NCBI GenBank assembly: GCA_030447955.1
Contig: JAUJNY010000002.1
Span: forward strand, 15,970-79,969
Direction: 5' to 3'
Length of the DNA stretch: 64,000 nt
Origin: Jiangellales bacterium
Lineage (GTDB): Bacteria > Actinomycetota > Actinomycetes > Jiangellales > Jiangellaceae
Shown: in pieces, positions 1-64,000 of the stretch
How positions within the stretch are numbered: position 1 is the first letter of the stretch
Layout of the letters: each line of letters opens with the position of its first letter
Made by a program: the position numbers and the translations under genes
Notes under the pieces: generated by a model
The model's database searches: none
The model's input: the letters and a program-made list of their open reading frames with translations, nothing else
What the model was told of the DNA's origin: nothing

Positions 1-416
1 GCGTTGACATCAGCCAGGAGGAAGCCGCCTCAGCCGTCGCCTTCGTCGAGCGCTTTTGGACACAAGCTAACAAGGCATTGACCGGCATGGCCAGTCCTGC
101 TCGATTACGAGCATTCTATGTCGAAAGCTGTCAGACATGCATCTCCGTCCAGACCGACGTAGAAACCGTACGTCAGGATGGACAACGTGCCCGCGGTGGC
201 ACGCAACAGGTGCTGGAGACGCAAGTCGACGCACGGAAGGGGTCGGTGGTCCTGGTCCGCGCAACCGTGCAGTCCAGGCCGGGGGAGCTCCTAGACGCCG
301 ACGGAAACGTTATCAAGGAGGTGCCGCGTTCGCCGGTCGCCGACTACGTCTTCAACCTGGTCAAGCAGAACGATAGCTGGATCATTCAGGACCTCCTTGC
401 CCTGGGCCCATCGTGA
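1..416 (+). CDS. DUF6318-like probable lipoprotein, 3' part only
   Basis: The reading frame is open from the left edge (first full codon at 3), so the start lies outside the window; an internal ATG at 78 is not needed. The visible 137 residues have the pattern of actinobacterial DUF6318-type lipoproteins: an alternating A/F helix ending FVERFW, then an 'ESCQTC' two-cysteine motif, then a mixed beta-strand half ending 'DSWIIQDL'. A lipobox would be upstream and cannot be seen. It overlaps the next gene by 4 bp (GTGA), so the two are probably co-transcribed. The molecular role of the family is unknown. The family call rests on pattern recognition only. Confidence 0.6.
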   Translation, partial: VDISQEEAASAVAFVERFWTQANKALTGMASPARLRAFYVESCQTCISVQTDVETVRQDGQRARGGTQQVLETQVDARKGSVVLVRATVQSRPGELLDADGNVIKEVPRSPVADYVFNLVKQNDSWIIQDLLALGPS

Positions 417-1315
417 TGACCGCTGCCTCGTTACTGCGGCTATTTTTAGCCCTGACGGTTATCTGCTGGGGTGCTTTCATCTCTCCCGCAGCGCTGGCTG
501 GGGAGGACTGCGGCTTCTACGGAGACAACTGCCCGAAGGTGACAAGAAACGGTTACGTCTACACGTTCGACGGGACGACGCTGTCGAGGACTCCGGTCGT
601 GACGGAGACCGTCGAGAAGCCGAAGGTGACCCTAGAGGTTCATTACACGCCAGCGTGCCCTGCCAACGCTGTGCCCGGCGACAACGGTGACTTCGGCGAC
701 TACCTGTGCCTCAATGCGACCCAGAGCACGCAGTGCCCGCCGAACCAAATCCTGTTCTGGCGATACCAAAGAGTCATCCGGTCGGTCATCCCCGTGCCGC
801 CCGCCGCACGCGAGTGGCGCCAGGTCGGCGATGCGTGCTTCGGGCCGGACCGCACCTGGTCCGTGCCCGACCTCACGGCGAGTGTGCGGGAGCGGCTGAT
901 CGCCCTCGTCGGCGAGCCGCAGATCAGCGTCGCGCCCGAGGGCCGCGGAGTGGTCAACCTGCCGGTCATCGTGTGGACCCAGCCGGCGCAGCCCGTGGGC
1001 TTCGAGATCACCCAACCGGTGCCCGGGGAGGTGCAGGCGACGGCGGCGTACGGCTGGAACTTCGGTACGGGTGCGCAACAGCAGGGACCGGGTCGGCCGT
1101 ACGACGGCACGTCGGCACTTGAGCACCCGGACTACTACGTCGCCTCGGCGTACGAGACGCGCGGAGCCAAGACGATCACGCTGACCCGGACATGGACGGC
1201 CACGCTCACCGTCGGTGGCATCGAGATACCCCTCGACCCGCTGGTGCAGCGGGTGAGCACCAATGTCGACGTCCTCGAGGCTCGCACCCAGCTCGTCGAC
1301 GACGGTCCCGGCTGA
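413..1315 (+). CDS. Secreted protein with PKD-like C-terminal region
   Basis: This is a 300-residue protein. The GTG at 413 overlaps the preceding stop; an ATG at 416 is an equally good start. Residues 1-29 form a signal peptide (basic start, LLRLFLALTVICWGAF core, ALA cleavage site), so the mature protein begins at GEDCGFYGDNC. The middle contains several cysteines suited to disulphides. The last ~130 residues, with 'YGWNFGTG' and 'TRTWTATLTVGG', look like a PKD or Ig-like beta-sandwich. It follows the DUF6318-like gene, so an envelope role is inferred. No catalytic motif is visible and the function is unknown. Confidence 0.7.
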   Translation: MMTAASLLRLFLALTVICWGAFISPAALAGEDCGFYGDNCPKVTRNGYVYTFDGTTLSRTPVVTETVEKPKVTLEVHYTPACPANAVPGDNGDFGDYLCLNATQSTQCPPNQILFWRYQRVIRSVIPVPPAAREWRQVGDACFGPDRTWSVPDLTASVRERLIALVGEPQISVAPEGRGVVNLPVIVWTQPAQPVGFEITQPVPGEVQATAAYGWNFGTGAQQQGPGRPYDGTSALEHPDYYVASAYETRGAKTITLTRTWTATLTVGGIEIPLDPLVQRVSTNVDVLEARTQLVDDGPG

Positions 1316-1318
1316 GCC

Positions 1319-2758
1319 GTGCCGGACCGGCTGTCCACGTACCGCCGCAAGCGGGACGTCCACCGGACGCCGGAGCCCGTACCGCCCGAAGGGCCGCTTC
1401 CGCGCGGTGACGAGGACACCTTCGTCATCCAGGAGCATCACGCGCGGCGGCTGCATTGGGACTTCCGGCTCGAGCGCGGCGGTGTGCTGGTGTCGTGGGC
1501 GCTGCCGAAGGGCGTCCCCGACGACCCCGCCCGCAACCACCTCGCCGTGCACACGGAGGACCACCCGCTGGAGTACGCGCAGTTCGCCGGTGACATCCCG
1601 GCTGGGGAGTACGGCGGCGGTCAGGTCAGCATCTGGGACCGCGGTCGGTACACGGTCGAGAAGTGGACCGACGACGAGGTGAAAGTCGTGCTGTCCGGGG
1701 TGCGGGTGCAGGGGCGGTACGTGCTGTTCCGCACTCGCGGCGACGACTGGATGATCCATCGGATGGACCCGCCGGTCGACCCGACCGCAGAGCCGATACC
1801 CGAGCTCGTGCGCCCCATGCTCGCGACCGCCGGTTCGCTGGCCGACCTCGCCGACGACGACCGCTGGGCCTTCGAGATGAAATGGGACGGCATCCGTGCG
1901 GTGACCTACGTCGACCGAGGGACCGTACGTGTGCTCAGCCGCAACGACCGGGATGTGACCGCTACCTATCCCGAGCTGCGCGGGCTCGCCGAGGCCCTAG
2001 GGGCAACCCGCGCGGTCCTCGACGGTGAGGTGATCGCGGTCGACGAGACCGGGCGGCCGTCGTTCGGTCACCTGCAGCAACGCATGCACGTCGTCCGGCC
2101 GCCACGCGCCCTCCTCGACCGGGTGCCCGTGTCCTACCTGCTCTTCGACCTGGTATGGCTGGACGGCCGCCCCCTGCTCGACCTCGCGTGGCAGGAGCGT
2201 CGAGCGCTGCTGGCGGAACTGGGTCTGGAGGGGCCGCGCTGGCAGGTGCCGCCGGTCTTCGCCGGCGATGGCCCGGCGGCGCTGCGTTCGTCGCGGGTGC
2301 TGGCCCTCGAGGGTGTCCTCGCCAAGCGGGTGGATGCGCCGTACGAGCCGGGCCGGCGGGCGCGCAGCTGGGTCAAGGTCAAGCACGAGCGGATGCAAGA
2401 GGTCGTCATCGGCGGGTGGAAGCCGGGCGGAGGCCGTCGCACGGGTGGCATCGGGTCCCTGCTGCTGGGCGTGCCGGACGAGTCGGGGCGGCTGCTGTAC
2501 GCCGGCCACGTCGGCACCGGCTTCACCCACAAGATGCTCGACGACCTGGCCGCGCGGTTGCGGCGGCTCAGCCGCAAGACCCCGCCGTTCGGCGACGAGG
2601 TGCCGCGCCCGCATGCCCGCGACGCGCACTGGGTGACGCCGCGACTCGTCGGCGAGGTGGTGTTCGCGGAGTGGACGCGGGACGGGCGGCTGCGCCACCC
2701 GTCGTGGCGAGGCCTACGGCCGGACAAGCTGCCGGGCGACGTACGCCGGGAGAGCTGA
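1319..2758 (+). CDS. ligD: ATP-dependent DNA ligase LigD, phosphoesterase-ligase form
   Basis: This 479-residue protein should seal breaks in non-homologous end joining. Residues ~35-150 are the 3'-phosphoesterase domain, with the typical 'QEHHARRLHWDFRLE' segment and 'GEYGGG'. Residues ~165-475 are the ATP-dependent ligase. Motif I is EMKWDG, with K188 as the predicted AMP-accepting lysine, followed by 'LDGEVIA' and the OB-fold with 'WVKVK'. The mycobacterial protein is polymerase-phosphoesterase-ligase; the polymerase domain is absent here. No Ku gene lies in the window. The GTG start comes 3 bp after the previous stop. The ligase call is firm; the pathway is family knowledge. Confidence 0.93.
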   Translation: MPDRLSTYRRKRDVHRTPEPVPPEGPLPRGDEDTFVIQEHHARRLHWDFRLERGGVLVSWALPKGVPDDPARNHLAVHTEDHPLEYAQFAGDIPAGEYGGGQVSIWDRGRYTVEKWTDDEVKVVLSGVRVQGRYVLFRTRGDDWMIHRMDPPVDPTAEPIPELVRPMLATAGSLADLADDDRWAFEMKWDGIRAVTYVDRGTVRVLSRNDRDVTATYPELRGLAEALGATRAVLDGEVIAVDETGRPSFGHLQQRMHVVRPPRALLDRVPVSYLLFDLVWLDGRPLLDLAWQERRALLAELGLEGPRWQVPPVFAGDGPAALRSSRVLALEGVLAKRVDAPYEPGRRARSWVKVKHERMQEVVIGGWKPGGGRRTGGIGSLLLGVPDESGRLLYAGHVGTGFTHKMLDDLAARLRRLSRKTPPFGDEVPRPHARDAHWVTPRLVGEVVFAEWTRDGRLRHPSWRGLRPDKLPGDVRRES

Positions 2759-2762
2759 TCCG

Positions 2763-3491
2763 TCAACCACTGACCGCCCGCGCCAGCGCCACGAGCGCGG
2801 TCACGGTCAGACCAGCGAGCACGACGCGGCCAAACCGTTCGGCCTCGAGCCGGGCGAACACCCGATCCCCGAGCAGCCAGCCACAGGCAAGGCCGGGCAG
2901 CCCTGCGGCGGCGACGGTCAACGCCGTGCGGTCGACCTGACCGGCCAGGGCAAAGCCGACAATGGAAAGTGTTCCCGAGCAGGCGAACACCGCCGAGATC
3001 GTGGCTCGAAACGTCCGCGGGTCGAGCCCGAGGGCCTGCAGGGTGATGACGAGCGGTGGCCCGTTCATCCCGGTGGCTGTGGAGAGGGTGCCCGCGACGA
3101 GGCCGGCCAGCGCCTGCACCCGTACCGCCGCCGACCAGTGCAGCCCTAGCGCGAGCAGTGCGGTGAAGGCGAGCACCGCCACGGCGATGATGGCCGTGAG
3201 CACCCGGTCGCCGACCTGCGTGAGGACAACCAAACCCAGCGGCATCCCGAGCGCTGACGCGCCGGCAAGCACGGCAACCGGCCGGCCGTCGACGTGCTCA
3301 CGCTCGCGGACGGCGACCCCGACGGTGAGCGGAACGCTGACCAGCGACACGCCCACCACCGCGGGCACCGGGTCGACCAAGAGCGCCACGAGCGGGATGG
3401 CCACCAGCGCAAAGCCGAAGCCGGTCGTCGCCTGAGCGAAGGCCCCAACAGCGACGGCTACAGCGACCGCCGTCAGTGCGCCAGGTGTCAC
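2763..3491 (-). CDS. TauE/SafE family membrane exporter
   Basis: The protein has 242 residues and about 7-8 membrane segments, with the family's two related halves ('[21 protein letters not shown]' near the N-terminus; '[16 protein letters not shown]' mid-protein). TauE/SafE proteins are thought to move sulphite, sulphoacetate or other organic anions across the inner membrane; the substrate cannot be read from sequence. I place the start at GTG 3491, overlapping the lexA stop by 4 bp. A longer in-frame extension to 3581 would overlap lexA and lacks membrane-protein character. Translational coupling to lexA is unusual and may place it under SOS control. Its end is 4 bp from the convergent ligD. 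Confidence 0.88.
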
Positions 3492-4246
3492 ACCCGGCGC
3501 AGCACGGCCACGACCTTGCCGAGGATGACCGCCGCCCCGCCAGGGATGGGCTGGTACGCCGGGTTGTGCGGCAACAGCCACACCTCACCGTCGCGGTGTT
3601 TGAGTGTCTTGACCGTGGCCTCGCCCTCGATCATCGCGGCGACGATCTCACCGTTCTCGGCGTTCGGCTGCTGCCGGACCACGACCCAGTCGCCGTCGCA
3701 GATGGCGGCATCGACCATCGAGTCGCCGCTCACGTTAAGCAGGAACAGCGAGCCGTCGCCTACCAGCTGGCGGGGCAGCGGGAAGACGTCCTCGACAGCC
3801 TCCTCGGCGAGGATCGGGCCACCGGCTGCGATCGTGCCGATCAGGGGGACGTACGACGGCGCCGGCCGGTTGTCGGCAGAGGCGCCCCCGTACGCGCCGC
3901 CGGCGCCGCCCTCCGCCTGCTGCACCTCCTGCGGGGACAGCACCTCAAGGGCGCGCGGCCGGTTGGGGTCACGGCGGATGAAGCCCTTGGCCTCGAGCGT
4001 GCGCAGCTGGTGGGACACGCTCGACGGGCTGGACAACCCGGCGGCCTCGCCGATCTCACGCATTGACGGGGGATAGCCGCGGCGTTCGACGGCATCGCGG
4101 ATCACGTCGAGCACCCGGTGCTGTCGCGGGGTCAGGCCAGATGCGTCCTCCACTCGGTCCGGGAGCTGGCGGACCACCCCACCCGGAGACAGCTCGTGGC
4201 GGTCCTGGTTACTGGCATCGGTATTCCGGCGGCCTCGCCTGGGCAC
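3488..4246 (-). CDS. lexA: SOS repressor LexA
   Basis: The repressor has 252 residues. Residues ~38-100 are the winged-helix DNA-binding domain ('[14 protein letters not shown]', '[22 protein letters not shown]'). The C-terminal half is the S24 self-cleaving domain: the cut site is A141-G142 in 'IAAGGP', the nucleophile is S176 in 'SGDSM' and the general base is K212 in 'ATVKT'. All are intact. I chose GTG 4246 because GGGAGGG lies about 5 nt upstream; in-frame sequence back to 4414 would run through the promoter and SOS boxes. It is divergent from the LysM gene, as in mycobacteria (lexA/Rv2719c). A TauE-type gene overlaps its 3' end. Confidence 0.97.
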
Positions 4247-4308
4247 GGCACCCTCCCGACTCTGATGATCACCACCGGCGGCGACGCTACTCCGCGGAAC
4301 CGACAAGT

Positions 4309-4324
4309 TCAAACACACGTTCGA
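4309..4324. promoter_or_regulatory. SOS (LexA) box, lexA-proximal
   Basis: The 16-mer TCAAACACACGTTCGA matches the actinobacterial SOS box TCGAAC-N4-GTTCGA with one mismatch in the left arm. It lies 63 bp upstream of the chosen lexA start and is best explained as the lexA autoregulatory operator. Confidence 0.87.
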
Positions 4325-4360
4325 ACGTGTCTCGACTCTGTCAGAGGGGTGCTGTACAAC

Positions 4361-4376
4361 TCGTACATGCGTTCGA
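4361..4376. promoter_or_regulatory. SOS (LexA) box, LysM-gene proximal
   Basis: The 16-mer TCGTACATGCGTTCGA matches TCGAAC-N4-GTTCGA with one mismatch. It lies 29 bp before the ATG of the LysM gene, with its ribosome-binding site between them, so that gene is expected to be induced by DNA damage. Its centre is 52 bp from the lexA-proximal box, so the divergent genes have one box each. Confidence 0.8.
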
Positions 4377-4404
4377 TTGGGGGCGCTCGTACGAGGAGGA
4401 CGAC

Positions 4405-4923
4405 ATGACCACAACGATCCTGGACCGTCGACCGGTGGCGTGGCAGGAAGTAGAGACCGAACCCGCTACGGAGCATCGCCTCGCGACAGTGACGGTCCTT
4501 CGGCCGGCGCCTCAACCGACACGCCGTCGGGCAGTGGCGGGTTCCCTCAGACCGGTTCCGCGGGCGCCGGCGCGTTGCCCGGCACCGCGTCGGCAGCCGG
4601 CTGGGACCACGCCTGCGCCGATCCGGCTGACTGCACGCGGTCAGGCAGCGCTGGTGGTGGCGGTGCTGGCGGTGGCCATTCTTGCGGTCTCGGCGCTGGT
4701 TGCCGGCGCGTTCGGGGGAGCGGTGGGTACGGCGGGGCAGTCGGACCCGGCGGCGACGCGCACCGTGGTCGTGCGGCCGGGTGACACGCTGTGGGACATC
4801 GCCGCGGCTGCCCTCCCGTCCGCGGATCCACGGTCCACCATCAACGTGATCGAGGACCTCAACGGCCTGGACGCAGCGGACGGAATAACGCCTGGCCTAC
4901 AGCTCGTCGTGCCCGCGGGCTGA
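4405..4923 (+). CDS. SOS-controlled LysM membrane protein, candidate division inhibitor
   Basis: The protein has 172 residues. Residues 1-80 are a proline/arginine-rich cytoplasmic tail, ~81-103 one membrane segment, and ~117-172 a LysM domain ('[17 protein letters not shown]', ending '[12 protein letters not shown]') that would bind peptidoglycan outside the cell. The ATG at 4405 has GAGGAGGA 4 nt upstream. It occupies the position of mycobacterial Rv2719c (ChiZ) and of functional counterparts such as DivS of Corynebacterium: divergent from lexA, behind an SOS box. These restrain division during DNA damage. That role is inferred from position and layout. Confidence 0.85.
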
Positions 4924-5064
4924 AGTGCGGCCGGACAACTCGGATGAGGCGACACGCCGACGCCGAGGCGTGGGTCGTGGGGCTGACCTGCACTGCACTT
5001 CCGTGGACTGGGGTCGGGCGCCGTCTCGCCTTGTTGCGCGGTTGAGGCGGAGCGCGTACGGTGG

Positions 5065-5112
5065 CCCAAGATGTAGTAGTTACAGGGCTGTAAGTCGTCC
5101 ACAGGTTGTGGT
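5065..5112. promoter_or_regulatory. Possible NrdR box pair upstream of nrdR-nrdJ
   Basis: Two weakly palindromic sites, centred near 5073 (CAAGATGTAGTAG) and 5105 (CCACAGGTTGTGG), are about 32 bp apart, or three helical turns. NrdR boxes typically come in pairs at this spacing, and nrdR commonly represses its own operon. The match to the published consensus is from memory and imperfect. Confidence 0.35.
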
Positions 5113-5187
5113 GCGTCCTCCACAGGTTCTCCCCAGGAGATCCACCGGACGGTCCCCAGCTGCGGTGCACGGAGAGGAGGGGCCAAA

Positions 5188-5685
5188 GTGCACTGTCCCT
5201 TCTGCAAGCACCCCGACAGTCGGGTCGTCGACTCCCGGACAGCCGACGACGGCACTGGCGTACGCCGCCGTCGGCAGTGCCCGGAGTGCGAGCGGCGGTT
5301 CACCACGGTGGAGGCGATGACGCTCGCGGTGGTCAAGCGCTCAGGCGTCACCGAGCCGTTCAGCCGGGCCAAGGTCGTCGCCGGAGTGCGCAAGGCCTGC
5401 CAGGGTCGCCCGGTCGACGAGGACGCGCTCGCGCTGCTCGCCCAACAGGTCGAGGAGCGGGTCCGGGCGATAGGGACACCGGAGGTTCCCAGCCACGAGG
5501 TCGGCCTGGCTCTGCTCGGGCCGTTGCACGAGCTCGACGAAGTCGCCTACCTGCGCTTCGCGAGCGTCTACCAGAACTTCGAGTCGCTCGAGGACTTCGC
5601 GGCGGCCATCGCGGTGCTGCGTGCCGAGCGTGGCGACACCGTGCCGGAGCCGGCTCCGCGGGAACGTTCGAGCACGAGCGGCTGA
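5188..5685 (+). CDS. nrdR: Transcriptional repressor NrdR
   Basis: This is a full-length 165-residue NrdR. Residues 1-34 are the zinc ribbon, with cysteine pairs 'CPFC' and 'CPEC' and the signature '[19 protein letters not shown]'. Residues ~49-139 are the ATP-cone ('[24 protein letters not shown]'), which senses ATP/dATP. NrdR represses ribonucleotide reductase genes when dATP is high. The GTG at 5188 has a strong GGAGAGGAGGGG upstream. nrdJ starts 67 bp downstream on the same strand, so it is very likely a target in the same operon. Confidence 0.97.
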
Positions 5686-5752
5686 CGCACGGCGTCCGCA
5701 CCGGATAGCAGAGACCAGCAGCAGCGACCTTCTGGATCAGGAGAGGCAGACC

Positions 5753-8700
5753 ATGACCGACACGGTGAACGACCCGCGCGGACCGCGCCATGCAGGGAGG
5801 AGCGGCCTCGGGATCCAGCGCGTCTTCACCACCCCGGGCGTGCACCCGTACGACGAGGTCGACTGGGAGCGCCGCGACGTCGTGCAGAACAACTGGAAGA
5901 CCGGCGAGGTCTTCTTCGAGCAGCGTGGCGTGGAGTTCCCCGACTTCTGGAGCGTCAACGCGTCGTCGATCGTCACCACGAAGTACTTCCGCGGCGCCGT
6001 CGGCACAGAGGGGCGCGAGTGGAGCCTGCGCCAGCTCATCGACCGGGTGGTCAAGACTTACCGGGCGGCGGGGGAGGAGCACGGCTACTTCGCCAGCGGG
6101 GAGGACGCCGAGGTCTTCGAGCACGAGCTGACCTGGATGCTGCTGCACCAGGTCTTCAGCTTCAACAGCCCCGTGTGGTTCAACGTCGGGACCCCGTCGC
6201 CCCAGCAGGTCAGCGCGTGCCAACCGTATGACTCGCTGGTCAGCACACCTGGTGGGCTCGTCCCCATCGGAAAGCTCGTCGAGGACAACGCGATCGGCAC
6301 CAAGGTGTACGACGCGCACGGTCTCACTCGGATCGTCGCCGTCAAGGCGAACGGCACCAAAGAGGTGTTGCGGCTCCACACGAAGGCGGGCTACACCCTC
6401 GACGTCACGGCCGACCACCTCGTGTGGAAGGCGTGCGACGACGTGTCCGGTGACTTCGTGGAGGCCGGTACGCTGGCCGCTGGTGACCGTCTGCTGCACT
6501 GCGAGCCGGAGGTCGGCGGCAACGACCGCCGACTAGTGCAGATAGCTCGAATCTCGTCTCTCGGCGCCTTGGACGTCTACGACATCCAGACCGAGAGCGG
6601 GGAGTACCTCTCAGGCGGCCTGCGCGTACACAACTGCTTCATCCTCGCGGTCGACGACACGATGGACTCAATCCTCAACTGGTACCGCGAGGAGGGGCTC
6701 ATCTTCAAGGGCGGTTCCGGCGCGGGGCTCAACCTCTCGAAGATTCGATCGCGCAAGGAGCTGCTGTCTAGCGGCGGTACGGCCTCCGGTCCGGTGAGTT
6801 TCATGCGCGGAGCTGACGCGTCGGCCGGCACCATTAAGTCTGGCGGCGCCACCCGTCGTGCGGCGAAGATGGTCGTCCTTGACGTCGACCACCCCGACAT
6901 CGAGGAGTTCATTGAGACCAAGGCGCGCGAGGAGGACAAGATCCGCGCGCTGCGCGACGCCGGCTTTGACATGGACCTCGGCGGTCGGGACATCACCTCC
7001 GTGCAATACCAGAACGCCAACAACTCCGTGCGCGTCAGCGACGAGTTCATGCGCGCGGTCGAGGAGGACGCTGAGTTCGCGCTGCGGGCACGGCTCGACG
7101 GCCGCGTCCTGGAGACCGTCCAGGCCAAAGAGTTGTTCGGCAAGATGGCGCAGGCAGCCTGGGAGTGCGCCGACCCCGGCATCCAGTACGACGACACCAT
7201 CAACGACTGGCACACCTGCCCGGAAAGCGGACGAATCACCGCGAGTAATCCGTGCTCCGAGTACGTCCACCTCGACAACTCGTCGTGCAATCTCGCCTCA
7301 CTCAACCTGCTGCAGTTCCTGCGGGACGACGACACCTTCGACGCCGAGTCTTTCCGCAAGGCCGTCGAGTTGGTCATCACCGCGATGGACATCTCGATCT
7401 GCTTCGCCGACTTCCCGACCCAGGCGATCGCGGAGACAACGCGGGCGTACCGCCAGCTCGGCATCGGGTACGCCAACCTCGGCGCGCTGCTCATGGCGAC
7501 CGGGCGCGGATACGACTCCGAGGGGGGGCGTGCCTTCGCCGCCACGATCACCTCGCTCATGACCGGCGCGGCGTACAAGCGCTCGGCCGAGCTCGCCGGC
7601 GTCGTCGGCCCTTACGACGGCTACGAGCGCAACTGGGCTGCCCACACCCGGGTGATGCGCAAGCACGCCGCCGCCAACGACGCCATCCGTACGTTGCACG
7701 ACCTCGACCGCTCGGTCCACGAGCTGGCGACGCAGGCGTGGCAGAACGGGCTCCGCATTGGCGAGCGCAACGGCTGGCGCAATTCACAGGCCAGTGTGAT
7801 CGCCCCCACGGGAACCATCTCCTTCATGCTCGACTGCGACACCACCGGTATCGAGCCCGACTTCTCGCTCGTCAAGTTCAAGAAGCTGGTCGGTGGCGGT
7901 TCGATGCAGATCGTCAACCAGACGGTGCCGCGCGCGTTGCGCAAGTTGGGCTACGCCGAGGAGACCGTCGAGGCGATCGTCGCGTACGTCTCCGAGCACG
8001 GCCACGTCGTCGACGCGCCCGGTCTCAAGCCGCAGCACTATGAGGTCTTCGACTGCGCCGTCGGTGAGCGGGCGATCAAGCCGATGGGCCACGTGCGGAT
8101 GATGGCTGCCGCTCAGCCCTTCGTTTCGGGTGCAATTTCCAAGACGGTGAACGTGCCGGAGTCGGCGAGTGTCGAGGACGTCGCCGACATCTACTACCAG
8201 GGCTGGAAGCTCGGGCTCAAGGCCCTGGCTATCTACCGCGACGGTTCCAAGGTGGGCCAGCCCCTCTCCGACGGCAAAAAGAAGCAGGACGAGGACGGCG
8301 TCGTCGAGGTCGAGCACCGGCCGACGCGCAAGCGGCTGCCGAAGTCGCGGCCGTCCAAGACCGTGTCTTTCGCAGTCGGCGGCGCCGAGGGCTACATGAC
8401 GGCCGGCTCCTACCCCGATAACGGGCTCGGCGAGCTCTTCCTCAAGATGAGCAAGCAGGGCTCGACGCTCGCCGGGATGATGGACGCGTTCTCCATCGCG
8501 GTGTCCATCGGCCTGCAGTACGGCGTTCCGCTGGAGACGTACGTCGCCAAGTTCACCAACATGCGCTTCGAGCCGGCGGGCATGACCGACGACCCGGACG
8601 TGCGGATGGCGGCGAGCGTCGTCGACTACATCTTCCGCCGGCTGGCGCTGGACCACCTGCCGTTCGATTCGCGATCGGCGCTCGGCATCTACACCGCGGA

Positions 8701-9001
8701 GGAGCGGGCGCGCCAGCTCGAGACCGGTTCGTACGCGCCGGCTGAGGAGGTCGACGTCGAGACGATGCGCCAGACGGCTCCCGTCGAGTCGTCGCCAGCA
8801 GACTCCGAGGAGGCGGGGTCCGTCGAGTCGGCAGCCGTCCGGCCTGCACCGCAGGAGGCGCACACGTCGGCGGAGCTGATCGAGGCGCTGCAGGGGACGT
8901 CGACCGACGCGCCGCTGTGCTTCACCTGCGGCACGAAGATGCGCCCGGCCGGGTCCTGCTACGTCTGCGAAGGCTGCGGCTCCACGAGCGGGTGCAGCTA
9001 A
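5753..9001 (+). CDS. nrdJ: B12-dependent ribonucleotide reductase NrdJ, intein-containing precursor
   Basis: The precursor has 1082 residues, and 943 after removal of a 139-residue intein (residues 156-294). Class II reductases make dNTPs using adenosylcobalamin to form the cysteine thiyl radical. Extein landmarks are 'FNSPVWFN' before the intein, 'CFILAVDDTMDSIL' directly after it, 'SNPCSEY' with the radical cysteine, 'NSSCNLASLNL', and a cysteine-rich tail ('CFTCGTKM', 'CYVCEGCG') typical of NrdJ. The ATG at 5753 has GGAGAGG upstream. It follows nrdR and is probably regulated by it. No cobalamin riboswitch was recognised upstream. Activity should depend on correct splicing, because the first residue after the intein is a redox cysteine. 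Confidence 0.96.
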   Translation: MTDTVNDPRGPRHAGRSGLGIQRVFTTPGVHPYDEVDWERRDVVQNNWKTGEVFFEQRGVEFPDFWSVNASSIVTTKYFRGAVGTEGREWSLRQLIDRVVKTYRAAGEEHGYFASGEDAEVFEHELTWMLLHQVFSFNSPVWFNVGTPSPQQVSACQPYDSLVSTPGGLVPIGKLVEDNAIGTKVYDAHGLTRIVAVKANGTKEVLRLHTKAGYTLDVTADHLVWKACDDVSGDFVEAGTLAAGDRLLHCEPEVGGNDRRLVQIARISSLGALDVYDIQTESGEYLSGGLRVHNCFILAVDDTMDSILNWYREEGLIFKGGSGAGLNLSKIRSRKELLSSGGTASGPVSFMRGADASAGTIKSGGATRRAAKMVVLDVDHPDIEEFIETKAREEDKIRALRDAGFDMDLGGRDITSVQYQNANNSVRVSDEFMRAVEEDAEFALRARLDGRVLETVQAKELFGKMAQAAWECADPGIQYDDTINDWHTCPESGRITASNPCSEYVHLDNSSCNLASLNLLQFLRDDDTFDAESFRKAVELVITAMDISICFADFPTQAIAETTRAYRQLGIGYANLGALLMATGRGYDSEGGRAFAATITSLMTGAAYKRSAELAGVVGPYDGYERNWAAHTRVMRKHAAANDAIRTLHDLDRSVHELATQAWQNGLRIGERNGWRNSQASVIAPTGTISFMLDCDTTGIEPDFSLVKFKKLVGGGSMQIVNQTVPRALRKLGYAEETVEAIVAYVSEHGHVVDAPGLKPQHYEVFDCAVGERAIKPMGHVRMMAAAQPFVSGAISKTVNVPESASVEDVADIYYQGWKLGLKALAIYRDGSKVGQPLSDGKKKQDEDGVVEVEHRPTRKRLPKSRPSKTVSFAVGGAEGYMTAGSYPDNGLGELFLKMSKQGSTLAGMMDAFSIAVSIGLQYGVPLETYVAKFTNMRFEPAGMTDDPDVRMAASVVDYIFRRLALDHLPFDSRSALGIYTAEERARQLETGSYAPAEEVDVETMRQTAPVESSPADSEEAGSVESAAVRPAPQEAHTSAELIEALQGTSTDAPLCFTCGTKMRPAGSCYVCEGCGSTSGCS
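6218..6634 (+). other. Mini-intein in NrdJ (139 residues)
   Basis: The insertion starts with Cys1 (CQPYDSLVST, block A), has 'TADH' as the block B TxxH motif, 'VYDIQTES' as block F, and ends 'RVHN' before an extein cysteine (block G). All residues for class 1 splicing are present. There is no room for a homing endonuclease between blocks B and F, so this is a naturally minimal intein. Removing it restores the uninterrupted NrdJ sequence VSA-CFILAVDD. The +1 nucleophile is the cysteine aligned with the N-side redox cysteine of ribonucleotide reductases (C225 of E. coli NrdA). Confidence 0.93.
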
Positions 9002-9076
9002 CCGCCGTGGCGCACGGAGGCCGAGATAGTCCCGGGTAGGGCAACCCTCGGCGGACCAGCAGAGCCTCACCCGAAA

Positions 9077-9094
9077 GCAGCGAAAAGCCGCTGC
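9077..9094. terminator. Weak hairpin after nrdJ
   Basis: GCAGCG and CGCTGC form a 6-bp stem around an AAAAGC loop in the gap between nrdJ and the convergent membrane-protein gene. No T-run follows on either strand, so function as a terminator is uncertain. Confidence 0.3.
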
Positions 9095-9110
9095 ACTCCA
9101 GCCGGAAGCC

Positions 9111-9422
9111 TCAGTCGACGCTGACGACTGACTTCTTCGCCGCGTGCTTGGCGCCGACCTTGGCGCCGAGCAGCACCAGTCCGATCCCGACCGCCGTGAT
9201 GATGAGGTTGACGAGGCCGTAGCCGATGACTTTGGCGGACTCGTAGTCAGGGAACGGGCCGAAGGCGGCCTCACTCCCGTCGGCCCACTCAAGCAGCAGG
9301 TTGACGGACTGGAAGGTGAACAGGAGGGAGCCGACGACCAGGTAGGTCAGCACGGCCATGCCCTTGTGCTTGACGAAGAACCCGATGGCGAAGGCGAACA
9401 GCACGGTGTAGATGACGTTCAT
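9111..9422 (-). CDS. Small three-helix membrane protein
   Basis: The protein has 103 residues with three hydrophobic segments: 'VIYTVLFAFAIGFFV' (3-17), 'AVLTYLVVGSLLFTF' (23-37) and 'LVNLIITAVGIGLVLLGA' (~72-89). A short acidic loop (WADGSEAAFGPFPDYESAK) and a basic tail (AKHAAKKS) flank them. The ATG at 9422 has AAGGA upstream. I do not recognise the family and see no active-site motif. It stands alone between nrdJ (convergent) and a divergent two-component system. Confidence 0.75.
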   Translation of the reverse strand: MNVIYTVLFAFAIGFFVKHKGMAVLTYLVVGSLLFTFQSVNLLLEWADGSEAAFGPFPDYESAKVIGYGLVNLIITAVGIGLVLLGAKVGAKHAAKKSVVSVD

Positions 9423-9535
9423 GAGGGGGTCCTTTCAGGATCGGACGTGACACCTCAGCGTCCTCGGGCCGTATCCCGGCGAGCATCGGCGCGAGCGCGG
9501 CCCCGGGCTCGGGGTTAGCCCTAGGTGCCACCACT

Positions 9536-9549
9536 GATCCATGTGGATC
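9536..9549. promoter_or_regulatory. Palindrome before a histidine kinase gene
   Basis: GATCCA-TG-TGGATC is a perfect 6-bp inverted repeat 23 bp upstream of the kinase start codon. It could be an operator, possibly for the partner response regulator. There is no experimental or comparative support. Confidence 0.3.
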
Positions 9550-9571
9550 GATTCCTTGCCACGATGGTCAG

Positions 9572-11422
9572 GTGCGACCTCTAGCCACGCGGCTCCTTAC
9601 GGCTTTGGCGACGGTCTTCGTCGTCGCTGCCGTGCTCCTGGAACTGGCCGCCGGCGAGGTGGTGGCTGCGGCCGTCGATGGCACCGGCCTGGTGGCGCTG
9701 GTGATGGCCTGGGTCATCGTCATGCGCCTCCCGGCCTCGCCCGTGGGACCAGCCTTGGCCTGGTGCAGCGGCGCAACGGGACTGGTGCGCAGTGTCGACG
9801 GTGTGGCTGCGGGTGCGTTCGGCGATCAACTGGCGTCGCACGCGCATGTGATAAATGACGGGATCTGGCCGATCAATCTGGCCGGACTGCTTGCCCTGTT
9901 GCTGGCCTTTCCGGATGGACGCTTGCGGGGGCGGCCCTGGAGCTTCGTTCCGTGGCTGTTCATTCTGGGTGGTGTGCTAATCCTGTGCGGTCTGTGGGGA
10001 AGTGACGAGCCGACGGGCGCAGCACTTATCGCGGTGCTGCTCGGTCTGACGCTCGTTGGCCTCACGATGATCCTGGCCGTCGCGTCGGTGTTCATCCGCT
10101 ATCGGCGTGGTTCAGATCTGGAGCGTGTGCAATTCAGCTGGCTGGTGCTCGCGGGTGCGCTCGTGGTTGCCCTGCTGGTTACCGGATGGGTGCTCGAAGC
10201 CCTTGGCGCATCCCTCGCCGTCGCCTACACGCCCTTTGTGATGGGCATCGCGGTGCTCATTCCGCTCGCCGTCGGTGTCGCGATCGTGCGCCACGACCTC
10301 TTCGACATTGACCGCATCCTCAGCGATGGTGCCGCCTGGGTCCTGACACTCCTCGCATCCGCGGCGACCTTCGGTGCGGTCGTCTTAGGCGTCGGTCAGG
10401 TCGTGCATCGCCATACGGCGATCGGCTCGACGGCGGCGGCCTTCGTGACAGCCCTGGCCCTGTTGCCCACGCACCGGTACGTCAGTGAGGGCATCGCCCG
10501 GGTCATCGACCGAGACCGACATGTGGCGGTGGTACAGGTGGAACGGTTTGCTGCCCAGGTGCGCGGCGGGCAGCGTCAGCCCGAGGAGGTCGAGTCGGCA
10601 CTGCGTGAGGCGCAGGGCGATGCCGCACTGCGCCTGATGCTCGCCGACGGTGAGGGGTGGGTCGATCTGACCGGCCAGGCGGTCGACCTGCCCGGTGGTG
10701 TCGTCTTGGAGAGCGGAGGCGACAGCGTGGCTCGTCTGGTCCTGAGCCGCGATTCGGCTCGGGCCCGCCGACGCGCTGCGGCGCTGGTACGTGCCGCCTG
10801 GGTGCCGATCGAGGTGAGTCGCCTCCGGCTGGGCCTGCGGCGGAGCCAGACCCGCCTGGCTGAGGCCTCCGCAGCCGAACGGCGACGCCTCGAGCGCGAT
10901 CTGCACGACGGCGCACAGCAGCGCATCGTCGCCACCGGGATGCGGTTGCGATCGCTGCAGCGGGGTCTGGGCCCACGGCAGGCCTCCGAGGTCGACGCCG
11001 CAGTCGCCGAGTTGGAGGAGACGGTCAAGGAGCTGCGACGGCTCGCCCGTGGCGTGCGGCCGAGCCGCCTTGACGATGGTCTCGGCCCTGCCTTGGAACA
11101 GTTGAAGGAGTCGTCACCGGTTCCACTGGACCTGGCCGTCGGCAAGGTGGGCGCGATTGACGACTCTCGCACCCTCACCGCGTACCTGATCGCGTCGGAG
11201 GCCGTCGCGAACGCACTCAAACACGCGCAGGCGTCGCGCATCCGGGTCAGCGTCGAGAAGGCCGGGGACTCACTTGCCGTGCAGGTCGTCGACGACGGTG
11301 TAGGCGGGGTGCCGTCGCACGGCTCGCTAACGTCCCTGCGCGACCGCGTCTCCTCCATCGGCGGCCGAATCACGGTCGAGAGCCCTGCGGGCATTGGCAC
11401 GACGATCACGGCGGTGTTGTGA
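9572..11422 (+). CDS. NarL-type sensor histidine kinase with membrane N-terminus
   Basis: This kinase has 616 residues. The first ~280 contain several membrane segments with charged loops such as 'FPDGRLRGRPW', a pattern common in actinobacterial sensors with an unknown ligand. A linker follows, then the HisKA_3 phosphoacceptor helix at ~430-445 (ERDLHDGAQQR, with the phosphorylated His) and an HATPase domain with N-box 'EAVANALKHA' and G-box 'DDGVGG'. The GTG at 9572 is the first start in frame. The response regulator gene overlaps its stop, so the two form a cognate pair. The signal sensed is unknown. Confidence 0.92.
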   Translation: MRPLATRLLTALATVFVVAAVLLELAAGEVVAAAVDGTGLVALVMAWVIVMRLPASPVGPALAWCSGATGLVRSVDGVAAGAFGDQLASHAHVINDGIWPINLAGLLALLLAFPDGRLRGRPWSFVPWLFILGGVLILCGLWGSDEPTGAALIAVLLGLTLVGLTMILAVASVFIRYRRGSDLERVQFSWLVLAGALVVALLVTGWVLEALGASLAVAYTPFVMGIAVLIPLAVGVAIVRHDLFDIDRILSDGAAWVLTLLASAATFGAVVLGVGQVVHRHTAIGSTAAAFVTALALLPTHRYVSEGIARVIDRDRHVAVVQVERFAAQVRGGQRQPEEVESALREAQGDAALRLMLADGEGWVDLTGQAVDLPGGVVLESGGDSVARLVLSRDSARARRRAAALVRAAWVPIEVSRLRLGLRRSQTRLAEASAAERRRLERDLHDGAQQRIVATGMRLRSLQRGLGPRQASEVDAAVAELEETVKELRRLARGVRPSRLDDGLGPALEQLKESSPVPLDLAVGKVGAIDDSRTLTAYLIASEAVANALKHAQASRIRVSVEKAGDSLAVQVVDDGVGGVPSHGSLTSLRDRVSSIGGRITVESPAGIGTTITAVL

Positions 11423-12063
11423 GGATGCGCATCGTCGTGGCCGAGGACCTGGTGCTGTTCCGCGAGGGTCTGGCGAGGCTGCTCGGCGAGTCCGGCCATA
11501 AGGTCGTCGCAGCGGTCGGAGATGCCGTCGCACTGGTCGAGGCCGTCGCTGAGCACGCGCCGGACCTCGCGATCGTCGACATCCGCATGCCACCTGACCT
11601 CGAGTCCGACGGTGCCAAGGCAGCCGTCATCCTTCGTGCGTCCCATCCGAACACCGGCGTCCTGCTGCTCTCGCAGCACATCGAGCTGGGGCATTGTCTT
11701 GGCCTCCTCGGGACGCCTGGATTCGGCTACTTGCTGAAAGACCGGGTGCTGCGTCTGGACGAGTTTGAGGACGCCCTGCAGCGTGTTGCCGGCGGCGGGA
11801 GCGCCCTCGATCCCGAGATCGTCCAGGCCCTGGTGAAGTCACGCGCGGCCTCGGCCTTGGACGCGCTAACCCAGCGTGAGCTGGAGATCCTGTCGCTGGT
11901 CGCCGAGGGGCAGTCGAACACGGCCGTGGCCACGGTCTTCGCGCTGTCCGAGCGCACCGTGGAAGCCCACATGCGGTCGATCTTCACCAAACTCGGGCTG
12001 CAGGACGACGGCACAACACATCGGCGTGTGCGTGCCGTCGTCACATACCTCGAATCGCGTTAG
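11419..12063 (+). CDS. LuxR-family response regulator
   Basis: The protein has 214 residues. Residues 1-120 are a receiver domain with an acidic start 'VVAED', the phosphorylated aspartate in 'LAIVDIRMPP' and the conserved lysine in 'GYLLKDR'. Residues ~148-214 are a LuxR helix-turn-helix ('LTQRELEILSLVAEGQSNTAVA', 'LSERTVEAHMRSIFTKLGL'). GTG 11419 overlaps the kinase stop by 4 bp; ATG 11425 is an alternative. It is the partner of the kinase upstream. Targets are unknown; a palindrome at 9536-9549 is a candidate autoregulatory site. Confidence 0.94.
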   Translation: MRMRIVVAEDLVLFREGLARLLGESGHKVVAAVGDAVALVEAVAEHAPDLAIVDIRMPPDLESDGAKAAVILRASHPNTGVLLLSQHIELGHCLGLLGTPGFGYLLKDRVLRLDEFEDALQRVAGGGSALDPEIVQALVKSRAASALDALTQRELEILSLVAEGQSNTAVATVFALSERTVEAHMRSIFTKLGLQDDGTTHRRVRAVVTYLESR

Positions 12064-12167
12064 GAGGGTCCAGCGTCGGCTGTACGATGGGATGGTAGAA
12101 AGCCTCATCTCGGAAGAGCCAGGGATGTCAATCATCGACAGTGGCTGTCAGGCACGGGGAAGCTGAC

Positions 12168-12635
12168 GTGATTTCGGTCGAGGACTACCTCTTCTACGTC
12201 GACGAGGCGCTCGACGGCATGGTCGCGATCGTGACCGAGCTCGGCGACGAGGTGGCCAACCAGCGGCCCGACGTCCCCGGCGCCAACTCGCCGTACGCGG
12301 TCCTCACCCACTGCCTCGGGGTCATGGAGTACTGGGGCGGCCACGTCGTCGCGGGTCGCGCAATCGAGCGGGATCGAGACGCGGAGTTTCGGGCCAGCGG
12401 CGCGGTTGCCGAACTCGTCGCACGGGTACGCCGCGCTCGCGCCCAGCTGGTGTCGGACATGACCGACTTCGACGCGTTCGCACCGCCGCGCAATCCGCCG
12501 CAAGACTGCCCGGAGCCGATGACCTCCACCCAGGGCGGTGTGCTGCTGCACATCTATGAGGAGCTAGCCCAGCACCGTGGGCAGATGGAGGTCTGCCGCG
12601 ACGTGCTCCGGGCGCCGTGGGTCAGGCTCAGCTGA
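12168..12635 (+). CDS. DinB-like four-helix metalloprotein
   Basis: The protein has 155 residues and resembles the DinB/DUF664 superfamily of four-helix metal-binding proteins, which includes thiol transferases. Likely metal ligands are the histidines in 'LTHCLGVMEYW' and 'EELAQHRGQMEV', the usual first and third positions. I chose GTG 12168 because GGGGAAG precedes it; an in-frame GTG at 12141 has no ribosome-binding site. It lies 104 bp after the response regulator and 79 bp before the hydrolase. The substrate is unknown. Confidence 0.75.
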   Translation: MISVEDYLFYVDEALDGMVAIVTELGDEVANQRPDVPGANSPYAVLTHCLGVMEYWGGHVVAGRAIERDRDAEFRASGAVAELVARVRRARAQLVSDMTDFDAFAPPRNPPQDCPEPMTSTQGGVLLHIYEELAQHRGQMEVCRDVLRAPWVRLS

Positions 12636-12714
12636 CCGACTGAGCCGACTTGAGATCACGCTTCGCCGCGCCACGCGTGATCTCGATGCGGATGTCGCTG
12701 ACCGAGGAGGGCTG

Positions 12715-13578
12715 ATGGAGGATGTCGGCGTCCTCTCAGCGCGCACCGCAGCCTTCCTGGCCGCAGTCCTGCTCCTGGTCGTCGCCATGCTCTGGACCAT
12801 GCAACGTCAGCTGATCTACTTCCCGGGAACCGCACCGGTGCCCCCGGCCGCTGCGGTGCTGCCCGGAGCCCGTGATGTCGTGCTCGAAACCAGCGACGGT
12901 CTACGCCTGGGCGCCTGGTACGTGCCCGCACGGCCGCCGGAGCGTGGCATCACCGTGCTGGTGGCGAACGGAAACGCCGGCGACCGCTCGCTGCGGGCAC
13001 CGCTGGCCGAGGCGCTGTCCCGGCGCGGCCTGGCGGTCCTGCTCTTCGACTACCGCGGGTACGGGGGCAACCCCGGCAGCCCCAGCGAGGAGGGACTCGC
13101 CCGGGACGTCCGCGCCGCGCGCGCGTACCTCGTCGACGACGTCGGCGTGCGTCCGGACCGGATCCTGTACCTGGGCGAGAGCCTGGGGGCGGCAGTCGTG
13201 ACCGAGCTGGCCACCGAACACCCACCGGCCGGCCTGGTGCTGCGCTCGCCGTTCACCGACCTCGCCGCGGTCGGTCAGGAGCACTACCCCTTCCTGCCGG
13301 TACGGGCGCTGCTGCGGGAGCGATACCCGGTGCGTGAGCAAGTCGCCCGCATCCGGGCCCCGGTGAGCGTGGTGTACGGCGGCGCGGACTCGATCGTGCC
13401 GCCTGAGCAGAGTGTGGCGGTGGCCCGGGCGGCCGTACACCTGCACGCGCTGGTGGAGGTGGAAGGTGCCGACCACAACGACCCCGCGTTGCTCGACGGG
13501 CCAGAACTCGTCGAAGCCGTTGCGGACTTGGCCGACCAGGTCGGCGGCGGGCTGACCGGTCCGCGCCCCAATGTCTAG
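12715..13578 (+). CDS. Membrane-anchored alpha/beta hydrolase
   Basis: The protein has 287 residues. An N-terminal membrane segment (TAAFLAAVLLLVVAMLW, ~10-26) is followed by 'QRQLIYFPG', the usual entry to BEM46/ABHD13-like hydrolases. Catalytic residues are the serine in 'GESLGA', the aspartate in 'GGADSIVPPEQ' and the histidine in 'GADHND'. 'FDYRGYGGNPGSPSEEG' is the conserved loop after strand 4. The ATG at 12715 has GAGGAGGG upstream; in-frame sequence before it is unrelated. It probably acts at the membrane on an ester or lipid; the substrate is unknown. Confidence 0.87.
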   Translation: MEDVGVLSARTAAFLAAVLLLVVAMLWTMQRQLIYFPGTAPVPPAAAVLPGARDVVLETSDGLRLGAWYVPARPPERGITVLVANGNAGDRSLRAPLAEALSRRGLAVLLFDYRGYGGNPGSPSEEGLARDVRAARAYLVDDVGVRPDRILYLGESLGAAVVTELATEHPPAGLVLRSPFTDLAAVGQEHYPFLPVRALLRERYPVREQVARIRAPVSVVYGGADSIVPPEQSVAVARAAVHLHALVEVEGADHNDPALLDGPELVEAVADLADQVGGGLTGPRPNV

Positions 13579-13650
13579 GCCCGAGCGAATGTCGGCGCCA
13601 TAGCCGGGCGCCTCGCGACCGCCGCCGTCGGCTACGGTGATGCCTTCAGG

Positions 13651-13818
13651 ATGCGTCCGTCAGGCCGACGGAACATCACAACCACATCGCCTTGGATGGA
13701 CGCCGTGAGCCCTGTACGCGTACGCCCCTTGGGCGGCGGAGTCGGCTGCCTCGTGATGATCCTGGTGTCGGTCGCACTGTCGATAGGCCTCACGCTTCTG
13801 TTGAACGCCGGGCGCTGA
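13651..13818 (+). CDS. Small single-pass membrane protein
   Basis: This frame encodes up to 55 residues. Its C-terminal half has 'VRPLGGGVGCLVMILVS' leading into one long membrane helix and ending 'LLLNAGR'. Short proteins with R-x-GGG-x-GC-L followed by one helix recur in actinobacteria. The start is uncertain: ATG 13651, ATG 13696 and GTG 13707 are in frame and none has a strong ribosome-binding site, so the real product may be about 37 residues. The N-terminal 15 residues look less protein-like. No function is known. Confidence 0.55.
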   Translation: MRPSGRRNITTTSPWMDAVSPVRVRPLGGGVGCLVMILVSVALSIGLTLLLNAGR

Positions 13819-13959
13819 GCGAGACCGTGCCGGTGCGCCAACGCTGCGGATCCTCACTACCACGTGCGGCTGGCACAGACAGCACGCAGCCTCGCCTGGA
13901 CCGTTCTTGGTGCCTAAAAGCAGTCTTAGTCCCGGCGGCTCAATACGGCAGCCTGTGAC

Positions 13960-14544
13960 GTGACCAGGACGCAGTACTACACGGCCAGCAGTCTGGACGG
14001 GTTCATCGCCGACCAGCACAACTCCCTCGACTGGCTGTTCGAGGCCGACGGCACCAGCGGCGAGACCGAGGACCGCTTCGGCGCCTTCTTCGCCGGTGTG
14101 GGCGCGGCGGCGATGGGGCGGACGACCTACGAGTGGGTGCTCGACCACGAGAACGTGCTCGACCAACCGGAGAAGTGGCGCGCGTGGTACGGCGACACCC
14201 CGACCTGGGTGTTCGGCCACCGCGAGCTGCCGCCTGTCCCCGGGGCCGACGTCCGGTTCGTGTCGGGGGACGTCCGCGCCGTGCATCGGGAGATGGTCTC
14301 CGCCGCGGGTGGCCAGAACATCTGGCTCGTGGGCGGGGGAGACCTCGTCGGCCAGTTCGCCGACGCGGGTCTGCTCGATGAGGTCATCGTCGGCGTGGCA
14401 CCCGTGGTGCTCGGCGGTGGCGCCCCGCTGCTTCCACGGCGGCTCACCGGCCTGCGGCTGACCAGCACCCAGGTGCTGGGGGGCAACTTCGTCGAGCTGC
14501 GTTACACGCTGCCGGAAGACCGAAGGACGCCCCCGCCGGCGTGA
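13960..14544 (+). CDS. Dihydrofolate reductase-like protein (RibD C-terminal fold)
   Basis: The protein has 194 residues. It starts 'TQYYTASSLDGFIAD', the standard opening of the RibD_C/DHFR-like family common in actinobacteria. It continues with 'AAAMGRTTYEWVL' and the NADPH-binding 'QNIWLVGGGDLVGQFADAGLLDE', and ends in a strand-rich segment. These enzymes share the dihydrofolate reductase fold and bind NADPH, but most have no proven substrate. GTG 13960 is followed directly by family-typical sequence. It stands alone, convergent with hrpA. Confidence 0.88.
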   Translation: MTRTQYYTASSLDGFIADQHNSLDWLFEADGTSGETEDRFGAFFAGVGAAAMGRTTYEWVLDHENVLDQPEKWRAWYGDTPTWVFGHRELPPVPGADVRFVSGDVRAVHREMVSAAGGQNIWLVGGGDLVGQFADAGLLDEVIVGVAPVVLGGGAPLLPRRLTGLRLTSTQVLGGNFVELRYTLPEDRRTPPPA

Positions 14545-14596
14545 CCCCACGCAACCTGCCGCCACGGGCGGCGCTGACCTCTGGGCCAGGACGGGC

Positions 14597-18511
<3,915 letters not shown>

Positions 18512-18569
18512 CGCCCGGTAAGAGTAGGTGAATGGTGATCCGACGTACGTGAATGCAGTGGTCGGCGGG

Positions 18570-19121
18570 TCAGCGGTCGGCGGCGAGATCGGCGGGTACG
18601 AGGGCGACCTCGAAAGGGCGTTCGGCGCGGAAAGGCTCGTCGCCGCTGACCCGGCCCACCTCGACGTAACGGCTGCCCTCAAGCTCCAGCTCCCAGGCAA
18701 CCAGGCCCGGCTCATCGGGGTCCACGACCCAGTAGGACCCAACTCCGGCCGCCTCGTAGCGCGACCGCTTGAGCGTCAGGTCGATCCGTCGGGTGCTGGG
18801 CGACAGAATCTCGACCGCGAGCACCGGTGGGGCGGGCAGGTCCCGGCCGGTCAGATCCATGCGTCGGGCGACCAGCACGTCCGGCTGCACGACGGTGTCC
18901 GCGGCTAGGACGACGTCGAAGGGCGCCGTCAGCACTCGCAGAGCGCTCGGCCGGGCAGCCTCCAGTGCTGCAGCCAACCGCAGGACGACCGTCTGGTGGC
19001 TCAGACCGGGAGCCGGCGTCACGACGAGGATGCCGTCCACGAGCTCGTAGCGGTGCCCGTCATCAGGCGCCGCGGCCAAATCGTCCCGGGTCAGCGGGCG
19101 GCTGCGCGGCAACGTCGTCAC
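18570..19121 (-). CDS. Uma2-family endonuclease, Doc-linked copy
   Basis: The protein has 183 residues with the Uma2 (DUF820) restriction-endonuclease fold: 'PDDGHRYELVDGILVVTPAP' at the start, then 'QPDVLVA', 'LAVEILSPSTRRIDLTLKRSRYEAAG' and 'YWVVDPDEPG'. The D...E...K pattern of a PD-(D/E)XK site is present. GTG 19121 overlaps the Doc-like gene stop by 4 bp, so it is the third gene of a ribbon-helix-helix/Doc/Uma2 operon. Uma2 genes are abundant in actinobacteria and cyanobacteria with unproven roles. A close paralogue lies at 28082-28639. Confidence 0.88.
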   Translation of the reverse strand: MTTLPRSRPLTRDDLAAAPDDGHRYELVDGILVVTPAPGLSHQTVVLRLAAALEAARPSALRVLTAPFDVVLAADTVVQPDVLVARRMDLTGRDLPAPPVLAVEILSPSTRRIDLTLKRSRYEAAGVGSYWVVDPDEPGLVAWELELEGSRYVEVGRVSGDEPFRAERPFEVALVPADLAADR

Positions 19122-19495
19122 GGCGTCTTTGCCCGCACTGCTAGCCGTTCGGCGATCTCTTCGACCTCTGCCGCGCCCGCTGCGACGTCCATGACGAGGT
19201 CGAACGCTGCGTCGTCAGCCAGCTCCGGCGCATGGAGGTTCAGGTCGAGGAACACCACCGCGGAAAGCCAGGCAAGGCGCTTGTTGCCGTCGACCAGGGC
19301 GTGGTTGCGCGCGACCGAATGCAGCAATGCGGCAGCCTTCAGCGCGATGGTGGGGTAAGCGTCCTCACCGAAGGCGCTGGATCGGGGTCGGGCTGCTGCC
19401 GAGCTGAGCAAGCCGACGTCGCGCACCGGTCCGGCGCCTAGGTCGCGCACCAGGGCGAGCAGATCCTCCAGGTCCAAGTACTCGACTTGGCTCAC
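19118..19495 (-). CDS. doc: Doc/Fic-family toxin
   Basis: The protein has 125 residues, the usual Doc length. The Fic core motif is read as 'HALVDGNKRLAW', matching HxFx(D/N)GNKR with leucine in place of phenylalanine. It opens 'QVEYLDLEDLLALVRDLG', as in Doc proteins. Doc inactivates EF-Tu by phosphorylation; that is family knowledge. GTG 19495 overlaps the antitoxin stop and its own stop overlaps the Uma2 start, so the three genes should be translated together. The toxin call is firm; the usual antitoxin partner is Phd, while the one here is of ribbon-helix-helix type. Confidence 0.9.
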   Translation of the reverse strand: MSQVEYLDLEDLLALVRDLGAGPVRDVGLLSSAAARPRSSAFGEDAYPTIALKAAALLHSVARNHALVDGNKRLAWLSAVVFLDLNLHAPELADDAAFDLVMDVAAGAAEVEEIAERLAVRAKTP

Positions 19496-19698
19496 ACGGA
19501 GCCCAGCCGCTGAAGCACGTCCCCCCACTTGGCAATCATGCGGCTCGAGCTGTCCTGCACTGCGGCGGCGTGTCCCGCCCGCTCGTAGCGTTCCAACACC
19601 GCGCGTCTGATGATCTCCTGCCGAGAGGCTCCCTCGGAGGCAGCCAGCGCGGTCAAGGCCTTCTCGAGCTCTGCGTCGGTACGTACGGTCAGGGCCAT
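19492..19698 (-). CDS. Ribbon-helix-helix antitoxin of the Doc pair
   Basis: The protein has 68 residues. The first ~45 form a CopG/MetJ-type ribbon-helix-helix: strand 'MALTVRTDAEL', then helices 'EKALTALAASEG' and 'SRQEIIRRAVLERYE'. The tail 'SSSRMIAKWGDVLQRLGSV' would be the segment that caps the toxin. ATG 19698 begins family-like sequence; the longer in-frame upstream part does not resemble a protein. It overlaps the doc gene by 4 bp. It probably represses its own operon through a site just upstream. Confidence 0.85.
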   Translation of the reverse strand: MALTVRTDAELEKALTALAASEGASRQEIIRRAVLERYERAGHAAAVQDSSSRMIAKWGDVLQRLGSV

Positions 19699-19706
19699 GC
19701 CGACAC

Positions 19707-19723
19707 GGTACTGGTTTGATACC
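19707..19723. promoter_or_regulatory. Possible antitoxin operator
   Basis: GGTACTGGTTTGATACC is an imperfect palindrome 9-25 bp upstream of the antitoxin start, where a ribbon-helix-helix autorepressor would bind. Only GGTA/TACC pairs perfectly, so support is weak. Confidence 0.25.
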
Positions 19724-19852
19724 ACGCACTCGGCCGGGCGGTGAGCCCAGCAGGTCAACGGCCGCACCCCCGGACTGATGCGGGGGACGACGACCATCAG
19801 CGGTGAGCCGCCCATCGAGCCGCACACTGCGACGAATTGCTCGACGGGCGTC

Positions 19853-20176
19853 TCAGCAGACCCGGGCGCAAGGCCGGCGTTCCTCTTCCGGCACGCACGG
19901 GTCAACGTCGTAGACGTTCATCAGCACCTCGCAATCGCAGAATCCGCCGCGGTCTCGCAGCCCCTGGGTGAGACCGCCGGTCCGTACCCTTCGCGTGCGT
20001 TGGTGCCCCTGCCATCGGTGCGTCCATTGCAGCGTGCCGTGGCACCCGTACGTGGACACCACTCGCTGCAGATAGCAGGGCAGGCACTCGGCGCCTCGCG
20101 GGCCGGCGACTTCGACCAGCCGCTTGCGGACGACGCGTTCGGCCTGCTCAACCGGGTCGGGAACCGTACGTGCCAT
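19853..20176 (-). CDS. DUF2695 cysteine-containing protein
   Basis: The protein has 107 residues. The ATG at 20176 has a textbook AAGGAGG 6 nt upstream. The C-terminal half has the DUF2695 layout: 'CLPCYLQRVVSTYGCHGTLQWTHRW' followed by a glycine and 'FCDCEVLMNVYDVDPC', with paired cysteines that could hold a metal. The function of the family is unknown. It is divergent from the DUF4192 gene and does not overlap the toxin-antitoxin operon downstream on the same strand. Confidence 0.75.
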   Translation of the reverse strand: MARTVPDPVEQAERVVRKRLVEVAGPRGAECLPCYLQRVVSTYGCHGTLQWTHRWQGHQRTRRVRTGGLTQGLRDRGGFCDCEVLMNVYDVDPCVPEEERRPCARVC

Positions 20177-20324
20177 GGCTGCCTCCTTGGGTTAGGGGTC
20201 TCTTTGCTACCTCCGCCCTCTGACACGTCCGGCCTCTGTCCACAGGCGCGCCTTCAGCCCAATCCGTCCACAGGTCGCCCGGCCGGAGCCGACGGGCGTG
20301 GCGCGCTCGAACGAGGCTGGCCGC

Positions 20325-21431
20325 ATGGAGCCCGCCGTCCAGACCGTCGTCAAGTTCTCCGGGATCGAAGACATCCTTGGTGCGTTGCCGTACCGGATCG
20401 GCTTCGTCCCCACCGAGTGCCTCGTACTGATGTGCCTGCGCGGGCCGCGGCGGCGCGATGAGCTGGTGGTCCGGGTCGACCTGGCGCCTTCCGAGCACGA
20501 CGAGGCGGTCACCGCCCCGCTGCTTGCTGCGGTCGCGAGAGTGCAAGCGTCGGCTGCCGTCGTCGTCTGCTACACGGAGAGCGCTGACGAGCGGGAGGAT
20601 CTGCCCCGGCGGCAGCTCGTTGACCGGCTCGTGCAGCGGCTGCAGGAGCGCGAGGTCGACGTGGTCGACGCCGTGCTGGTGCGTGATGGCCGCCGCTGGT
20701 CCTACCACTGCGACGACGAAGCGTGCTGCCCGAGCGCCGGTACGCCGCTGCCGGTCGAGCTGACGGCGGCAGCTGGCAGGTATGTCGCCGAGGTGGTCCA
20801 CCAGGGCAGGGCGCCGCTGCCCGACCGGGCGGCGTTGGCCGCCAGCATCCGGCCGCCGGGCAACGTGATCGGGCAGACCGCGCGCACTCAGGCTTACGAC
20901 CGGGCTGCGGACGTCGCCCTGGGTCTTGTCGCCGAAGCGGGGCCGGCGGGGCTGCGGGAGCGGACGCTCGCGCTGTTGGGCCAAGTCCTGCATCGGTGGG
21001 TGGAGCGAACGCACGAGGTGACCCCCGACGAGGCGGCGCTGCTGGCTCTCGGCTTCCGAGACCGGCGGACCCGCGACGAGGGCCTCACGTTGGCCTTGGA
21101 CGACCTGGAGGTGTTCGTCGGCCTCTTCGTCGAGCTGGCCCGGCACACGGACGACCCGGTCGCCGCCCCGGTGTGCACGATGCTGGCCTGGGCGGCGTAC
21201 GCCCAGGGTGAGGGTGCGCTGGCCGCCGTGGCAGTGGAGCGCGCCCTGGACTGCGAGCCCAACTACTACATGGCTCAGCTCATCCGGACAGCGCTTGCCA
21301 ACCTGATGAGGCCGGAGCCCATCCGTGAGGTCATCGAGCATGTCCGCGACGACCTGCGAGCCGAGCAGCTGCCGCGATCAGCGCCCGCAAAGCGGAAGGC
21401 CTCCGGCCGTCGAAGGAAGCGCGCAAGATAG
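20325..21431 (+). CDS. DUF4192 protein
   Basis: The protein has 368 residues with the DUF4192 opening 'VVKFSGIEDILGALPYRIGFVPTECLVLMCLRG' and the later 'YHCDDEACCPSAGTPL' segment; the C-terminal ~150 residues are helical (TPDEAALLALGFRDRRTRDEG). The tail is strongly basic (KRKASGRRRKR). ATG 20325 has GAGG 8 nt upstream; GTG 20298 is an alternative. DUF4192 proteins are widespread in actinobacteria and have no assigned function. It faces the AddA-like gene tail to tail. Confidence 0.88.
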   Translation: MEPAVQTVVKFSGIEDILGALPYRIGFVPTECLVLMCLRGPRRRDELVVRVDLAPSEHDEAVTAPLLAAVARVQASAAVVVCYTESADEREDLPRRQLVDRLVQRLQEREVDVVDAVLVRDGRRWSYHCDDEACCPSAGTPLPVELTAAAGRYVAEVVHQGRAPLPDRAALAASIRPPGNVIGQTARTQAYDRAADVALGLVAEAGPAGLRERTLALLGQVLHRWVERTHEVTPDEAALLALGFRDRRTRDEGLTLALDDLEVFVGLFVELARHTDDPVAAPVCTMLAWAAYAQGEGALAAVAVERALDCEPNYYMAQLIRTALANLMRPEPIREVIEHVRDDLRAEQLPRSAPAKRKASGRRRKRAR

Positions 21432-21464
21432 CTGCCGACCCGAGCCATGCGCATATCGCGCGCA

Positions 21465-24400
21465 CTAGCCTGCCGCGTTGGCCTTGTCGGTTGCGAAGGC
21501 CAGTCGCCAGTCCTCAGTGCTGCCCGCGGCGGCCGCGACATCTGTCGGCACCTCAATCGCTCCGTTCGGGTGCAGGAAGACGAGCTCGGCGCGGTCGACT
21601 CGGCCACCTGTCGCGCGGCGCAATGCCTCGGCGTAAGCGGCCATCTGGGGTTGGTAGACCGCGACTCGGGAGTCGATCGCGGCCGCCGGCACGGCGTCGG
21701 TCTTGTAGTCGAGGATCACCAGCGAGCCGTCGTCCTCCCGGTACACCAGGTCAATGAAGCCCTCCAGGACTGTGCCGTCGTCGAGCGTCGTGCCGACGTA
21801 CGTCTCCCGCCAGTGCGGTCGATCCGCGGCGCGCCGCACGACGTCCGAGGCGAGCGCCGACCGGCACAGTGCCAGCACCACGTCCTGGTGCTCCAGCACG
21901 CCCTCGGCGAGACACTGCGCGGCGCCCGCATCCTCCAGGCCCGCGCCGCTGCGCAGGTCGACCGTCTGCAACGCACCGTGCACGGCACGGCCTACGGCGG
22001 TGCCGTAACGGCCCTTGTTCCACGGCGGCAGCTCGAGGTTGCGCGGCCCCTTCACCAACCCGGGGTCCGCCGGGTCTGTCACCTCGGCCGGCTCGCGCGC
22101 CGGCGGCACGGTCGCCGCCGTCCCCTCCAGGCTCGACGCGCTGATCGCCGACTGCCGCTGCGCTCCCTCCCGGGACACCGACACGCCAGCGAGCCACTCG
22201 TCGTACGGCGCCGGTGGGGTCGGACGGGGCCGCGGCGGGCCGAGCGACACCTCGCCGTCGACCGCAGACAGCGGCGCCATCTGCGGTGCGTCCTTGGCTG
22301 CCTCGGCGAGCAGCTCCGCGTTTGTCAGCTTGGTCTCGTCGGTAGCCGGATTATTCCGCGCGAGGCGGTGCAATGAGACCACGAGGTGGTCGCGCGCCCG
22401 CGTGCTCGCGACGTACAGCAGGCGCAGCCGTTCGTGGTAGTCCATCTGCTCGTCGATCGGCTTGGCGGCCTCGAAGTCACCGGTCTGGATCGACTTGTTT
22501 AGCCTGACCTCGTAGCCGCCGTTGCGCGGCCACAGCACCTCGACGCCACGTTGCCCGCCGCCCGGCCGGCTCGACATCCCGGACAGGATGACCACGGGGA
22601 ACTCCCGCCCCTTGGCGGCGTGGATCGTGCTGATCCGCACCGCGTCGGTGTCGGTCTCGGGCAGCACCGCCTCAGCCACCCGCGCCGACTCGTCGCCCTG
22701 GCGGCGCGCCCAGGCCAGGTAGGCGCGCAGCCCGCCCTGCTCGGCCTCGCTCCACGCCCGCGCCTGGTCGACGACGAAGCGCAGCCGCCGCCACACGTCC
22801 CTGGCCCGCGGCCCGTCGGCACCCGCCTCGAGCATCCGCCGGTCGCGGACGATGCGGTCGAGCAGCTCGCTCGGCGCCCGCCAGGTCCGCTCGTCTTGCA
22901 ACTCACGCAGGTACGCCACCGCCTCGCGCACCGGATGGTCTGCCGGTACGGCCTCCGGCGGCGGCGCCAGCAGGTGAAACGACCCGCGCGCCTTCTTCCA
23001 CGTCCACAGGTCGTCGTCGCCGCACCCGAACACCGGTGAGCGCAGCGCGCTGACCAGCGCCAGAGGGTCGCTCGGGTCGTCGAGCGCGCGGGCGGTCATC
23101 AGCAGGTCGCGCACCTCCGGTGTGCGGTACACCAAGGAGCTGGCCTCTGCCCGGTAAGGGATGCCGGCCTCGTCCAGCGCGTCCTCGAGCTGTGGAAGTG
23201 ACGTACGAGCGGGCACGAGCACCGCGATGTCGTCCAGCTGTACATCCCGCCACGCGACGTTCCGCTCGTCGAAGACCTGCCACTTCTCCGCGACGGCCGT
23301 GCGGATCGCGGCGACGACCTCGGCGGCCTCCCGTTCGCGTACGTCGTCGGCCTTGAGGGCCGGCGGGTGCGGGTCGACGCCGAGCGCCACCACTCGCGTC
23401 CCGCCCGGAGCTTCGTCGCGATGCCGCGACAGCGCGCGGTACTCCGGCTGCGAGTCCTTCACGGGCTGGACGAGCCGGCCGAAGACGTGGTTGACCCAGT
23501 CGAGCACGGAGGGAGTGGTACGGAAGTTCGTCGTCAGCTCGACCGTCTGGCCTGTCTCGCTTGTCTTGCCGATGCGGTCCTGCGCCTCCAGGTAGGTCGC
23601 GATGTCCGCGCGGCGGAAGCGGTAGATGCTCTGCTTGGGGTCGCCAACGACGAAGAGTCGCCCTGGGGGCACGGCGACGTCGCGCCAGTCGGCGGCGGCT
23701 GCGTCTGCGCCGGCGGCAATACGTACCGCCAGCTCGATCTGGATGGGGTCGGTGTCCTGGAACTCATCCAGCAGCAGCCGCTGGTAGCGCTCATGCAGCC
23801 GGGCGCGCACCTCGTCGCCGTGATCGGGCGAGCGCAGCAGCTCGCGTGCAAGCACCAGCAAGTCGTGGAACTCCAGCCGTCCCTCGTGCTGACGCTCCCG
23901 CGCAGCCTCGATCGTGCCCTGTGCGATGCGGTAGGCCAGCCGGCGCAGCACCCGGTCGAGTACGCGCGCACGCACGGCCGCCGCCTCTGCCTTGACCGCC
24001 TTCAAGTCCTCCCTGACCTGCGTGAGGTCGCAATCGCTGTAGTTGGCCGCCCTGCCGTTGGAGAACTTGAGCGAGTCGGCCTCGCCGAGCACCTCGAGCC
24101 GGGCGGGGTCGTCCGGCGCGGCCGTGAGCCGCTCGGCCCACTCGGCCAACCGGCGCAGGTGGGGCAGAAACCTGTCGTCATCGTCGATGCAGTGCTGCTG
24201 CATGTCGCATACCGCTCGGGCGGCGCGCAGGATCGGCTCGACGTCGACCGTCGGATCGGCCGGTGGGCCCGCGCCCAGCACCACGGACTCGAGCCGGTCC
24301 CACTCACCGTTGAACTCGCGCGCGATAGAGCGCAGCTGCTCGGGCTTGGCCCCGGCGGCGAGCGCGAGCAGCAGCGGGCGGCGCAACTCCTCCTCCTCCA

Positions 24401-24863
24401 GCAGCGCCGCGCGTAGCGTCGTCCACCGCTCCTCGAACGCCACCTGCGAGGCCACCTCGTCGAGCACCTCGACCAGCGGCGGGAGTCCGGACTCGATCGG
24501 ATGCTCGCCGAGGATCCGCTGGGCGAAGGAGTGGAGCGTCCCGATCGCCGCGGCGTCCAGGTCGTCCAGCGCCTCCTCGGCCCGCCCCTCCCGGTCGGTG
24601 TCGCCGACGGCGGCCGCTTCTCGCGACGCCTGCTCGAACGCCGCCCGCAACCGGTCGCGCAGCTCGGCGCCCGCCTTCTCGGTGAACGTCACCGCCGCCA
24701 CGTGTCGCAGCGGCACACTGCCGTCGAGCACCGTGGCCACCGCCCGGTCGATCAGACACTTGGTCTTGCCTGAGCCGGCGCCTGCCTCGACGAACAGCGT
24801 CGAGCCCAGGTCCGTACGGATAGTGGTACGGGCGTTCCGGTCGGCGAGCTGGTCGGCCCTCAC
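21465..24863 (-). CDS. AddA-like helicase-nuclease subunit
   Basis: This 1132-residue subunit has a UvrD/Rep superfamily 1 helicase with Walker A 'EAGAGSGKT' (26-34), motif II 'LLDEFQDTDPIQIEL', 'GDPKQSIYRFRRADI', motif IV 'TNFRTTPSVL', 'ISTIHAAKGREFPVVILSGM' and motif VI 'YVASTRARDHL'. The C-terminus is a RecB-type nuclease with the D...DYK core in 'EGFIDLVYREDDGSLVILDYKTD'. It should process double-strand breaks for recombination with the AddB-like partner, whose stop it overlaps by 4 bp. GTG 24863 is the start. Mycobacterial AdnAB is a related system, but this pair looks closer to AddAB. Confidence 0.9.
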   Translation of the reverse strand: MRADQLADRNARTTIRTDLGSTLFVEAGAGSGKTKCLIDRAVATVLDGSVPLRHVAAVTFTEKAGAELRDRLRAAFEQASREAAAVGDTDREGRAEEALDDLDAAAIGTLHSFAQRILGEHPIESGLPPLVEVLDEVASQVAFEERWTTLRAALLEEEELRRPLLLALAAGAKPEQLRSIAREFNGEWDRLESVVLGAGPPADPTVDVEPILRAARAVCDMQQHCIDDDDRFLPHLRRLAEWAERLTAAPDDPARLEVLGEADSLKFSNGRAANYSDCDLTQVREDLKAVKAEAAAVRARVLDRVLRRLAYRIAQGTIEAARERQHEGRLEFHDLLVLARELLRSPDHGDEVRARLHERYQRLLLDEFQDTDPIQIELAVRIAAGADAAAADWRDVAVPPGRLFVVGDPKQSIYRFRRADIATYLEAQDRIGKTSETGQTVELTTNFRTTPSVLDWVNHVFGRLVQPVKDSQPEYRALSRHRDEAPGGTRVVALGVDPHPPALKADDVREREAAEVVAAIRTAVAEKWQVFDERNVAWRDVQLDDIAVLVPARTSLPQLEDALDEAGIPYRAEASSLVYRTPEVRDLLMTARALDDPSDPLALVSALRSPVFGCGDDDLWTWKKARGSFHLLAPPPEAVPADHPVREAVAYLRELQDERTWRAPSELLDRIVRDRRMLEAGADGPRARDVWRRLRFVVDQARAWSEAEQGGLRAYLAWARRQGDESARVAEAVLPETDTDAVRISTIHAAKGREFPVVILSGMSSRPGGGQRGVEVLWPRNGGYEVRLNKSIQTGDFEAAKPIDEQMDYHERLRLLYVASTRARDHLVVSLHRLARNNPATDETKLTNAELLAEAAKDAPQMAPLSAVDGEVSLGPPRPRPTPPAPYDEWLAGVSVSREGAQRQSAISASSLEGTAATVPPAREPAEVTDPADPGLVKGPRNLELPPWNKGRYGTAVGRAVHGALQTVDLRSGAGLEDAGAAQCLAEGVLEHQDVVLALCRSALASDVVRRAADRPHWRETYVGTTLDDGTVLEGFIDLVYREDDGSLVILDYKTDAVPAAAIDSRVAVYQPQMAAYAEALRRATGGRVDRAELVFLHPNGAIEVPTDVAAAAGSTEDWRLAFATDKANAAG

Positions 24864-27800
24864 GCGTCCTCCTCCGGCTCGATGTCCGGCTCGACGAGCG
24901 CGAGGTACGCCGCGAGCGCGTCGTCGTGCTTCTTACGCTGCCACTGGGTGCGCCGCTCCTTGGCGCCCAGTCCGTCGGGGTCGCAGTAGGGGCAGGCGAC
25001 CCACGAGGCCCACGGCTGGTCCTCGGGGGCGTTGGCGGGGAACAGCCCGCCGGCGATGCCGTCGGTGATCGTGGTGAGGACGTGGGCGTAGCGCCGCTCG
25101 ACCTCCGGCGTCAGCGCGTAGCCGATGCGTTCACCCTTGTTGCGCGAGCCGATGAACCAGTACTCCGCGCGGACCAGGGCGTCCGGCCGCTCAAGCACCT
25201 GGCGGGCGGCGTAGGCGTACACGGGCAGCTGGAGCTTGCTGCCCGCCTTGTCGGGGTCGACCTCGCTGAGCTTCTTGAACGGTTCGGCCCTGCCGGACTT
25301 GTAGTCCACGACGACGAGCGTGTCGTCGTCGCGCTCGTCCACCCGGTCCGCGCTGCCCCGGAAGCGGACCATACGGCCGTCCGGCAGCCCCACCGCGACG
25401 GGGTCGCGGGCCGCACCCCGACCGAACTCCAGCTCGCTGCGCAGCTGGCGGCGACGCTCGCTCCGGCGTACCGCCTCGTCCTGGTCGAGCACCTGGAGCA
25501 GCTCGTGGAGGATGAGCATCCGCTCGCGTTGCCACATGGTCGGATGACCGCTGACGCCGCGCTCCTCGTACTCGTCGGCGACCCGCTCGCCGATCGCGCG
25601 CAGCCGCTGGCGGTCCTCAAGGCTCCAGGCGTCGTTGGGGCGCGGGACGCGGCCGGCGGCGCTCAGCTCAGCGAAGAACCGGTCCAACGCCTCGTGCAGC
25701 AGCGACCCGCGCTCCACCGGGCTGATCGTGAGCAGCTCCTCGGGCTGCTCCACCGGCTCGACGCCGAGCACCCGCTGCACGAAGTGGCCGTGCGGGCACG
25801 ACACCCAACCCTCGAGCGTCGTGGGGGAAACGACCCGTACGCCGTCGGCGGGGTCGGGCAGTGCGTCGGCATGGTCGCTCAGGTTGCCGTCGTAGCGGGT
25901 GAAACTGTTGCTGTGCCGCGCCTTGGACAGCGCGGTGGCGCGAGCCAGCGCGACGTCCGCAGGCACCGTGGCGGATCCGGTGGCGGCGATCGTGCGGAGG
26001 CGCCACTCCTGCTCGGTGGCCGGCGTCGGAGTCCGCGTCACCGTGGCGGCGAAGGAGGAGGACTCCGACAGCCACTCGGCGTTGCCCTCCACCTGGCCCT
26101 GCCAGGTGGTCGCGGCCAGGTCGGGGACGCTCGACAGCTGCCGCAGCGTCTGCAGCAGCCAGCGGGAGGGGATGCGCTCGCTGCTGCGGCGGAGGTCGCC
26201 CCGCGGGAAGCTCGCGGTGACCCGTGGGGCAGCCGCGAAAGCGGCCAGCAATTGGCGGTGCTGGCGGTCGAGGCGGTCACGGACGGCGGGCAGCTCGTCG
26301 CCAGTTGCCGTACGGGCGCGGTCGGGCAGCAGGGCGTCCTCGCGAACCCGGCCGGGGCAGACGTCCTCCGCGAGCCCCACAACGAACACCTCGTCGGCGT
26401 CGAGACCGAGCGCCGCGCTGAGCGGCGCGACCAGCACGCCAGTGCCGAAGCGGCCGGTCCGCGGCAGGTCGGCGGCCAGCTCGAGCTCGACGACGTCGCG
26501 CAGCGCCCGCAGGTCTGCGCTCGGCTCGACGGCGTCGAGTCCGGCCAGGCCGGCGAGGATGCGCTCGACCCGCTCGGCCGCCCGCTGCTCCTCCGCGCGC
26601 AGTCGGCGATGGTCTTCCGCGGTGCCCAGCAGAGCGTGGTAGGCGTCTAACGCCCACGCCGACAGAGTCGACCACGTCTGCGCCCCGGCTCCTCCGGCGA
26701 GCCGGGCCTCAAGCGCGGCGACGAACTCCCTGAGCGCGTCGGCCGCCTCGGCGTCCCGCTCGTACCGGGCGATGAGCCCCTCGCGCGGAGCCTCCTCCTC
26801 GCGCTGGTCCGCGGCTCTGTGCCGCTGGTCGTCCGCGTGGCGCTGCAGCCGCGTACCCCAGTCCCTGTGTCCCACCACGCCGGCGCTGCGGGAGATGCGC
26901 TCCCACCGTGCGGCTGGTACGTACTCTCCGTTGGCGTCCCGCACCGGTGCTCCGGACAGCAGCCGGAACACCCCCGCCCGGCTCAGGCCGCTCTCGGCCA
27001 GGGCGAGCAGGTCGAGCATGGCCCGGGGCAGCACGCGCTCGGCCGTGGGCCGTACGCCGGGGCCGTTGATCGTGATGCCGGCGGCGACGAGGTGCTCGTG
27101 CAGCAGCCGTGCGTACGGGGACGCGTTGCCGTAGAGGACGGCGATGCGGTGGGCTCTGGTGGCGCGCAGCGCGCGGACGACGTCACGGACGACGAGGCGG
27201 ACCTCTTCATCGGCGTCGGAGGCGTGGGCGACGCGGTGGGCGGTAGCCCGCTGCCCATGGGCGGGCGGCAAGTCCTCGCCGGTAATGCGCCGCACCGTAC
27301 GAAGGACCCCGGCGTCGGCTCTCCCGTGTCCGGTCATCCCGGCGATGACATGGACCGGCGTCCTGGCGGCCAGGGCGGCGACCAGCATGGTGGCACTGCG
27401 GTCGAGGTCCTGCGGGAGGAACACCACCACGGTGCCTAGGCCGTCGGCGGTGCTCGCGGTCGGCAGCGCGTCGCGGGCGGCCGCGCGCAGGTCGGCGGCG
27501 TCGTACCACCGCTGGGCGAGCGACGCGGCGACCGCACGGTGAAGCCGCAGGACCTCGACCGTCAGTGGGCCGCTGGCGGCGACCGCGTCGAGTGCGGTGG
27601 GGGAGAGGTCCCGCAGCGTGCGGTGCGCCTCGACGAGCGCGGTCACGGTGGCCGGATGCTCGGCGACGTGCCGGAAGGAGCCGGGGTCAGATGCCAGGGC
27701 GCGCCGCCAGGCGGCGGCGAGCACCGGTCCGGTGGCCGGCCGGCGCCCCTGCCCAGTGAGGGTCGGCGCGGCGAGCAGCTCGGCCAGCCGGTCAACCGTC

Positions 27801-28006
27801 ATCACGGTGAGACCGGCCACCCCCTCGGGGCCGCCGTCACCGAGCCCGCCGGCTAGCGTGCGCCGGGCCACGGTGCCGCAGAGGTTGGTGGGGACGAGCA
27901 GGGTGACCGGGGCAAGCGGGTCGTCGCGCTTGGCGTCGGCAACGGCTGCACGCAGCCGCACGTACGCCTTGGCGCCGTACGCCGTGGTCTCGACCGTGAC
28001 CGGCAT
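24860..28006 (-). CDS. AddB-like nuclease subunit
   Basis: This 1048-residue protein is the likely partner of the AddA-like subunit. The N-terminal part opens like AddB/RexB ('LAPVTLLVPTNLCGTVARR', 'VFLPQDLDRSATMLVAALA') and has no intact Walker A, as expected for an inactivated helicase. The C-terminus is a PD-(D/E)XK nuclease with 'FRGSADRVDERDDDTLVVVDYKSG'. Three of the four cysteines of the AddB iron-sulphur site can be seen ('VSCPHG' and 'ACPYCDPDG'); I cannot find the fourth after CPYC. ATG 28006 was chosen; GGGG lies upstream. The pair most likely converts DNA ends into recombination substrates. Confidence 0.85.
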   Translation of the reverse strand: MPVTVETTAYGAKAYVRLRAAVADAKRDDPLAPVTLLVPTNLCGTVARRTLAGGLGDGGPEGVAGLTVMTVDRLAELLAAPTLTGQGRRPATGPVLAAAWRRALASDPGSFRHVAEHPATVTALVEAHRTLRDLSPTALDAVAASGPLTVEVLRLHRAVAASLAQRWYDAADLRAAARDALPTASTADGLGTVVVFLPQDLDRSATMLVAALAARTPVHVIAGMTGHGRADAGVLRTVRRITGEDLPPAHGQRATAHRVAHASDADEEVRLVVRDVVRALRATRAHRIAVLYGNASPYARLLHEHLVAAGITINGPGVRPTAERVLPRAMLDLLALAESGLSRAGVFRLLSGAPVRDANGEYVPAARWERISRSAGVVGHRDWGTRLQRHADDQRHRAADQREEEAPREGLIARYERDAEAADALREFVAALEARLAGGAGAQTWSTLSAWALDAYHALLGTAEDHRRLRAEEQRAAERVERILAGLAGLDAVEPSADLRALRDVVELELAADLPRTGRFGTGVLVAPLSAALGLDADEVFVVGLAEDVCPGRVREDALLPDRARTATGDELPAVRDRLDRQHRQLLAAFAAAPRVTASFPRGDLRRSSERIPSRWLLQTLRQLSSVPDLAATTWQGQVEGNAEWLSESSSFAATVTRTPTPATEQEWRLRTIAATGSATVPADVALARATALSKARHSNSFTRYDGNLSDHADALPDPADGVRVVSPTTLEGWVSCPHGHFVQRVLGVEPVEQPEELLTISPVERGSLLHEALDRFFAELSAAGRVPRPNDAWSLEDRQRLRAIGERVADEYEERGVSGHPTMWQRERMLILHELLQVLDQDEAVRRSERRRQLRSELEFGRGAARDPVAVGLPDGRMVRFRGSADRVDERDDDTLVVVDYKSGRAEPFKKLSEVDPDKAGSKLQLPVYAYAARQVLERPDALVRAEYWFIGSRNKGERIGYALTPEVERRYAHVLTTITDGIAGGLFPANAPEDQPWASWVACPYCDPDGLGAKERRTQWQRKKHDDALAAYLALVEPDIEPEEDA

Positions 28007-28081
28007 GCTGTGCCCCCTTGGTGCCCCCTTGGTGCCCGGCTGTTGCCGACCGTAGCCGCCGACACTGACAGCCAGGTCGGG

Positions 28082-28639
28082 TCAACCCGGGGGGAGGAGT
28101 GCTGACGGCACCACGTTGACCTCGTACGGCGACGTCGCCCGAAACGCCTCCTCACCACGCACCCGGGCGATCTCCACGTACTCGCCGTCGTGGAGCTCCC
28201 ACGCAGTCAGCGACGGTTCCTCCGGATCGAAGACCCAGTACGCCGGAGTGCCGGCAGCCGCATATCGGGACCGTTTGAGGGTGAGGTCCACGCGACGGGT
28301 GCTGGGCGAGAGGACTTCGACGGCCAACAGGGGCGCAGCGGGCAGGTCCTGTGCGGTGAGATCCGAGGCGCGCGCAACCAAGACGTCGGGCTGGAGCACC
28401 GTGTCGTCGGCCAGTGCCACGTCGAACGGGGCGACCAGGACGCGGTACGACGCGTCCGGCGCACTCGCCTGCAGCAGGACGACCAGCTGGACGACAGCGG
28501 ACTGGTGGGCTGTAGACGGAGCGGGCGTCACGACCAGCACGCCGTCGACGAGCTCGTAGCGGTGCCCGTCATCGGGCATCGCGTCCAGGTCGACACGAGT
28601 CAGTGCCCGACTGCGCGGCAGTGCCGTCATGGCGTCCAT
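28082..28639 (-). CDS. Uma2-family endonuclease, second copy
   Basis: This 185-residue protein is a close paralogue of the Uma2 gene at 18570-19121: both start MTxLPRSRxLTR, share 'PDDGHRYELVDG', 'LVVTPAP' and 'SPSTRR', and have identical 'LTLKRSRY'. The putative D/E/K nuclease residues are kept. ATG 28639 has GGGAGG 4 nt upstream. Unlike the first copy it has no overlapping toxin-antitoxin partner. It lies 76 bp beyond the start of the addB-like gene, upstream on the same strand. Confidence 0.88.
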   Translation of the reverse strand: MDAMTALPRSRALTRVDLDAMPDDGHRYELVDGVLVVTPAPSTAHQSAVVQLVVLLQASAPDASYRVLVAPFDVALADDTVLQPDVLVARASDLTAQDLPAAPLLAVEVLSPSTRRVDLTLKRSRYAAAGTPAYWVFDPEEPSLTAWELHDGEYVEIARVRGEEAFRATSPYEVNVVPSALLPPG

Positions 28640-28740
28640 GGTGCCTCCCATCCCAACCGCGCCGCCATCCATGGGGGTTCAAAGCGGTCATTGGCTTGTC
28701 GGGCCTCGGCGTGGCGCTCGAGCACGTGCCGGCGTGTGGT

Positions 28741-29523
28741 TCACGCCACCGCCTCGAGCCGTTCGGCGACCTCACCCAGCTGACGGGTCGACCTGGAGTC
28801 AGGCAGCCGCCGCTCCAGCAGGTCGAGCACGGCTCGGTGATACCAGAGGAAGCCCTCCCGTCCCGTCCGGAACCTCTCCCACACCTGCGGCCCGTCGAGC
28901 TGCAGGTCGACGAGGGTGGCGCAGGCGTTGTGCAGCTTGTCGGCGGCCGTCACGCGCAGCACCGCCTCGTCCACGTCCTCCAGCCGCTGCAGATGCGCCT
29001 CCTTGCGCTCCTGCCAGGGCGCCTTGGGCTCATCCGGCGCCGGTGCCGCGTCACTGCAGGCCTCCACGATTCGGGCGACCTCGTCGCCGAAGCGGACGCG
29101 GATGCGCTCCAGCGTCTCCGCGCCACCCTGGTCCTCGACCGCGTCATGCAGCAGCGCAGCCATCGCCTCATCGGTGTCACCGCCGTCCTCGATGACCAAC
29201 GCGCACACCGCGAACAGATGGGACAGGTAGGGGATCGCCGTCCCCTTGCGGGCTTGGGAGGCGTGCAGCTCCGCCGCGAGCGACGCCGCCGCAGCGAGCC
29301 GCGGGTGATCGACGCCGAAACGGACCACCGGCCAAGGGGTGCTGCTCTCCCCGCCCCCCAGCTCGCCGCCGCTCATCGTCGGCACCGCGTCCGCGGAGAG
29401 CCGGGGAAGGAACTCGTACGGCACCCCCAGCGCGTCGCCGCACGCCTGGCCGAGCAGCACGCCCGCGGCCCGATGCACCCGCTCGTCCCCCACGCCGTCC
29501 ACCTTGGCCTGCCCCACCGACAA
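28741..29523 (-). CDS. HD-domain hydrolase fused to an ADP-ribosylglycohydrolase remnant
   Basis: The protein has 260 residues. Residues ~17-50 ('RAAGVLLGQACGDALGVPYEF' then 'AVPTMSGGELGG') are the first helix-loop of a DraG-type ADP-ribosylglycohydrolase, which stops just before the metal-binding SDDT-type motif. Residues ~75-260 are an HD-type phosphohydrolase: 'AAELHASQARKGTAIPYLSHL', 'ALLHDAVEDQGG', 'VTAADKLHNA'. HD proteins of this kind resemble the hydrolase half of SpoT. The start is uncertain: TTG 29523 covers both parts; an internal ATG at 29376 would give only the HD protein. Either the HD domain is translated alone or the fusion is real. The HD part looks intact. Confidence 0.75.
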   Translation of the reverse strand: MSVGQAKVDGVGDERVHRAAGVLLGQACGDALGVPYEFLPRLSADAVPTMSGGELGGGESSTPWPVVRFGVDHPRLAAAASLAAELHASQARKGTAIPYLSHLFAVCALVIEDGGDTDEAMAALLHDAVEDQGGAETLERIRVRFGDEVARIVEACSDAAPAPDEPKAPWQERKEAHLQRLEDVDEAVLRVTAADKLHNACATLVDLQLDGPQVWERFRTGREGFLWYHRAVLDLLERRLPDSRSTRQLGEVAERLEAVA

Positions 29524-29559
29524 CGCTCGCGGCTTCTGTGGATGTATCGCCGTCCGCGA

Positions 29560-30461
29560 TCACGCCGACATACGGAAAACCTCGTACCGCTCCGCCAGCG
29601 CAGCTCGGTCCGGCCGTGCCTCCCGCTGGCGCGGCAGCTGGAGGCGTATGCCGGCCATCTCCTGCAGGCCGTGCCGCAGCATCGGTCCATCGATCTCGTC
29701 CAGCACGTCGCGGCGCACGTCGACGACCAGGTCCGGACGCACTCCGAGCAGGTCAGCGTCGTACGCCGCGTGATGGATCTTGCATAGTGACAGGCCGTTC
29801 GGGACGACCGGACGCCCCTGCGGGTGCGCGTCAGGCAAGATGTGGGCGGCGTCCAGCAGGCTTACGTGCCGCAAGCGGCACATCGCGCACTGCCGCTCGT
29901 ACGCCTGCAGCACCCGTGCCCGGAAGACCGGCTGGTGCAGGCGCAAGCGAGTCAGCCGCTCCACGTACCGCCGCTGCTCATCGCCCGCGATCCTCCCTGT
30001 CGACACCAGTCGCTGAGCACCGTCTACGGCGACCGCGAACTGCAGCTCGCAGGGCTCGTCGGCGACGAGCCAGACCGGGAAGCGGGGAAGGTAGACCCCT
30101 TGGGAGACCGCGACGAACCAGATGAGGGGGAGCGCTCTCTCGTACGCTCGGCGGAGCGCGACGTTCTCGGGGTGCATCGGGTCGTCGCCGCGGTACTTGT
30201 AGCGCAGCAGTCCGTCCGGTCCTTCGGTGTCGGCGTACGGCGGGAGCTGGCCGGGGCGGTAAACACGGTCCGGAAGGACAGCGCCGCGTCGAGGGCGGCG
30301 GGCTTGCGGATGCCGCGCTGCCGGTCCATGAGCGGAATGCGCCGACCGTCCAGCTCGAAGGCCGCCAGGTCGTCGAAGCGCACCAGCTCTTCACCCCGGG
30401 CGGCGCGACTGTCCAGCCAGCTCATTGCCGCCGCCCGTAGCCGGGTATCGAGATCGTCCAC
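29560..30461 (-). pseudogene. HNH endonuclease gene, broken by a frameshift
   Basis: Two frames together make one full-length (~300 residue) HNH nuclease. The first part (from GTG 30461) reads 'RQRGIRKPAALDAALSFRTV'. At about 30261-30263 the homology moves to the -1 frame, continuing 'YRPGQLPPYADTEGPDGLL' and 'YKYRGDDPMHPEN' and ending with the nuclease site: 'CAMC', 'LLDAAHILPDAH', 'NGLSLCKIHHAAYD'. The second frame also has an ATG at 30177 that would give a 205-residue C-terminal fragment. A one-base loss is the simplest cause. No typical slippery heptamer is present, so programmed shifting is unlikely. Sequencing error in the homopolymer AAA cannot be excluded. Confidence 0.82.
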
Positions 30462-30533
30462 GGGTGTCCCCCTTGTGCGAAGACAGCTTGAGTCCTGCTG
30501 ACCGTCGCGGCAACCCCCCGAGCCCGTGCTGCT

Positions 30534-30971
30534 TCACGTCCCCAGAACGGAGAACCCTTCGACCGCAGCGGCTCGGCGCAGAGCGGCGTCGTACGCCAGC
30601 ATGGTCGCGCACGCCGGGTCGGCCGATCGTGCGGCTGTGGCCGTAGCGAGCTGGACGGCATCGCCGGAGCGAAGGCCGTGGATGGCGACGGCCCGCGCCG
30701 CGGCCTCGAGCACGGCCGGCGTCATGGCGACGACGAGGAACCGGCGAGGCTCGGCGTCGGTGCCGTACCAGTCCGCCTCGAAGTCCTGGACGAGCAGCCG
30801 AGCGTGCTCGTTGTCCAGCTCGCCGAGGCGGTGCTTGCGCCACAGTGCGGACGGCACCTCGACGCGAGAGAGCGCGCTGACAACCAGGTCCGCGATGGCA
30901 TGGACCTCGTCCGCATGCGCCTCGTCGGCGTAAAGCTTGACCACCGCCGACGCGTCGGCGAAGGCGATCAC
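30534..30971 (-). CDS. vapC: VapC-type PIN-domain toxin
   Basis: The protein has 145 residues with the PIN ribonuclease fold. Acidic metal ligands are in 'FADASAVVKLY' (D6), 'EVPSALWRK' (E, near residue 38) and 'RSGDAVQLATA' (D, near residue 103); 'MLAYDAALRRAA' supplies a further acidic residue. VapC toxins cut tRNA or rRNA. GTG 30971 overlaps the antitoxin stop by 4 bp, the usual VapBC arrangement. Residues look intact, so the toxin should be active. Confidence 0.9.
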   Translation of the reverse strand: MIAFADASAVVKLYADEAHADEVHAIADLVVSALSRVEVPSALWRKHRLGELDNEHARLLVQDFEADWYGTDAEPRRFLVVAMTPAVLEAAARAVAIHGLRSGDAVQLATATAARSADPACATMLAYDAALRRAAAVEGFSVLGT

Positions 30972-31264
30972 TCCCGGTCAGCTCCGACGAGGTCGGACAG
31001 CAGTGTGCCGCTACCGGCTGCGCGCCGGGCCGTGCGAACCGCTGCTCGAGACGGTCGCCGTCTGGTTTCCGGCGGGAGGTCGAGCAGTCCGGCGCGCTGC
31101 AGCCGCTCCGCCAAGGCCGCCCGCTCCGACCCCGCCGTCGCCGGGTCGGTTGCCGCGTCGAGCACCCGGGTTACGTACTCGTTGACGCTCCATCCGCGGC
31201 CCGCCGCCGCAGCACGTACCCGCGCGTAGAGCTGGTCGCTCGGCCGCCACGACATCTGCGCCAT
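30968..31264 (-). CDS. vapB: VapB-type antitoxin
   Basis: The protein has 98 residues. An N-terminal ribbon-helix-helix (MSWRPSDQLYARVRAAAAGRGWSVNEYVTRVL) is followed by a flexible tail rich in arginine and alanine ending 'LLSDLVGADRE', the part expected to wrap the toxin. It overlaps vapC by 4 bp. ATG 31264 lies only 4 bp from a pair of direct repeats that may be its operator. It probably represses its own operon with VapC. Confidence 0.85.
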   Translation of the reverse strand: MAQMSWRPSDQLYARVRAAAAGRGWSVNEYVTRVLDAATDPATAGSERAALAERLQRAGLLDLPPETRRRPSRAAVRTARRAAGSGTLLSDLVGADRE

Positions 31265-31267
31265 GAA

Positions 31268-31284
31268 ATCACGATAGCATCACG
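31268..31284. promoter_or_regulatory. Possible VapB operator: 11-bp spaced direct repeat
   Basis: ATCACG occurs at 31268 and again at 31279, one helical turn apart, directly before the vapB start. Spaced repeats like this suit cooperative ribbon-helix-helix binding. There is no comparative evidence. Confidence 0.35.
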
Positions 31285-31344
31285 GATGAGACCCGTTGTT
31301 GTCGGTGCCTGATGCCACCCTGTACCTGGGTCGAGGGGGGCGGC

Positions 31345-31791
31345 ATGGGGGAGACGAAGTTTCTGCGCTCGCACGTGGAGCGGTGCCTGCAGGACATCTG
31401 GGAGCAGCACGACCTGGTGATAGACGCCGACGGGGACTACCCCTACCGCTGGGGAACGGCGGCCTGCTGGGTGCACATCGAGTCAGGGCAGCCCGCCATG
31501 GTGAGGGTTTTCGCGCAGGCGGCGACTAACGTCAAGCGTTCAACCCGGTTGCTGGCTGAGATCAACGAGGTCAACACCGGTACTCGCTGCGCCGAGGTCG
31601 TCTGGGCCGATAACGCGGTCCTGGTCTCCTACGCGTTGCATGCGCTAGCCGTGGACCGCGAACCACTCGGCCACGCGTGCGCCTCGGTGGGGGTCGTCGC
31701 CGACGACATCGGCGGCATGGTTGCAGCGGTGTTCGGTGGGAGCACACCTTTTCCGCCGGCCGAGGTCCCGGCGGATGAGGAGCCGCGGTGA
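31345..31791 (+). CDS. YbjN-domain protein
   Basis: The protein has 148 residues. Its fold resembles YbjN/CesT-type chaperone-like domains: 'VERCLQDIWEQHDLVIDADGDYPYRWGTAACWVHI', 'VRVFAQAATNVKRSTRLLAEINEVN', then a beta strand and helix and 'DIGGMVAAVFGG'. Such proteins are found beside many actinobacterial genes and have no settled role. ATG 31345 has GAGGGGGG upstream. It overlaps the start of the NERD-helicase gene by 4 bp (GTGA). Confidence 0.78.
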   Translation: MGETKFLRSHVERCLQDIWEQHDLVIDADGDYPYRWGTAACWVHIESGQPAMVRVFAQAATNVKRSTRLLAEINEVNTGTRCAEVVWADNAVLVSYALHALAVDREPLGHACASVGVVADDIGGMVAAVFGGSTPFPPAEVPADEEPR

Positions 31792-33424
31792 CCCGGTGCA
31801 TCCCGGCGGAGCCAGCCTTCACCACCGCGTCAGAGCGCGAGGTGTGGCTGGCGTTGAAACGAGGGCTGGGCGACGGGGACGCACTCTTCGCCAACCTGCG
31901 CTTCACCGACGAGCGTGGGGACTCCGAGGCCGACCTGGTCGTCGCGATCCCCGGTGCGGGTATCGCGGTCATCGAGGTCAAGGGCGGCAGCGTCTGGCGT
32001 GACGGCGGCAGCTGGCGCATGCACCGCCACGGCGTCGAGGTCTCCGTCGACCCGGTCGAGCAGGCGCGGCGGACGATGTACGCGCTCCGCGACTACCTCT
32101 ACCGTGACCACCGGTGGCACCGCCGGCGCGTCCGCATGGCTCCCTGGTCGCACTGCCGCACTCCTCGGTGGACGCTGAGTTCTCGCTGCCGGCCTGCCCG
32201 CGGTCCCACCTGCTCGACCGCGACGACGTCGCCGCCGACCCTGCCGGTTCCGTACGGGCAGTCCTCACCGGACAGCAATGGGGCCACCCGCCGCCCAGCA
32301 CCGCCGACGTCGACGACCTGATCGAGGTGCTCGGCGGCCGGATGCTCCCGCAGCGCGACCTGGTGGCCGAGGCACGCGAGCGGGAGGCCTCCGTCGACCT
32401 GCTCACCGAGGCGCAGGCCAACATCCTCTCCGCGCTGCGGCTGCTGCACCGGGTTGAGGTGCGCGGGGGCGCGGGCAGCGGTAAGACCTGGCTCGCAGTC
32501 GAGCAGGCCCGCCGGCTCGCCGCCGAGGGCAAACGCGTCGCTCTGCTCTGCTACAGCCGCGGGCTGGCCGCCTACCTGCGCCGCCGCGTCGATGGGTTCC
32601 GCCCGCGCGGACGACCGGCCTACGTCGGCACGTTCCACCACCTCGGCACCCGGTGGGGCGCGCCTCCGGGTCCCGACGACGACCCGGACTACTTCGAGCG
32701 CCGGCTGCCGCAGGCGATGGCCGAGCTCGCGGCCGCGCGTCCGGAGAGCGACCGCCTCGATGCGGTCGTGGTCGACGAAGCGCAAGACTTCGCCGACTCG
32801 TGGTGGGTCCCGCTGCTGGCGGCGCTGCGCGACGAGGAAAGCGGCGGGGTGTACGTCTTCGCCGACGAGGGGCAGCGGGTCTTCGCCCGGCAGGGGCGCC
32901 CACCGCTGAGCCTCGTGCCCGTCGTGCTCGACGAAAACCTGCGCAACACCAAGCAGATCGCCCAGGTCTTCGGTGGGCTCGCGCCGGCCCAGATGCGCTA
33001 CCGCGGCGGCGAGGGCGTGCCGGTGCGTTTCGTGCCTTGCTCGACGCCGGACGCGCTCGGCAAGGCCGACGACGAGGCTGTCCGGCTGCTCGACGAAGGC
33101 TGGGCGGCCGAGCACGTCGCCCTGCTCACCACCGGGCACCGCCACCCCGAGCAGACGGCTCGACAGAGCGGGGGCCAAGAGGCCTACTGGGAGACCTTCT
33201 GGTCCGGCAGCGACCTGTTCTACGGGCACGTCCTCGGCTTCAAGGGGCTCGAGCGGCCGGCGGTCGTCCTGGCCGTCAACGGCTTCCGGGACGCGGAGCG
33301 AGCCCGGGAGATGCTGTACGTGGGGCTCTCCCGCGCCCGCGACCTGCTCGTCGTGTGCGGCGACCCGCAGCTGCTGCGTACCGTCGGCGGCGAGGGCGTC
33401 ATCCGGCGCCTCACCGGCGCCTGA
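31788..33424 (+). pseudogene. NERD-domain helicase gene, broken by a frameshift
   Basis: A full gene of about 545 codons is split between two frames. The first (from GTG 31788) holds the NERD nuclease-related domain: 'REVWLALKRGL', 'DERGDSEADLVVAI', 'AVIEVKGG'. At 32139-32144 the coding sense moves to the -1 frame, resuming 'LVALPHSSVDAEFSLPACPR' and then a superfamily 1 helicase: Walker A 'GGAGSGKTWLA', 'VVVDEAQDFADSWW', 'DENLRNTKQIA', 'GHVLGFKGLE', 'MLYVGLSRARD'. A loss of one base from an ancestral GCT-CAC-CTG would explain it. The helicase part is intact but lacks a good start of its own. Translation would be truncated near residue 177. Confidence 0.85.
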
Positions 33425-33536
33425 CGGCTCAGCGAGGATCTGATGATGGTGGCGGCACGGTGGGCGGAAGGGGCACCGACATGACGGCGAACGGCAGCGG
33501 GTAGAACTCCTTCCCAGCCCGAGGAGGTGTACGGCC

Positions 33537-33794
33537 ATGGCCGTGTGCGATGTCTGCGGCAACGACTACCGGCTCAGCTTCGAGGTGCATGCGGCGGGAG
33601 CGGTGCACACCTTCGACTCCTTCGAGTGCGCGATCCACCTGATGGCTCCGGTGTGCGAGCACTGCGGCTGCAAGGTGATCGGGCACGGCATGGAGGCCGA
33701 CGGCCACTTCTTCTGCTGCGCCTCCTGCGCCCGCCACGCCGGGCTGGACAGCGCGGCCGAGCTGAGCGACCACGCTGGGGTGGACCCCTCCTAG
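33537..33794 (+). CDS. Cysteine-rich zinc-binding protein
   Basis: The protein has 85 residues with four CxxC-type pairs: 'CDVCGN', 'CEHCGCK', 'CCASCAR', plus 'FECAIHLMAPVC'. The 'TFDSFECAI' segment is a widely conserved feature of this small family. It probably binds two zinc ions as a treble-clef or ribbon. The ATG at 33537 has GAGGAGGTG upstream. Function is unknown; it is not an obvious transcription factor because no DNA-binding helix is visible. Confidence 0.82.
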   Translation: MAVCDVCGNDYRLSFEVHAAGAVHTFDSFECAIHLMAPVCEHCGCKVIGHGMEADGHFFCCASCARHAGLDSAAELSDHAGVDPS

Positions 33795-33816
33795 CGCTGA
33801 GGGACCGAGCCGAGCT

Positions 33817-34452
33817 CTAGCGCTGCAGCACCGCGCGGGCGGGTGCGCCGTCGCAGCCGACCAGCTTGGCCGGCAGGCAGGTGAGCTGGTACGGGCCGGG
33901 GACGGCCGCGCGCAGGTCCAAGGTCTCCACCACGGCCACGCCCGCCCCCAGCAGCGCCACGTGTGTCGGTGCGGGGTCGTCGTACGGCGCCACCGACAGG
34001 TAGTCGACCCCGACCAGGCGAACGCCGCGCTCGACTAGGGCGCTGGCACCGTCGGGGGTGATCGCGATGAAGTCCTCGGTGAACCGCGGGTCGTCCCACA
34101 GCCGGGAGTTGCGGGTGCGGAACAGGACCCGCTCGGCGCCGGTCGGGATGTCCAGCGTGTCCAGCGTGGCCGCGTCGATGTGCCTGGTGACGTGTTCGGC
34201 GTCGACCACCCAGGCCGGGCCGATCAACGCGTTCAGCGGCACGGTCTCGATTCCTCCGCCACCCTCGATGAAGTGCACCGGCGCGTCGACGTGCGTCCCC
34301 GCGTGAACCGAGCAGCCGAGCTTGGACACGGTGACCCCGTCGCCACGCTCCAGCGCCTGCACCCGCTCCACGGTCAGCTCGGTGTCGCCCGGGTATAGCG
34401 GGACCAGGCCGGGCTCCAGCGGGACACTGACGTCGATCAGCTCGCCGGTCAT
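33817..34452 (-). CDS. Cyclase/kynurenine formamidase-like hydrolase
   Basis: The protein has 211 residues and belongs to the cyclase (PF04199) family, which includes KynB. The metal site motif 'HAGTHVDAPVHF' (HxGTHxDxPxH) is intact; 'IDVSVPLEPGLVPLYPGD' opens the fold and 'VGVDYLSV' and 'LPAKLVGCDGAPARAVL' follow. It should hydrolyse a formamide or similar bond with zinc or manganese; no other tryptophan-breakdown genes are nearby, so the substrate is open. ATG 34452 has GAGGA upstream. It is divergent from the ERCC4 gene. Confidence 0.88.
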   Translation of the reverse strand: MTGELIDVSVPLEPGLVPLYPGDTELTVERVQALERGDGVTVSKLGCSVHAGTHVDAPVHFIEGGGGIETVPLNALIGPAWVVDAEHVTRHIDAATLDTLDIPTGAERVLFRTRNSRLWDDPRFTEDFIAITPDGASALVERGVRLVGVDYLSVAPYDDPAPTHVALLGAGVAVVETLDLRAAVPGPYQLTCLPAKLVGCDGAPARAVLQR

Positions 34453-34519
34453 CCGTGCATCCTCGCCGACGCCCCCACCGCACCGCCGTGTTCCCACGGT
34501 GTCGAGGCAGGATGGGTCG

Positions 34520-35488
34520 GTGCCCGAGGACTTCGTCATCGCGCGCAATCCCGACGCGGCATCCACGCTGCCCTACCTCATCCGGCTGCCGCTGCCGGGC
34601 CGTCCGGTCGTGCTCAAGACGCGGGAGACCTGGCCGCGCACGAGCAAGGTGTATTGCCACCGCGCCGAGGAGTGGCCGGTCGCCCCGGAGGTCGTCGAGC
34701 GAGTACCGGTGCGCTCGTGTGTGCAGCGTGGCGCCGCGGTCGACCTCGTCCTCGACCGGGGACGGGAGAACCGTTCCCAGCTGGTGTTCACCCGCGTCCG
34801 TGGTGGGCGCGAGGCGATCTTCTGGCAGTCCGCACGAACGACGAAGCAGGCCCGGCCCGGCGTTCGCACGCCCAGTGCTCGGGCCGGCGGGCTGCCCACC
34901 TTCACCGTGCTGGTCGACGTGCACGAGCGCTACCCCTACCGCTTCGCGGCCCAGCAGGTCGACATTGCCCGTCGGGCGCTGATCGCCGGTGACTACGCGG
35001 TCGAGCACCACGGCGAGGTGGTCGCCGCCGTCGAGCGCAAGAGTCTCGCGGACCTGGCGAGCAGTCTCACCACCGGCACGTTGCGCTACGCACTCGCCGA
35101 CCTTGCCGCGTTGCCGCGCGCGGCAGTCGTCGTGGAGGACCGCTGGTCGGCAGTCTTCAAGCTCGAGCACGTACGTCCGTCGCTCATCGCGGACGGCTTG
35201 GCCGAGGCGCAGGTGCGCTGGCCGAGCGTGCCGATCCTCTTCGCCGAGACGCGTCCGCTGGCCGAGGAGTGGACCTACCGCTGGCTGGCCGCAGCGCTGC
35301 GGGCTGCGGAGGACGAGGCCGGCGGCAGCCAACGGCTGGCCGCCCTGGTCGAGGCCGGTGACCTTCCCCCCGCCACGGCCTCGACCGCCCAGATCCGCGC
35401 GTGGGCAGTGCAGGTCGGCCTCCAAGTCAGCGACCGCGGCCGGCTGCGACCGGAGGTGCTGGCGGCCTACGCGGCGGCGCACCTCTGA
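34520..35488 (+). CDS. Stand-alone ERCC4-type nuclease
   Basis: The protein has 322 residues. Residues ~1-120 are an uncharacterised N-terminal region with a tryptophan-rich start (RETWPRTSKVYCHRAEEWP). Residues ~130-250 are an ERCC4/XPF nuclease: 'LVDVHERYPYRF', 'LIAGDYAVE' and the active-site 'AAVERKSLADLASSL', the bacterial form of GDY...VERKxxxDL. The rest is helical and ends 'LAAYAAAHL', resembling a small DNA-binding helix-bundle. Unlike XPF there is no helicase domain. It probably cuts branched or flapped DNA. GTG 34520 was chosen. AlkB lies convergently 9 bp beyond its end. Confidence 0.85.
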   Translation: MPEDFVIARNPDAASTLPYLIRLPLPGRPVVLKTRETWPRTSKVYCHRAEEWPVAPEVVERVPVRSCVQRGAAVDLVLDRGRENRSQLVFTRVRGGREAIFWQSARTTKQARPGVRTPSARAGGLPTFTVLVDVHERYPYRFAAQQVDIARRALIAGDYAVEHHGEVVAAVERKSLADLASSLTTGTLRYALADLAALPRAAVVVEDRWSAVFKLEHVRPSLIADGLAEAQVRWPSVPILFAETRPLAEEWTYRWLAAALRAAEDEAGGSQRLAALVEAGDLPPATASTAQIRAWAVQVGLQVSDRGRLRPEVLAAYAAAHL

Positions 35489-35497
35489 CCCAGCGCC

Positions 35498-36115
35498 TCA
35501 CGACCTCAGCAGTGGCGCGGAGTGGCGCATGGTGACGCTCATCCGGGCGCCGGCGCGTACGGCCTTGGGCACGGTGTGCTGCCACTCGTGCTGGCAGCGC
35601 CCGCCCATGACGACGAGGTCGCCTTCGCCGGTCTCCAGCGTGTACGTCGCCGGGCCCGCCGTACCCGGGCGGAGCAGGAACTTGCGCCGCTCCCCGAGGC
35701 CGACGGTCACCACGACGGCCTCCGGGAGGCGCTTGCGCACCGTGTCGCCGTGCCAGGCGACGCCGTCACGGCCGTCGCGGTAGAGGTTGACGAGCACCGA
35801 GTCGAAGTCGACGCCGTACCGCTCACTCACCGCCGCCCGAATCTCGTGCAGCCGCTTGGGCAGCGCAGCGAGCTCAGCCGCGGACCAGGCGGCTACCAGT
35901 CGCGGCTCGAGCACGTTCTTGTCGTACATGCGCCGCTCCCGCTGTTGCCAAGGCGCGCTCGCGTGCAGCTCGGCGAACAGCTCGGCATGGCCAGGTAGCC
36001 AGGACGGCACGACGTCCAGCCAGGAACACTCGTCCAGCTGGATGCGCCGCACCCCCTCGAACGACAGTGCGGCGCGATCCTCCCCGAACAGCGAGTCCTG
36101 CCACGCCAGCGTCAC
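35498..36115 (-). CDS. alkB: AlkB-type alkylated-DNA repair dioxygenase
   Basis: The protein has 205 residues. The 2-oxoglutarate/Fe(II) site is complete: 'HGDTVRK' supplies the H and D, 'CQHEWQHTVPK' the second H, and 'RAGARMSVTMRHS' the 2-oxoglutarate-binding arginines. AlkB homologues reverse 1-methyladenine and 3-methylcytosine in DNA or RNA. It opens 'WQDSLFGEDRAALSFEG' and contains 'WSAAELAALPKRLHEIR', which match the alkB-like helicase-independent type. GTG 36115 is the start. It adjoins the ERCC4 nuclease, so this looks like a small repair patch. Confidence 0.92.
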   Translation of the reverse strand: MTLAWQDSLFGEDRAALSFEGVRRIQLDECSWLDVVPSWLPGHAELFAELHASAPWQQRERRMYDKNVLEPRLVAAWSAAELAALPKRLHEIRAAVSERYGVDFDSVLVNLYRDGRDGVAWHGDTVRKRLPEAVVVTVGLGERRKFLLRPGTAGPATYTLETGEGDLVVMGGRCQHEWQHTVPKAVRAGARMSVTMRHSAPLLRS

Positions 36116-36124
36116 GGCTTCACG

Positions 36125-38080
36125 CTACGACAGGCCGAACCCTCCCAGCTGGTCGACGGTCGAGACTTGGACGACCTCGCCGGCCACGACGATCGCGACC
36201 CTGTCGCCGTCGACCGGCAGCGCCCGCACCGAGCGCACCCGGCCGGGAAGCAGCAGCGTCTTGGTGACCTCGAGGGCACCGTCCGTGCCGACGTCGACGA
36301 CTGCCAGCCTGGTGCCGCCGCCCCGGCCCCAGGAGGTAACAGGGACTAGCGCCAGGCGCTGGGTCGGCAGGTAGGTGAACGCCCGCGACTCGTCCTCGAC
36401 CGGGCTGTAGCTGTGCGGCCCCAAGTCAGCGGTGCCCACCCGGCGCGGGGCGGCGAGGTCGCCCAGGTCGAACGCTGATACCTGTGCCCCGGTCTCCCGT
36501 CCGCGCAGCGTCGCGTCCTGGCCCACGCCGAGCAGCAGGTCAGCGCCGACCGGGTGCAGGTAGGCCGAGAAGCCGGGGATCTTCAGCTCGCCGACCACCC
36601 GCGGCGCCGTCGGAGTCGACAGGTCAACGGTGTACAGCGGGTCGGTCTGGCGGAAGGTCACGACGACCGCCAGGTCCCCGAACCAGCGCACGGCGCGGAT
36701 CTGCTCGCCGCGGCCCATGCCGCCGACCTCACCGACCACGACGAGCTCGCCCCCGCGCTCCTCGAGCACGCTCACCGCGTTGTCGACGGGGGTCCAGGAG
36801 TTGCCGCGCATCGTGGCGACGCGCAACCGTCCCTCGTGCTCGCTGAACGCCCACTGGTCGTGCACCAGACCGGGCACGGTGCCGGAGGCGACGTACGCCG
36901 TCTCCAAACCCTCGACGGCGAACGCGTGTACCTCGGTGAGCGGACCTCTGCGTCGGGCGCGCTGGAAGCTCTCCCGCTCGACGGGCACCGGCCCCGACCA
37001 CGGCGTCCAGCCATGGTCGGTGGTGGCCACGTAAAGCCGCTCGGTGGAGGCGTAGACGCGATCGCCGTCGGCAGTTACGGCGGTGGAGCTCAGCTCTGCC
37101 GGCAGTTGTGGGTCCAGTGTCAGCACGGCGATCGTGCCCAGTCCGGACTGGCGGTCGGGATGGCGTACGTCCGCGCAGTCCAGCAGCGACTCGCTCAGCT
37201 CACCGCCGCTCCCGTCGAGCAACCGGCTGGGCAGCCAGTCGTCCGCGCCCGCCGCTCGGATGACCTCGCGGTTGGCCGCCAGCGCCTCCGGACGGCTGCG
37301 CGCGCCCCTGGGGGTGACGAAACGCAGCTCCGGGGTGTGCGCGATGACGATCCTGACGACGCCGTCGTGCTCGCGGGCGGAGACGAGCTTGCCCTCCACC
37401 TGGTCCTGGTGCACCACGGCGGGTGCGGCCGGGTCCGAGAGGTCGACCGTGGTGACGTACGTCGTGGGTTCGGTGGGACGAGGGGGAACGTACGACGTCC
37501 GCCGGGTGATCGGGCCACTCACGAAGACGTCGTCGTACCGCCGCCAGCCGCCGGAGCGTGAGCCGAGCAATACGGCACGGTCATCGACCAGCAGCAGCTC
37601 GGTGGCCCTGGTGCCCACCGGCAGCGCCAGGCTTGCCACCTCGACCGGCTCGGCGCCGGTCACATCGACGACCCGCAGCACGTCACCGTCAACGAGGACG
37701 ACACGCTCCCCGTCCGTCTTGGCAAGGTCAGGCTCGTCGACACCGGTCTCCTGCACGTTGGTGCCGGTCTCGCCGTTTCCCACCGCCTCGAACGAAATGG
37801 AGTCCTCCACGCCGCGGACGGCGCTGAACCTGGCTGCCATCAGCGCGGGAGTCGCGAGGATCGGACCAATGCCCCAGGGAGTGACCTCTCTCAGGGCGGC
37901 CCGCGCATACCAGGACCGCAACTCGGCGCAGTCGGTGAAGCGGGGCAGCTCGTCGGCCACGGCCCGTTGAACTCCGGGTTCTCCCACCACCGCCAGCGGC
38001 ACCAGCCCCAGGACGGTCACCGCCGTCGCCATCCAGCCCCGGCGGGCGATCCTCAACCGCCCGAACCACGTCCTTGCCAT
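36125..38080 (-). CDS. Secreted or membrane-anchored beta-propeller protein
   Basis: The protein has 651 residues. An N-terminal signal or anchor (ARRGWMATAVTVLGLVPLAVVG, ~12-33) precedes a long beta-propeller of the PF09826 type. Repeats contain 'GTNVQETGVDEPDLAKTDGERVVLVDGDVLRVVDV' (the family signature) and many 'DLSxPxAPxVVxE' blades. A tryptophan-rich segment 'CAELRSWYARAALREVTPWG' follows the signal. ATG 38080 has GGGAGG upstream. These proteins are found in archaea and actinobacteria; the ligand is unknown. It starts 10 bp beyond AlkB and is probably its own transcript. Confidence 0.88.
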   Translation of the reverse strand: MARTWFGRLRIARRGWMATAVTVLGLVPLAVVGEPGVQRAVADELPRFTDCAELRSWYARAALREVTPWGIGPILATPALMAARFSAVRGVEDSISFEAVGNGETGTNVQETGVDEPDLAKTDGERVVLVDGDVLRVVDVTGAEPVEVASLALPVGTRATELLLVDDRAVLLGSRSGGWRRYDDVFVSGPITRRTSYVPPRPTEPTTYVTTVDLSDPAAPAVVHQDQVEGKLVSAREHDGVVRIVIAHTPELRFVTPRGARSRPEALAANREVIRAAGADDWLPSRLLDGSGGELSESLLDCADVRHPDRQSGLGTIAVLTLDPQLPAELSSTAVTADGDRVYASTERLYVATTDHGWTPWSGPVPVERESFQRARRRGPLTEVHAFAVEGLETAYVASGTVPGLVHDQWAFSEHEGRLRVATMRGNSWTPVDNAVSVLEERGGELVVVGEVGGMGRGEQIRAVRWFGDLAVVVTFRQTDPLYTVDLSTPTAPRVVGELKIPGFSAYLHPVGADLLLGVGQDATLRGRETGAQVSAFDLGDLAAPRRVGTADLGPHSYSPVEDESRAFTYLPTQRLALVPVTSWGRGGGTRLAVVDVGTDGALEVTKTLLLPGRVRSVRALPVDGDRVAIVVAGEVVQVSTVDQLGGFGLS

Positions 38081-38152
38081 GACGCCTCCCGCCCTCGGTC
38101 GGGGCTAGGACGTGAGCACCGCCCCATCCGGTTCCCCCGGGCGCCATGGAAG

Positions 38153-38650
38153 TCAGCGCGTGCGCTGCGGCTCCCGCCGCCTGCTCTTCACCCGATCCGT
38201 CAGCTCCAGCACGCCCGACAGGGACAGGGCCAGCCCCAAGACGGCGAAGACGATGCCGGAGACAACGAGCACCGAGTACGGGACGTCGGGGTTGTCGGGG
38301 CCGAACGCCTCACCCCAGCCTCCCTGGATGAAGACCAGTCCCAGCAGAGTCAGGACGACGACCGCCACCGTTCCCCACCAGCGCCGGCTGCTGGCGACGA
38401 CTGTGGCGGCGATCAACACGACCCACGGCGCCAGGGGGATCGACGCCGGTGTGCCCACCACGAGGTCCTCCAGGGTGACCGCCGAGTCCACCACCTCACC
38501 TAGCACGAAGTGGGACGGCCACTGGAAGAGCAGGGCCAGCAGGAAGCCGACGACCGAGAAGGCAGAGAGCAGCAGGCAGACCCCGATCAGTCTCTTGGTC
38601 GTCGGCCTCATGACGCGAGCCGCTGCTGCACGGTCTCGACGCAAGGACAT
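38153..38650 (-). CDS. Four-helix membrane protein
   Basis: The protein has 165 residues with four hydrophobic segments (IGVCLLLSAFSVVGFLLALLF, IPLAPWVVLIAATVVA, WWGTVAVVVLTLLGLVFI, YSVLVVSGIVFAVLGLALSL) and a basic C-terminus. I placed the start at ATG 38650, preceded by GGAG; ATG 38611 is an alternative. I do not recognise the family and see no catalytic motif. It lies upstream of the beta-propeller gene on the same strand, 72 bp away. Confidence 0.7.
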   Translation of the reverse strand: MSLRRDRAAAARVMRPTTKRLIGVCLLLSAFSVVGFLLALLFQWPSHFVLGEVVDSAVTLEDLVVGTPASIPLAPWVVLIAATVVASSRRWWGTVAVVVLTLLGLVFIQGGWGEAFGPDNPDVPYSVLVVSGIVFAVLGLALSLSGVLELTDRVKSRRREPQRTR

Positions 38651-38802
38651 GGCAACTCCGTTCCCAGGCCCGCGGCCCGCCGTGGGTACTGGGGACGACT
38701 GTGGCGGCCGAGGTGTCCCGGGCACCTGAGCCGGTGGTCGTGTTGGGGGTCGGGACGTGTAGTCCCGTGACGTTGGGACCTCGCGGCGGTCACCATGTCC
38801 CC

Positions 38803-40806
38803 GTGACCCGGCTCGCTCGCTTGGGGGTGACCACTGGCGGCCTCGTCGTCGGCGCCGGGGCCTCCGGCGCGGTGTTGCACGCGCTCAACGTCGTCGGACC
38901 CGCCTCCGGCGTCGGCACCGACTTCTGGCTGCTCGGGCTCGTCGGCGCACTCGCCTTCGGAATCGGCGGCGGGGCGCTGACTCGGAAGCGTCCGGCGCTG
39001 TCGGTCGGGTGGCTGCTGCTCGCCATCGGCGCCAGCCAAGGCCTGGCGCTGCTGTGCCGCGAATGGGGCGTCTACGCGCTTGAGACTTACGGCGGGCTGC
39101 CGCTCGGTGAAGCGGCCTACTGGGTGAGCAACTGGGTGTGGCTGCCGGGGAACCTGGCGCTCCTCGCCGTCCTGCCGCTGGTGCTGCCGGACGGGCGGCT
39201 GCCCACTCCGCGTTGGCGGCCTGCCCTTGTCCTGGCGGTCACGGTGATCATGCTGGACACCGCGGCATGGGCGCTCGCGCCGTACGACCAGCTCGACGTG
39301 GAGGTCGCCGTCGCGGGCATAGCCAACCCCGTCGCCTCCGCGCAGGCGGAGACGCTCGCCGCGATCGCAACGCCGCTTTCTATCGTCGCCTTTGCTCTCG
39401 CGGTCGCGTCGATGGTGGTGCGGTGGCGGCGTGCGGCGAGCGAGGAGCGCGCCCAGCTGGCCTGGGTGCTCCTAGGGAGTGGCGTGACCGTCGCCCTGCT
39501 CGTCGTCGCACAGCTGCTGGGGCGCACCGGACTCAACGTGACGTGGCTGCCGGCGCTGGCACTGGTCCCGCTCCCGGTCGCCTGCGTCGTCGCCGTGCTG
39601 CGTCACCGGTTGTGGAACATCGACATCGTCGTCTCGCAGTCGCTGCTGTACGCGGCCCTGTCCGCGGTGGTGGTCGGGATCTACCTGGCCACCGTCGGAG
39701 TCCTCGGCGCGGTCGCGGGGCGCAGCACCGGTGCGCCGGTGGCGGCGACTGCCGTCGTCGCGCTGCTCGTACTCCCGCTGCACCGCCGACTGCAGCGGAT
39801 GGTCAACCGGCTGGTGCACGGTGACGTCGAGGACCCGTACGCCGCGTTGGCCCGGGTCGGCCGGCGCCTGGAGGACGCCGCCGGTCCGGAGGAGATCTCG
39901 ACCCGCGTCCTGCCAGAGGTGGTCCGCGACGTCGCGCGGGCGCTGCGAGCGCCGTACGCCGCCATCGCGCTGCGCGACGGACAACTGATCGAGACGGGTA
40001 CCGCGACTTCCGAGATTGTCGAGCTGCCGCTCAGCTACGGCGGAGTCCCGGTCGGCACGATGCTGATCGGGCGGGGTGCAGACAACCTCTCCGGCGGCGA
40101 ACGGCGGCTGCTCGACGACCTGGCGCGGCAGGCGGCGGTCGCTGTCCACGGGGTGCTGCTCACCCGTGACGCGCAACGTTCCCGCGAGCAGTTGGTCGAG
40201 GCGCGTGAGGACGAGCGCCGACGGCTGCGCCGAGAGCTGCACGACGGCCTCGGGCCGGCGCTGGCCGCAGTGGCGCTGCAGGCTGAGACCGCGCGTGATC
40301 TCGTGGACGCTGACCCGGGGAAAGCGGTCGGACTGCTCGACCGGTTGGTGCCGCGGCTCAACGACGCGGTCGGCGACGTCCGCGCCGTCGTCCACGGGCT
40401 ACGGCCACCCACGCTCGACGACCTCGGCCTGGGCGGCGCGTTGGAGGAGCTCGCGGCCCGGTTCACGACGCCGAGCCGGTCGGTACGGGTCGACGTCGAT
40501 CCCTTGGGAGAGCTGCCGGCCGCGGTCGACGTCGCCGCGTACCGCATCGTCGCCGAGGCGCTGACGAACGCCGTGCGGCATGGAGGAGCGACGGCCATCG
40601 GCGTCCAGGTGCGCCGCGACGACGGGGCGTTGCGCGTCTCGGTCATCGACAACGGGTGTGGTGTGCGGCCCGGCGTACGGCACGGCGTGGGGCTGCGGTC
40701 GATGCGTGAGCGGGCCGAAGAGCTGGGCGGGACGTGCGCCGTCGAGCTTGTGTCGGACGGGCGGGGGACCGTCGTCAGCGTCCTTTTGCCACTAGGAGTC
40801 CGGTGA
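38803..40806 (+). CDS. Histidine kinase with membrane and GAF-like parts
   Basis: The protein has 667 residues with GTG 38803 as start; the frame is open back to 38701, so a longer form is possible. The first ~330 residues hold at least six membrane segments. A GAF-like region (~355-460) follows, then the HisKA_3 helix with the phosphorylated His in 'RRELHDGLGPALAAVALQAE' and a HATPase domain with 'EALTNAVRHGG', 'DNGCGVRPG' and 'GRGTVVSVLLP'. It overlaps the response regulator start by 4 bp. The ligand is unknown. Its layout resembles that of the first kinase in the window. Confidence 0.9.
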   Translation: MTRLARLGVTTGGLVVGAGASGAVLHALNVVGPASGVGTDFWLLGLVGALAFGIGGGALTRKRPALSVGWLLLAIGASQGLALLCREWGVYALETYGGLPLGEAAYWVSNWVWLPGNLALLAVLPLVLPDGRLPTPRWRPALVLAVTVIMLDTAAWALAPYDQLDVEVAVAGIANPVASAQAETLAAIATPLSIVAFALAVASMVVRWRRAASEERAQLAWVLLGSGVTVALLVVAQLLGRTGLNVTWLPALALVPLPVACVVAVLRHRLWNIDIVVSQSLLYAALSAVVVGIYLATVGVLGAVAGRSTGAPVAATAVVALLVLPLHRRLQRMVNRLVHGDVEDPYAALARVGRRLEDAAGPEEISTRVLPEVVRDVARALRAPYAAIALRDGQLIETGTATSEIVELPLSYGGVPVGTMLIGRGADNLSGGERRLLDDLARQAAVAVHGVLLTRDAQRSREQLVEAREDERRRLRRELHDGLGPALAAVALQAETARDLVDADPGKAVGLLDRLVPRLNDAVGDVRAVVHGLRPPTLDDLGLGGALEELAARFTTPSRSVRVDVDPLGELPAAVDVAAYRIVAEALTNAVRHGGATAIGVQVRRDDGALRVSVIDNGCGVRPGVRHGVGLRSMRERAEELGGTCAVELVSDGRGTVVSVLLPLGVR

Positions 40807-41450
40807 GCGTCCGCGTACTCGTGGTCGACGACCATCCGCTGTACCGCGAGGGGCTCGTCACGGCGATGGGCGCGATGCCCGGCGTGGATGTCGTGGGGGA
40901 GGCCGGCGACGGGGTGGCGGCCGTCGCCGAGGCGGAGCGCCTCGCCCCCGATGTCGTCGTGATGGACCTGCACATGCCCGGCGGGAACGGCATCGACGCC
41001 ACCCGGCGGATCGTGGCCGAGCGGCCCGGGACCGCCGTGCTCGTCCTCACGATGCTCGAGGGGGACGACTCCGTGTTCGCAGCGATGCGCGCCGGCGCCC
41101 GGGGTTACCTGCTCAAGGGCGCCGACCGGGCGGAGATCGCCCGGGCGCTGTCGGCGGTGGCGCACGGGGAGGTCGTCTTCAGCTCTGGCATCGCCGCCCG
41201 CGTGCTGCAGTTCTTCTCGACTGGGTCGGGTCACCGCGCCGCGACGCCGTTCCCCGAGCTGACCGACCGGGAGCGGGAGGTGCTCGACCTGGTGGCCCGC
41301 GGCCTGACCAACTCGGCCATCGCCGCGCGGCTCGTCATCTCCGAGAAGACGGCGCGCAACCACGTGTCGAACGTCTTCGGCAAGCTGCAGGTCGCCGATC
41401 GGGCCGAGGCCGTCGCCCGTGCTAGGGACGTCGGCCTCGGCACCGAATGA
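40803..41450 (+). CDS. LuxR-family response regulator
   Basis: The protein has 215 residues. Its receiver domain has 'VVDDHPLYREGL', phosphorylated Asp in 'VVVMDLHMPGG' and Lys in 'GYLLKGA'. The C-terminal helix-turn-helix is 'LTDREREVLDLVARGLTNSAIAARLVISEKTARNHVSNVFGKL'. GTG 40803 overlaps the kinase stop, so the two genes are a cognate pair. Targets are not evident. Confidence 0.95.
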   Translation: MSVRVLVVDDHPLYREGLVTAMGAMPGVDVVGEAGDGVAAVAEAERLAPDVVVMDLHMPGGNGIDATRRIVAERPGTAVLVLTMLEGDDSVFAAMRAGARGYLLKGADRAEIARALSAVAHGEVVFSSGIAARVLQFFSTGSGHRAATPFPELTDREREVLDLVARGLTNSAIAARLVISEKTARNHVSNVFGKLQVADRAEAVARARDVGLGTE

Positions 41451-41463
41451 GTCGGGCTCCTGC

Positions 41464-43092
41464 TCAGTCGTCGTTGACGATGGTGCCGACGCCGATGCCG
41501 TCGGCGAGTCCTGCGTTGCTGGGGCAGGACAGCGTCACCTGGAAGGTCTCGTTGGGCTCGACGAGGGTGTCTCCGACGACTGGCACCGCCACGGTGGCCG
41601 AGGTGGCCCCGGCGGGGATCGTCACAGTGCCGCGCTTGGTGGTGTAGTCGCCAGGGGCCCTGGCCGTCTTGTTGACGGTGGCGTACGACACCTTCACCGC
41701 GGAGGTGGACGACGCCGAGAGGGTCACGGTGAACGTCGCCGTCACGCTGCCCGAGTCGGGCTCGGTCACCGTCGCGTCGGAGACGGAGACCGTGGCCGCG
41801 GAACCGCCGAGGAAGCGGGCAAGGGTGATCTTTCCGGAGTTCGCGGCGCCGGCCGCGACGAGGTTGCCGTCGGCCTGGTGAACGACTTCCTCGGCCGTCC
41901 TGTCGCCCAGCCCGTCGATGTCCTGGGTCAGCTTGCCGTCGCCGCTGAAGGACGTGTCCAGCGAGCCGTCCTTGTTCAGCCGGGCCAGCGCCCAGTCGCC
42001 GCTGGTGCCGACCGAGGTCCCACCCGCCACTGCGGTCTTGCAGTCGGGGCCGGCCGACAGGCCCATCCCGAGGGCGGCGTCGTTGTTGTTGCCCGCCATG
42101 TCGAAGTTGGTCTTGCCGTCGGCGGAGAACGTACGGTCTGGCGCCCCGGTCGCGGTGAAGCGGGCGAGCGCGAAGTCGTAGTTGGCGACCCCGCCGGAGA
42201 TGACGCGGGCGTAACCGCCGATGGTGAGGACCTTGCGTGCATCCACGGACAGGTCGAGCGCCTTGTCCGCCGAGCCGGCGAAGTCCACGGTGGCGATCCC
42301 GTCGCCGGAGAATGACGTGTCCAGCGCACCGGCCGTGGTGATCCGGGCGGCCAGCATGTCGGCTCCGTCGTTGCCAGCGACGACGATCTTGCCGTCGGAC
42401 TGCACGCCCACCGCTTGAGCCTCGGAGAAGGCGGTGCCGATCTTGAGGATGCCGTCACCAGAGAAGGCGGTGTCCAGAGCGCCGCTGGAGGTGAAGCGGG
42501 TGACGACCGCGCCGAAGGCGCCGCCCACCAAGACGATCTTGTTGTCCGGCTGGGTGGCGACGTCCCAAGCCCGCTTGTCTCCAGTCTGGAGCAGCTCGGT
42601 GGCGATGCCGTCACCGGAGAACGTGGTGTCCAGGCTGCCGTTGGAGTTCAGCCGGACTAGCGCGACGTTGCTGTTGCCGCCACCGGCGACCGCCCACCCA
42701 CCGATCACGATCTTGGTGTCGCCGCCGATCGTCTGCAGCACCACACCCTCGGCCGCCTCGGTGGCAGCGGCGACGTTGACAGTCACCATGCCGTCGCCGC
42801 CGAAGGCGGTGTCCAGGGTGCCGTCGGGGTTGAAGCGCGCTGCGGTGAACGCCGCGGAGTCGGTGGCGAGCTGGGCGGTGCCCACCGCGACGATCTTGCC
42901 GTCGGGCTGCACCACCACGTCGGCGGCCCGCGACGGGCGTGCCTCCGGGGTAACCGTCACCTTCCCGTCGACGTCGAACGAGGTGTCCAGGTCCCCGGGT
43001 GTCGCCAGGGCCGGTGAGGCGACCGCCGCCTGTCCGACCAGCCACAGCGCGACCAGGCCGGCCGTGGCACCTCTGCGATGCGTTCGTGTCAT
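41464..43092 (-). CDS. Secreted delta-60 repeat protein with Calx-beta domain
   Basis: The protein has 542 residues. A signal peptide (GATAGLVALWLVGQAAVASPALA, ~8-30) is followed by about seven delta-60 repeats of the type 'GxLDTSFxxDG', with 'VVQPDGKIV', across ~33-420. The end (~430-542) is a Calx-beta domain: 'VSDATVTEPDSGSVTATFTVTLS', 'TIPAGATSATVAVPVVGD'. Repeats of both kinds are common in secreted cell-surface or matrix proteins. The ATG at 43092 has AAGGAG upstream. An unusual run of three direct repeats lies 62-90 bp before the start and may control it. Confidence 0.92.
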   Translation of the reverse strand: MTRTHRRGATAGLVALWLVGQAAVASPALATPGDLDTSFDVDGKVTVTPEARPSRAADVVVQPDGKIVAVGTAQLATDSAAFTAARFNPDGTLDTAFGGDGMVTVNVAAATEAAEGVVLQTIGGDTKIVIGGWAVAGGGNSNVALVRLNSNGSLDTTFSGDGIATELLQTGDKRAWDVATQPDNKIVLVGGAFGAVVTRFTSSGALDTAFSGDGILKIGTAFSEAQAVGVQSDGKIVVAGNDGADMLAARITTAGALDTSFSGDGIATVDFAGSADKALDLSVDARKVLTIGGYARVISGGVANYDFALARFTATGAPDRTFSADGKTNFDMAGNNNDAALGMGLSAGPDCKTAVAGGTSVGTSGDWALARLNKDGSLDTSFSGDGKLTQDIDGLGDRTAEEVVHQADGNLVAAGAANSGKITLARFLGGSAATVSVSDATVTEPDSGSVTATFTVTLSASSTSAVKVSYATVNKTARAPGDYTTKRGTVTIPAGATSATVAVPVVGDTLVEPNETFQVTLSCPSNAGLADGIGVGTIVNDD

Positions 43093-43153
43093 TGCCGAGC
43101 TCCTTGTCTGGGCGTGGCCGCTCGGATGCGGCTGCGTGGAGGGTGTCGAAGGG

Positions 43154-43182
43154 CCCTCAAGGAACCCTCAAGAAGGCCTCAA
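43154..43182 (-). promoter_or_regulatory. Triple direct repeat, 11-bp period, upstream of the delta-60 gene
   Basis: On the plus strand (C/G)CCTCAA starts at 43154, 43165 and 43176. On the gene's strand this reads TTGAGG(G/C) three times with exactly one helical turn between copies. Tandem repeats with 11-bp period typically bind OmpR/PhoP-type regulators cooperatively. The third copy extends into the end of the upstream gene on the same strand. Confidence 0.5.
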
Positions 43183-43887
43183 TGCGGCTCGGGTATCGGT
43201 CACCGGCACGTCCTCGACGTCGACCGGCAGTGCTGCGGTTGCCCACGTGACGTCGTCGGTACGGAGCACCCGCAGCCCCACGTAGCCGAGGGCAAGTGCG
43301 TAAGGCACGGCCAGCGCGACGGAGAGGACCGGTGCAGAGGGCAGCACCTCGCCGAGGATCAGCCCAGCGAGCAGCACCGCCGCTGGCCACCAGGGCAGGA
43401 ATCCGCTGCGCCACAGCGCGAGCAGGAACGCCGGCGTCCCAAGCAGGAAGCCGGCGAGCGCCAGAACCCCCCATCCGGCTGCGAGGAGCGGCGTCATCGC
43501 GGAGTCGTTGATCGACGCTGCCTGGTCGAGCGGCAGGTCCGCCTTGCCGAGCGCGATCGCGAACCAGTCGACGAGTAGCAGCCCGCTGAGGTTGATCGTG
43601 CCGACGACGGTGAGCATGCCGGCCAGATGGCCCAGGACGGCGCCGCGACGGCGCAGCACCGTGAACAGGCCGGCCACGCCCACGGCGAGGGCGACCCAGC
43701 TGTAGTGCAGGAAGAGTGCGGCCACCTGGCCCTGAGTCGAGCGGGCGGCGATCGTCTCGACGAAGCTTGCGGTGGTCTCCTCCGGCTCCCACGGTGTGGC
43801 CGCCATCCCGGCGACGAATAGCAAGCCGGCGAGGATCAAGGCCGCGCCGGTGGCGACGCGCCGGAACGTGACAGGTTCGCGAAGCAT
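43168..43887 (-). CDS. Multi-pass membrane protein
   Basis: The protein has 239 residues with about six hydrophobic segments, beginning 'VATGAALILAGLLFVAG' and including 'WVALAVGVAGLFTVL', 'HLAGMLTVVGTINLSGLLLVDWF', 'AGWGVLALAGFLLG' and 'AVLLAGLILGEVLPS'. The ATG at 43887 has GGAGGG upstream. The C-terminal tail 'DVEDVPVTDTRAALRPS' is acidic and then basic. I do not recognise the family. It precedes the delta-60 gene on the same strand, 75 bp away. Confidence 0.72.
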   Translation of the reverse strand: MLREPVTFRRVATGAALILAGLLFVAGMAATPWEPEETTASFVETIAARSTQGQVAALFLHYSWVALAVGVAGLFTVLRRRGAVLGHLAGMLTVVGTINLSGLLLVDWFAIALGKADLPLDQAASINDSAMTPLLAAGWGVLALAGFLLGTPAFLLALWRSGFLPWWPAAVLLAGLILGEVLPSAPVLSVALAVPYALALGYVGLRVLRTDDVTWATAALPVDVEDVPVTDTRAALRPS

Positions 43888-44064
43888 GGATCCCTCCGTG
43901 GGGCGGCAGGTGGTGGTGCGACGCCTGTCACCGTGCTGCCCAGCGACTCGCCCTGTCGTCGCCCGCGAGCATGATCTGCAGGTACGCCGTCCTGGGGACC
44001 CGAGGCCATACAGGTCCCCCGTAGGGAGGACGTCGCCAACGCACGCGGGGGCTACCGTCGGAGG

Positions 44065-45240
44065 GTGGGTACGTCGCGCTGGCTCGACGTGGCCTTCGCG
44101 GCCCTGATCGCGGTAGGCGGACTGACCGAGGTCGCCACCGACCCGGGCACGTTCAATGAGCCGGCGGCGGCCGCCATCTCAGTGCTCCTCGGTGCCGCCG
44201 CCATGCTGCTGCGATCGCGGTGGCCGGTGGCGTGTCTCGGGTCGTTCCTCGCGCTGGTGGCCCTGCCCTATGTGTTGGGGGCAGCTGCACAGACGATGAC
44301 CGCATCCACCGTTCTGGGCTCGCTCATCGCGTTGGGCAGCGTCGGCCAGCGCAGCCGCGAGCGGACAGCCGTCGCCGCGCTCGTCGTCACCACGACCATG
44401 TACGCCGGTGGGGCGCTCTTGAGTGCTCGGCCGTACGACGCTGTGGCGGGCCTACTCGGCTGCGGCACGGCATGGGGCGTGGGACAGCTGCTCCGCCGCG
44501 AGAAGGAGCGCAATGCCGACCTGCGCTCGCTTGCGGCAGAGCTGGCGGCGGAACGGGAGGCGCGAGCCCGCGAGGCCGTCAGTGCCGAGCGCACCCGGAT
44601 CGCCGGCGAGCTCCACGACGCGGTGGCGCACACGGTGAGCGTGATGACTATCCAAGCCGGAGCGGTACGCCGACGCCTCGACGTCGAGCCCGAGCGGGCG
44701 CGCGAGCGCGACGTCCTCCTCCATGTCGAGCGGCTCGGCCGCGAGGCAGTCGAAGAGCTGCACCGCGCGGTCGGCATCCTGCGCACACCGGCAGCCGAGG
44801 GCGCCGCGACGTTGGTGCCGCAGCCGCGGCTCTCCGACATCGAGCAGCTCGCCGCCCGGGTGAGCGACGCCGGCGTCCCCGTCGAGGTCTCCGTCACCGG
44901 CGCGCCGCGGCCGCTGCCCCCGGGGCTGGAGCTGGCGGCGTACCGGGTCGTCCAGGAGGCGCTCACCAACACGCTCAAGCACGCCGGCCCCGCTCGGGCT
45001 TGCGTCGACATCACGTACACGGGGGACGCGGTGCGGGTCGAGGTGGCCGACAACGGTCGCGCTGTGCCGACGGCAGCGAGCAACGGGCGGAGGGGTCACG
45101 GGCTGGAGGGCATGCGCGAGCGAGTCGCCATGTACGGCGGGGAGGTCGAGGCGGGCCCGGTGGCCACCGGCGGCTACGTCGTGCGGGCGACGCTGCCGGT
45201 GTCGGGAGGTCCGGCTGAACCAGGGAAACCGGGGACGTGA
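44065..45240 (+). CDS. NarL-type sensor histidine kinase
   Basis: The protein has 391 residues. The first ~150 contain four to six membrane segments and no large outer domain. Residues ~175-190 are the HisKA_3 helix, 'ERTRIAGELHDAVAHTVSVM', with the acceptor histidine; a HATPase domain follows with 'QEALTNTLKHA', 'DNGRAV' and 'RGHGLEGMRERVAMYGG'. This compact type is the most common actinobacterial NarL-family kinase. GTG 44065 begins the frame. It overlaps its response regulator by 4 bp. The signal is unknown. Confidence 0.93.
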   Translation: MGTSRWLDVAFAALIAVGGLTEVATDPGTFNEPAAAAISVLLGAAAMLLRSRWPVACLGSFLALVALPYVLGAAAQTMTASTVLGSLIALGSVGQRSRERTAVAALVVTTTMYAGGALLSARPYDAVAGLLGCGTAWGVGQLLRREKERNADLRSLAAELAAEREARAREAVSAERTRIAGELHDAVAHTVSVMTIQAGAVRRRLDVEPERARERDVLLHVERLGREAVEELHRAVGILRTPAAEGAATLVPQPRLSDIEQLAARVSDAGVPVEVSVTGAPRPLPPGLELAAYRVVQEALTNTLKHAGPARACVDITYTGDAVRVEVADNGRAVPTAASNGRRGHGLEGMRERVAMYGGEVEAGPVATGGYVVRATLPVSGGPAEPGKPGT

Positions 45241-45902
45241 GCATCCGCGTCCTGCTCGTCGACGACGAGACGATGGTGCGCGCCGGGCTGCGGCTCGTGC
45301 TCGAGACCGAACGCGACATCGAGGTGGTGGGGGAGGCCGCCGACGGCGAACAGGCCGTGAGTGCGGCCCGTGCCCTGCGCCCTGATGTCGTCCTTATGGA
45401 CGTGCGCATGCCGCGGATGGACGGTCTGACGGCGACGGGTCTCATCCTTGCCGCCGACCACGGCGTCAAGGTGGTCGTGCTCACCACCTTTGACGAGGAC
45501 GGCTACGTCCACGAAGCGCTGCGCCTGGGTGCGAGCGGCTTCCTGCTCAAGGTCGCACCCCCCGAGCGGCTGGTCGAGGCGATCCGGGTGGCCGCCGGCG
45601 GAGAGGCCCTCCTCGACCCCCTGGTCACCCGACGCGTCATCGCGGCATTCGCCGGCGGCGTCCGCGCGCGGGTCACGACGGCCGCGCCACCCGCCGTGGA
45701 TGCGCTGACGCCGCGTGAGTGCGAGGTGCTGACGATGCTCGCGCGCGGCATGTCGAACGCCGAGATTGCCGCTGCGCTCGTCGTCGGAGACGCCACCGTG
45801 AAGACGCACGTGGCTCGCGTGCTGATGAAGCTCGGTTTGCGCGATCGGGTGCAGGCGGTGATCTATGCCTACGAGCACGGCCTGGTACAGCCTGGAAGCT
45901 GA
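45237..45902 (+). CDS. LuxR-family response regulator
   Basis: The protein has 221 residues. Its receiver domain carries 'LLVDDETMVRAGL', the phosphorylated Asp in 'VVLMDVRMPRMDG' and Lys in 'GFLLKVAPPERL'. The LuxR domain is 'LTPRECEVLTMLARGMSNAEIAAALVVGDATVKTHVARVLMKL'. GTG 45237 overlaps the kinase stop. It is convergent with the SHOCT protein gene. Targets are not evident. Confidence 0.95.
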   Translation: MSIRVLLVDDETMVRAGLRLVLETERDIEVVGEAADGEQAVSAARALRPDVVLMDVRMPRMDGLTATGLILAADHGVKVVVLTTFDEDGYVHEALRLGASGFLLKVAPPERLVEAIRVAAGGEALLDPLVTRRVIAAFAGGVRARVTTAAPPAVDALTPRECEVLTMLARGMSNAEIAAALVVGDATVKTHVARVLMKLGLRDRVQAVIYAYEHGLVQPGS

Positions 45903-45938
45903 AGCTGCACTGGCGAAGGCCCGGCGTACAGGTGCGGA

Positions 45939-46892
45939 TCAGCCGCTGAGCAGGCGAGCCTTCTGCGCGGCGAACTCCTCCTCGGAGAGGACTCCGTCGT
46001 CGCGGAGCGCGGCCAGCTTTCGCAGCTGGTCGGAGAGGTCGGCCGGTGGCCCGGCCGGGGGTGGAGGAGCAGCTGGTGCCGGCGCTGCCATGCCGGCCAT
46101 CGCGGCGCCGTAGCCGGGATTGACGTTGAGGTACTGGGTCTGGCGCTCGCGCAGCTTCTTGGCCCGCGCCTCACTCACCAGCGGCATGAGCAGCTCCTGC
46201 ACTCGGTAGGGGCCCTCGATGTTGTCGAGCAGCACCTCACCGGAGGTCGTACCCGCCTCGGTCATGCCGCTCATGCTCATGGCACCGCTTGGGTCGACGC
46301 CGTACGCGGGGTCCTCGAGCTGGAGGATGACGTCGCCAACGTCCTGTCCGCGGTAGAGCAGCGACTGCCGGACGTCGATGTCCTTGACCGCCCACAGCGG
46401 CACCTGCTCCGAGCGCACACCGAGCAACCCCGTGTCGATCGAGATGCGGTCCTTGGTGATGCGGTAGCGGGCCTTGGACATGCCCGTCGCGCTGGTTCCC
46501 GCGCCCTTGCTCTCACCCCACCAGATCGTGTTGGGGTCCTCGGCCCACTGCTGGGCGCGCTTGCTCTGCTGCTCGGCGACCGCTCCCTTGGCCTGCTCGG
46601 CGACCGCCTTGCCCTGCTCCGCAGCCTGCTTCAGCCGGTCCTTCCACGACAGCTTGCCGGTCGGTTGCTGCGCAGCAGGGGCGGGTGGCGCGTCGGGCGG
46701 GGAAGCGGCGGCCGGCGGCGGCGGTGGTGGGGGAGCTGCGGGGGCTGCCAGGGGAGCAGGAAGTCCTGGCGGCGGCGGGTCCACTGACTGGGCTCCTGCG
46801 TCGATGACGTGCTCGGTCCAGGCTGCGCCGTCCCAGTACCGCAGGTCGTGCATCGCGCTCGGGTCACTCAGCCAGCTCGCCTCGGTGCTCAC
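45939..46892 (-). CDS. SHOCT and PH-like domain protein
   Basis: The protein has 317 residues. Residues ~4-30 ('SWLSDPSAMHDLRYWDGAAWTEHV') are a DUF2510-type tryptophan module, followed by a long proline/alanine spacer, a helical 'KDRLKQAAEQGKAVAEQAKGAVAEQQ' segment, a PH-like beta domain (~125-235) and a C-terminal SHOCT helix pair ('LSDQLRKLAALRDDGVLSEEEFAAQKARLL'). GTG 46892 has GGAGAG upstream. Such proteins are thought to act as small adaptors; the partner is unknown. Confidence 0.83.
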   Translation of the reverse strand: MSTEASWLSDPSAMHDLRYWDGAAWTEHVIDAGAQSVDPPPPGLPAPLAAPAAPPPPPPPAAASPPDAPPAPAAQQPTGKLSWKDRLKQAAEQGKAVAEQAKGAVAEQQSKRAQQWAEDPNTIWWGESKGAGTSATGMSKARYRITKDRISIDTGLLGVRSEQVPLWAVKDIDVRQSLLYRGQDVGDVILQLEDPAYGVDPSGAMSMSGMTEAGTTSGEVLLDNIEGPYRVQELLMPLVSEARAKKLRERQTQYLNVNPGYGAAMAGMAAPAPAAPPPPAGPPADLSDQLRKLAALRDDGVLSEEEFAAQKARLLSG

Positions 46893-47137
46893 CGTGCTCT
46901 CCTTCCACCACAACGTCTACCGGAACGCCTACCGGTGGTCAGTTGCCGACTCTGGCGGCAACTTCCGTGCGGTGCTGTGATACCGCATTCGCCGGGTGCG
47001 TGGCTGCCCCTGCGACCAAATTCTTTCCGCGGCAGGGCAGGCGTCAGCCGGCTCGACGAGGCACGGTCGCGGGAACAATCCGGCTGAGCACCCGGTTCCA
47101 GTCGGTAGTTGTTGCTGCAACCATCGAGGAGCCCCAG

Positions 47138-48109
47138 ATGCCCGCTGTGACTGCCGAGACCATCAGCCTCCCCCGCGTCCCGACACCCGGCCCGGACGCC
47201 GTACAGCGGCGGGTCCGCAGCATCACGACAGCGCCACGTGGCTTTGAGGGCGAGGGCTTCCCCGTGCGGCGGGCATTCGCCGGTGTTGACCAGCGCGACC
47301 TCGACCCGTTCATCCACATGGACCAGATGGGGGAGGTCGAGTACGCCCCGGGCGAGCCGAAGGGCACGTCCTGGCATCCGCACCGCGGCTTTGAGACCGT
47401 CACCTACATGCTCGACGGCGCGATGCAGCACCAGGACTCACATGGCGGCGGCGGGCTGATCAGCGACGGGGCGACGCAGTGGATGACCGCGGGCGGCGGC
47501 ATCCTGCACATCGAGACCCCGCCGGAGCAGCTGGTCGTCTCGGGCGGGCTGTTCCACGGCTTCCAGCTGTGGGTCAACCTGCCGGCCAAGGACAAGATGA
47601 CCGCTCCGGCCTACCAAAGCCTGGAGGGCAGCGACGTCACCCTCCTCGCGTCCGCTGACGGCGGGGCGCTGCTGCGTCTCATCGCTGGTGACATCGGCGG
47701 GCACCGCGGCCCCGGGTCCACCCGTACGCCGATCAGCCTCGTGCACGCCACCATCAGTGCCGGCGCGCAGCTGGAGCTGCCGTGGCGCCCCGACTTCAAC
47801 GCGCTGGTGTACGTGCTCTCGGGCGCCGGCACCGTAGGCGCGCAGTCCCACGCGGTACGCGCCGGCCAGCTCGCCGTCCTGGGCGCCGGGAACTCACTCA
47901 CCCTGCGCGCCGATGCCGCGCAGGAGTCGCGCAGCCCGGCGCTCGACGTGCTCCTGCTCGGGGGCCGACCGATCCGCGAGCCGATCGCCGCGTACGGGCC
48001 CTTCGTCATGAACACCCGCGCCCAGCTCGTGCAGGCGGTGAGCGACTACCAGTCCGGCCGGCTCGGGGTGATCCCCCCGGATGCGCTGATGCCGCACGCC
48101 GTGCGCTGA
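47138..48109 (+). CDS. Pirin-family protein
   Basis: The protein has 323 residues with two cupin domains. The N-terminal one has the metal site motif 'HPHRGFETVTYMLDGAMQHQDS', then 'GDVQWMTAG'-like 'GATQWMTAGGGILHIE', as in pirins that have quercetinase-type activity. The C-terminal cupin follows from ~190. The ATG at 47138 has GAGGAG upstream; in-frame sequence before it is not pirin-like. Bacterial pirins bind iron and vary widely in role. It stands alone on this strand, convergent with the small coiled-coil gene. Confidence 0.93.
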   Translation: MPAVTAETISLPRVPTPGPDAVQRRVRSITTAPRGFEGEGFPVRRAFAGVDQRDLDPFIHMDQMGEVEYAPGEPKGTSWHPHRGFETVTYMLDGAMQHQDSHGGGGLISDGATQWMTAGGGILHIETPPEQLVVSGGLFHGFQLWVNLPAKDKMTAPAYQSLEGSDVTLLASADGGALLRLIAGDIGGHRGPGSTRTPISLVHATISAGAQLELPWRPDFNALVYVLSGAGTVGAQSHAVRAGQLAVLGAGNSLTLRADAAQESRSPALDVLLLGGRPIREPIAAYGPFVMNTRAQLVQAVSDYQSGRLGVIPPDALMPHAVR

Positions 48110-48119
48110 AGCCGCGACG

Positions 48120-48413
48120 TTAGGACTCGAGCCGGGTCACCCGGTGCCCGAGGTCGGTGACGGCGCCGACGATCTGTTCGTTCTGCCGCTCCAAGCGGTC
48201 CATGCGGCTGCCGAGGTCGGCACGTAGGTCGTCCATGCGATGACCGACGTCGTCGATCCGGCGAACGAAGTCGTCCATGCAGTGACCCAAGTCGTCCATG
48301 CGGTGACCGAAGTCGTCTAAGCGCTTGCCAAGCAGGCCCACGATGACGTACATCGCGCCGACGGCGAGCGTTACCAGCCCGCCGACGGTCCCCAGGTACG
48401 CGGCCAGGTCCAC
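48120..48413 (-). CDS. Small membrane protein with heptad coiled coil
   Basis: The protein has 97 residues. One N-terminal membrane segment ('LGTVGGLVTLAVGAMYVIVGLL', ~7-28) is followed by a run of 7-residue repeats (D-D-[LFV]-[GVR]-[HR]-[RCI]-M-type) spanning ~30-70 and a polar tail ending 'LGHRVTRLES'. The repeat period of seven with hydrophobic positions fits a parallel coiled coil that should make an oligomer. GTG 48413 begins this reading; a longer frame upstream would run through the MarR gene in another frame. No family is recognised. Confidence 0.65.
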   Translation of the reverse strand: MDLAAYLGTVGGLVTLAVGAMYVIVGLLGKRLDDFGHRMDDLGHCMDDFVRRIDDVGHRMDDLRADLGSRMDRLERQNEQIVGAVTDLGHRVTRLES

Positions 48414-48487
48414 AGCCCCAGAGTAGAGCCAACGCCACGGCCGCCGGGTATCCCCGTAGCCGGCTGTGGACGGCCGGAGCCGTGACG

Positions 48488-48994
48488 TCAGCGGGCCTGC
48501 TCCTGCTGGCGGCGGTGCAGGACCTCGGTCAACGCCTCGACGGAGCGCAGCAGGGCCCGCTGGTCGCGCGAACTCAGCTCGGCGAAGATCTCGGCCTTGT
48601 GCCCACACTGGCGGGCCCACTGCTCGCCGACCACCCGGCGGCCCTCCGCGGTGAGCTCGACACACGTCGCCCGCCGGTCCTTCGGGTGCGGCGCGCGGCG
48701 GACCAGGCCCTCGCCTTCCAAAGCGTCGACCAGTGAGGTGACGGCGCGCGGAGTGACTCCGAGGAGCTCTGTCAGCGCCCGCATGATCATGGGGTGGCCG
48801 GCGCGCGCCAGCTCGGCCAGCGCCCGCATCCGGGTGGGGGATACGTCGTCGCCGGGGCCGCCACGGATGTAGCGGATCCACAGCGGGCCGAACCGGGCGA
48901 ACGCCTCCACGAGCAGGTCGGGCACGCTGTCGGCTGCACCATTCTCAGCCGAACGGCTGCTGGACGACTGCCGCTGGGTCATGTGCCCGCTCAT
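48488..48994 (-). CDS. MarR-family transcriptional regulator
   Basis: The protein has 168 residues. The winged helix lies at ~50-125: 'MRALAELARAGHPMIMRALTELLGVTPRAVTSLVDALEGEGLVRRAPHPKDRRATCVELTAEG', where 'DRR' with the beta wing is the MarR signature. The C-terminal helix 'LLRSVEALTEVLHRRQ' forms the dimer face. ATG 48994 and ATG 48982 are both possible. It is divergent from an MMPL-type exporter with 82 bp between, so it probably represses that gene and itself, releasing on binding of a small molecule. Confidence 0.92.
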   Translation of the reverse strand: MSGHMTQRQSSSSRSAENGAADSVPDLLVEAFARFGPLWIRYIRGGPGDDVSPTRMRALAELARAGHPMIMRALTELLGVTPRAVTSLVDALEGEGLVRRAPHPKDRRATCVELTAEGRRVVGEQWARQCGHKAEIFAELSSRDQRALLRSVEALTEVLHRRQQEQAR

Positions 48995-49023
48995 TGTGTA
49001 GACATCCACTATTACTTCCTCTA

Positions 49024-49031
49024 GCGTACGC
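49024..49031. promoter_or_regulatory. Possible MarR operator core
   Basis: GCGTACGC is a perfect 8-bp palindrome in the gap between the divergent marR and MMPL genes, flanked by CTA on one side. A palindrome this short is frequent in such a GC-rich genome, so support is low. Confidence 0.25.
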
Positions 49032-49076
49032 GCCGCGTCAACTTGGTAGCACACGTCTCGCTGAAGGATCGCCGTC

Positions 49077-51257
49077 ATGACCCGCTTCGCCCGCGCCGTC
49101 CTGCGCCACCGCAAGCTCGTAGGACTTGCATGGATCATCCTGTTCCTCCTCGGCGGCGCGCTGGCGCAGACGACTACCGAGCGGTTGACCTTCGACTTCT
49201 CGCTGCCCGGGCAGCCCGGGTACGAGACCGAGCAGCAGATCCTCGAGATCTACGGCAACGGCGGTTCCAACCCCCCGTACATCCCGGTCGTCACGGTGCC
49301 CGAAGGTGAGACAGTCGAGGAGCGGCGAGCGGAGATCGCGGGGGTCTTCGACACGTTGCAGGCGGGCCTGCCGCAGTTCCGCGTCGTCGACTACGACGCC
49401 ACCGGCGACCCGGCGTTCCTGACCGAGGACGGCCGGACGACGTACGGGCTGGTGTTCGCTCCACCCTTCACCGGTTTCGACTACTTCCCGGAGAAGCAGA
49501 TCGAGCCGATCCTCGAGCAGCAGGCGCAGGCAACCGGGCTCGACATCGGGCTGACCGGCTACAACCTGCTCGCCGCGGGCAGCTCCGGGGAGGCCGAGGA
49601 ACCCTCGGTGCTGAGCGAGACTCTGCTGGGCGCGCTCGGCGCACTGGTCGTGCTCGCCTTTGTGTTCGCGTCGTTCCTCGCACTCGTGCCGTTGCTCGTC
49701 GCAGCGGTCTCGATCCTCACGACGTTCCTCATCGTCTTGGGCCTGACCTACCTCACCGACGTGTCTTTCATCGTGCAGTTCCTCATCTCGCTGGTCGGCC
49801 TGGGCGTCGCGATCGACTACTCCCTGCTGCTGGTCACCCGCTGGCGGGAGGAGCGCGAGCACGGCCGCTCCAACGAGGACGCCATCGTCGAAGCCATGCG
49901 TACGGCCGGCCGGGCGGTGCTCTCCAGTGCCGGCACGGTCGCGATCAGCCTCATCGCGCTCGTGATCGTCCCCGTCCCCTTCCTGCGCAGCATGGGCATC
50001 GGCGGCATGCTGATCCCGGTCGTCAGCAGCGCGGTGGTGCTCACGATGCTGCCGGCGCTGCTGGGAGCGCGCTTCCGCGGCCGCGAGCTGGGTGTGGCCG
50101 TCGACTGGCCCAAGATCCGGCACGAGTCCAGCGCCTCCCGCGCCTGGCGGGCCTGGGGAGCTCTGGTCGTGCGGCACCGCTGGATCGCCGCCGGTGCAGC
50201 GACGGCAGTGCTCGTCGCGCTGATCGTCCCGCTTTTCGGCATCAAGATCGGAGCGGCGCGGACTGAGTCGCTGGCCAGCGGCGGACCGGCGGTCGAGGCC
50301 TTGTCGACGCTGCGCGATGGAGGCGTGCCGGCCGGCGTCGTCTCACCGGTCGAGGTGCTCGTGCGCGGCGGTGACCCGGATGCGGTCGCCGAGCAGGCGA
50401 GCGGCGTCGAGGGTGTGGCGACCGCTTTTGCGCCGGAGGGGCCGGTGTGGCGCCAGGGCGAGTCCGCTCTGGTCTCGGTCATCCCGACGGAGGAGTCGGT
50501 CGACACGACGAACAGTCAGGTCGTCCGGCGCCTCGACGACGCCATCGGTGACCTTCCGGGAGTCGTGGGGGAGGCGGGCACCGGCGCAACGGTGCTCGAC
50601 TATGTCGACGCCGTCTACGGCGCCTTCCCGCTGGTGCTCAGCCTCATCGCGCTCATCACCTTCCTGCTGCTCGTACGAGCTTTCCGCTCGATCGTGCTGC
50701 CGCTCAAGGCTGTGGCGCTCAACGTCCTCTCGGTGGCCGCGACATTCGGCGGCACAGTGCTGTTCTGGCAGTACGGCTTCGGCTCGGACGAGATCTTCGA
50801 CGTGGCAGCCACCGGAGCGATTACGTTCTGGCTGCCGATCCTGATCTTCGCGTTCCTCTTCGGGCTGTCGATGGACTACGAGGTGTTCATCCTGTCCCGG
50901 ATGCGGGAGGAGTACGACCGCACCGGGTCGACGAACGAGGCGGTGATCGAGGGCATGGGCCGCACCGGGCGGCTGGTCACCAGCGCTGCACTCATCCTCT
51001 TCCTGGCCTTTATCGCGCTCGCCTCGGCGCCCGGCACGGACATCAAGCTGTTCGCCACCGCGTTGGGGTTCGGCATCCTCCTCGACGCCACGATCGTGCG
51101 CGGGCTGCTGGTGCCGGCGCTGGTGTCGCTGTTCGGCCGCTGGAACTGGTGGTTGCCGGGATGGGCGGCACGCGTCGTACGTGCTCCCGCCCATGCGGCG
51201 ATCCCGGAGCAGCGCCAGCCTGCCCGGGAGCCGGTGACCGGCGTGACAGCTCGCTGA
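49077..51257 (+). CDS. MMPL/RND-family exporter
   Basis: The protein has 726 residues with two repeats, each one helix, a large outer loop and about five more helices. Each half has the family motif: 'GLGVAIDYSLLLVTRWREE' and 'FLFGLSMDYEVFILSRMREEYD', with the charged D-Y pair used for proton coupling. The ATG at 49077 lies after 82 bp containing a possible MarR site. MMPL proteins export lipids or small hydrophobic molecules; the substrate is not known. It is shorter than most mycobacterial MmpL proteins, as usual in other actinobacteria. Confidence 0.93.
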   Translation: MTRFARAVLRHRKLVGLAWIILFLLGGALAQTTTERLTFDFSLPGQPGYETEQQILEIYGNGGSNPPYIPVVTVPEGETVEERRAEIAGVFDTLQAGLPQFRVVDYDATGDPAFLTEDGRTTYGLVFAPPFTGFDYFPEKQIEPILEQQAQATGLDIGLTGYNLLAAGSSGEAEEPSVLSETLLGALGALVVLAFVFASFLALVPLLVAAVSILTTFLIVLGLTYLTDVSFIVQFLISLVGLGVAIDYSLLLVTRWREEREHGRSNEDAIVEAMRTAGRAVLSSAGTVAISLIALVIVPVPFLRSMGIGGMLIPVVSSAVVLTMLPALLGARFRGRELGVAVDWPKIRHESSASRAWRAWGALVVRHRWIAAGAATAVLVALIVPLFGIKIGAARTESLASGGPAVEALSTLRDGGVPAGVVSPVEVLVRGGDPDAVAEQASGVEGVATAFAPEGPVWRQGESALVSVIPTEESVDTTNSQVVRRLDDAIGDLPGVVGEAGTGATVLDYVDAVYGAFPLVLSLIALITFLLLVRAFRSIVLPLKAVALNVLSVAATFGGTVLFWQYGFGSDEIFDVAATGAITFWLPILIFAFLFGLSMDYEVFILSRMREEYDRTGSTNEAVIEGMGRTGRLVTSAALILFLAFIALASAPGTDIKLFATALGFGILLDATIVRGLLVPALVSLFGRWNWWLPGWAARVVRAPAHAAIPEQRQPAREPVTGVTAR

Positions 51258-51314
51258 GCCGTACGGGCCGTCGGCCGGGCTTGTCTGTCCTAGCGGCTGC
51301 ATAGGGTGGCCGTC

Positions 51315-52289
<975 letters not shown>

Positions 52290-52311
52290 GCGATCACGGA
52301 GCGGTGTGCTG

Positions 52312-53121
52312 ATGAGTACGGCGACAGCTTCTCGACCACCCGCGCCTACCGGGTTGGTGTGGCGACAGTTCGACCACTGGCGAGCCCGCTGGCGCCGCAC
52401 CTGGCGTGGCAGCGCGATCACGAACTTCGTGCTGCCGGTGCTCTACCTGCTCGCGATGGGCGTCGGGCTCGGTGCGTACGTCGACTCCGGTGGTGCTCGG
52501 GCATCGCTCGGCGGCACCGACTACCTCGACTTCATTGCGCCGGGCCTGCTCGCGACCGCGGTCATGCAGAACGCCGTCGGCGCCTCGACCTGGCCGGTCA
52601 TGGGCGCGATCAAGTGGGACAAGACCTACCACGCGATGATCGCCACCCCGTTGCGCACCCGCGACATCCTGATCGGCAACCTCGGGCTGATCGCGGCCCG
52701 TCTCACGCTGACCGCGGCGGTGTTCTGGGTGGTGCTGGTGATCTTCGGTGTGGCGGTGCTCCCGTGGGCCGTTCTCGCCGTACCGGCCGGGGTCCTGGTC
52801 GGTCTTGCGCACTCCACACCGCTTTTCGCGTTCGCCGCCTGGCTCGAGCGCGAGACCGGATTCATGCTGTTCTACCGGATCGGCGTGGTGCCCATGTTCT
52901 TGTTCTCGGGCGCGTTCTTCCCGGTGTCGCAGCTGCCTGACCCGCTGGAGTGGCTCGCGCAGGTGATGCCGCTCTACCACGGCGTCGAGCTGGTGCGCGG
53001 CCTCACGCTCGGGACTCCCGACCTGCTCGCCGACCTGGGTCACGTCGCCTACCTGGCGCTGTGGTGCGGGGTCGGTTTCCTGCTCGCCGACCGGGCGCTG
53101 GCGCGCCGGCTGGGGGGCTGA
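52312..53121 (+). CDS. ABC-2 type transporter permease
   Basis: The protein has 269 residues. It has six membrane segments in ABC-2 layout, with the conserved 'YLDFIAPGLLATAVMQNA', 'TYHAMIATPLRTRDILIGN' and 'MPLYHGVELVRGLTLG' near the end. ATG 52312 follows the ATPase by 22 bp. The next permease begins 2 bp beyond its stop, so one transporter is likely built from the ATPase and both permeases. Substrate unknown. Confidence 0.93.
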   Translation: MSTATASRPPAPTGLVWRQFDHWRARWRRTWRGSAITNFVLPVLYLLAMGVGLGAYVDSGGARASLGGTDYLDFIAPGLLATAVMQNAVGASTWPVMGAIKWDKTYHAMIATPLRTRDILIGNLGLIAARLTLTAAVFWVVLVIFGVAVLPWAVLAVPAGVLVGLAHSTPLFAFAAWLERETGFMLFYRIGVVPMFLFSGAFFPVSQLPDPLEWLAQVMPLYHGVELVRGLTLGTPDLLADLGHVAYLALWCGVGFLLADRALARRLGG

Positions 53122-53123
53122 CG

Positions 53124-53954
53124 ATGACGGCCGACAGGGTCAACGACCTGATCGCGCCCGGAGCGGCCCGGGTAGTGCCGCAGCCGCTCGGCCGGTTCGC
53201 GGCCCGGCATCTCGTCGATCGCAACTACCGCGTGTACCGGCGGGACTGGCTGCTCTTCATCACCGGCTTCCTCGAGCCGCTGCTCTACCTGCTCTCCATC
53301 GGCATCGGCATCGAGCAGCTGGTCGGCGACTTCACGTTGCCCAACGGGTCCCGCGTCTCCTACACCGAGTTCGTGGCCCCGGCGATGCTGGCCGCATCGG
53401 CGATGAACGGCTCGCTCTTCGACGCGACGTTCGGTGTCTTCTTCAAGCTGAAGTACGAGAAGGTCTACGACGCCGTCCTGGCTACGCCGCTGCGGCCGGT
53501 CGATGTGGCCGTCGGCGAGCTGGTGTGGTCGCTGGTGCGCGGGGCCCTGTACGCCGGCGCCTTCGTGGTGGTGATGGCGGTGCTCGGGCTCACCAGCTCC
53601 GGGTGGACGGTCCTCGCGCCGGTCGCCGCAGTCGTTATCGGATATGCCTTCGCCGGTGCGGGCATGGCTTTGACGACGTGGATGCGCACCTGGCAGGACT
53701 TCGACTTCATCACGCTGGCGGTGCTGCCGATGTTCTTGTTCTCGGCGACCTTCTTTCCGCTGGACCGCTACCCCGACGGTGTGCAGTGGCTGGTTCAGCT
53801 CACACCGCTCTACCACGGCGTGGTGCTCTGTCGGGGCCTGACCACCGGTGCCGTCGGTGTCGAGATGCTGATCGCGGTGGCGTACCTGCTCGTGATGGGG
53901 ACTGTGGGGCTGCTTGTCGCCTCCCGCCGGATCGGTGCGCTACTCCTGCGCTGA
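53124..53954 (+). CDS. ABC-2 type transporter permease
   Basis: The protein has 276 residues. It matches the preceding permease in layout ('YTEFVAPAMLAASAMNGS', 'YDAVLATPLRPVDVAVGEL', 'TPLYHGVVLCRGLTTG') and is probably a duplicate that forms a heterodimer with it. The ATG at 53124 lies 2 bp after the previous stop. The heterodimer forms the export channel driven by the ATPase upstream. Substrate unknown. Confidence 0.93.
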   Translation: MTADRVNDLIAPGAARVVPQPLGRFAARHLVDRNYRVYRRDWLLFITGFLEPLLYLLSIGIGIEQLVGDFTLPNGSRVSYTEFVAPAMLAASAMNGSLFDATFGVFFKLKYEKVYDAVLATPLRPVDVAVGELVWSLVRGALYAGAFVVVMAVLGLTSSGWTVLAPVAAVVIGYAFAGAGMALTTWMRTWQDFDFITLAVLPMFLFSATFFPLDRYPDGVQWLVQLTPLYHGVVLCRGLTTGAVGVEMLIAVAYLLVMGTVGLLVASRRIGALLLR

Positions 53955-54006
53955 CCAGCGCGCGCTAGGTTCGTCCAGGCACGCAAGCGGCGGCGGGGGG
54001 AGGCTA

Positions 54007-55053
54007 GTGCCGACCCTCCTCTACCGGGTTGCGCGCCTCGTGCGCACCCGGCTTACCGCGTGGCGGTTGCCGCTGGCCATTGTCGTGTTCGTCTTCACCA
54101 CGAGTTGGCTCGCCATGTGGCTGGTGGAGCCCGCTGGCAACACCATCACCAGCCCGGCGAACTACTGGTGGTACTTCATCGTCACGGCGGCCACGGTCGG
54201 CTACGGCGACTTCTTCCCGGAGTCCATCGGGGGGCACATCGTCGGCGCCTACGTCATCATCGGCGGCATCGTGACCCTGACCATCCTGTTCGCCCAGCTG
54301 GCTTCGTACATCCAGTCCATCAGGGGAAGGCGGATCAGAGGCGTGGTGGCGCTCGACCTCGAGGGGCACATCGTTGTCCTCGGTTACACGCCCGGCCGCA
54401 CCGAGAGGATCCTGGCCGAGCTGGCGGCCGAGCGGCGCGTCCGGGTGGCCCTGTGCGCCTGGGAGGACGTCGAGGAGAACCCGGTGCCGGAGCAGGCCGA
54501 GGTGCAGTTCGTGCGCGGCGACCTCACCACCGTCGATGTGATGACGCGAGCCTGTGTGGCGCGGGCGCGCACCGTGGTCATCGACGGGCGCGACGACAAC
54601 GAGACGCTCACCATCGCCGTGGCCGTCGACCACGCCAATCCCGAGGTGCACATGGTCGCAGCCCTGCGCGACCTCGGTCGCTGCGACCACCTGCGCTACG
54701 TCAACCCCCGCGTGCAGTGCGTGCAGTGGCACATGCTGTACCTGCTCACCGAGGAAGCCCTCGACCCGGGCATCACCCAGGTCTACAACGACCTGATGAG
54801 CAGTGGCGGGCGCGCCAACACCTACTCGCTGCGGCTGCCTCGCGGCTTCCCGTACGCGACCTTCGGCGACTGCCAGACTCACTTCGGGAACCGCTTTGCC
54901 GCAACCCTGCTCGCCATTCGGGGCAGCGACGGCCTGGTCGTCAGCCCTCGCTGGGACACCCCCGTGGACGAGGGCACGGTCCTGTACTACGTCGCCGCCG
55001 GGCGCATCGACCCCGCAGACCTCGGCCGATCACCCAGCGCCCGAGCCCGGTGA
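54007..55053 (+). CDS. Two-helix potassium channel with RCK domain
   Basis: The protein has 348 residues. Helix 1 is 'LPLAIVVFVFTTSWLAMWLV', the pore loop 'WWYFIVTAATVGYGDFFPE' carries the K+ filter TVGYG, and helix 2 is 'GAYVIIGGIVTLTILFAQLA'. An RCK/TrkA-N domain follows ('GHIVVLGYTPGRTERILAEL', 'VQFVRGDLTTVDVMTRA', 'VVIDGRDDNETLTIAVAVDHANP'), ending in a TrkA-C type segment. This is a KefC/MthK-like gated channel. GTG 54007 has GGGGGGAGG upstream. Confidence 0.93.
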   Translation: MPTLLYRVARLVRTRLTAWRLPLAIVVFVFTTSWLAMWLVEPAGNTITSPANYWWYFIVTAATVGYGDFFPESIGGHIVGAYVIIGGIVTLTILFAQLASYIQSIRGRRIRGVVALDLEGHIVVLGYTPGRTERILAELAAERRVRVALCAWEDVEENPVPEQAEVQFVRGDLTTVDVMTRACVARARTVVIDGRDDNETLTIAVAVDHANPEVHMVAALRDLGRCDHLRYVNPRVQCVQWHMLYLLTEEALDPGITQVYNDLMSSGGRANTYSLRLPRGFPYATFGDCQTHFGNRFAATLLAIRGSDGLVVSPRWDTPVDEGTVLYYVAAGRIDPADLGRSPSARAR

Positions 55054-55141
55054 CCGGGCCATCACGATCGCTTAGCCCACCGACGCCATGGGTAGCGGCC
55101 TACCGGCGGTAACCACACATGACCACTCGGGAGGAAGCGCG

Positions 55142-56332
55142 TTGAAGGCAGTCACGTGGCAAGGCAAGCGAGACGTGCGGGTCGACACCGTGCCCGACCC
55201 GACCATCCAGGAACCGACCGATGCGATCATCCGCGTCACCACCACCGGTCTGTGCGGCTCCGACCTGCACCTCTACGAAGTGATGGGTCCCTTCCTCGAC
55301 GCTGGGGATGTCCTCGGCCACGAGCCGATGGGCATCGTCGAGGAGGTCGGCAGCGAGGTCAGGAACCTGGCGCCGGGCGACCGCGTCGTGGTCCCCTTCC
55401 AGATCGCCTGTGGACACTGCTTCATGTGTGGCCAGGGGCTGCCCACCCAGTGCGAGACGACCCAGGTGCGCGACCAGGGCATGGGCGCGGCGATCTTCGG
55501 CTACACCAAGCTGTACGGGCAGGTGCCCGGCGGCCAGGCGGAGTACCTACGGGTCCCGCAGGCCCAGTACGGGCCGATCAAAGTGCCCGCCGGCCCGCCG
55601 GACGACCGGTTCGTCTACCTCTCCGACGTGCTGCCCACGGCCTGGCAGGCGGTGCAGTACGCCGACATCCCGACCGGCGGCAGTGTCGTCGTCCTCGGAC
55701 TCGGGCCGATCGGCGACATGGCGACCCGGATCGCCTACCACCAGGGGGCGGGCAAGATCATCGGTATCGACCTGGTACCCGAGCGGCTGGAGCGGGTGCG
55801 AGCCCACGGGGTCGGGGTTGAGGCGCTGGACCTGCGCGATCACGACGACATCGCCGAAGTTGTCCGCGAGCTCACCGACGGCAGGGGCCCCGACTCGGTC
55901 ATCGATGCGGTCGGCATGGAGGCGCACGGGTCCCCGTCCGCCAAGGCCGCCCACACGATGGTGGGGCTGCTGCCGGACGCCGTGGGCCAGAAGATGATGG
56001 ACAAGGCAGGGATCGACCGGCTGGCGGCGCTGCAACTGGCCATCGACATCGTGCGGCGCGGGGGCACCGTGTCGGTCAGCGGGGTGTACGGCGGCATGGC
56101 CGACCCACTGCCGATGCTGACCCTTTTCGACAAGCAGATCCAGCTGCGCATGGGTCAGGCCAACGTCAGGCGCTGGGTCGACGACCTCCTGCCCCTGGTG
56201 ATGGACGACTCCGACCCGCTCGGGGTCGAGAGCTTCGCGACGCACCGGCTCCCGCTCGACCAGGCGCCGGACGCGTACGAGCAGTTCCAGCAGAAGAAGG
56301 ACGGAACGGTCAAGGTTCTGTTCCAGCCGTAG
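55142..56332 (+). CDS. Zinc-dependent alcohol dehydrogenase
   Basis: The protein has 396 residues. It begins MKAVTWQGKRDVRVDTVPDP, the usual start for glutathione-independent formaldehyde dehydrogenase-like and related zinc ADHs. Catalytic zinc ligands are the Cys of 'GLCGSDLH' and the His of 'LGHEPMG'; structural zinc is bound by the four Cys in 'CGHCFMCGQGLPTQC'. NAD binding is at 'VVVLGLGPIGDMATRIA'. I chose TTG 55142 because GGGAGGAAG precedes it; an upstream in-frame start at 55088 lacks one. Substrate unknown. Confidence 0.92.
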   Translation: MKAVTWQGKRDVRVDTVPDPTIQEPTDAIIRVTTTGLCGSDLHLYEVMGPFLDAGDVLGHEPMGIVEEVGSEVRNLAPGDRVVVPFQIACGHCFMCGQGLPTQCETTQVRDQGMGAAIFGYTKLYGQVPGGQAEYLRVPQAQYGPIKVPAGPPDDRFVYLSDVLPTAWQAVQYADIPTGGSVVVLGLGPIGDMATRIAYHQGAGKIIGIDLVPERLERVRAHGVGVEALDLRDHDDIAEVVRELTDGRGPDSVIDAVGMEAHGSPSAKAAHTMVGLLPDAVGQKMMDKAGIDRLAALQLAIDIVRRGGTVSVSGVYGGMADPLPMLTLFDKQIQLRMGQANVRRWVDDLLPLVMDDSDPLGVESFATHRLPLDQAPDAYEQFQQKKDGTVKVLFQP

Positions 56333-56383
56333 GGCGGCGTACGCCGTCACGGGAGCCCGAGACAAACGGCTGACCACATCCGG

Positions 56384-57172
56384 GTGACGGGCACGCACGG
56401 TCCAGCGCAGCGCGGGATCGGCCTACCGGCCGCGGCGATCACCTTTGGCCGCCTCGACGGCAACCGGCACCCCAACGTCGGGGCGCTGCTCGCCGACTAC
56501 GACAAGGACAGCCCCGGGCCCGACATCGTGTGCACCGGGACGATGATCGACGCGAAGGTCTTCCTCACCGCCGCGCACTGCACGGCGTACCTCGACTCGA
56601 TCGGCATCGAGCGGGTGTGGGTGACGTTCGCTCCCGAGTACGACGAGGACTCGACGTCTCGGGCCGGGCTCTTCGCCGGTGGCTACGTCAGCCACCCGGC
56701 GTACGGCAGCGGCGGCGCGAAAGATCCTCACGACATCGCGGTCGTCCTGCTCGACAAGTCGCCCGGTCTCGCTCCCGCCCAGCTGCCCACCGCTGGTCTG
56801 CTGAACCGGCTCAAGAGCGGTCATGAGCTGCGAGAGCGCACCTTCACCACGGTCGGGTACGGCACGGTGCGTGAGACGAAGAAGACCGGACCGCACGCGT
56901 TCTTCTTCGACGGCAAGCGGCGCTTCGTCACGCAGAGCGCGCTCAACCTCCAGCCGAGCTGGCTGCTGCTGTCGATGCAGCCCTCCACCGGCGACGGCGG
57001 CACCTGCTACGGCGACTCCGGCGGCCCGCACTTTCTGGGCGGCGTGAACAGCGACCTGCTGGTGTCCATCACCGTCACCGGCGACGCGATGTGCCGGGCG
57101 ACCGACAAGACCTACCGGCTCGACACGCCCTCGGCCAGGAAGTTCCTCGACAACTTCGTAACCCTGCCCTGA
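56384..57172 (+). CDS. Trypsin-like serine protease without a visible signal peptide
   Basis: The protein has 262 residues. The S1 triad is intact: 'TAAHC' (His), 'HDIAVVLLDK' (Asp) and 'CYGDSGGP' (Ser). Two cysteine pairs fit disulphides around the His and Ser. The start is GTG 56384. The frame is closed just upstream by TAG 56330-56332, the stop of the alcohol dehydrogenase in the same frame, with no start codon between. Therefore no signal peptide can be encoded, which is odd for this secreted family. Either the 5' end has been lost, or the protein acts inside the cell or is exported another way. Confidence 0.8.
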   Translation: MTGTHGPAQRGIGLPAAAITFGRLDGNRHPNVGALLADYDKDSPGPDIVCTGTMIDAKVFLTAAHCTAYLDSIGIERVWVTFAPEYDEDSTSRAGLFAGGYVSHPAYGSGGAKDPHDIAVVLLDKSPGLAPAQLPTAGLLNRLKSGHELRERTFTTVGYGTVRETKKTGPHAFFFDGKRRFVTQSALNLQPSWLLLSMQPSTGDGGTCYGDSGGPHFLGGVNSDLLVSITVTGDAMCRATDKTYRLDTPSARKFLDNFVTLP

Positions 57173-57321
57173 GGTAACTGCCGCCCGAAGAGCTCTCGAT
57201 GCACCGCACAGAGCGCGCGACGGTGCTGTGGGCGCACTGCCACGCCTCGTGATGGCGTGCCGGAACCGGGCGCGGCCGGCGTGCGTCGCATCGGTCGCTG
57301 GGAGGAGAGAGGGGCTCGGCC

Positions 57322-58077
57322 ATGCGTCGCTGGACCGCCCACCGTGCCGCCGTCGTGGTGCTCGCCGTTGGTCTCGGCGTCGCTTGCGGATCCAACACCG
57401 ATCCTGAGACGGCAGAGCGTCCCGTGTCCGGGGATTGCCCACCGCCACTCACGCAGAGCGACAACAGCACGCACATCGACTGGATCGACTTCGTCAAGCT
57501 TGACGGCCGCGAGTATCACCGCCTCGGCTCTGTATATCCCACATATGGCGGGGAGCAGACGCTGCGGCGGTCGGCACTGGGGCAACCGGTCGCGCGCGTG
57601 TGTCAGGAGCTGTCCGGACTCCGCCCCCCTGCCGACTACCAGACCCAAGACGGGGACGCGGCGTTTTTGCCGGCAGGCACGCTGTTACACCGCGTGGACG
57701 GCTATGCGCCCTGGTTCCGTGTCGGCGCGATTGTCCACGGCCAGGTGCTTATCTACGAGTTGTTCTCACACCCCGAAGCGAAGACTGGCGCTGACGTGCT
57801 TGACATCCGCGGCCGAGTCCGCGCGATCGCCGTAAGGCCCGGCTACCACGGCGAGCCAGCCGGCACCTCTGAAGCCGGCGACATCCGCCCGATCGTAGAT
57901 GCGCTGCTGGCCGCCCCAACCGTGGAGTCGCAACGCTCGGGGCGAGATGTCTACATCGTCTTCCGGCTCACCGATGGCACCACCGTGGTCCGGCCCTACT
58001 CGCCAAGACACTCGATCCTCTGGCCACAACTCAAGACCCCGCAGAAATTCGATGCTCTGGTCGCCGAGCTTGTATGA
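57322..58077 (+). CDS. Lipoprotein of unknown function
   Basis: The protein has 251 residues. A signal peptide ends in the lipobox 'LGVAC' (C22), so it should be anchored to the membrane by a lipid. The rest is globular and mixed alpha/beta ('IDWIDFVKLDGREYHRLGSVYP', 'VGAIVHGQVLIYELFSHP'). The ATG at 57322 has GGAGAGAGG upstream. No recognised domain. It lies 149 bp after the protease gene on the same strand; the intervening and following gaps (57173-57321, 58078-58317) hold nothing I recognise. Confidence 0.78.
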   Translation: MRRWTAHRAAVVVLAVGLGVACGSNTDPETAERPVSGDCPPPLTQSDNSTHIDWIDFVKLDGREYHRLGSVYPTYGGEQTLRRSALGQPVARVCQELSGLRPPADYQTQDGDAAFLPAGTLLHRVDGYAPWFRVGAIVHGQVLIYELFSHPEAKTGADVLDIRGRVRAIAVRPGYHGEPAGTSEAGDIRPIVDALLAAPTVESQRSGRDVYIVFRLTDGTTVVRPYSPRHSILWPQLKTPQKFDALVAELV

Positions 58078-58317
58078 CTTGAGCAACGGCGCGCCGTTAG
58101 CCGGGCTCGGCGAGAAGGTCGCCGCGCAGTGACCAACGCACAGACTCAACCCCGGCTGTCGATGCGGTGTTCGTTGCCTCCCGCATGGGACGTGCCACGC
58201 GGAGGTACGTCGTACGTGCCTTCTCCCGGTGTACTGACGGCGATGTCTACGTACGGCTCACGCAAGGTCTTGATGCTGCGGCACACGACCCGACCGTACG
58301 CCGCATCGGCAGGGGCG

Positions 58318-59289
58318 TCATGCCTGCCCGGCGTACCAGGACGCCAGCCGGACGAAACCCTCATCGAGGCTCACGGCTGGCGTCCAGTCCAGCACCGCGC
58401 GGGTGCGGCGCTGGTCGAACCAGTGCGTGGTCGCGAGCTGCTCGGCGAGGAAGCGGGTCATCGGTGGGTCCCCCGCGGGAGCCCGTACGGCCCACAGGGC
58501 CTCCGCCGCCGCCCCACCGGCCCAGGCGACCGGGAACGGCACTCGCCGGCGCGGCGGCCGCACCCCGGCCGCCCGGCACACCCGCGCCACGATTTCGGTT
58601 ATGGGGCGCGGCTCACCGTTGCTGATGACCAGGGCCTGCCCGTGGGCGTGCTCGCAGCGATCTACCGCCGCGACGATCGCGGCGGCTGCGTTCGCCACGT
58701 AGGTCGTGTCGATGAGTGCCGCTCCGCTGCCGACGAGCGCCAGCCGGCCGGAGCGGGCCCGTGACACGATCCGCCCGACGAGTTGAGTGTCGCCGGGCCC
58801 CCACACCAGGTGCGGCCGTACGGCCACGACGGCGAGCGACGGCCCGTCGGCGGCGAGGGCCAGCCACTCCGCCAGCGCCTTGCTGCGCGCGTAGTGACCG
58901 CGGGCCGTACGCGGCTCCGCCGGTCCGGCAGGTGCCCCGACAAGAGAAGTGCCGGAGTGCGCGACCGCGGGGGAGGAGACGTGCACCAGCCAGCCGACTC
59001 CGGTCGCGCGGCAGCCGTCGACGACGTGGCGGGTGCCGGCGACGTTGACGCGCTCGTACTCCCGCCACGGACCGGTGACGGCGACCTTGGCGGCGAGGTG
59101 CACGACGGCGTCCTGACCGCGTACGGCCTGCCGTACCGCGTCTACGGAGGTGACGTCAGCGAGCACCTCCCGGCAGGGCAGCCCGGACGGCCGGCGCTGC
59201 AGCACCGTCACGTCGTCGCCGCGCTCGTACAGCACCTGGGCGACCGCACCACCGAGCATCCCGCTCGCGCCGGTGACGAGCACCCTCAC
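58318..59289 (-). CDS. oleD: OleD, 2-alkyl-3-ketoalkanoate reductase
   Basis: The protein has 323 residues of the extended short-chain dehydrogenase type. The NADP motif is 'VTGASGMLGGAVAQ', the catalytic Tyr-Lys are in 'HYARSKALAE', and 'RPHLVWGPGDT' is conserved in OleD/3-beta-HSD relatives. It reduces the beta-ketoacid made by OleA to a beta-hydroxyacid in long-chain olefin synthesis. GTG 59289 overlaps the oleBC stop by 4 bp. Placement directly after oleA-oleBC fixes the identity. Confidence 0.92.
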   Translation of the reverse strand: MRVLVTGASGMLGGAVAQVLYERGDDVTVLQRRPSGLPCREVLADVTSVDAVRQAVRGQDAVVHLAAKVAVTGPWREYERVNVAGTRHVVDGCRATGVGWLVHVSSPAVAHSGTSLVGAPAGPAEPRTARGHYARSKALAEWLALAADGPSLAVVAVRPHLVWGPGDTQLVGRIVSRARSGRLALVGSGAALIDTTYVANAAAAIVAAVDRCEHAHGQALVISNGEPRPITEIVARVCRAAGVRPPRRRVPFPVAWAGGAAAEALWAVRAPAGDPPMTRFLAEQLATTHWFDQRRTRAVLDWTPAVSLDEGFVRLASWYAGQA

Positions 59290-61994
59290 TTGCGACGCGG
59301 TCGCTTGCCGGCCAGGACCGCCTCGGCCCAGGCCGCGACCTCCGCGCGGTCGACCTTGGCGTTGTGCCGGATGTCCACCGGTAGCCGAGGTGCGAGCAGC
59401 ACCGCCGCCACCGGGACACCGGCCACGGCGCTTACGGCGTCCGTCAGCTCGAGGTCGGCCACTCCCATGATCGAGTGGACACTTCGGGACCGAAACACCG
59501 GCGCGCCGCGACCAGAACTGCCCACTCGATCATGAGGGGGGCGGCCGGGCGAGGCCTCCGGCACCACGACCGCGACCACCACCTGGGTCGCGGGTGGCCC
59601 CACCCCCACGACGGACGCCGCACGGACGCCGGGAAGGTCCTGGATGCGCAACTCCGGCCCCACGGGGGTCACCGGGCCGGCTGCGGTCGTAATGACGTGG
59701 ACCAACCGGCCCTCCACCCACAGCCGGCGCTCGTCATCGACGTGCCCCACATCACCGGTGCGGTGCCACCCGGGATCCCGGGAGCTTGCTCGCTCGGTGA
59801 CCCACAGCCGGTCGTAGCGGTCCTTGACGTGGTCGGCCCGTACGCACACCTCGCCGCTCACCCCGACCGCATCACTCAGCGGGCCGTCGGCGCGGCCGTC
59901 GGCGGACAGGGGGCTCACGGTCAGCTCGACGCCCGGCACCGGGCGCCCCACGCAGACGCCCTCGCCCGGGCCGACCTTGTCGATCTCCTCGAGCGAGATG
60001 TCGGTCACCGGCAACGCCTCGGTCATGCCGTACGGCGTGTGCACCCGTGCCGCGGGCAGCAGCCGGCTCACCTCGCGGAGCAGGGTGACCGGTACGGGTG
60101 CGCCCGCGGACAGCACCAGCCGCGGCCGCTCCAGCGCACGCCGCTGCCGCGCATCCAGCGCGCCGCCGGTGGCGACAACGTTGCGCAGCGCGGCGGGGGA
60201 GGCGAACACCAGCGTCGCGTCCAGCGCGGCGACGGCCTCGGCGAGGGCGGCGGCACGCAGCGAGCCCGGGGCGGTGACGTCCATGCTGGGCACGGCGGTC
60301 GGGATGCCGAGCGCCGGCCCGTACAGCGCGAACGGGGCGAACGCCGCCACAAAGCGGTCCTCCGGGGTGATGTCGTACGTCGCGCGCAGCGCGCCCAGCT
60401 GGGCCAGCACCTGGCGCTGTCGGTAGACAACGCCCTTGGCCGGCCCGGTGGCGCCAGAGGTGAAGACGACTGCGCTCTCCGCGTCAGGGTCGGGCTCGGG
60501 CAGCGCGGCGGTCGTCTCGCGGCCGATCCGGGCCAGGTCGGCCAGGCCGTACGTCGCCCCGAGCGCGCGCCGGCTGGCCTGGTCGAGCGGCCCTGAAGCG
60601 ATGCGCCGCCCGGGCAGCCGCATCACCTGGGCCGCGGCCAGCCCGCGCGGCACGCCGATGACGTAATCGGGCGCGGCGGCGCGCAGCGCCCGGCCCATGG
60701 CCCGCAGGCCGAGCCCGGCGTCGGCGAGGACGACGACTGCCCCGGCGCGCCAGCACGCGTACACGGCGGCGGTCAGGTCGGCGCCCGGAGGCACGAGCAG
60801 GGCCACCCGCTCACCGGGGCGCACCCCGGTCGCGACCAGGCCGGCGGCCAGTTCGCGCACCCGCCGCTCCAGCAGTGCGAAGGAGACCGTCCTGCGCACA
60901 CCGCTCGCGCCCAGCTCGACGACCGCCGGCGCCGGGTCGCCGCCGCGCGCCTCGAGGGCCGACCACAGCGATCGATCCGCGGGCCGCGGCTGCGTGCGTG
61001 CCCGTCTCCGACCGGGCCGCCCAGCCGGCAGCGATGCGGTCGGGGAGACGGCGGGCCGGTCGAGGGAGGTCACCCAGTCGGCGATGGCGGTCGCAGCTTC
61101 CGGCCGGTCCTCGGGCAGCAGGTGCCCGGCGCCCTCATAGCGGTGCACCTGCGCGTGCGGCAGCCGGGCGAACAGGTCAGCCAGGTCGCGCTCGGCGAAG
61201 ACGGGGTCGCTCGGTCCCCAGAGCACCAGCACCGGTACGCCGGCCAGTGCCGGCAGGTCGCCCACGATGGCGCGCAGCCGGGCGGCGCTCGGGTGCGTGG
61301 GGTCGAGTGGGATGTCGGCGACGAAGTCGCGGACGGCCGTGCGGCGGGCGGCGCCCCGGTACGGCGCGGCGAACGCCGCGCGGACCGGCGCCGGAAGCGG
61401 CGGGCGGGACACCGCGGACGCCGCCCGTACGAATGTAGGCGTGCGCTCACAGACGGTGCGCAGCAACGTGGGCGAGCGGGCGAGGCGGATCAGCGTTGGC
61501 CCGCGATAGCCGGCCGGCAGGTGCACCGCGGTGTTGGCCAGCACGACGCCGGCGAGCGCGTCGCGGTGGTCCAGCGCCCAGCCGAGCGAGATCGGCCCGC
61601 CCCAGTCGTGGCCCACCGTCACGACGGGCCCGGTGAGGCCGAGCGTGTCGGCGAGGCGGCCGAGGTCGTCGACGCGTTGGGCGAGCCGCCGTGGCCGCGG
61701 CTCTGCCGGCCGCTCGGACCAGCCCATCCCGAGCTGGTCGGGAGCCACGACACGCCATCCGGGTGGGGCCGCCGCGAGCAGGTGCCGCCAGAGGTAGGAC
61801 CACGTCGGGTTGCCGTGGACGCACAGCAGCGTGCCTGCCGGCTCGGCTGAGGTCTTCCGGGTGCCTCGCGCGGCCGTGGTGTCCAGGACGTGCCAGCTGC
61901 GGCGTACGCCCTCTCTGTCAACCACGTCGACGAGGCGGGACCACCGGGGGTCGAGGCCGGGCAGCCCGGCCGGGGGGAGAGAGGCCGGGATCAC
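59286..61994 (-). CDS. oleBC: OleBC fusion: beta-lactone decarboxylase and beta-lactone synthetase
   Basis: This is a 902-residue fusion. Residues ~1-310 are OleB, an alpha/beta hydrolase with 'HGNPTW' (60-65), nucleophile D130 in 'GHDWGG' and His in 'GAGHLLPED'. Residues ~350-902 are OleC, an AMP-binding enzyme with P-loop 'VFTSGATGPAKGVVYRQ', 'YGMTEALPVTDI', 'TGDVGHVD' and a C-terminal domain with 'PVDIRHNAKVDR'. OleC makes a beta-lactone from the OleD product and OleB decarboxylates it to a cis-olefin. GTG 61994 overlaps oleA. A 69-bp palindromic element (59466-59534) adds 23 residues in frame to a loop of the C-terminal domain. Confidence 0.93.
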   Translation of the reverse strand: MIPASLPPAGLPGLDPRWSRLVDVVDREGVRRSWHVLDTTAARGTRKTSAEPAGTLLCVHGNPTWSYLWRHLLAAAPPGWRVVAPDQLGMGWSERPAEPRPRRLAQRVDDLGRLADTLGLTGPVVTVGHDWGGPISLGWALDHRDALAGVVLANTAVHLPAGYRGPTLIRLARSPTLLRTVCERTPTFVRAASAVSRPPLPAPVRAAFAAPYRGAARRTAVRDFVADIPLDPTHPSAARLRAIVGDLPALAGVPVLVLWGPSDPVFAERDLADLFARLPHAQVHRYEGAGHLLPEDRPEAATAIADWVTSLDRPAVSPTASLPAGRPGRRRARTQPRPADRSLWSALEARGGDPAPAVVELGASGVRRTVSFALLERRVRELAAGLVATGVRPGERVALLVPPGADLTAAVYACWRAGAVVVLADAGLGLRAMGRALRAAAPDYVIGVPRGLAAAQVMRLPGRRIASGPLDQASRRALGATYGLADLARIGRETTAALPEPDPDAESAVVFTSGATGPAKGVVYRQRQVLAQLGALRATYDITPEDRFVAAFAPFALYGPALGIPTAVPSMDVTAPGSLRAAALAEAVAALDATLVFASPAALRNVVATGGALDARQRRALERPRLVLSAGAPVPVTLLREVSRLLPAARVHTPYGMTEALPVTDISLEEIDKVGPGEGVCVGRPVPGVELTVSPLSADGRADGPLSDAVGVSGEVCVRADHVKDRYDRLWVTERASSRDPGWHRTGDVGHVDDERRLWVEGRLVHVITTAAGPVTPVGPELRIQDLPGVRAASVVGVGPPATQVVVAVVVPEASPGRPPHDRVGSSGRGAPVFRSRSVHSIMGVADLELTDAVSAVAGVPVAAVLLAPRLPVDIRHNAKVDRAEVAAWAEAVLAGKRPRRK
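59466..59534. repeat. Palindromic element inserted in frame in oleC
   Basis: Perfect 13-bp inverted repeats CATGATCGAGTGG (59466-59478) and CCACTCGATCATG (59522-59534) bound a 69-bp unit. Its length is 23 codons, it has no stop in the gene's frame, and it encodes HDRVGSSGRGAPVFR followed by SRSVHSIM. Flanking sequence continues normally as OleC on both sides, so it looks like a small mobile or repeated palindromic element that landed in a tolerant loop. No second copy was seen in this window. Confidence 0.75.
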
Positions 61995-63013
61995 CACACG
62001 ATTTCGATGCACGAGGTGTTGAGCCCCGAGCCGATCCCCATGCACAGCACCCGGTCGCCCCGGTCCAGGGAGTCGACCTCACCGGCGAGGGTGAACGGCA
62101 GCGACGCCGGCCCGATGTTGCCGCGGGTCGGGAACGTGCGGGGCACCCGATCTGGGTCGATGCCGAGCGCCGCGCACAGCGCCTTGGTGTGCACCTGCGA
62201 GATCTGGTGGATCACGTAACGGTCCATGTCGGACCAGTCGAACTCGGCCTTGGCGTCCTCCCAGGTGGCTACCGAGAGGGCGAGCCCGGCCGCGAGTAGG
62301 CCCTTGGTGTCGGTGCGCATGAGCTGCAGATCGCCGACGCACAGCTCATGGTGCTCGGTCCCCGCGCGAGAGACACCGCCGACGATCCGGTGGCCCTCTG
62401 GATGGCGGTCGGCGCGGCCCAGCACCATGCCGGCCGCGCCGGAGCCAAGGGTGAGCGTGGCGAACTGGGCGGCGACGTCCGCGGCGGTGGCGCTCGGGCT
62501 GGCGAGCCGGTCGAGCGTTGCCAGCTGGGTCTGGCGGGCTCCCTCGCCGTCCACGACGAGCGCGTAGTCGAGCTGTCCGGCATCGATCATGGTGGCCGCC
62601 AGCTGCATGCCGTTGACGAACCCGAGGCAGGCGTTGGCCAGGTCGAAGTTGAGGCAGGACGTGGGCAGGCTCAGCGCGTGGTGAACGGCCACCGCCGCCG
62701 AGGGCTCGAGGTGGGTCCGGGCGACCGAGGAGTCGATGAGCAGCCCGACCTGGGAGGGGTCGGTGCCCGCCTCGGCCAGCGCCTTGGCGCCTGCCATGGC
62801 CGCAGCGTCGACGAAGCTGACGTCCTCCGGCCACCACCGGCGCTCACGGATGCCGGCGAGCTTCTCCAGCATGCCGGCGCGCAGGCCGAGGCGCCGGTAG
62901 GTCTCGCCCAGCCGCTCGTCGAACTCCGCGGAGGTCACCACCTGCGGTGCGTCGATGGCGCACACCGACAGCACCGCCGTGTTGGAGTGGCGGTAGGTCG
63001 CGTTCCCGGACAT
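61991..63013 (-). CDS. oleA: OleA, thiolase-fold fatty acyl condensing enzyme
   Basis: The protein has 340 residues. The catalytic triad of the KAS III-like fold is visible: C129 in 'LANACLGF', the His in 'VIHQISQVH' and the Asn in 'RGNIGPAS'. OleA joins two long-chain acyl-CoAs by non-decarboxylative Claisen condensation to give a beta-ketoacid, the first step of head-to-head hydrocarbon synthesis. The ATG at 63013 has GAGGAGG upstream. It is the first gene of the oleA-oleBC-oleD operon. Confidence 0.94.
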   Translation of the reverse strand: MSGNATYRHSNTAVLSVCAIDAPQVVTSAEFDERLGETYRRLGLRAGMLEKLAGIRERRWWPEDVSFVDAAAMAGAKALAEAGTDPSQVGLLIDSSVARTHLEPSAAVAVHHALSLPTSCLNFDLANACLGFVNGMQLAATMIDAGQLDYALVVDGEGARQTQLATLDRLASPSATAADVAAQFATLTLGSGAAGMVLGRADRHPEGHRIVGGVSRAGTEHHELCVGDLQLMRTDTKGLLAAGLALSVATWEDAKAEFDWSDMDRYVIHQISQVHTKALCAALGIDPDRVPRTFPTRGNIGPASLPFTLAGEVDSLDRGDRVLCMGIGSGLNTSCIEIVW

Positions 63014-63140
63014 GTGCCTCCTCGATGCGCTGACTCTCAGTTTCCCACGCCAGCGCCGATCGACCCCTCTGGTCTCCAGTCGGCGCTCACAGACCGTGAC
63101 GGCCTCCGCCCCAGGGCGGCGACTGCCATGATCGGTCGCC

Positions 63141-64000
63141 GTGGGTGAAAGTGCTTCCCCGGGTCCCTCGGCGGGGCGGGTCCGCGTCGGGATTTCCGGC
63201 TGGAGGTACGCCGGGTGGCGCGGCGACTTCTACCCATCCGGGCTGCCGCAGCGGGCCGAGCTGGCGTACGTCGCCGAGCGCATGGACACCGTGGAGATCA
63301 ACGGGTCGTTCTACTCGCTGCAGCGCCCGTCGTCGTACCAGTCCTGGCACGAGCAGACGCCGGAGGACTTCGTCTTCGCCGTCAAGGGCGGCCGCTTCAT
63401 CACCCACATGAAGAAGCTGAGCGGGGTCGAGGAGCCCCTCGCGACGTTCTTCGCGTCGGGCATGCTGGCACTCGGTCCGAAGCTGGGGCCGCTGCTGTGG
63501 CAGCTGCCGCCGACGCTCGGCTTCGACGCCAAGCGCCTGGCGGCGTTCTTCGAGCTGCTGCCGCGCACGACCCTCGCCGCCGCCGAGCTCGCCCGCGGTC
63601 ATCACCCGCGGTTGGAGGGGCGGGCGTGGACCACGACGGACGCCGAGCGGCCGCTGCGGCATGCCGTGGAGGTGCGGCACGCCAGCTTCGCCGTGCCGGA
63701 CTTCCCGGCCCTGCTCCGCGAATACGGCGTCGCGCTGGTCACCGCTGACACCGCCGGCAAGTGGCCGCTGCTGGAGGACCAGACCGCCGACTTCGCCTAC
63801 GTACGCCTGCACGGTGCCGAGGAGCTGTACGTCAGCGGCTACACCGATGAGGCCCTCGACGCGTGGGCGGCGAAGCTGCGCGGCTGGACGGCCGGCGGGC
63901 GCGACGCCTACGTCTATTTCGACAATGACGTCAAGGTGCGTGCTCCGTACGACGCGATGGCCCTCGCGCGGCGACTCGGAGGCGGCCGTGGACCTGAAAG
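63141..64000 (+). CDS. DUF72 family protein, 5' part
   Basis: The frame runs from GTG 63141 to the end of the window without a stop (at least 286 residues), so the 3' end is missing. It begins with the DUF72 motif 'VRVGISGWRYAGWRGDFYP' and continues 'MDTVEINGSFYSLQRPSSYQSWHEQTPEDFVFAVKGGRFITH', typical of this TIM-barrel-like family. 'GPLLWQLPPT' and 'VEVRHASF' are also family landmarks, and 'YVYFDNDVKVRAPYDAMALARRLG' is the usual ending. The function of the family is not established. It is divergent from oleA. Confidence 0.88.
   Translation, partial: MGESASPGPSAGRVRVGISGWRYAGWRGDFYPSGLPQRAELAYVAERMDTVEINGSFYSLQRPSSYQSWHEQTPEDFVFAVKGGRFITHMKKLSGVEEPLATFFASGMLALGPKLGPLLWQLPPTLGFDAKRLAAFFELLPRTTLAAAELARGHHPRLEGRAWTTTDAERPLRHAVEVRHASFAVPDFPALLREYGVALVTADTAGKWPLLEDQTADFAYVRLHGAEELYVSGYTDEALDAWAAKLRGWTAGGRDAYVYFDNDVKVRAPYDAMALARRLGGGRGPE

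Follow-up and report, generated by a model that had tools for sequence, protein, structure and literature searches.

A 69-bp palindromic repeat family, probably mobile, concentrated at gene 3′ ends of a Jiangellales genome and present once in frame within oleBC

A near-palindrome of 69 bp lies in frame within the oleBC gene of the window, by which we mean the whole 64,000-nucleotide stretch of Jiangellales DNA that was analysed, and it belongs to a repeat family dispersed through the genome. The family consists mainly of gene-end palindromes, to which the window copy is an exception. On balance, we read the repeats as mobile palindromes of a new REP/MITE-like family, one member of which has been tolerated as an in-frame insertion. 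It is probable that these are non-autonomous repeats whose 69-bp unit has become dispersed over the genome and mostly lies at the 3′ ends of genes, since their unit length is fixed, the copies are homologous, their ends are conserved and the insertion into a gene is clean.

The element starts with CATGATCGAGTGG and finishes with CCACTCGATCATG (Table 1). An earlier note, made from this DNA alone, had described it as a 69-bp unit bounded by perfect 13-bp inverted repeats and comprising 23 stop-free codons in the frame of the gene; both arms and the length are as described, and the translation, HDRVGSSGRGAPVFRSRSVHSIM, contains no stops. The inner palindrome GGCGCGCC pointed out in the same note does exist, at 59500–59507, but it belongs to the variable interior and is no hallmark of the family. 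Compared with the family consensus, the window copy deviates at 10 positions, one of these in an arm, and it carries a T to C change at unit position 56 (window 59521), within the right conserved part. As RNA, the unit folds very stably (z = −6.8), and the arm, searched in the genome at no more than one mismatch, gave 15+15 matches versus 3+1 for a reversed control. Together with the 21 copies recovered by a hidden Markov model (HMM), these results place the palindrome beyond chance.

Table 1 Features of the palindromic unit and of the gene cluster that carries it (window coordinates).
Feature	Position	Strand	Remarks
69-bp repeat unit, near-palindromic	59466..59534	no strand	genome copy C6:75435-75503; OleBC residues 838-860
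Left arm, 13 bp, CATGATCGAGTGG	59466..59478	+	conserved CGAGTGGAC at 59472-59480
Right arm, 13 bp	59522..59534	-	conserved GTCCACTCG at 59520-59528
Host gene, OleB (alpha/beta hydrolase)-OleC (AMP-binding, olefin beta-lactone synthetase type) fusion, 919 aa	59286..62045	-	
oleD-like 2-alkyl-3-oxoalkanoate reductase, next cluster gene	58318..59289	-	best model NF042422
oleA-like 3-oxoacyl-ACP synthase III, upstream cluster gene	61991..63013	-	

The gene order oleA-oleBC-oleD is that of an oleABCD cluster with a fused oleBC; the oleD-like gene scores 321 bits against its best model, below the curated cut-off of 580. The oleBC frame is open across and past the element, whose residues lie shortly upstream of the intact C-terminal LPVDIRHNAKVDR motif, and the insertion point falls within the C-terminal subdomain of OleC, in a loop whose length varies. 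The 23 residues, which the earlier note held to be without counterpart in related AMP-binding proteins, are absent from all 11 OleBC orthologues of other families (47–63% identity), and once they are removed the loop has the same length as that of one of these orthologues (L308). Because no OleBC orthologue was found in 21 genomes of the same family, the empty site was assessed on proteins of other families, and the comparison stands at the protein level. Judged from these protein sequences, the element was inserted cleanly and in frame in OleBC, and OleC presumably stays functional despite the added residues. That the segment is instead a native extension of OleC, or a chance inverted repeat, is hardly credible: loop length at the insertion point does vary among AMP-binding proteins, but the same unit recurs 20 more times elsewhere in the genome and its residues are missing from every orthologue compared, and on these grounds the idea was rejected. 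The equal length of those 20 further copies and the clean absence of the residues from orthologues also bear out the earlier proposal that the element was inserted as a unit, and contradict both outcomes that had been named as speaking against it, namely the same residues in most relatives and an absence of other arm copies.

The entire assembly, a draft of 2.27 Mb in 10 contigs with 71% GC and 82% completeness, was searched. An iterative HMM search detected the window copy and 20 others, all 21 at E <= 3e-10, whereas the best remaining match had E >= 1.3. All 21 are 69 bp long, and the spacing between the 9-bp arms is always 39 bases (18 of 18, with a pattern permitting 35–50 bases). Mean pairwise identity among the copies is 77%; 4 of 378 cells (1.1%) are off consensus in the conserved arm CGAGTGGAC and 165 of 819 (20%) in the interior. 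No longer relative, half element or lone arm with an extended match was found in this incomplete genome. A short duplicated stretch at C1:133397-133570 adjoins a run of N and is probably an assembly gap artefact.

Genes were called with a home-made codon model, curated by hand and partly checked against Pfam, with single gene starts uncertain. By these calls, one of the 21 copies lies inside a gene (oleBC), one encodes the C-terminal tail of a LarB-like protein, 5 occupy convergent gaps, 12 sit at co-directional 3′ ends and 2 lie between divergent genes. Eighteen of the 20 copies other than that in oleBC are no more than 45 bp from a gene 3′ end, versus 22.7% of random intergenic points (binomial P about 3e-10), in a genome with a coding share of 89%. 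The arm provides the stop codon TGA in nine copies; RsmB and MenE, both ended by an arm, have complete Pfam domains and have therefore kept their native protein ends. The two copies between divergent genes, at C9:753937-754005 and C9:576081-576149, are exceptions to the 3′-end placement. The copy at C9:154939-155007 (14939-15007 of locus L119) makes up the last 22 codons of the LarB-like protein, whose frame encodes an AIR-carboxylase-type domain and is followed by the gene for nickel-insertion LarC; the tail reads ...AAAAAKIDWTRRTGHAGESRTEGSTRS and then stops at the TGA of the far arm, directly ahead of larC. The earlier description of a coding-tolerant element holds for the in-frame copy in oleBC but not for the family at large, in which one copy is internal, one is a tail and the others are at 3′ ends or in divergent gaps. 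We regard frame tolerance as a by-product, since 69 is divisible by 3 and only one of the three frames per strand runs into the TGA of the arm.

Beyond this genome, the pattern CGAGTGGACN{34,54}GTCCACTCG matches at least 106 stretches in GTDB genomes, with carriers that include Microlunatus speluncae (39 copies), Flexivirga, Tersicoccus, Rathayibacter, Compostimonas, Cellulomonas and a Kineosporiaceae MAG. The exact pattern is present in only 4 of 395 genomes of the class, and was not found in 21 genomes of the same family. Among the matches listed, lengths of 56–58 are the commonest class (64 of 106), and the bases adjacent to the arm pair at 0.73 for these lengths versus 0.40 for other lengths. 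Related 56–59-bp palindromes ending CGAGTGGAC occur in many actinobacterial genera with lineage-specific interiors, their common arm being partly built in by the search pattern. Unaffected by this arm bias are the peak in lengths, the pairing of interior bases and the matches of the family model in Rathayibacter VKM Ac-2857 (56) and Cellulomonas pakistanensis (52, strands counted separately in both). In other families the model gives weak matches with different arms and a similar apical CGACACGCCGG-type hairpin. On this sequence evidence, a wider actinobacterial palindrome superfamily beyond the 69-bp family is likely, though not proven.

Several further observations concern these relatives. 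CGAGYGTGC-ended palindromes of other actinobacterial families are mostly 56–59 bp long in four genomes (G024, G068, G072 and G084), and a fifth (G032) contains 30 such copies, mostly of 65–69 bp and with a 19-bp arm, CGAGTGTGCAATTTCCGAC. Arms like GATGATCAyGG or CTGATCATG and an apex of the GACACGCCGG type occur in hairpins of four other actinobacterial genomes (L353, L358, L361 and L369), which may represent a sister family distinguished by its arms. At Microlunatus speluncae loci L164, L170, L175, L206, L215 and L247, near-identical interiors are accompanied by a conserved asymmetric flank, TTTCGAnTGCACTC, which suggests that in this subset the palindrome is contained in a larger repeat. Inside-gene calls in other genomes were discarded as mostly spurious long frames. 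No copies were detected in plasmids or phages by blastn, and seven viral contigs fitting a loose pattern were set aside as chance matches, because their interiors are weakly palindromic and their lengths differ. No close relative had a copy at a homologous place, and hence no polymorphic insertion was found.

We propose that the terminal inverted sequence (G)ATCGAGTGGAC would be the recognition end of the element, and that the 69-bp unit would be copied by transposition, with a putative enzyme acting in trans. Transcribed copies would form a long hairpin right behind or overlapping stop codons, and this hairpin may influence mRNA 3′ ends. A single copy would have entered the length-variable loop of OleC; being 3 x 23 bp and in a frame that lacks the TGA of the arm, it leaves the gene open and lengthens the enzyme by 23 residues. 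A Y1/RAYT transposase (PF01797) was found neither in the 82%-complete genome itself nor in 17 other carriers, with positive controls, and the incomplete own genome yielded no autonomous partner transposon sharing the ends. A check for target-site duplication, likewise suggested in the earlier note, returned no convincing direct repeats around the copies in this genome and four others, where the palindromic ends would mask short repeats. Convincing copy-specific palindromic flanks were absent from the genomes examined, with 6 copies in Compostimonas showing an inverted signal in their flanks that is weak (z 2.4). We put forward only tentatively, as something possible, that mobile palindromes widespread in actinobacteria might make up a superfamily (core of about 56–59 bp, ends CGAGYG, interiors particular to each lineage) that is moved or copied by an enzyme unrelated to RAYTs, targets stop codons and occasionally contributes peptides to functional enzymes, as in OleC and LarB.

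Alternatively, the repeats could be transcription terminators or mRNA 3′-end stabilisers, that is, hairpins without a U-tract that have spread or been retained for their ability to end transcripts, their mobility being incidental. Such a role would fit the stability of the RNA fold, the copies at 3′ ends and in convergent gaps of this genome, and the placements in other genomes (26 convergent, 19 co-directional and 9 divergent), but several copies occupy co-directional gaps in which the next start is 12–40 bp off (hutH-hutU, menE and its downstream neighbour, rsmB-rpe, larB-larC), and a terminator there would cut the operon. In addition, the flanks are G/C-rich and devoid of a U-tract, the arm is conserved in sequence beyond pairing alone, and one copy lies within oleBC. 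Stem changes in the own genome are uncompensated (457 paired cells versus 463 expected, covariation term about 0), so that a function of the hairpin is at most putative. We consider this explanation rather doubtful, and a uniform terminator role for all copies is unlikely because of the uncompensated stems, the lack of a U-tract and the tight co-directional gaps. Rfam returned no family match up to E = 10, and identity with a catalogued RNA family was rejected.

An operator, or a site bound by nucleoid proteins, having arisen or been retained at many loci, would account for palindromic ends that are conserved around a variable interior. Yet the copies are located at gene ends and not at promoters, the entire 69-bp unit is homologous between copies, interior included, and comparison with orthologues shows a clean insertion in OleBC, all of which makes a binding site quite improbable.

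REPs are 20–40 bp long, bear a GTAG or CGTC tag and are associated in many species with a RAYT (Y1) transposase; they lie mostly between convergent or unidirectional genes near 3′ ends, where their ends often give stop codons, and some copies are intragenic (PMC3733652). The 69-bp family likewise consists of dispersed palindromes that are concentrated at 3′ ends, supply stops and are occasionally intragenic, so that its placement agrees with that of REPs in nearly every respect. It differs from them in a unit of 69 bp with a core of 57, in ends that read CATGATCGAG and in that the search for a Y1 transposase gave no match. The ends of the 21-copy consensus are CATGATCGAGTGGAC, with no GTAG/CGTC foot tag. 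Rickettsia palindromic elements are reported in a summary to be about 150 bp long, with nearly half lying within ORFs (PMC10969869). With these the oleBC copy shares an in-frame, stop-free palindromic segment at a permissive site that is absent from orthologues, whereas the present family has one internal copy in 21 and one C-terminal tail; its nearer likeness is therefore to REPs, of which a few copies are intragenic, and not to Rickettsia palindromic elements. As in bacterial MITEs (PMC10969869), the repeats are non-autonomous, and many copies of one length share conserved terminal inverted repeats around interiors that vary. In contrast to MITEs, no parent transposon was found for them in the incomplete genome; no convincing target-site duplication was seen.

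Our search of the open-access literature, with subscription papers outside its scope, found no description of this 69-bp actinobacterial family. REP families have been systematically described mostly outside Actinobacteria, which the main REP survey never mentions. A form that is common across actinobacterial genera, with differing interiors and neither a known REP tag nor a RAYT, prompts one to ask by what means it moves, and the copies in OleBC and LarB offer a new lineage in which to test how far enzymes tolerate inserted palindromes.
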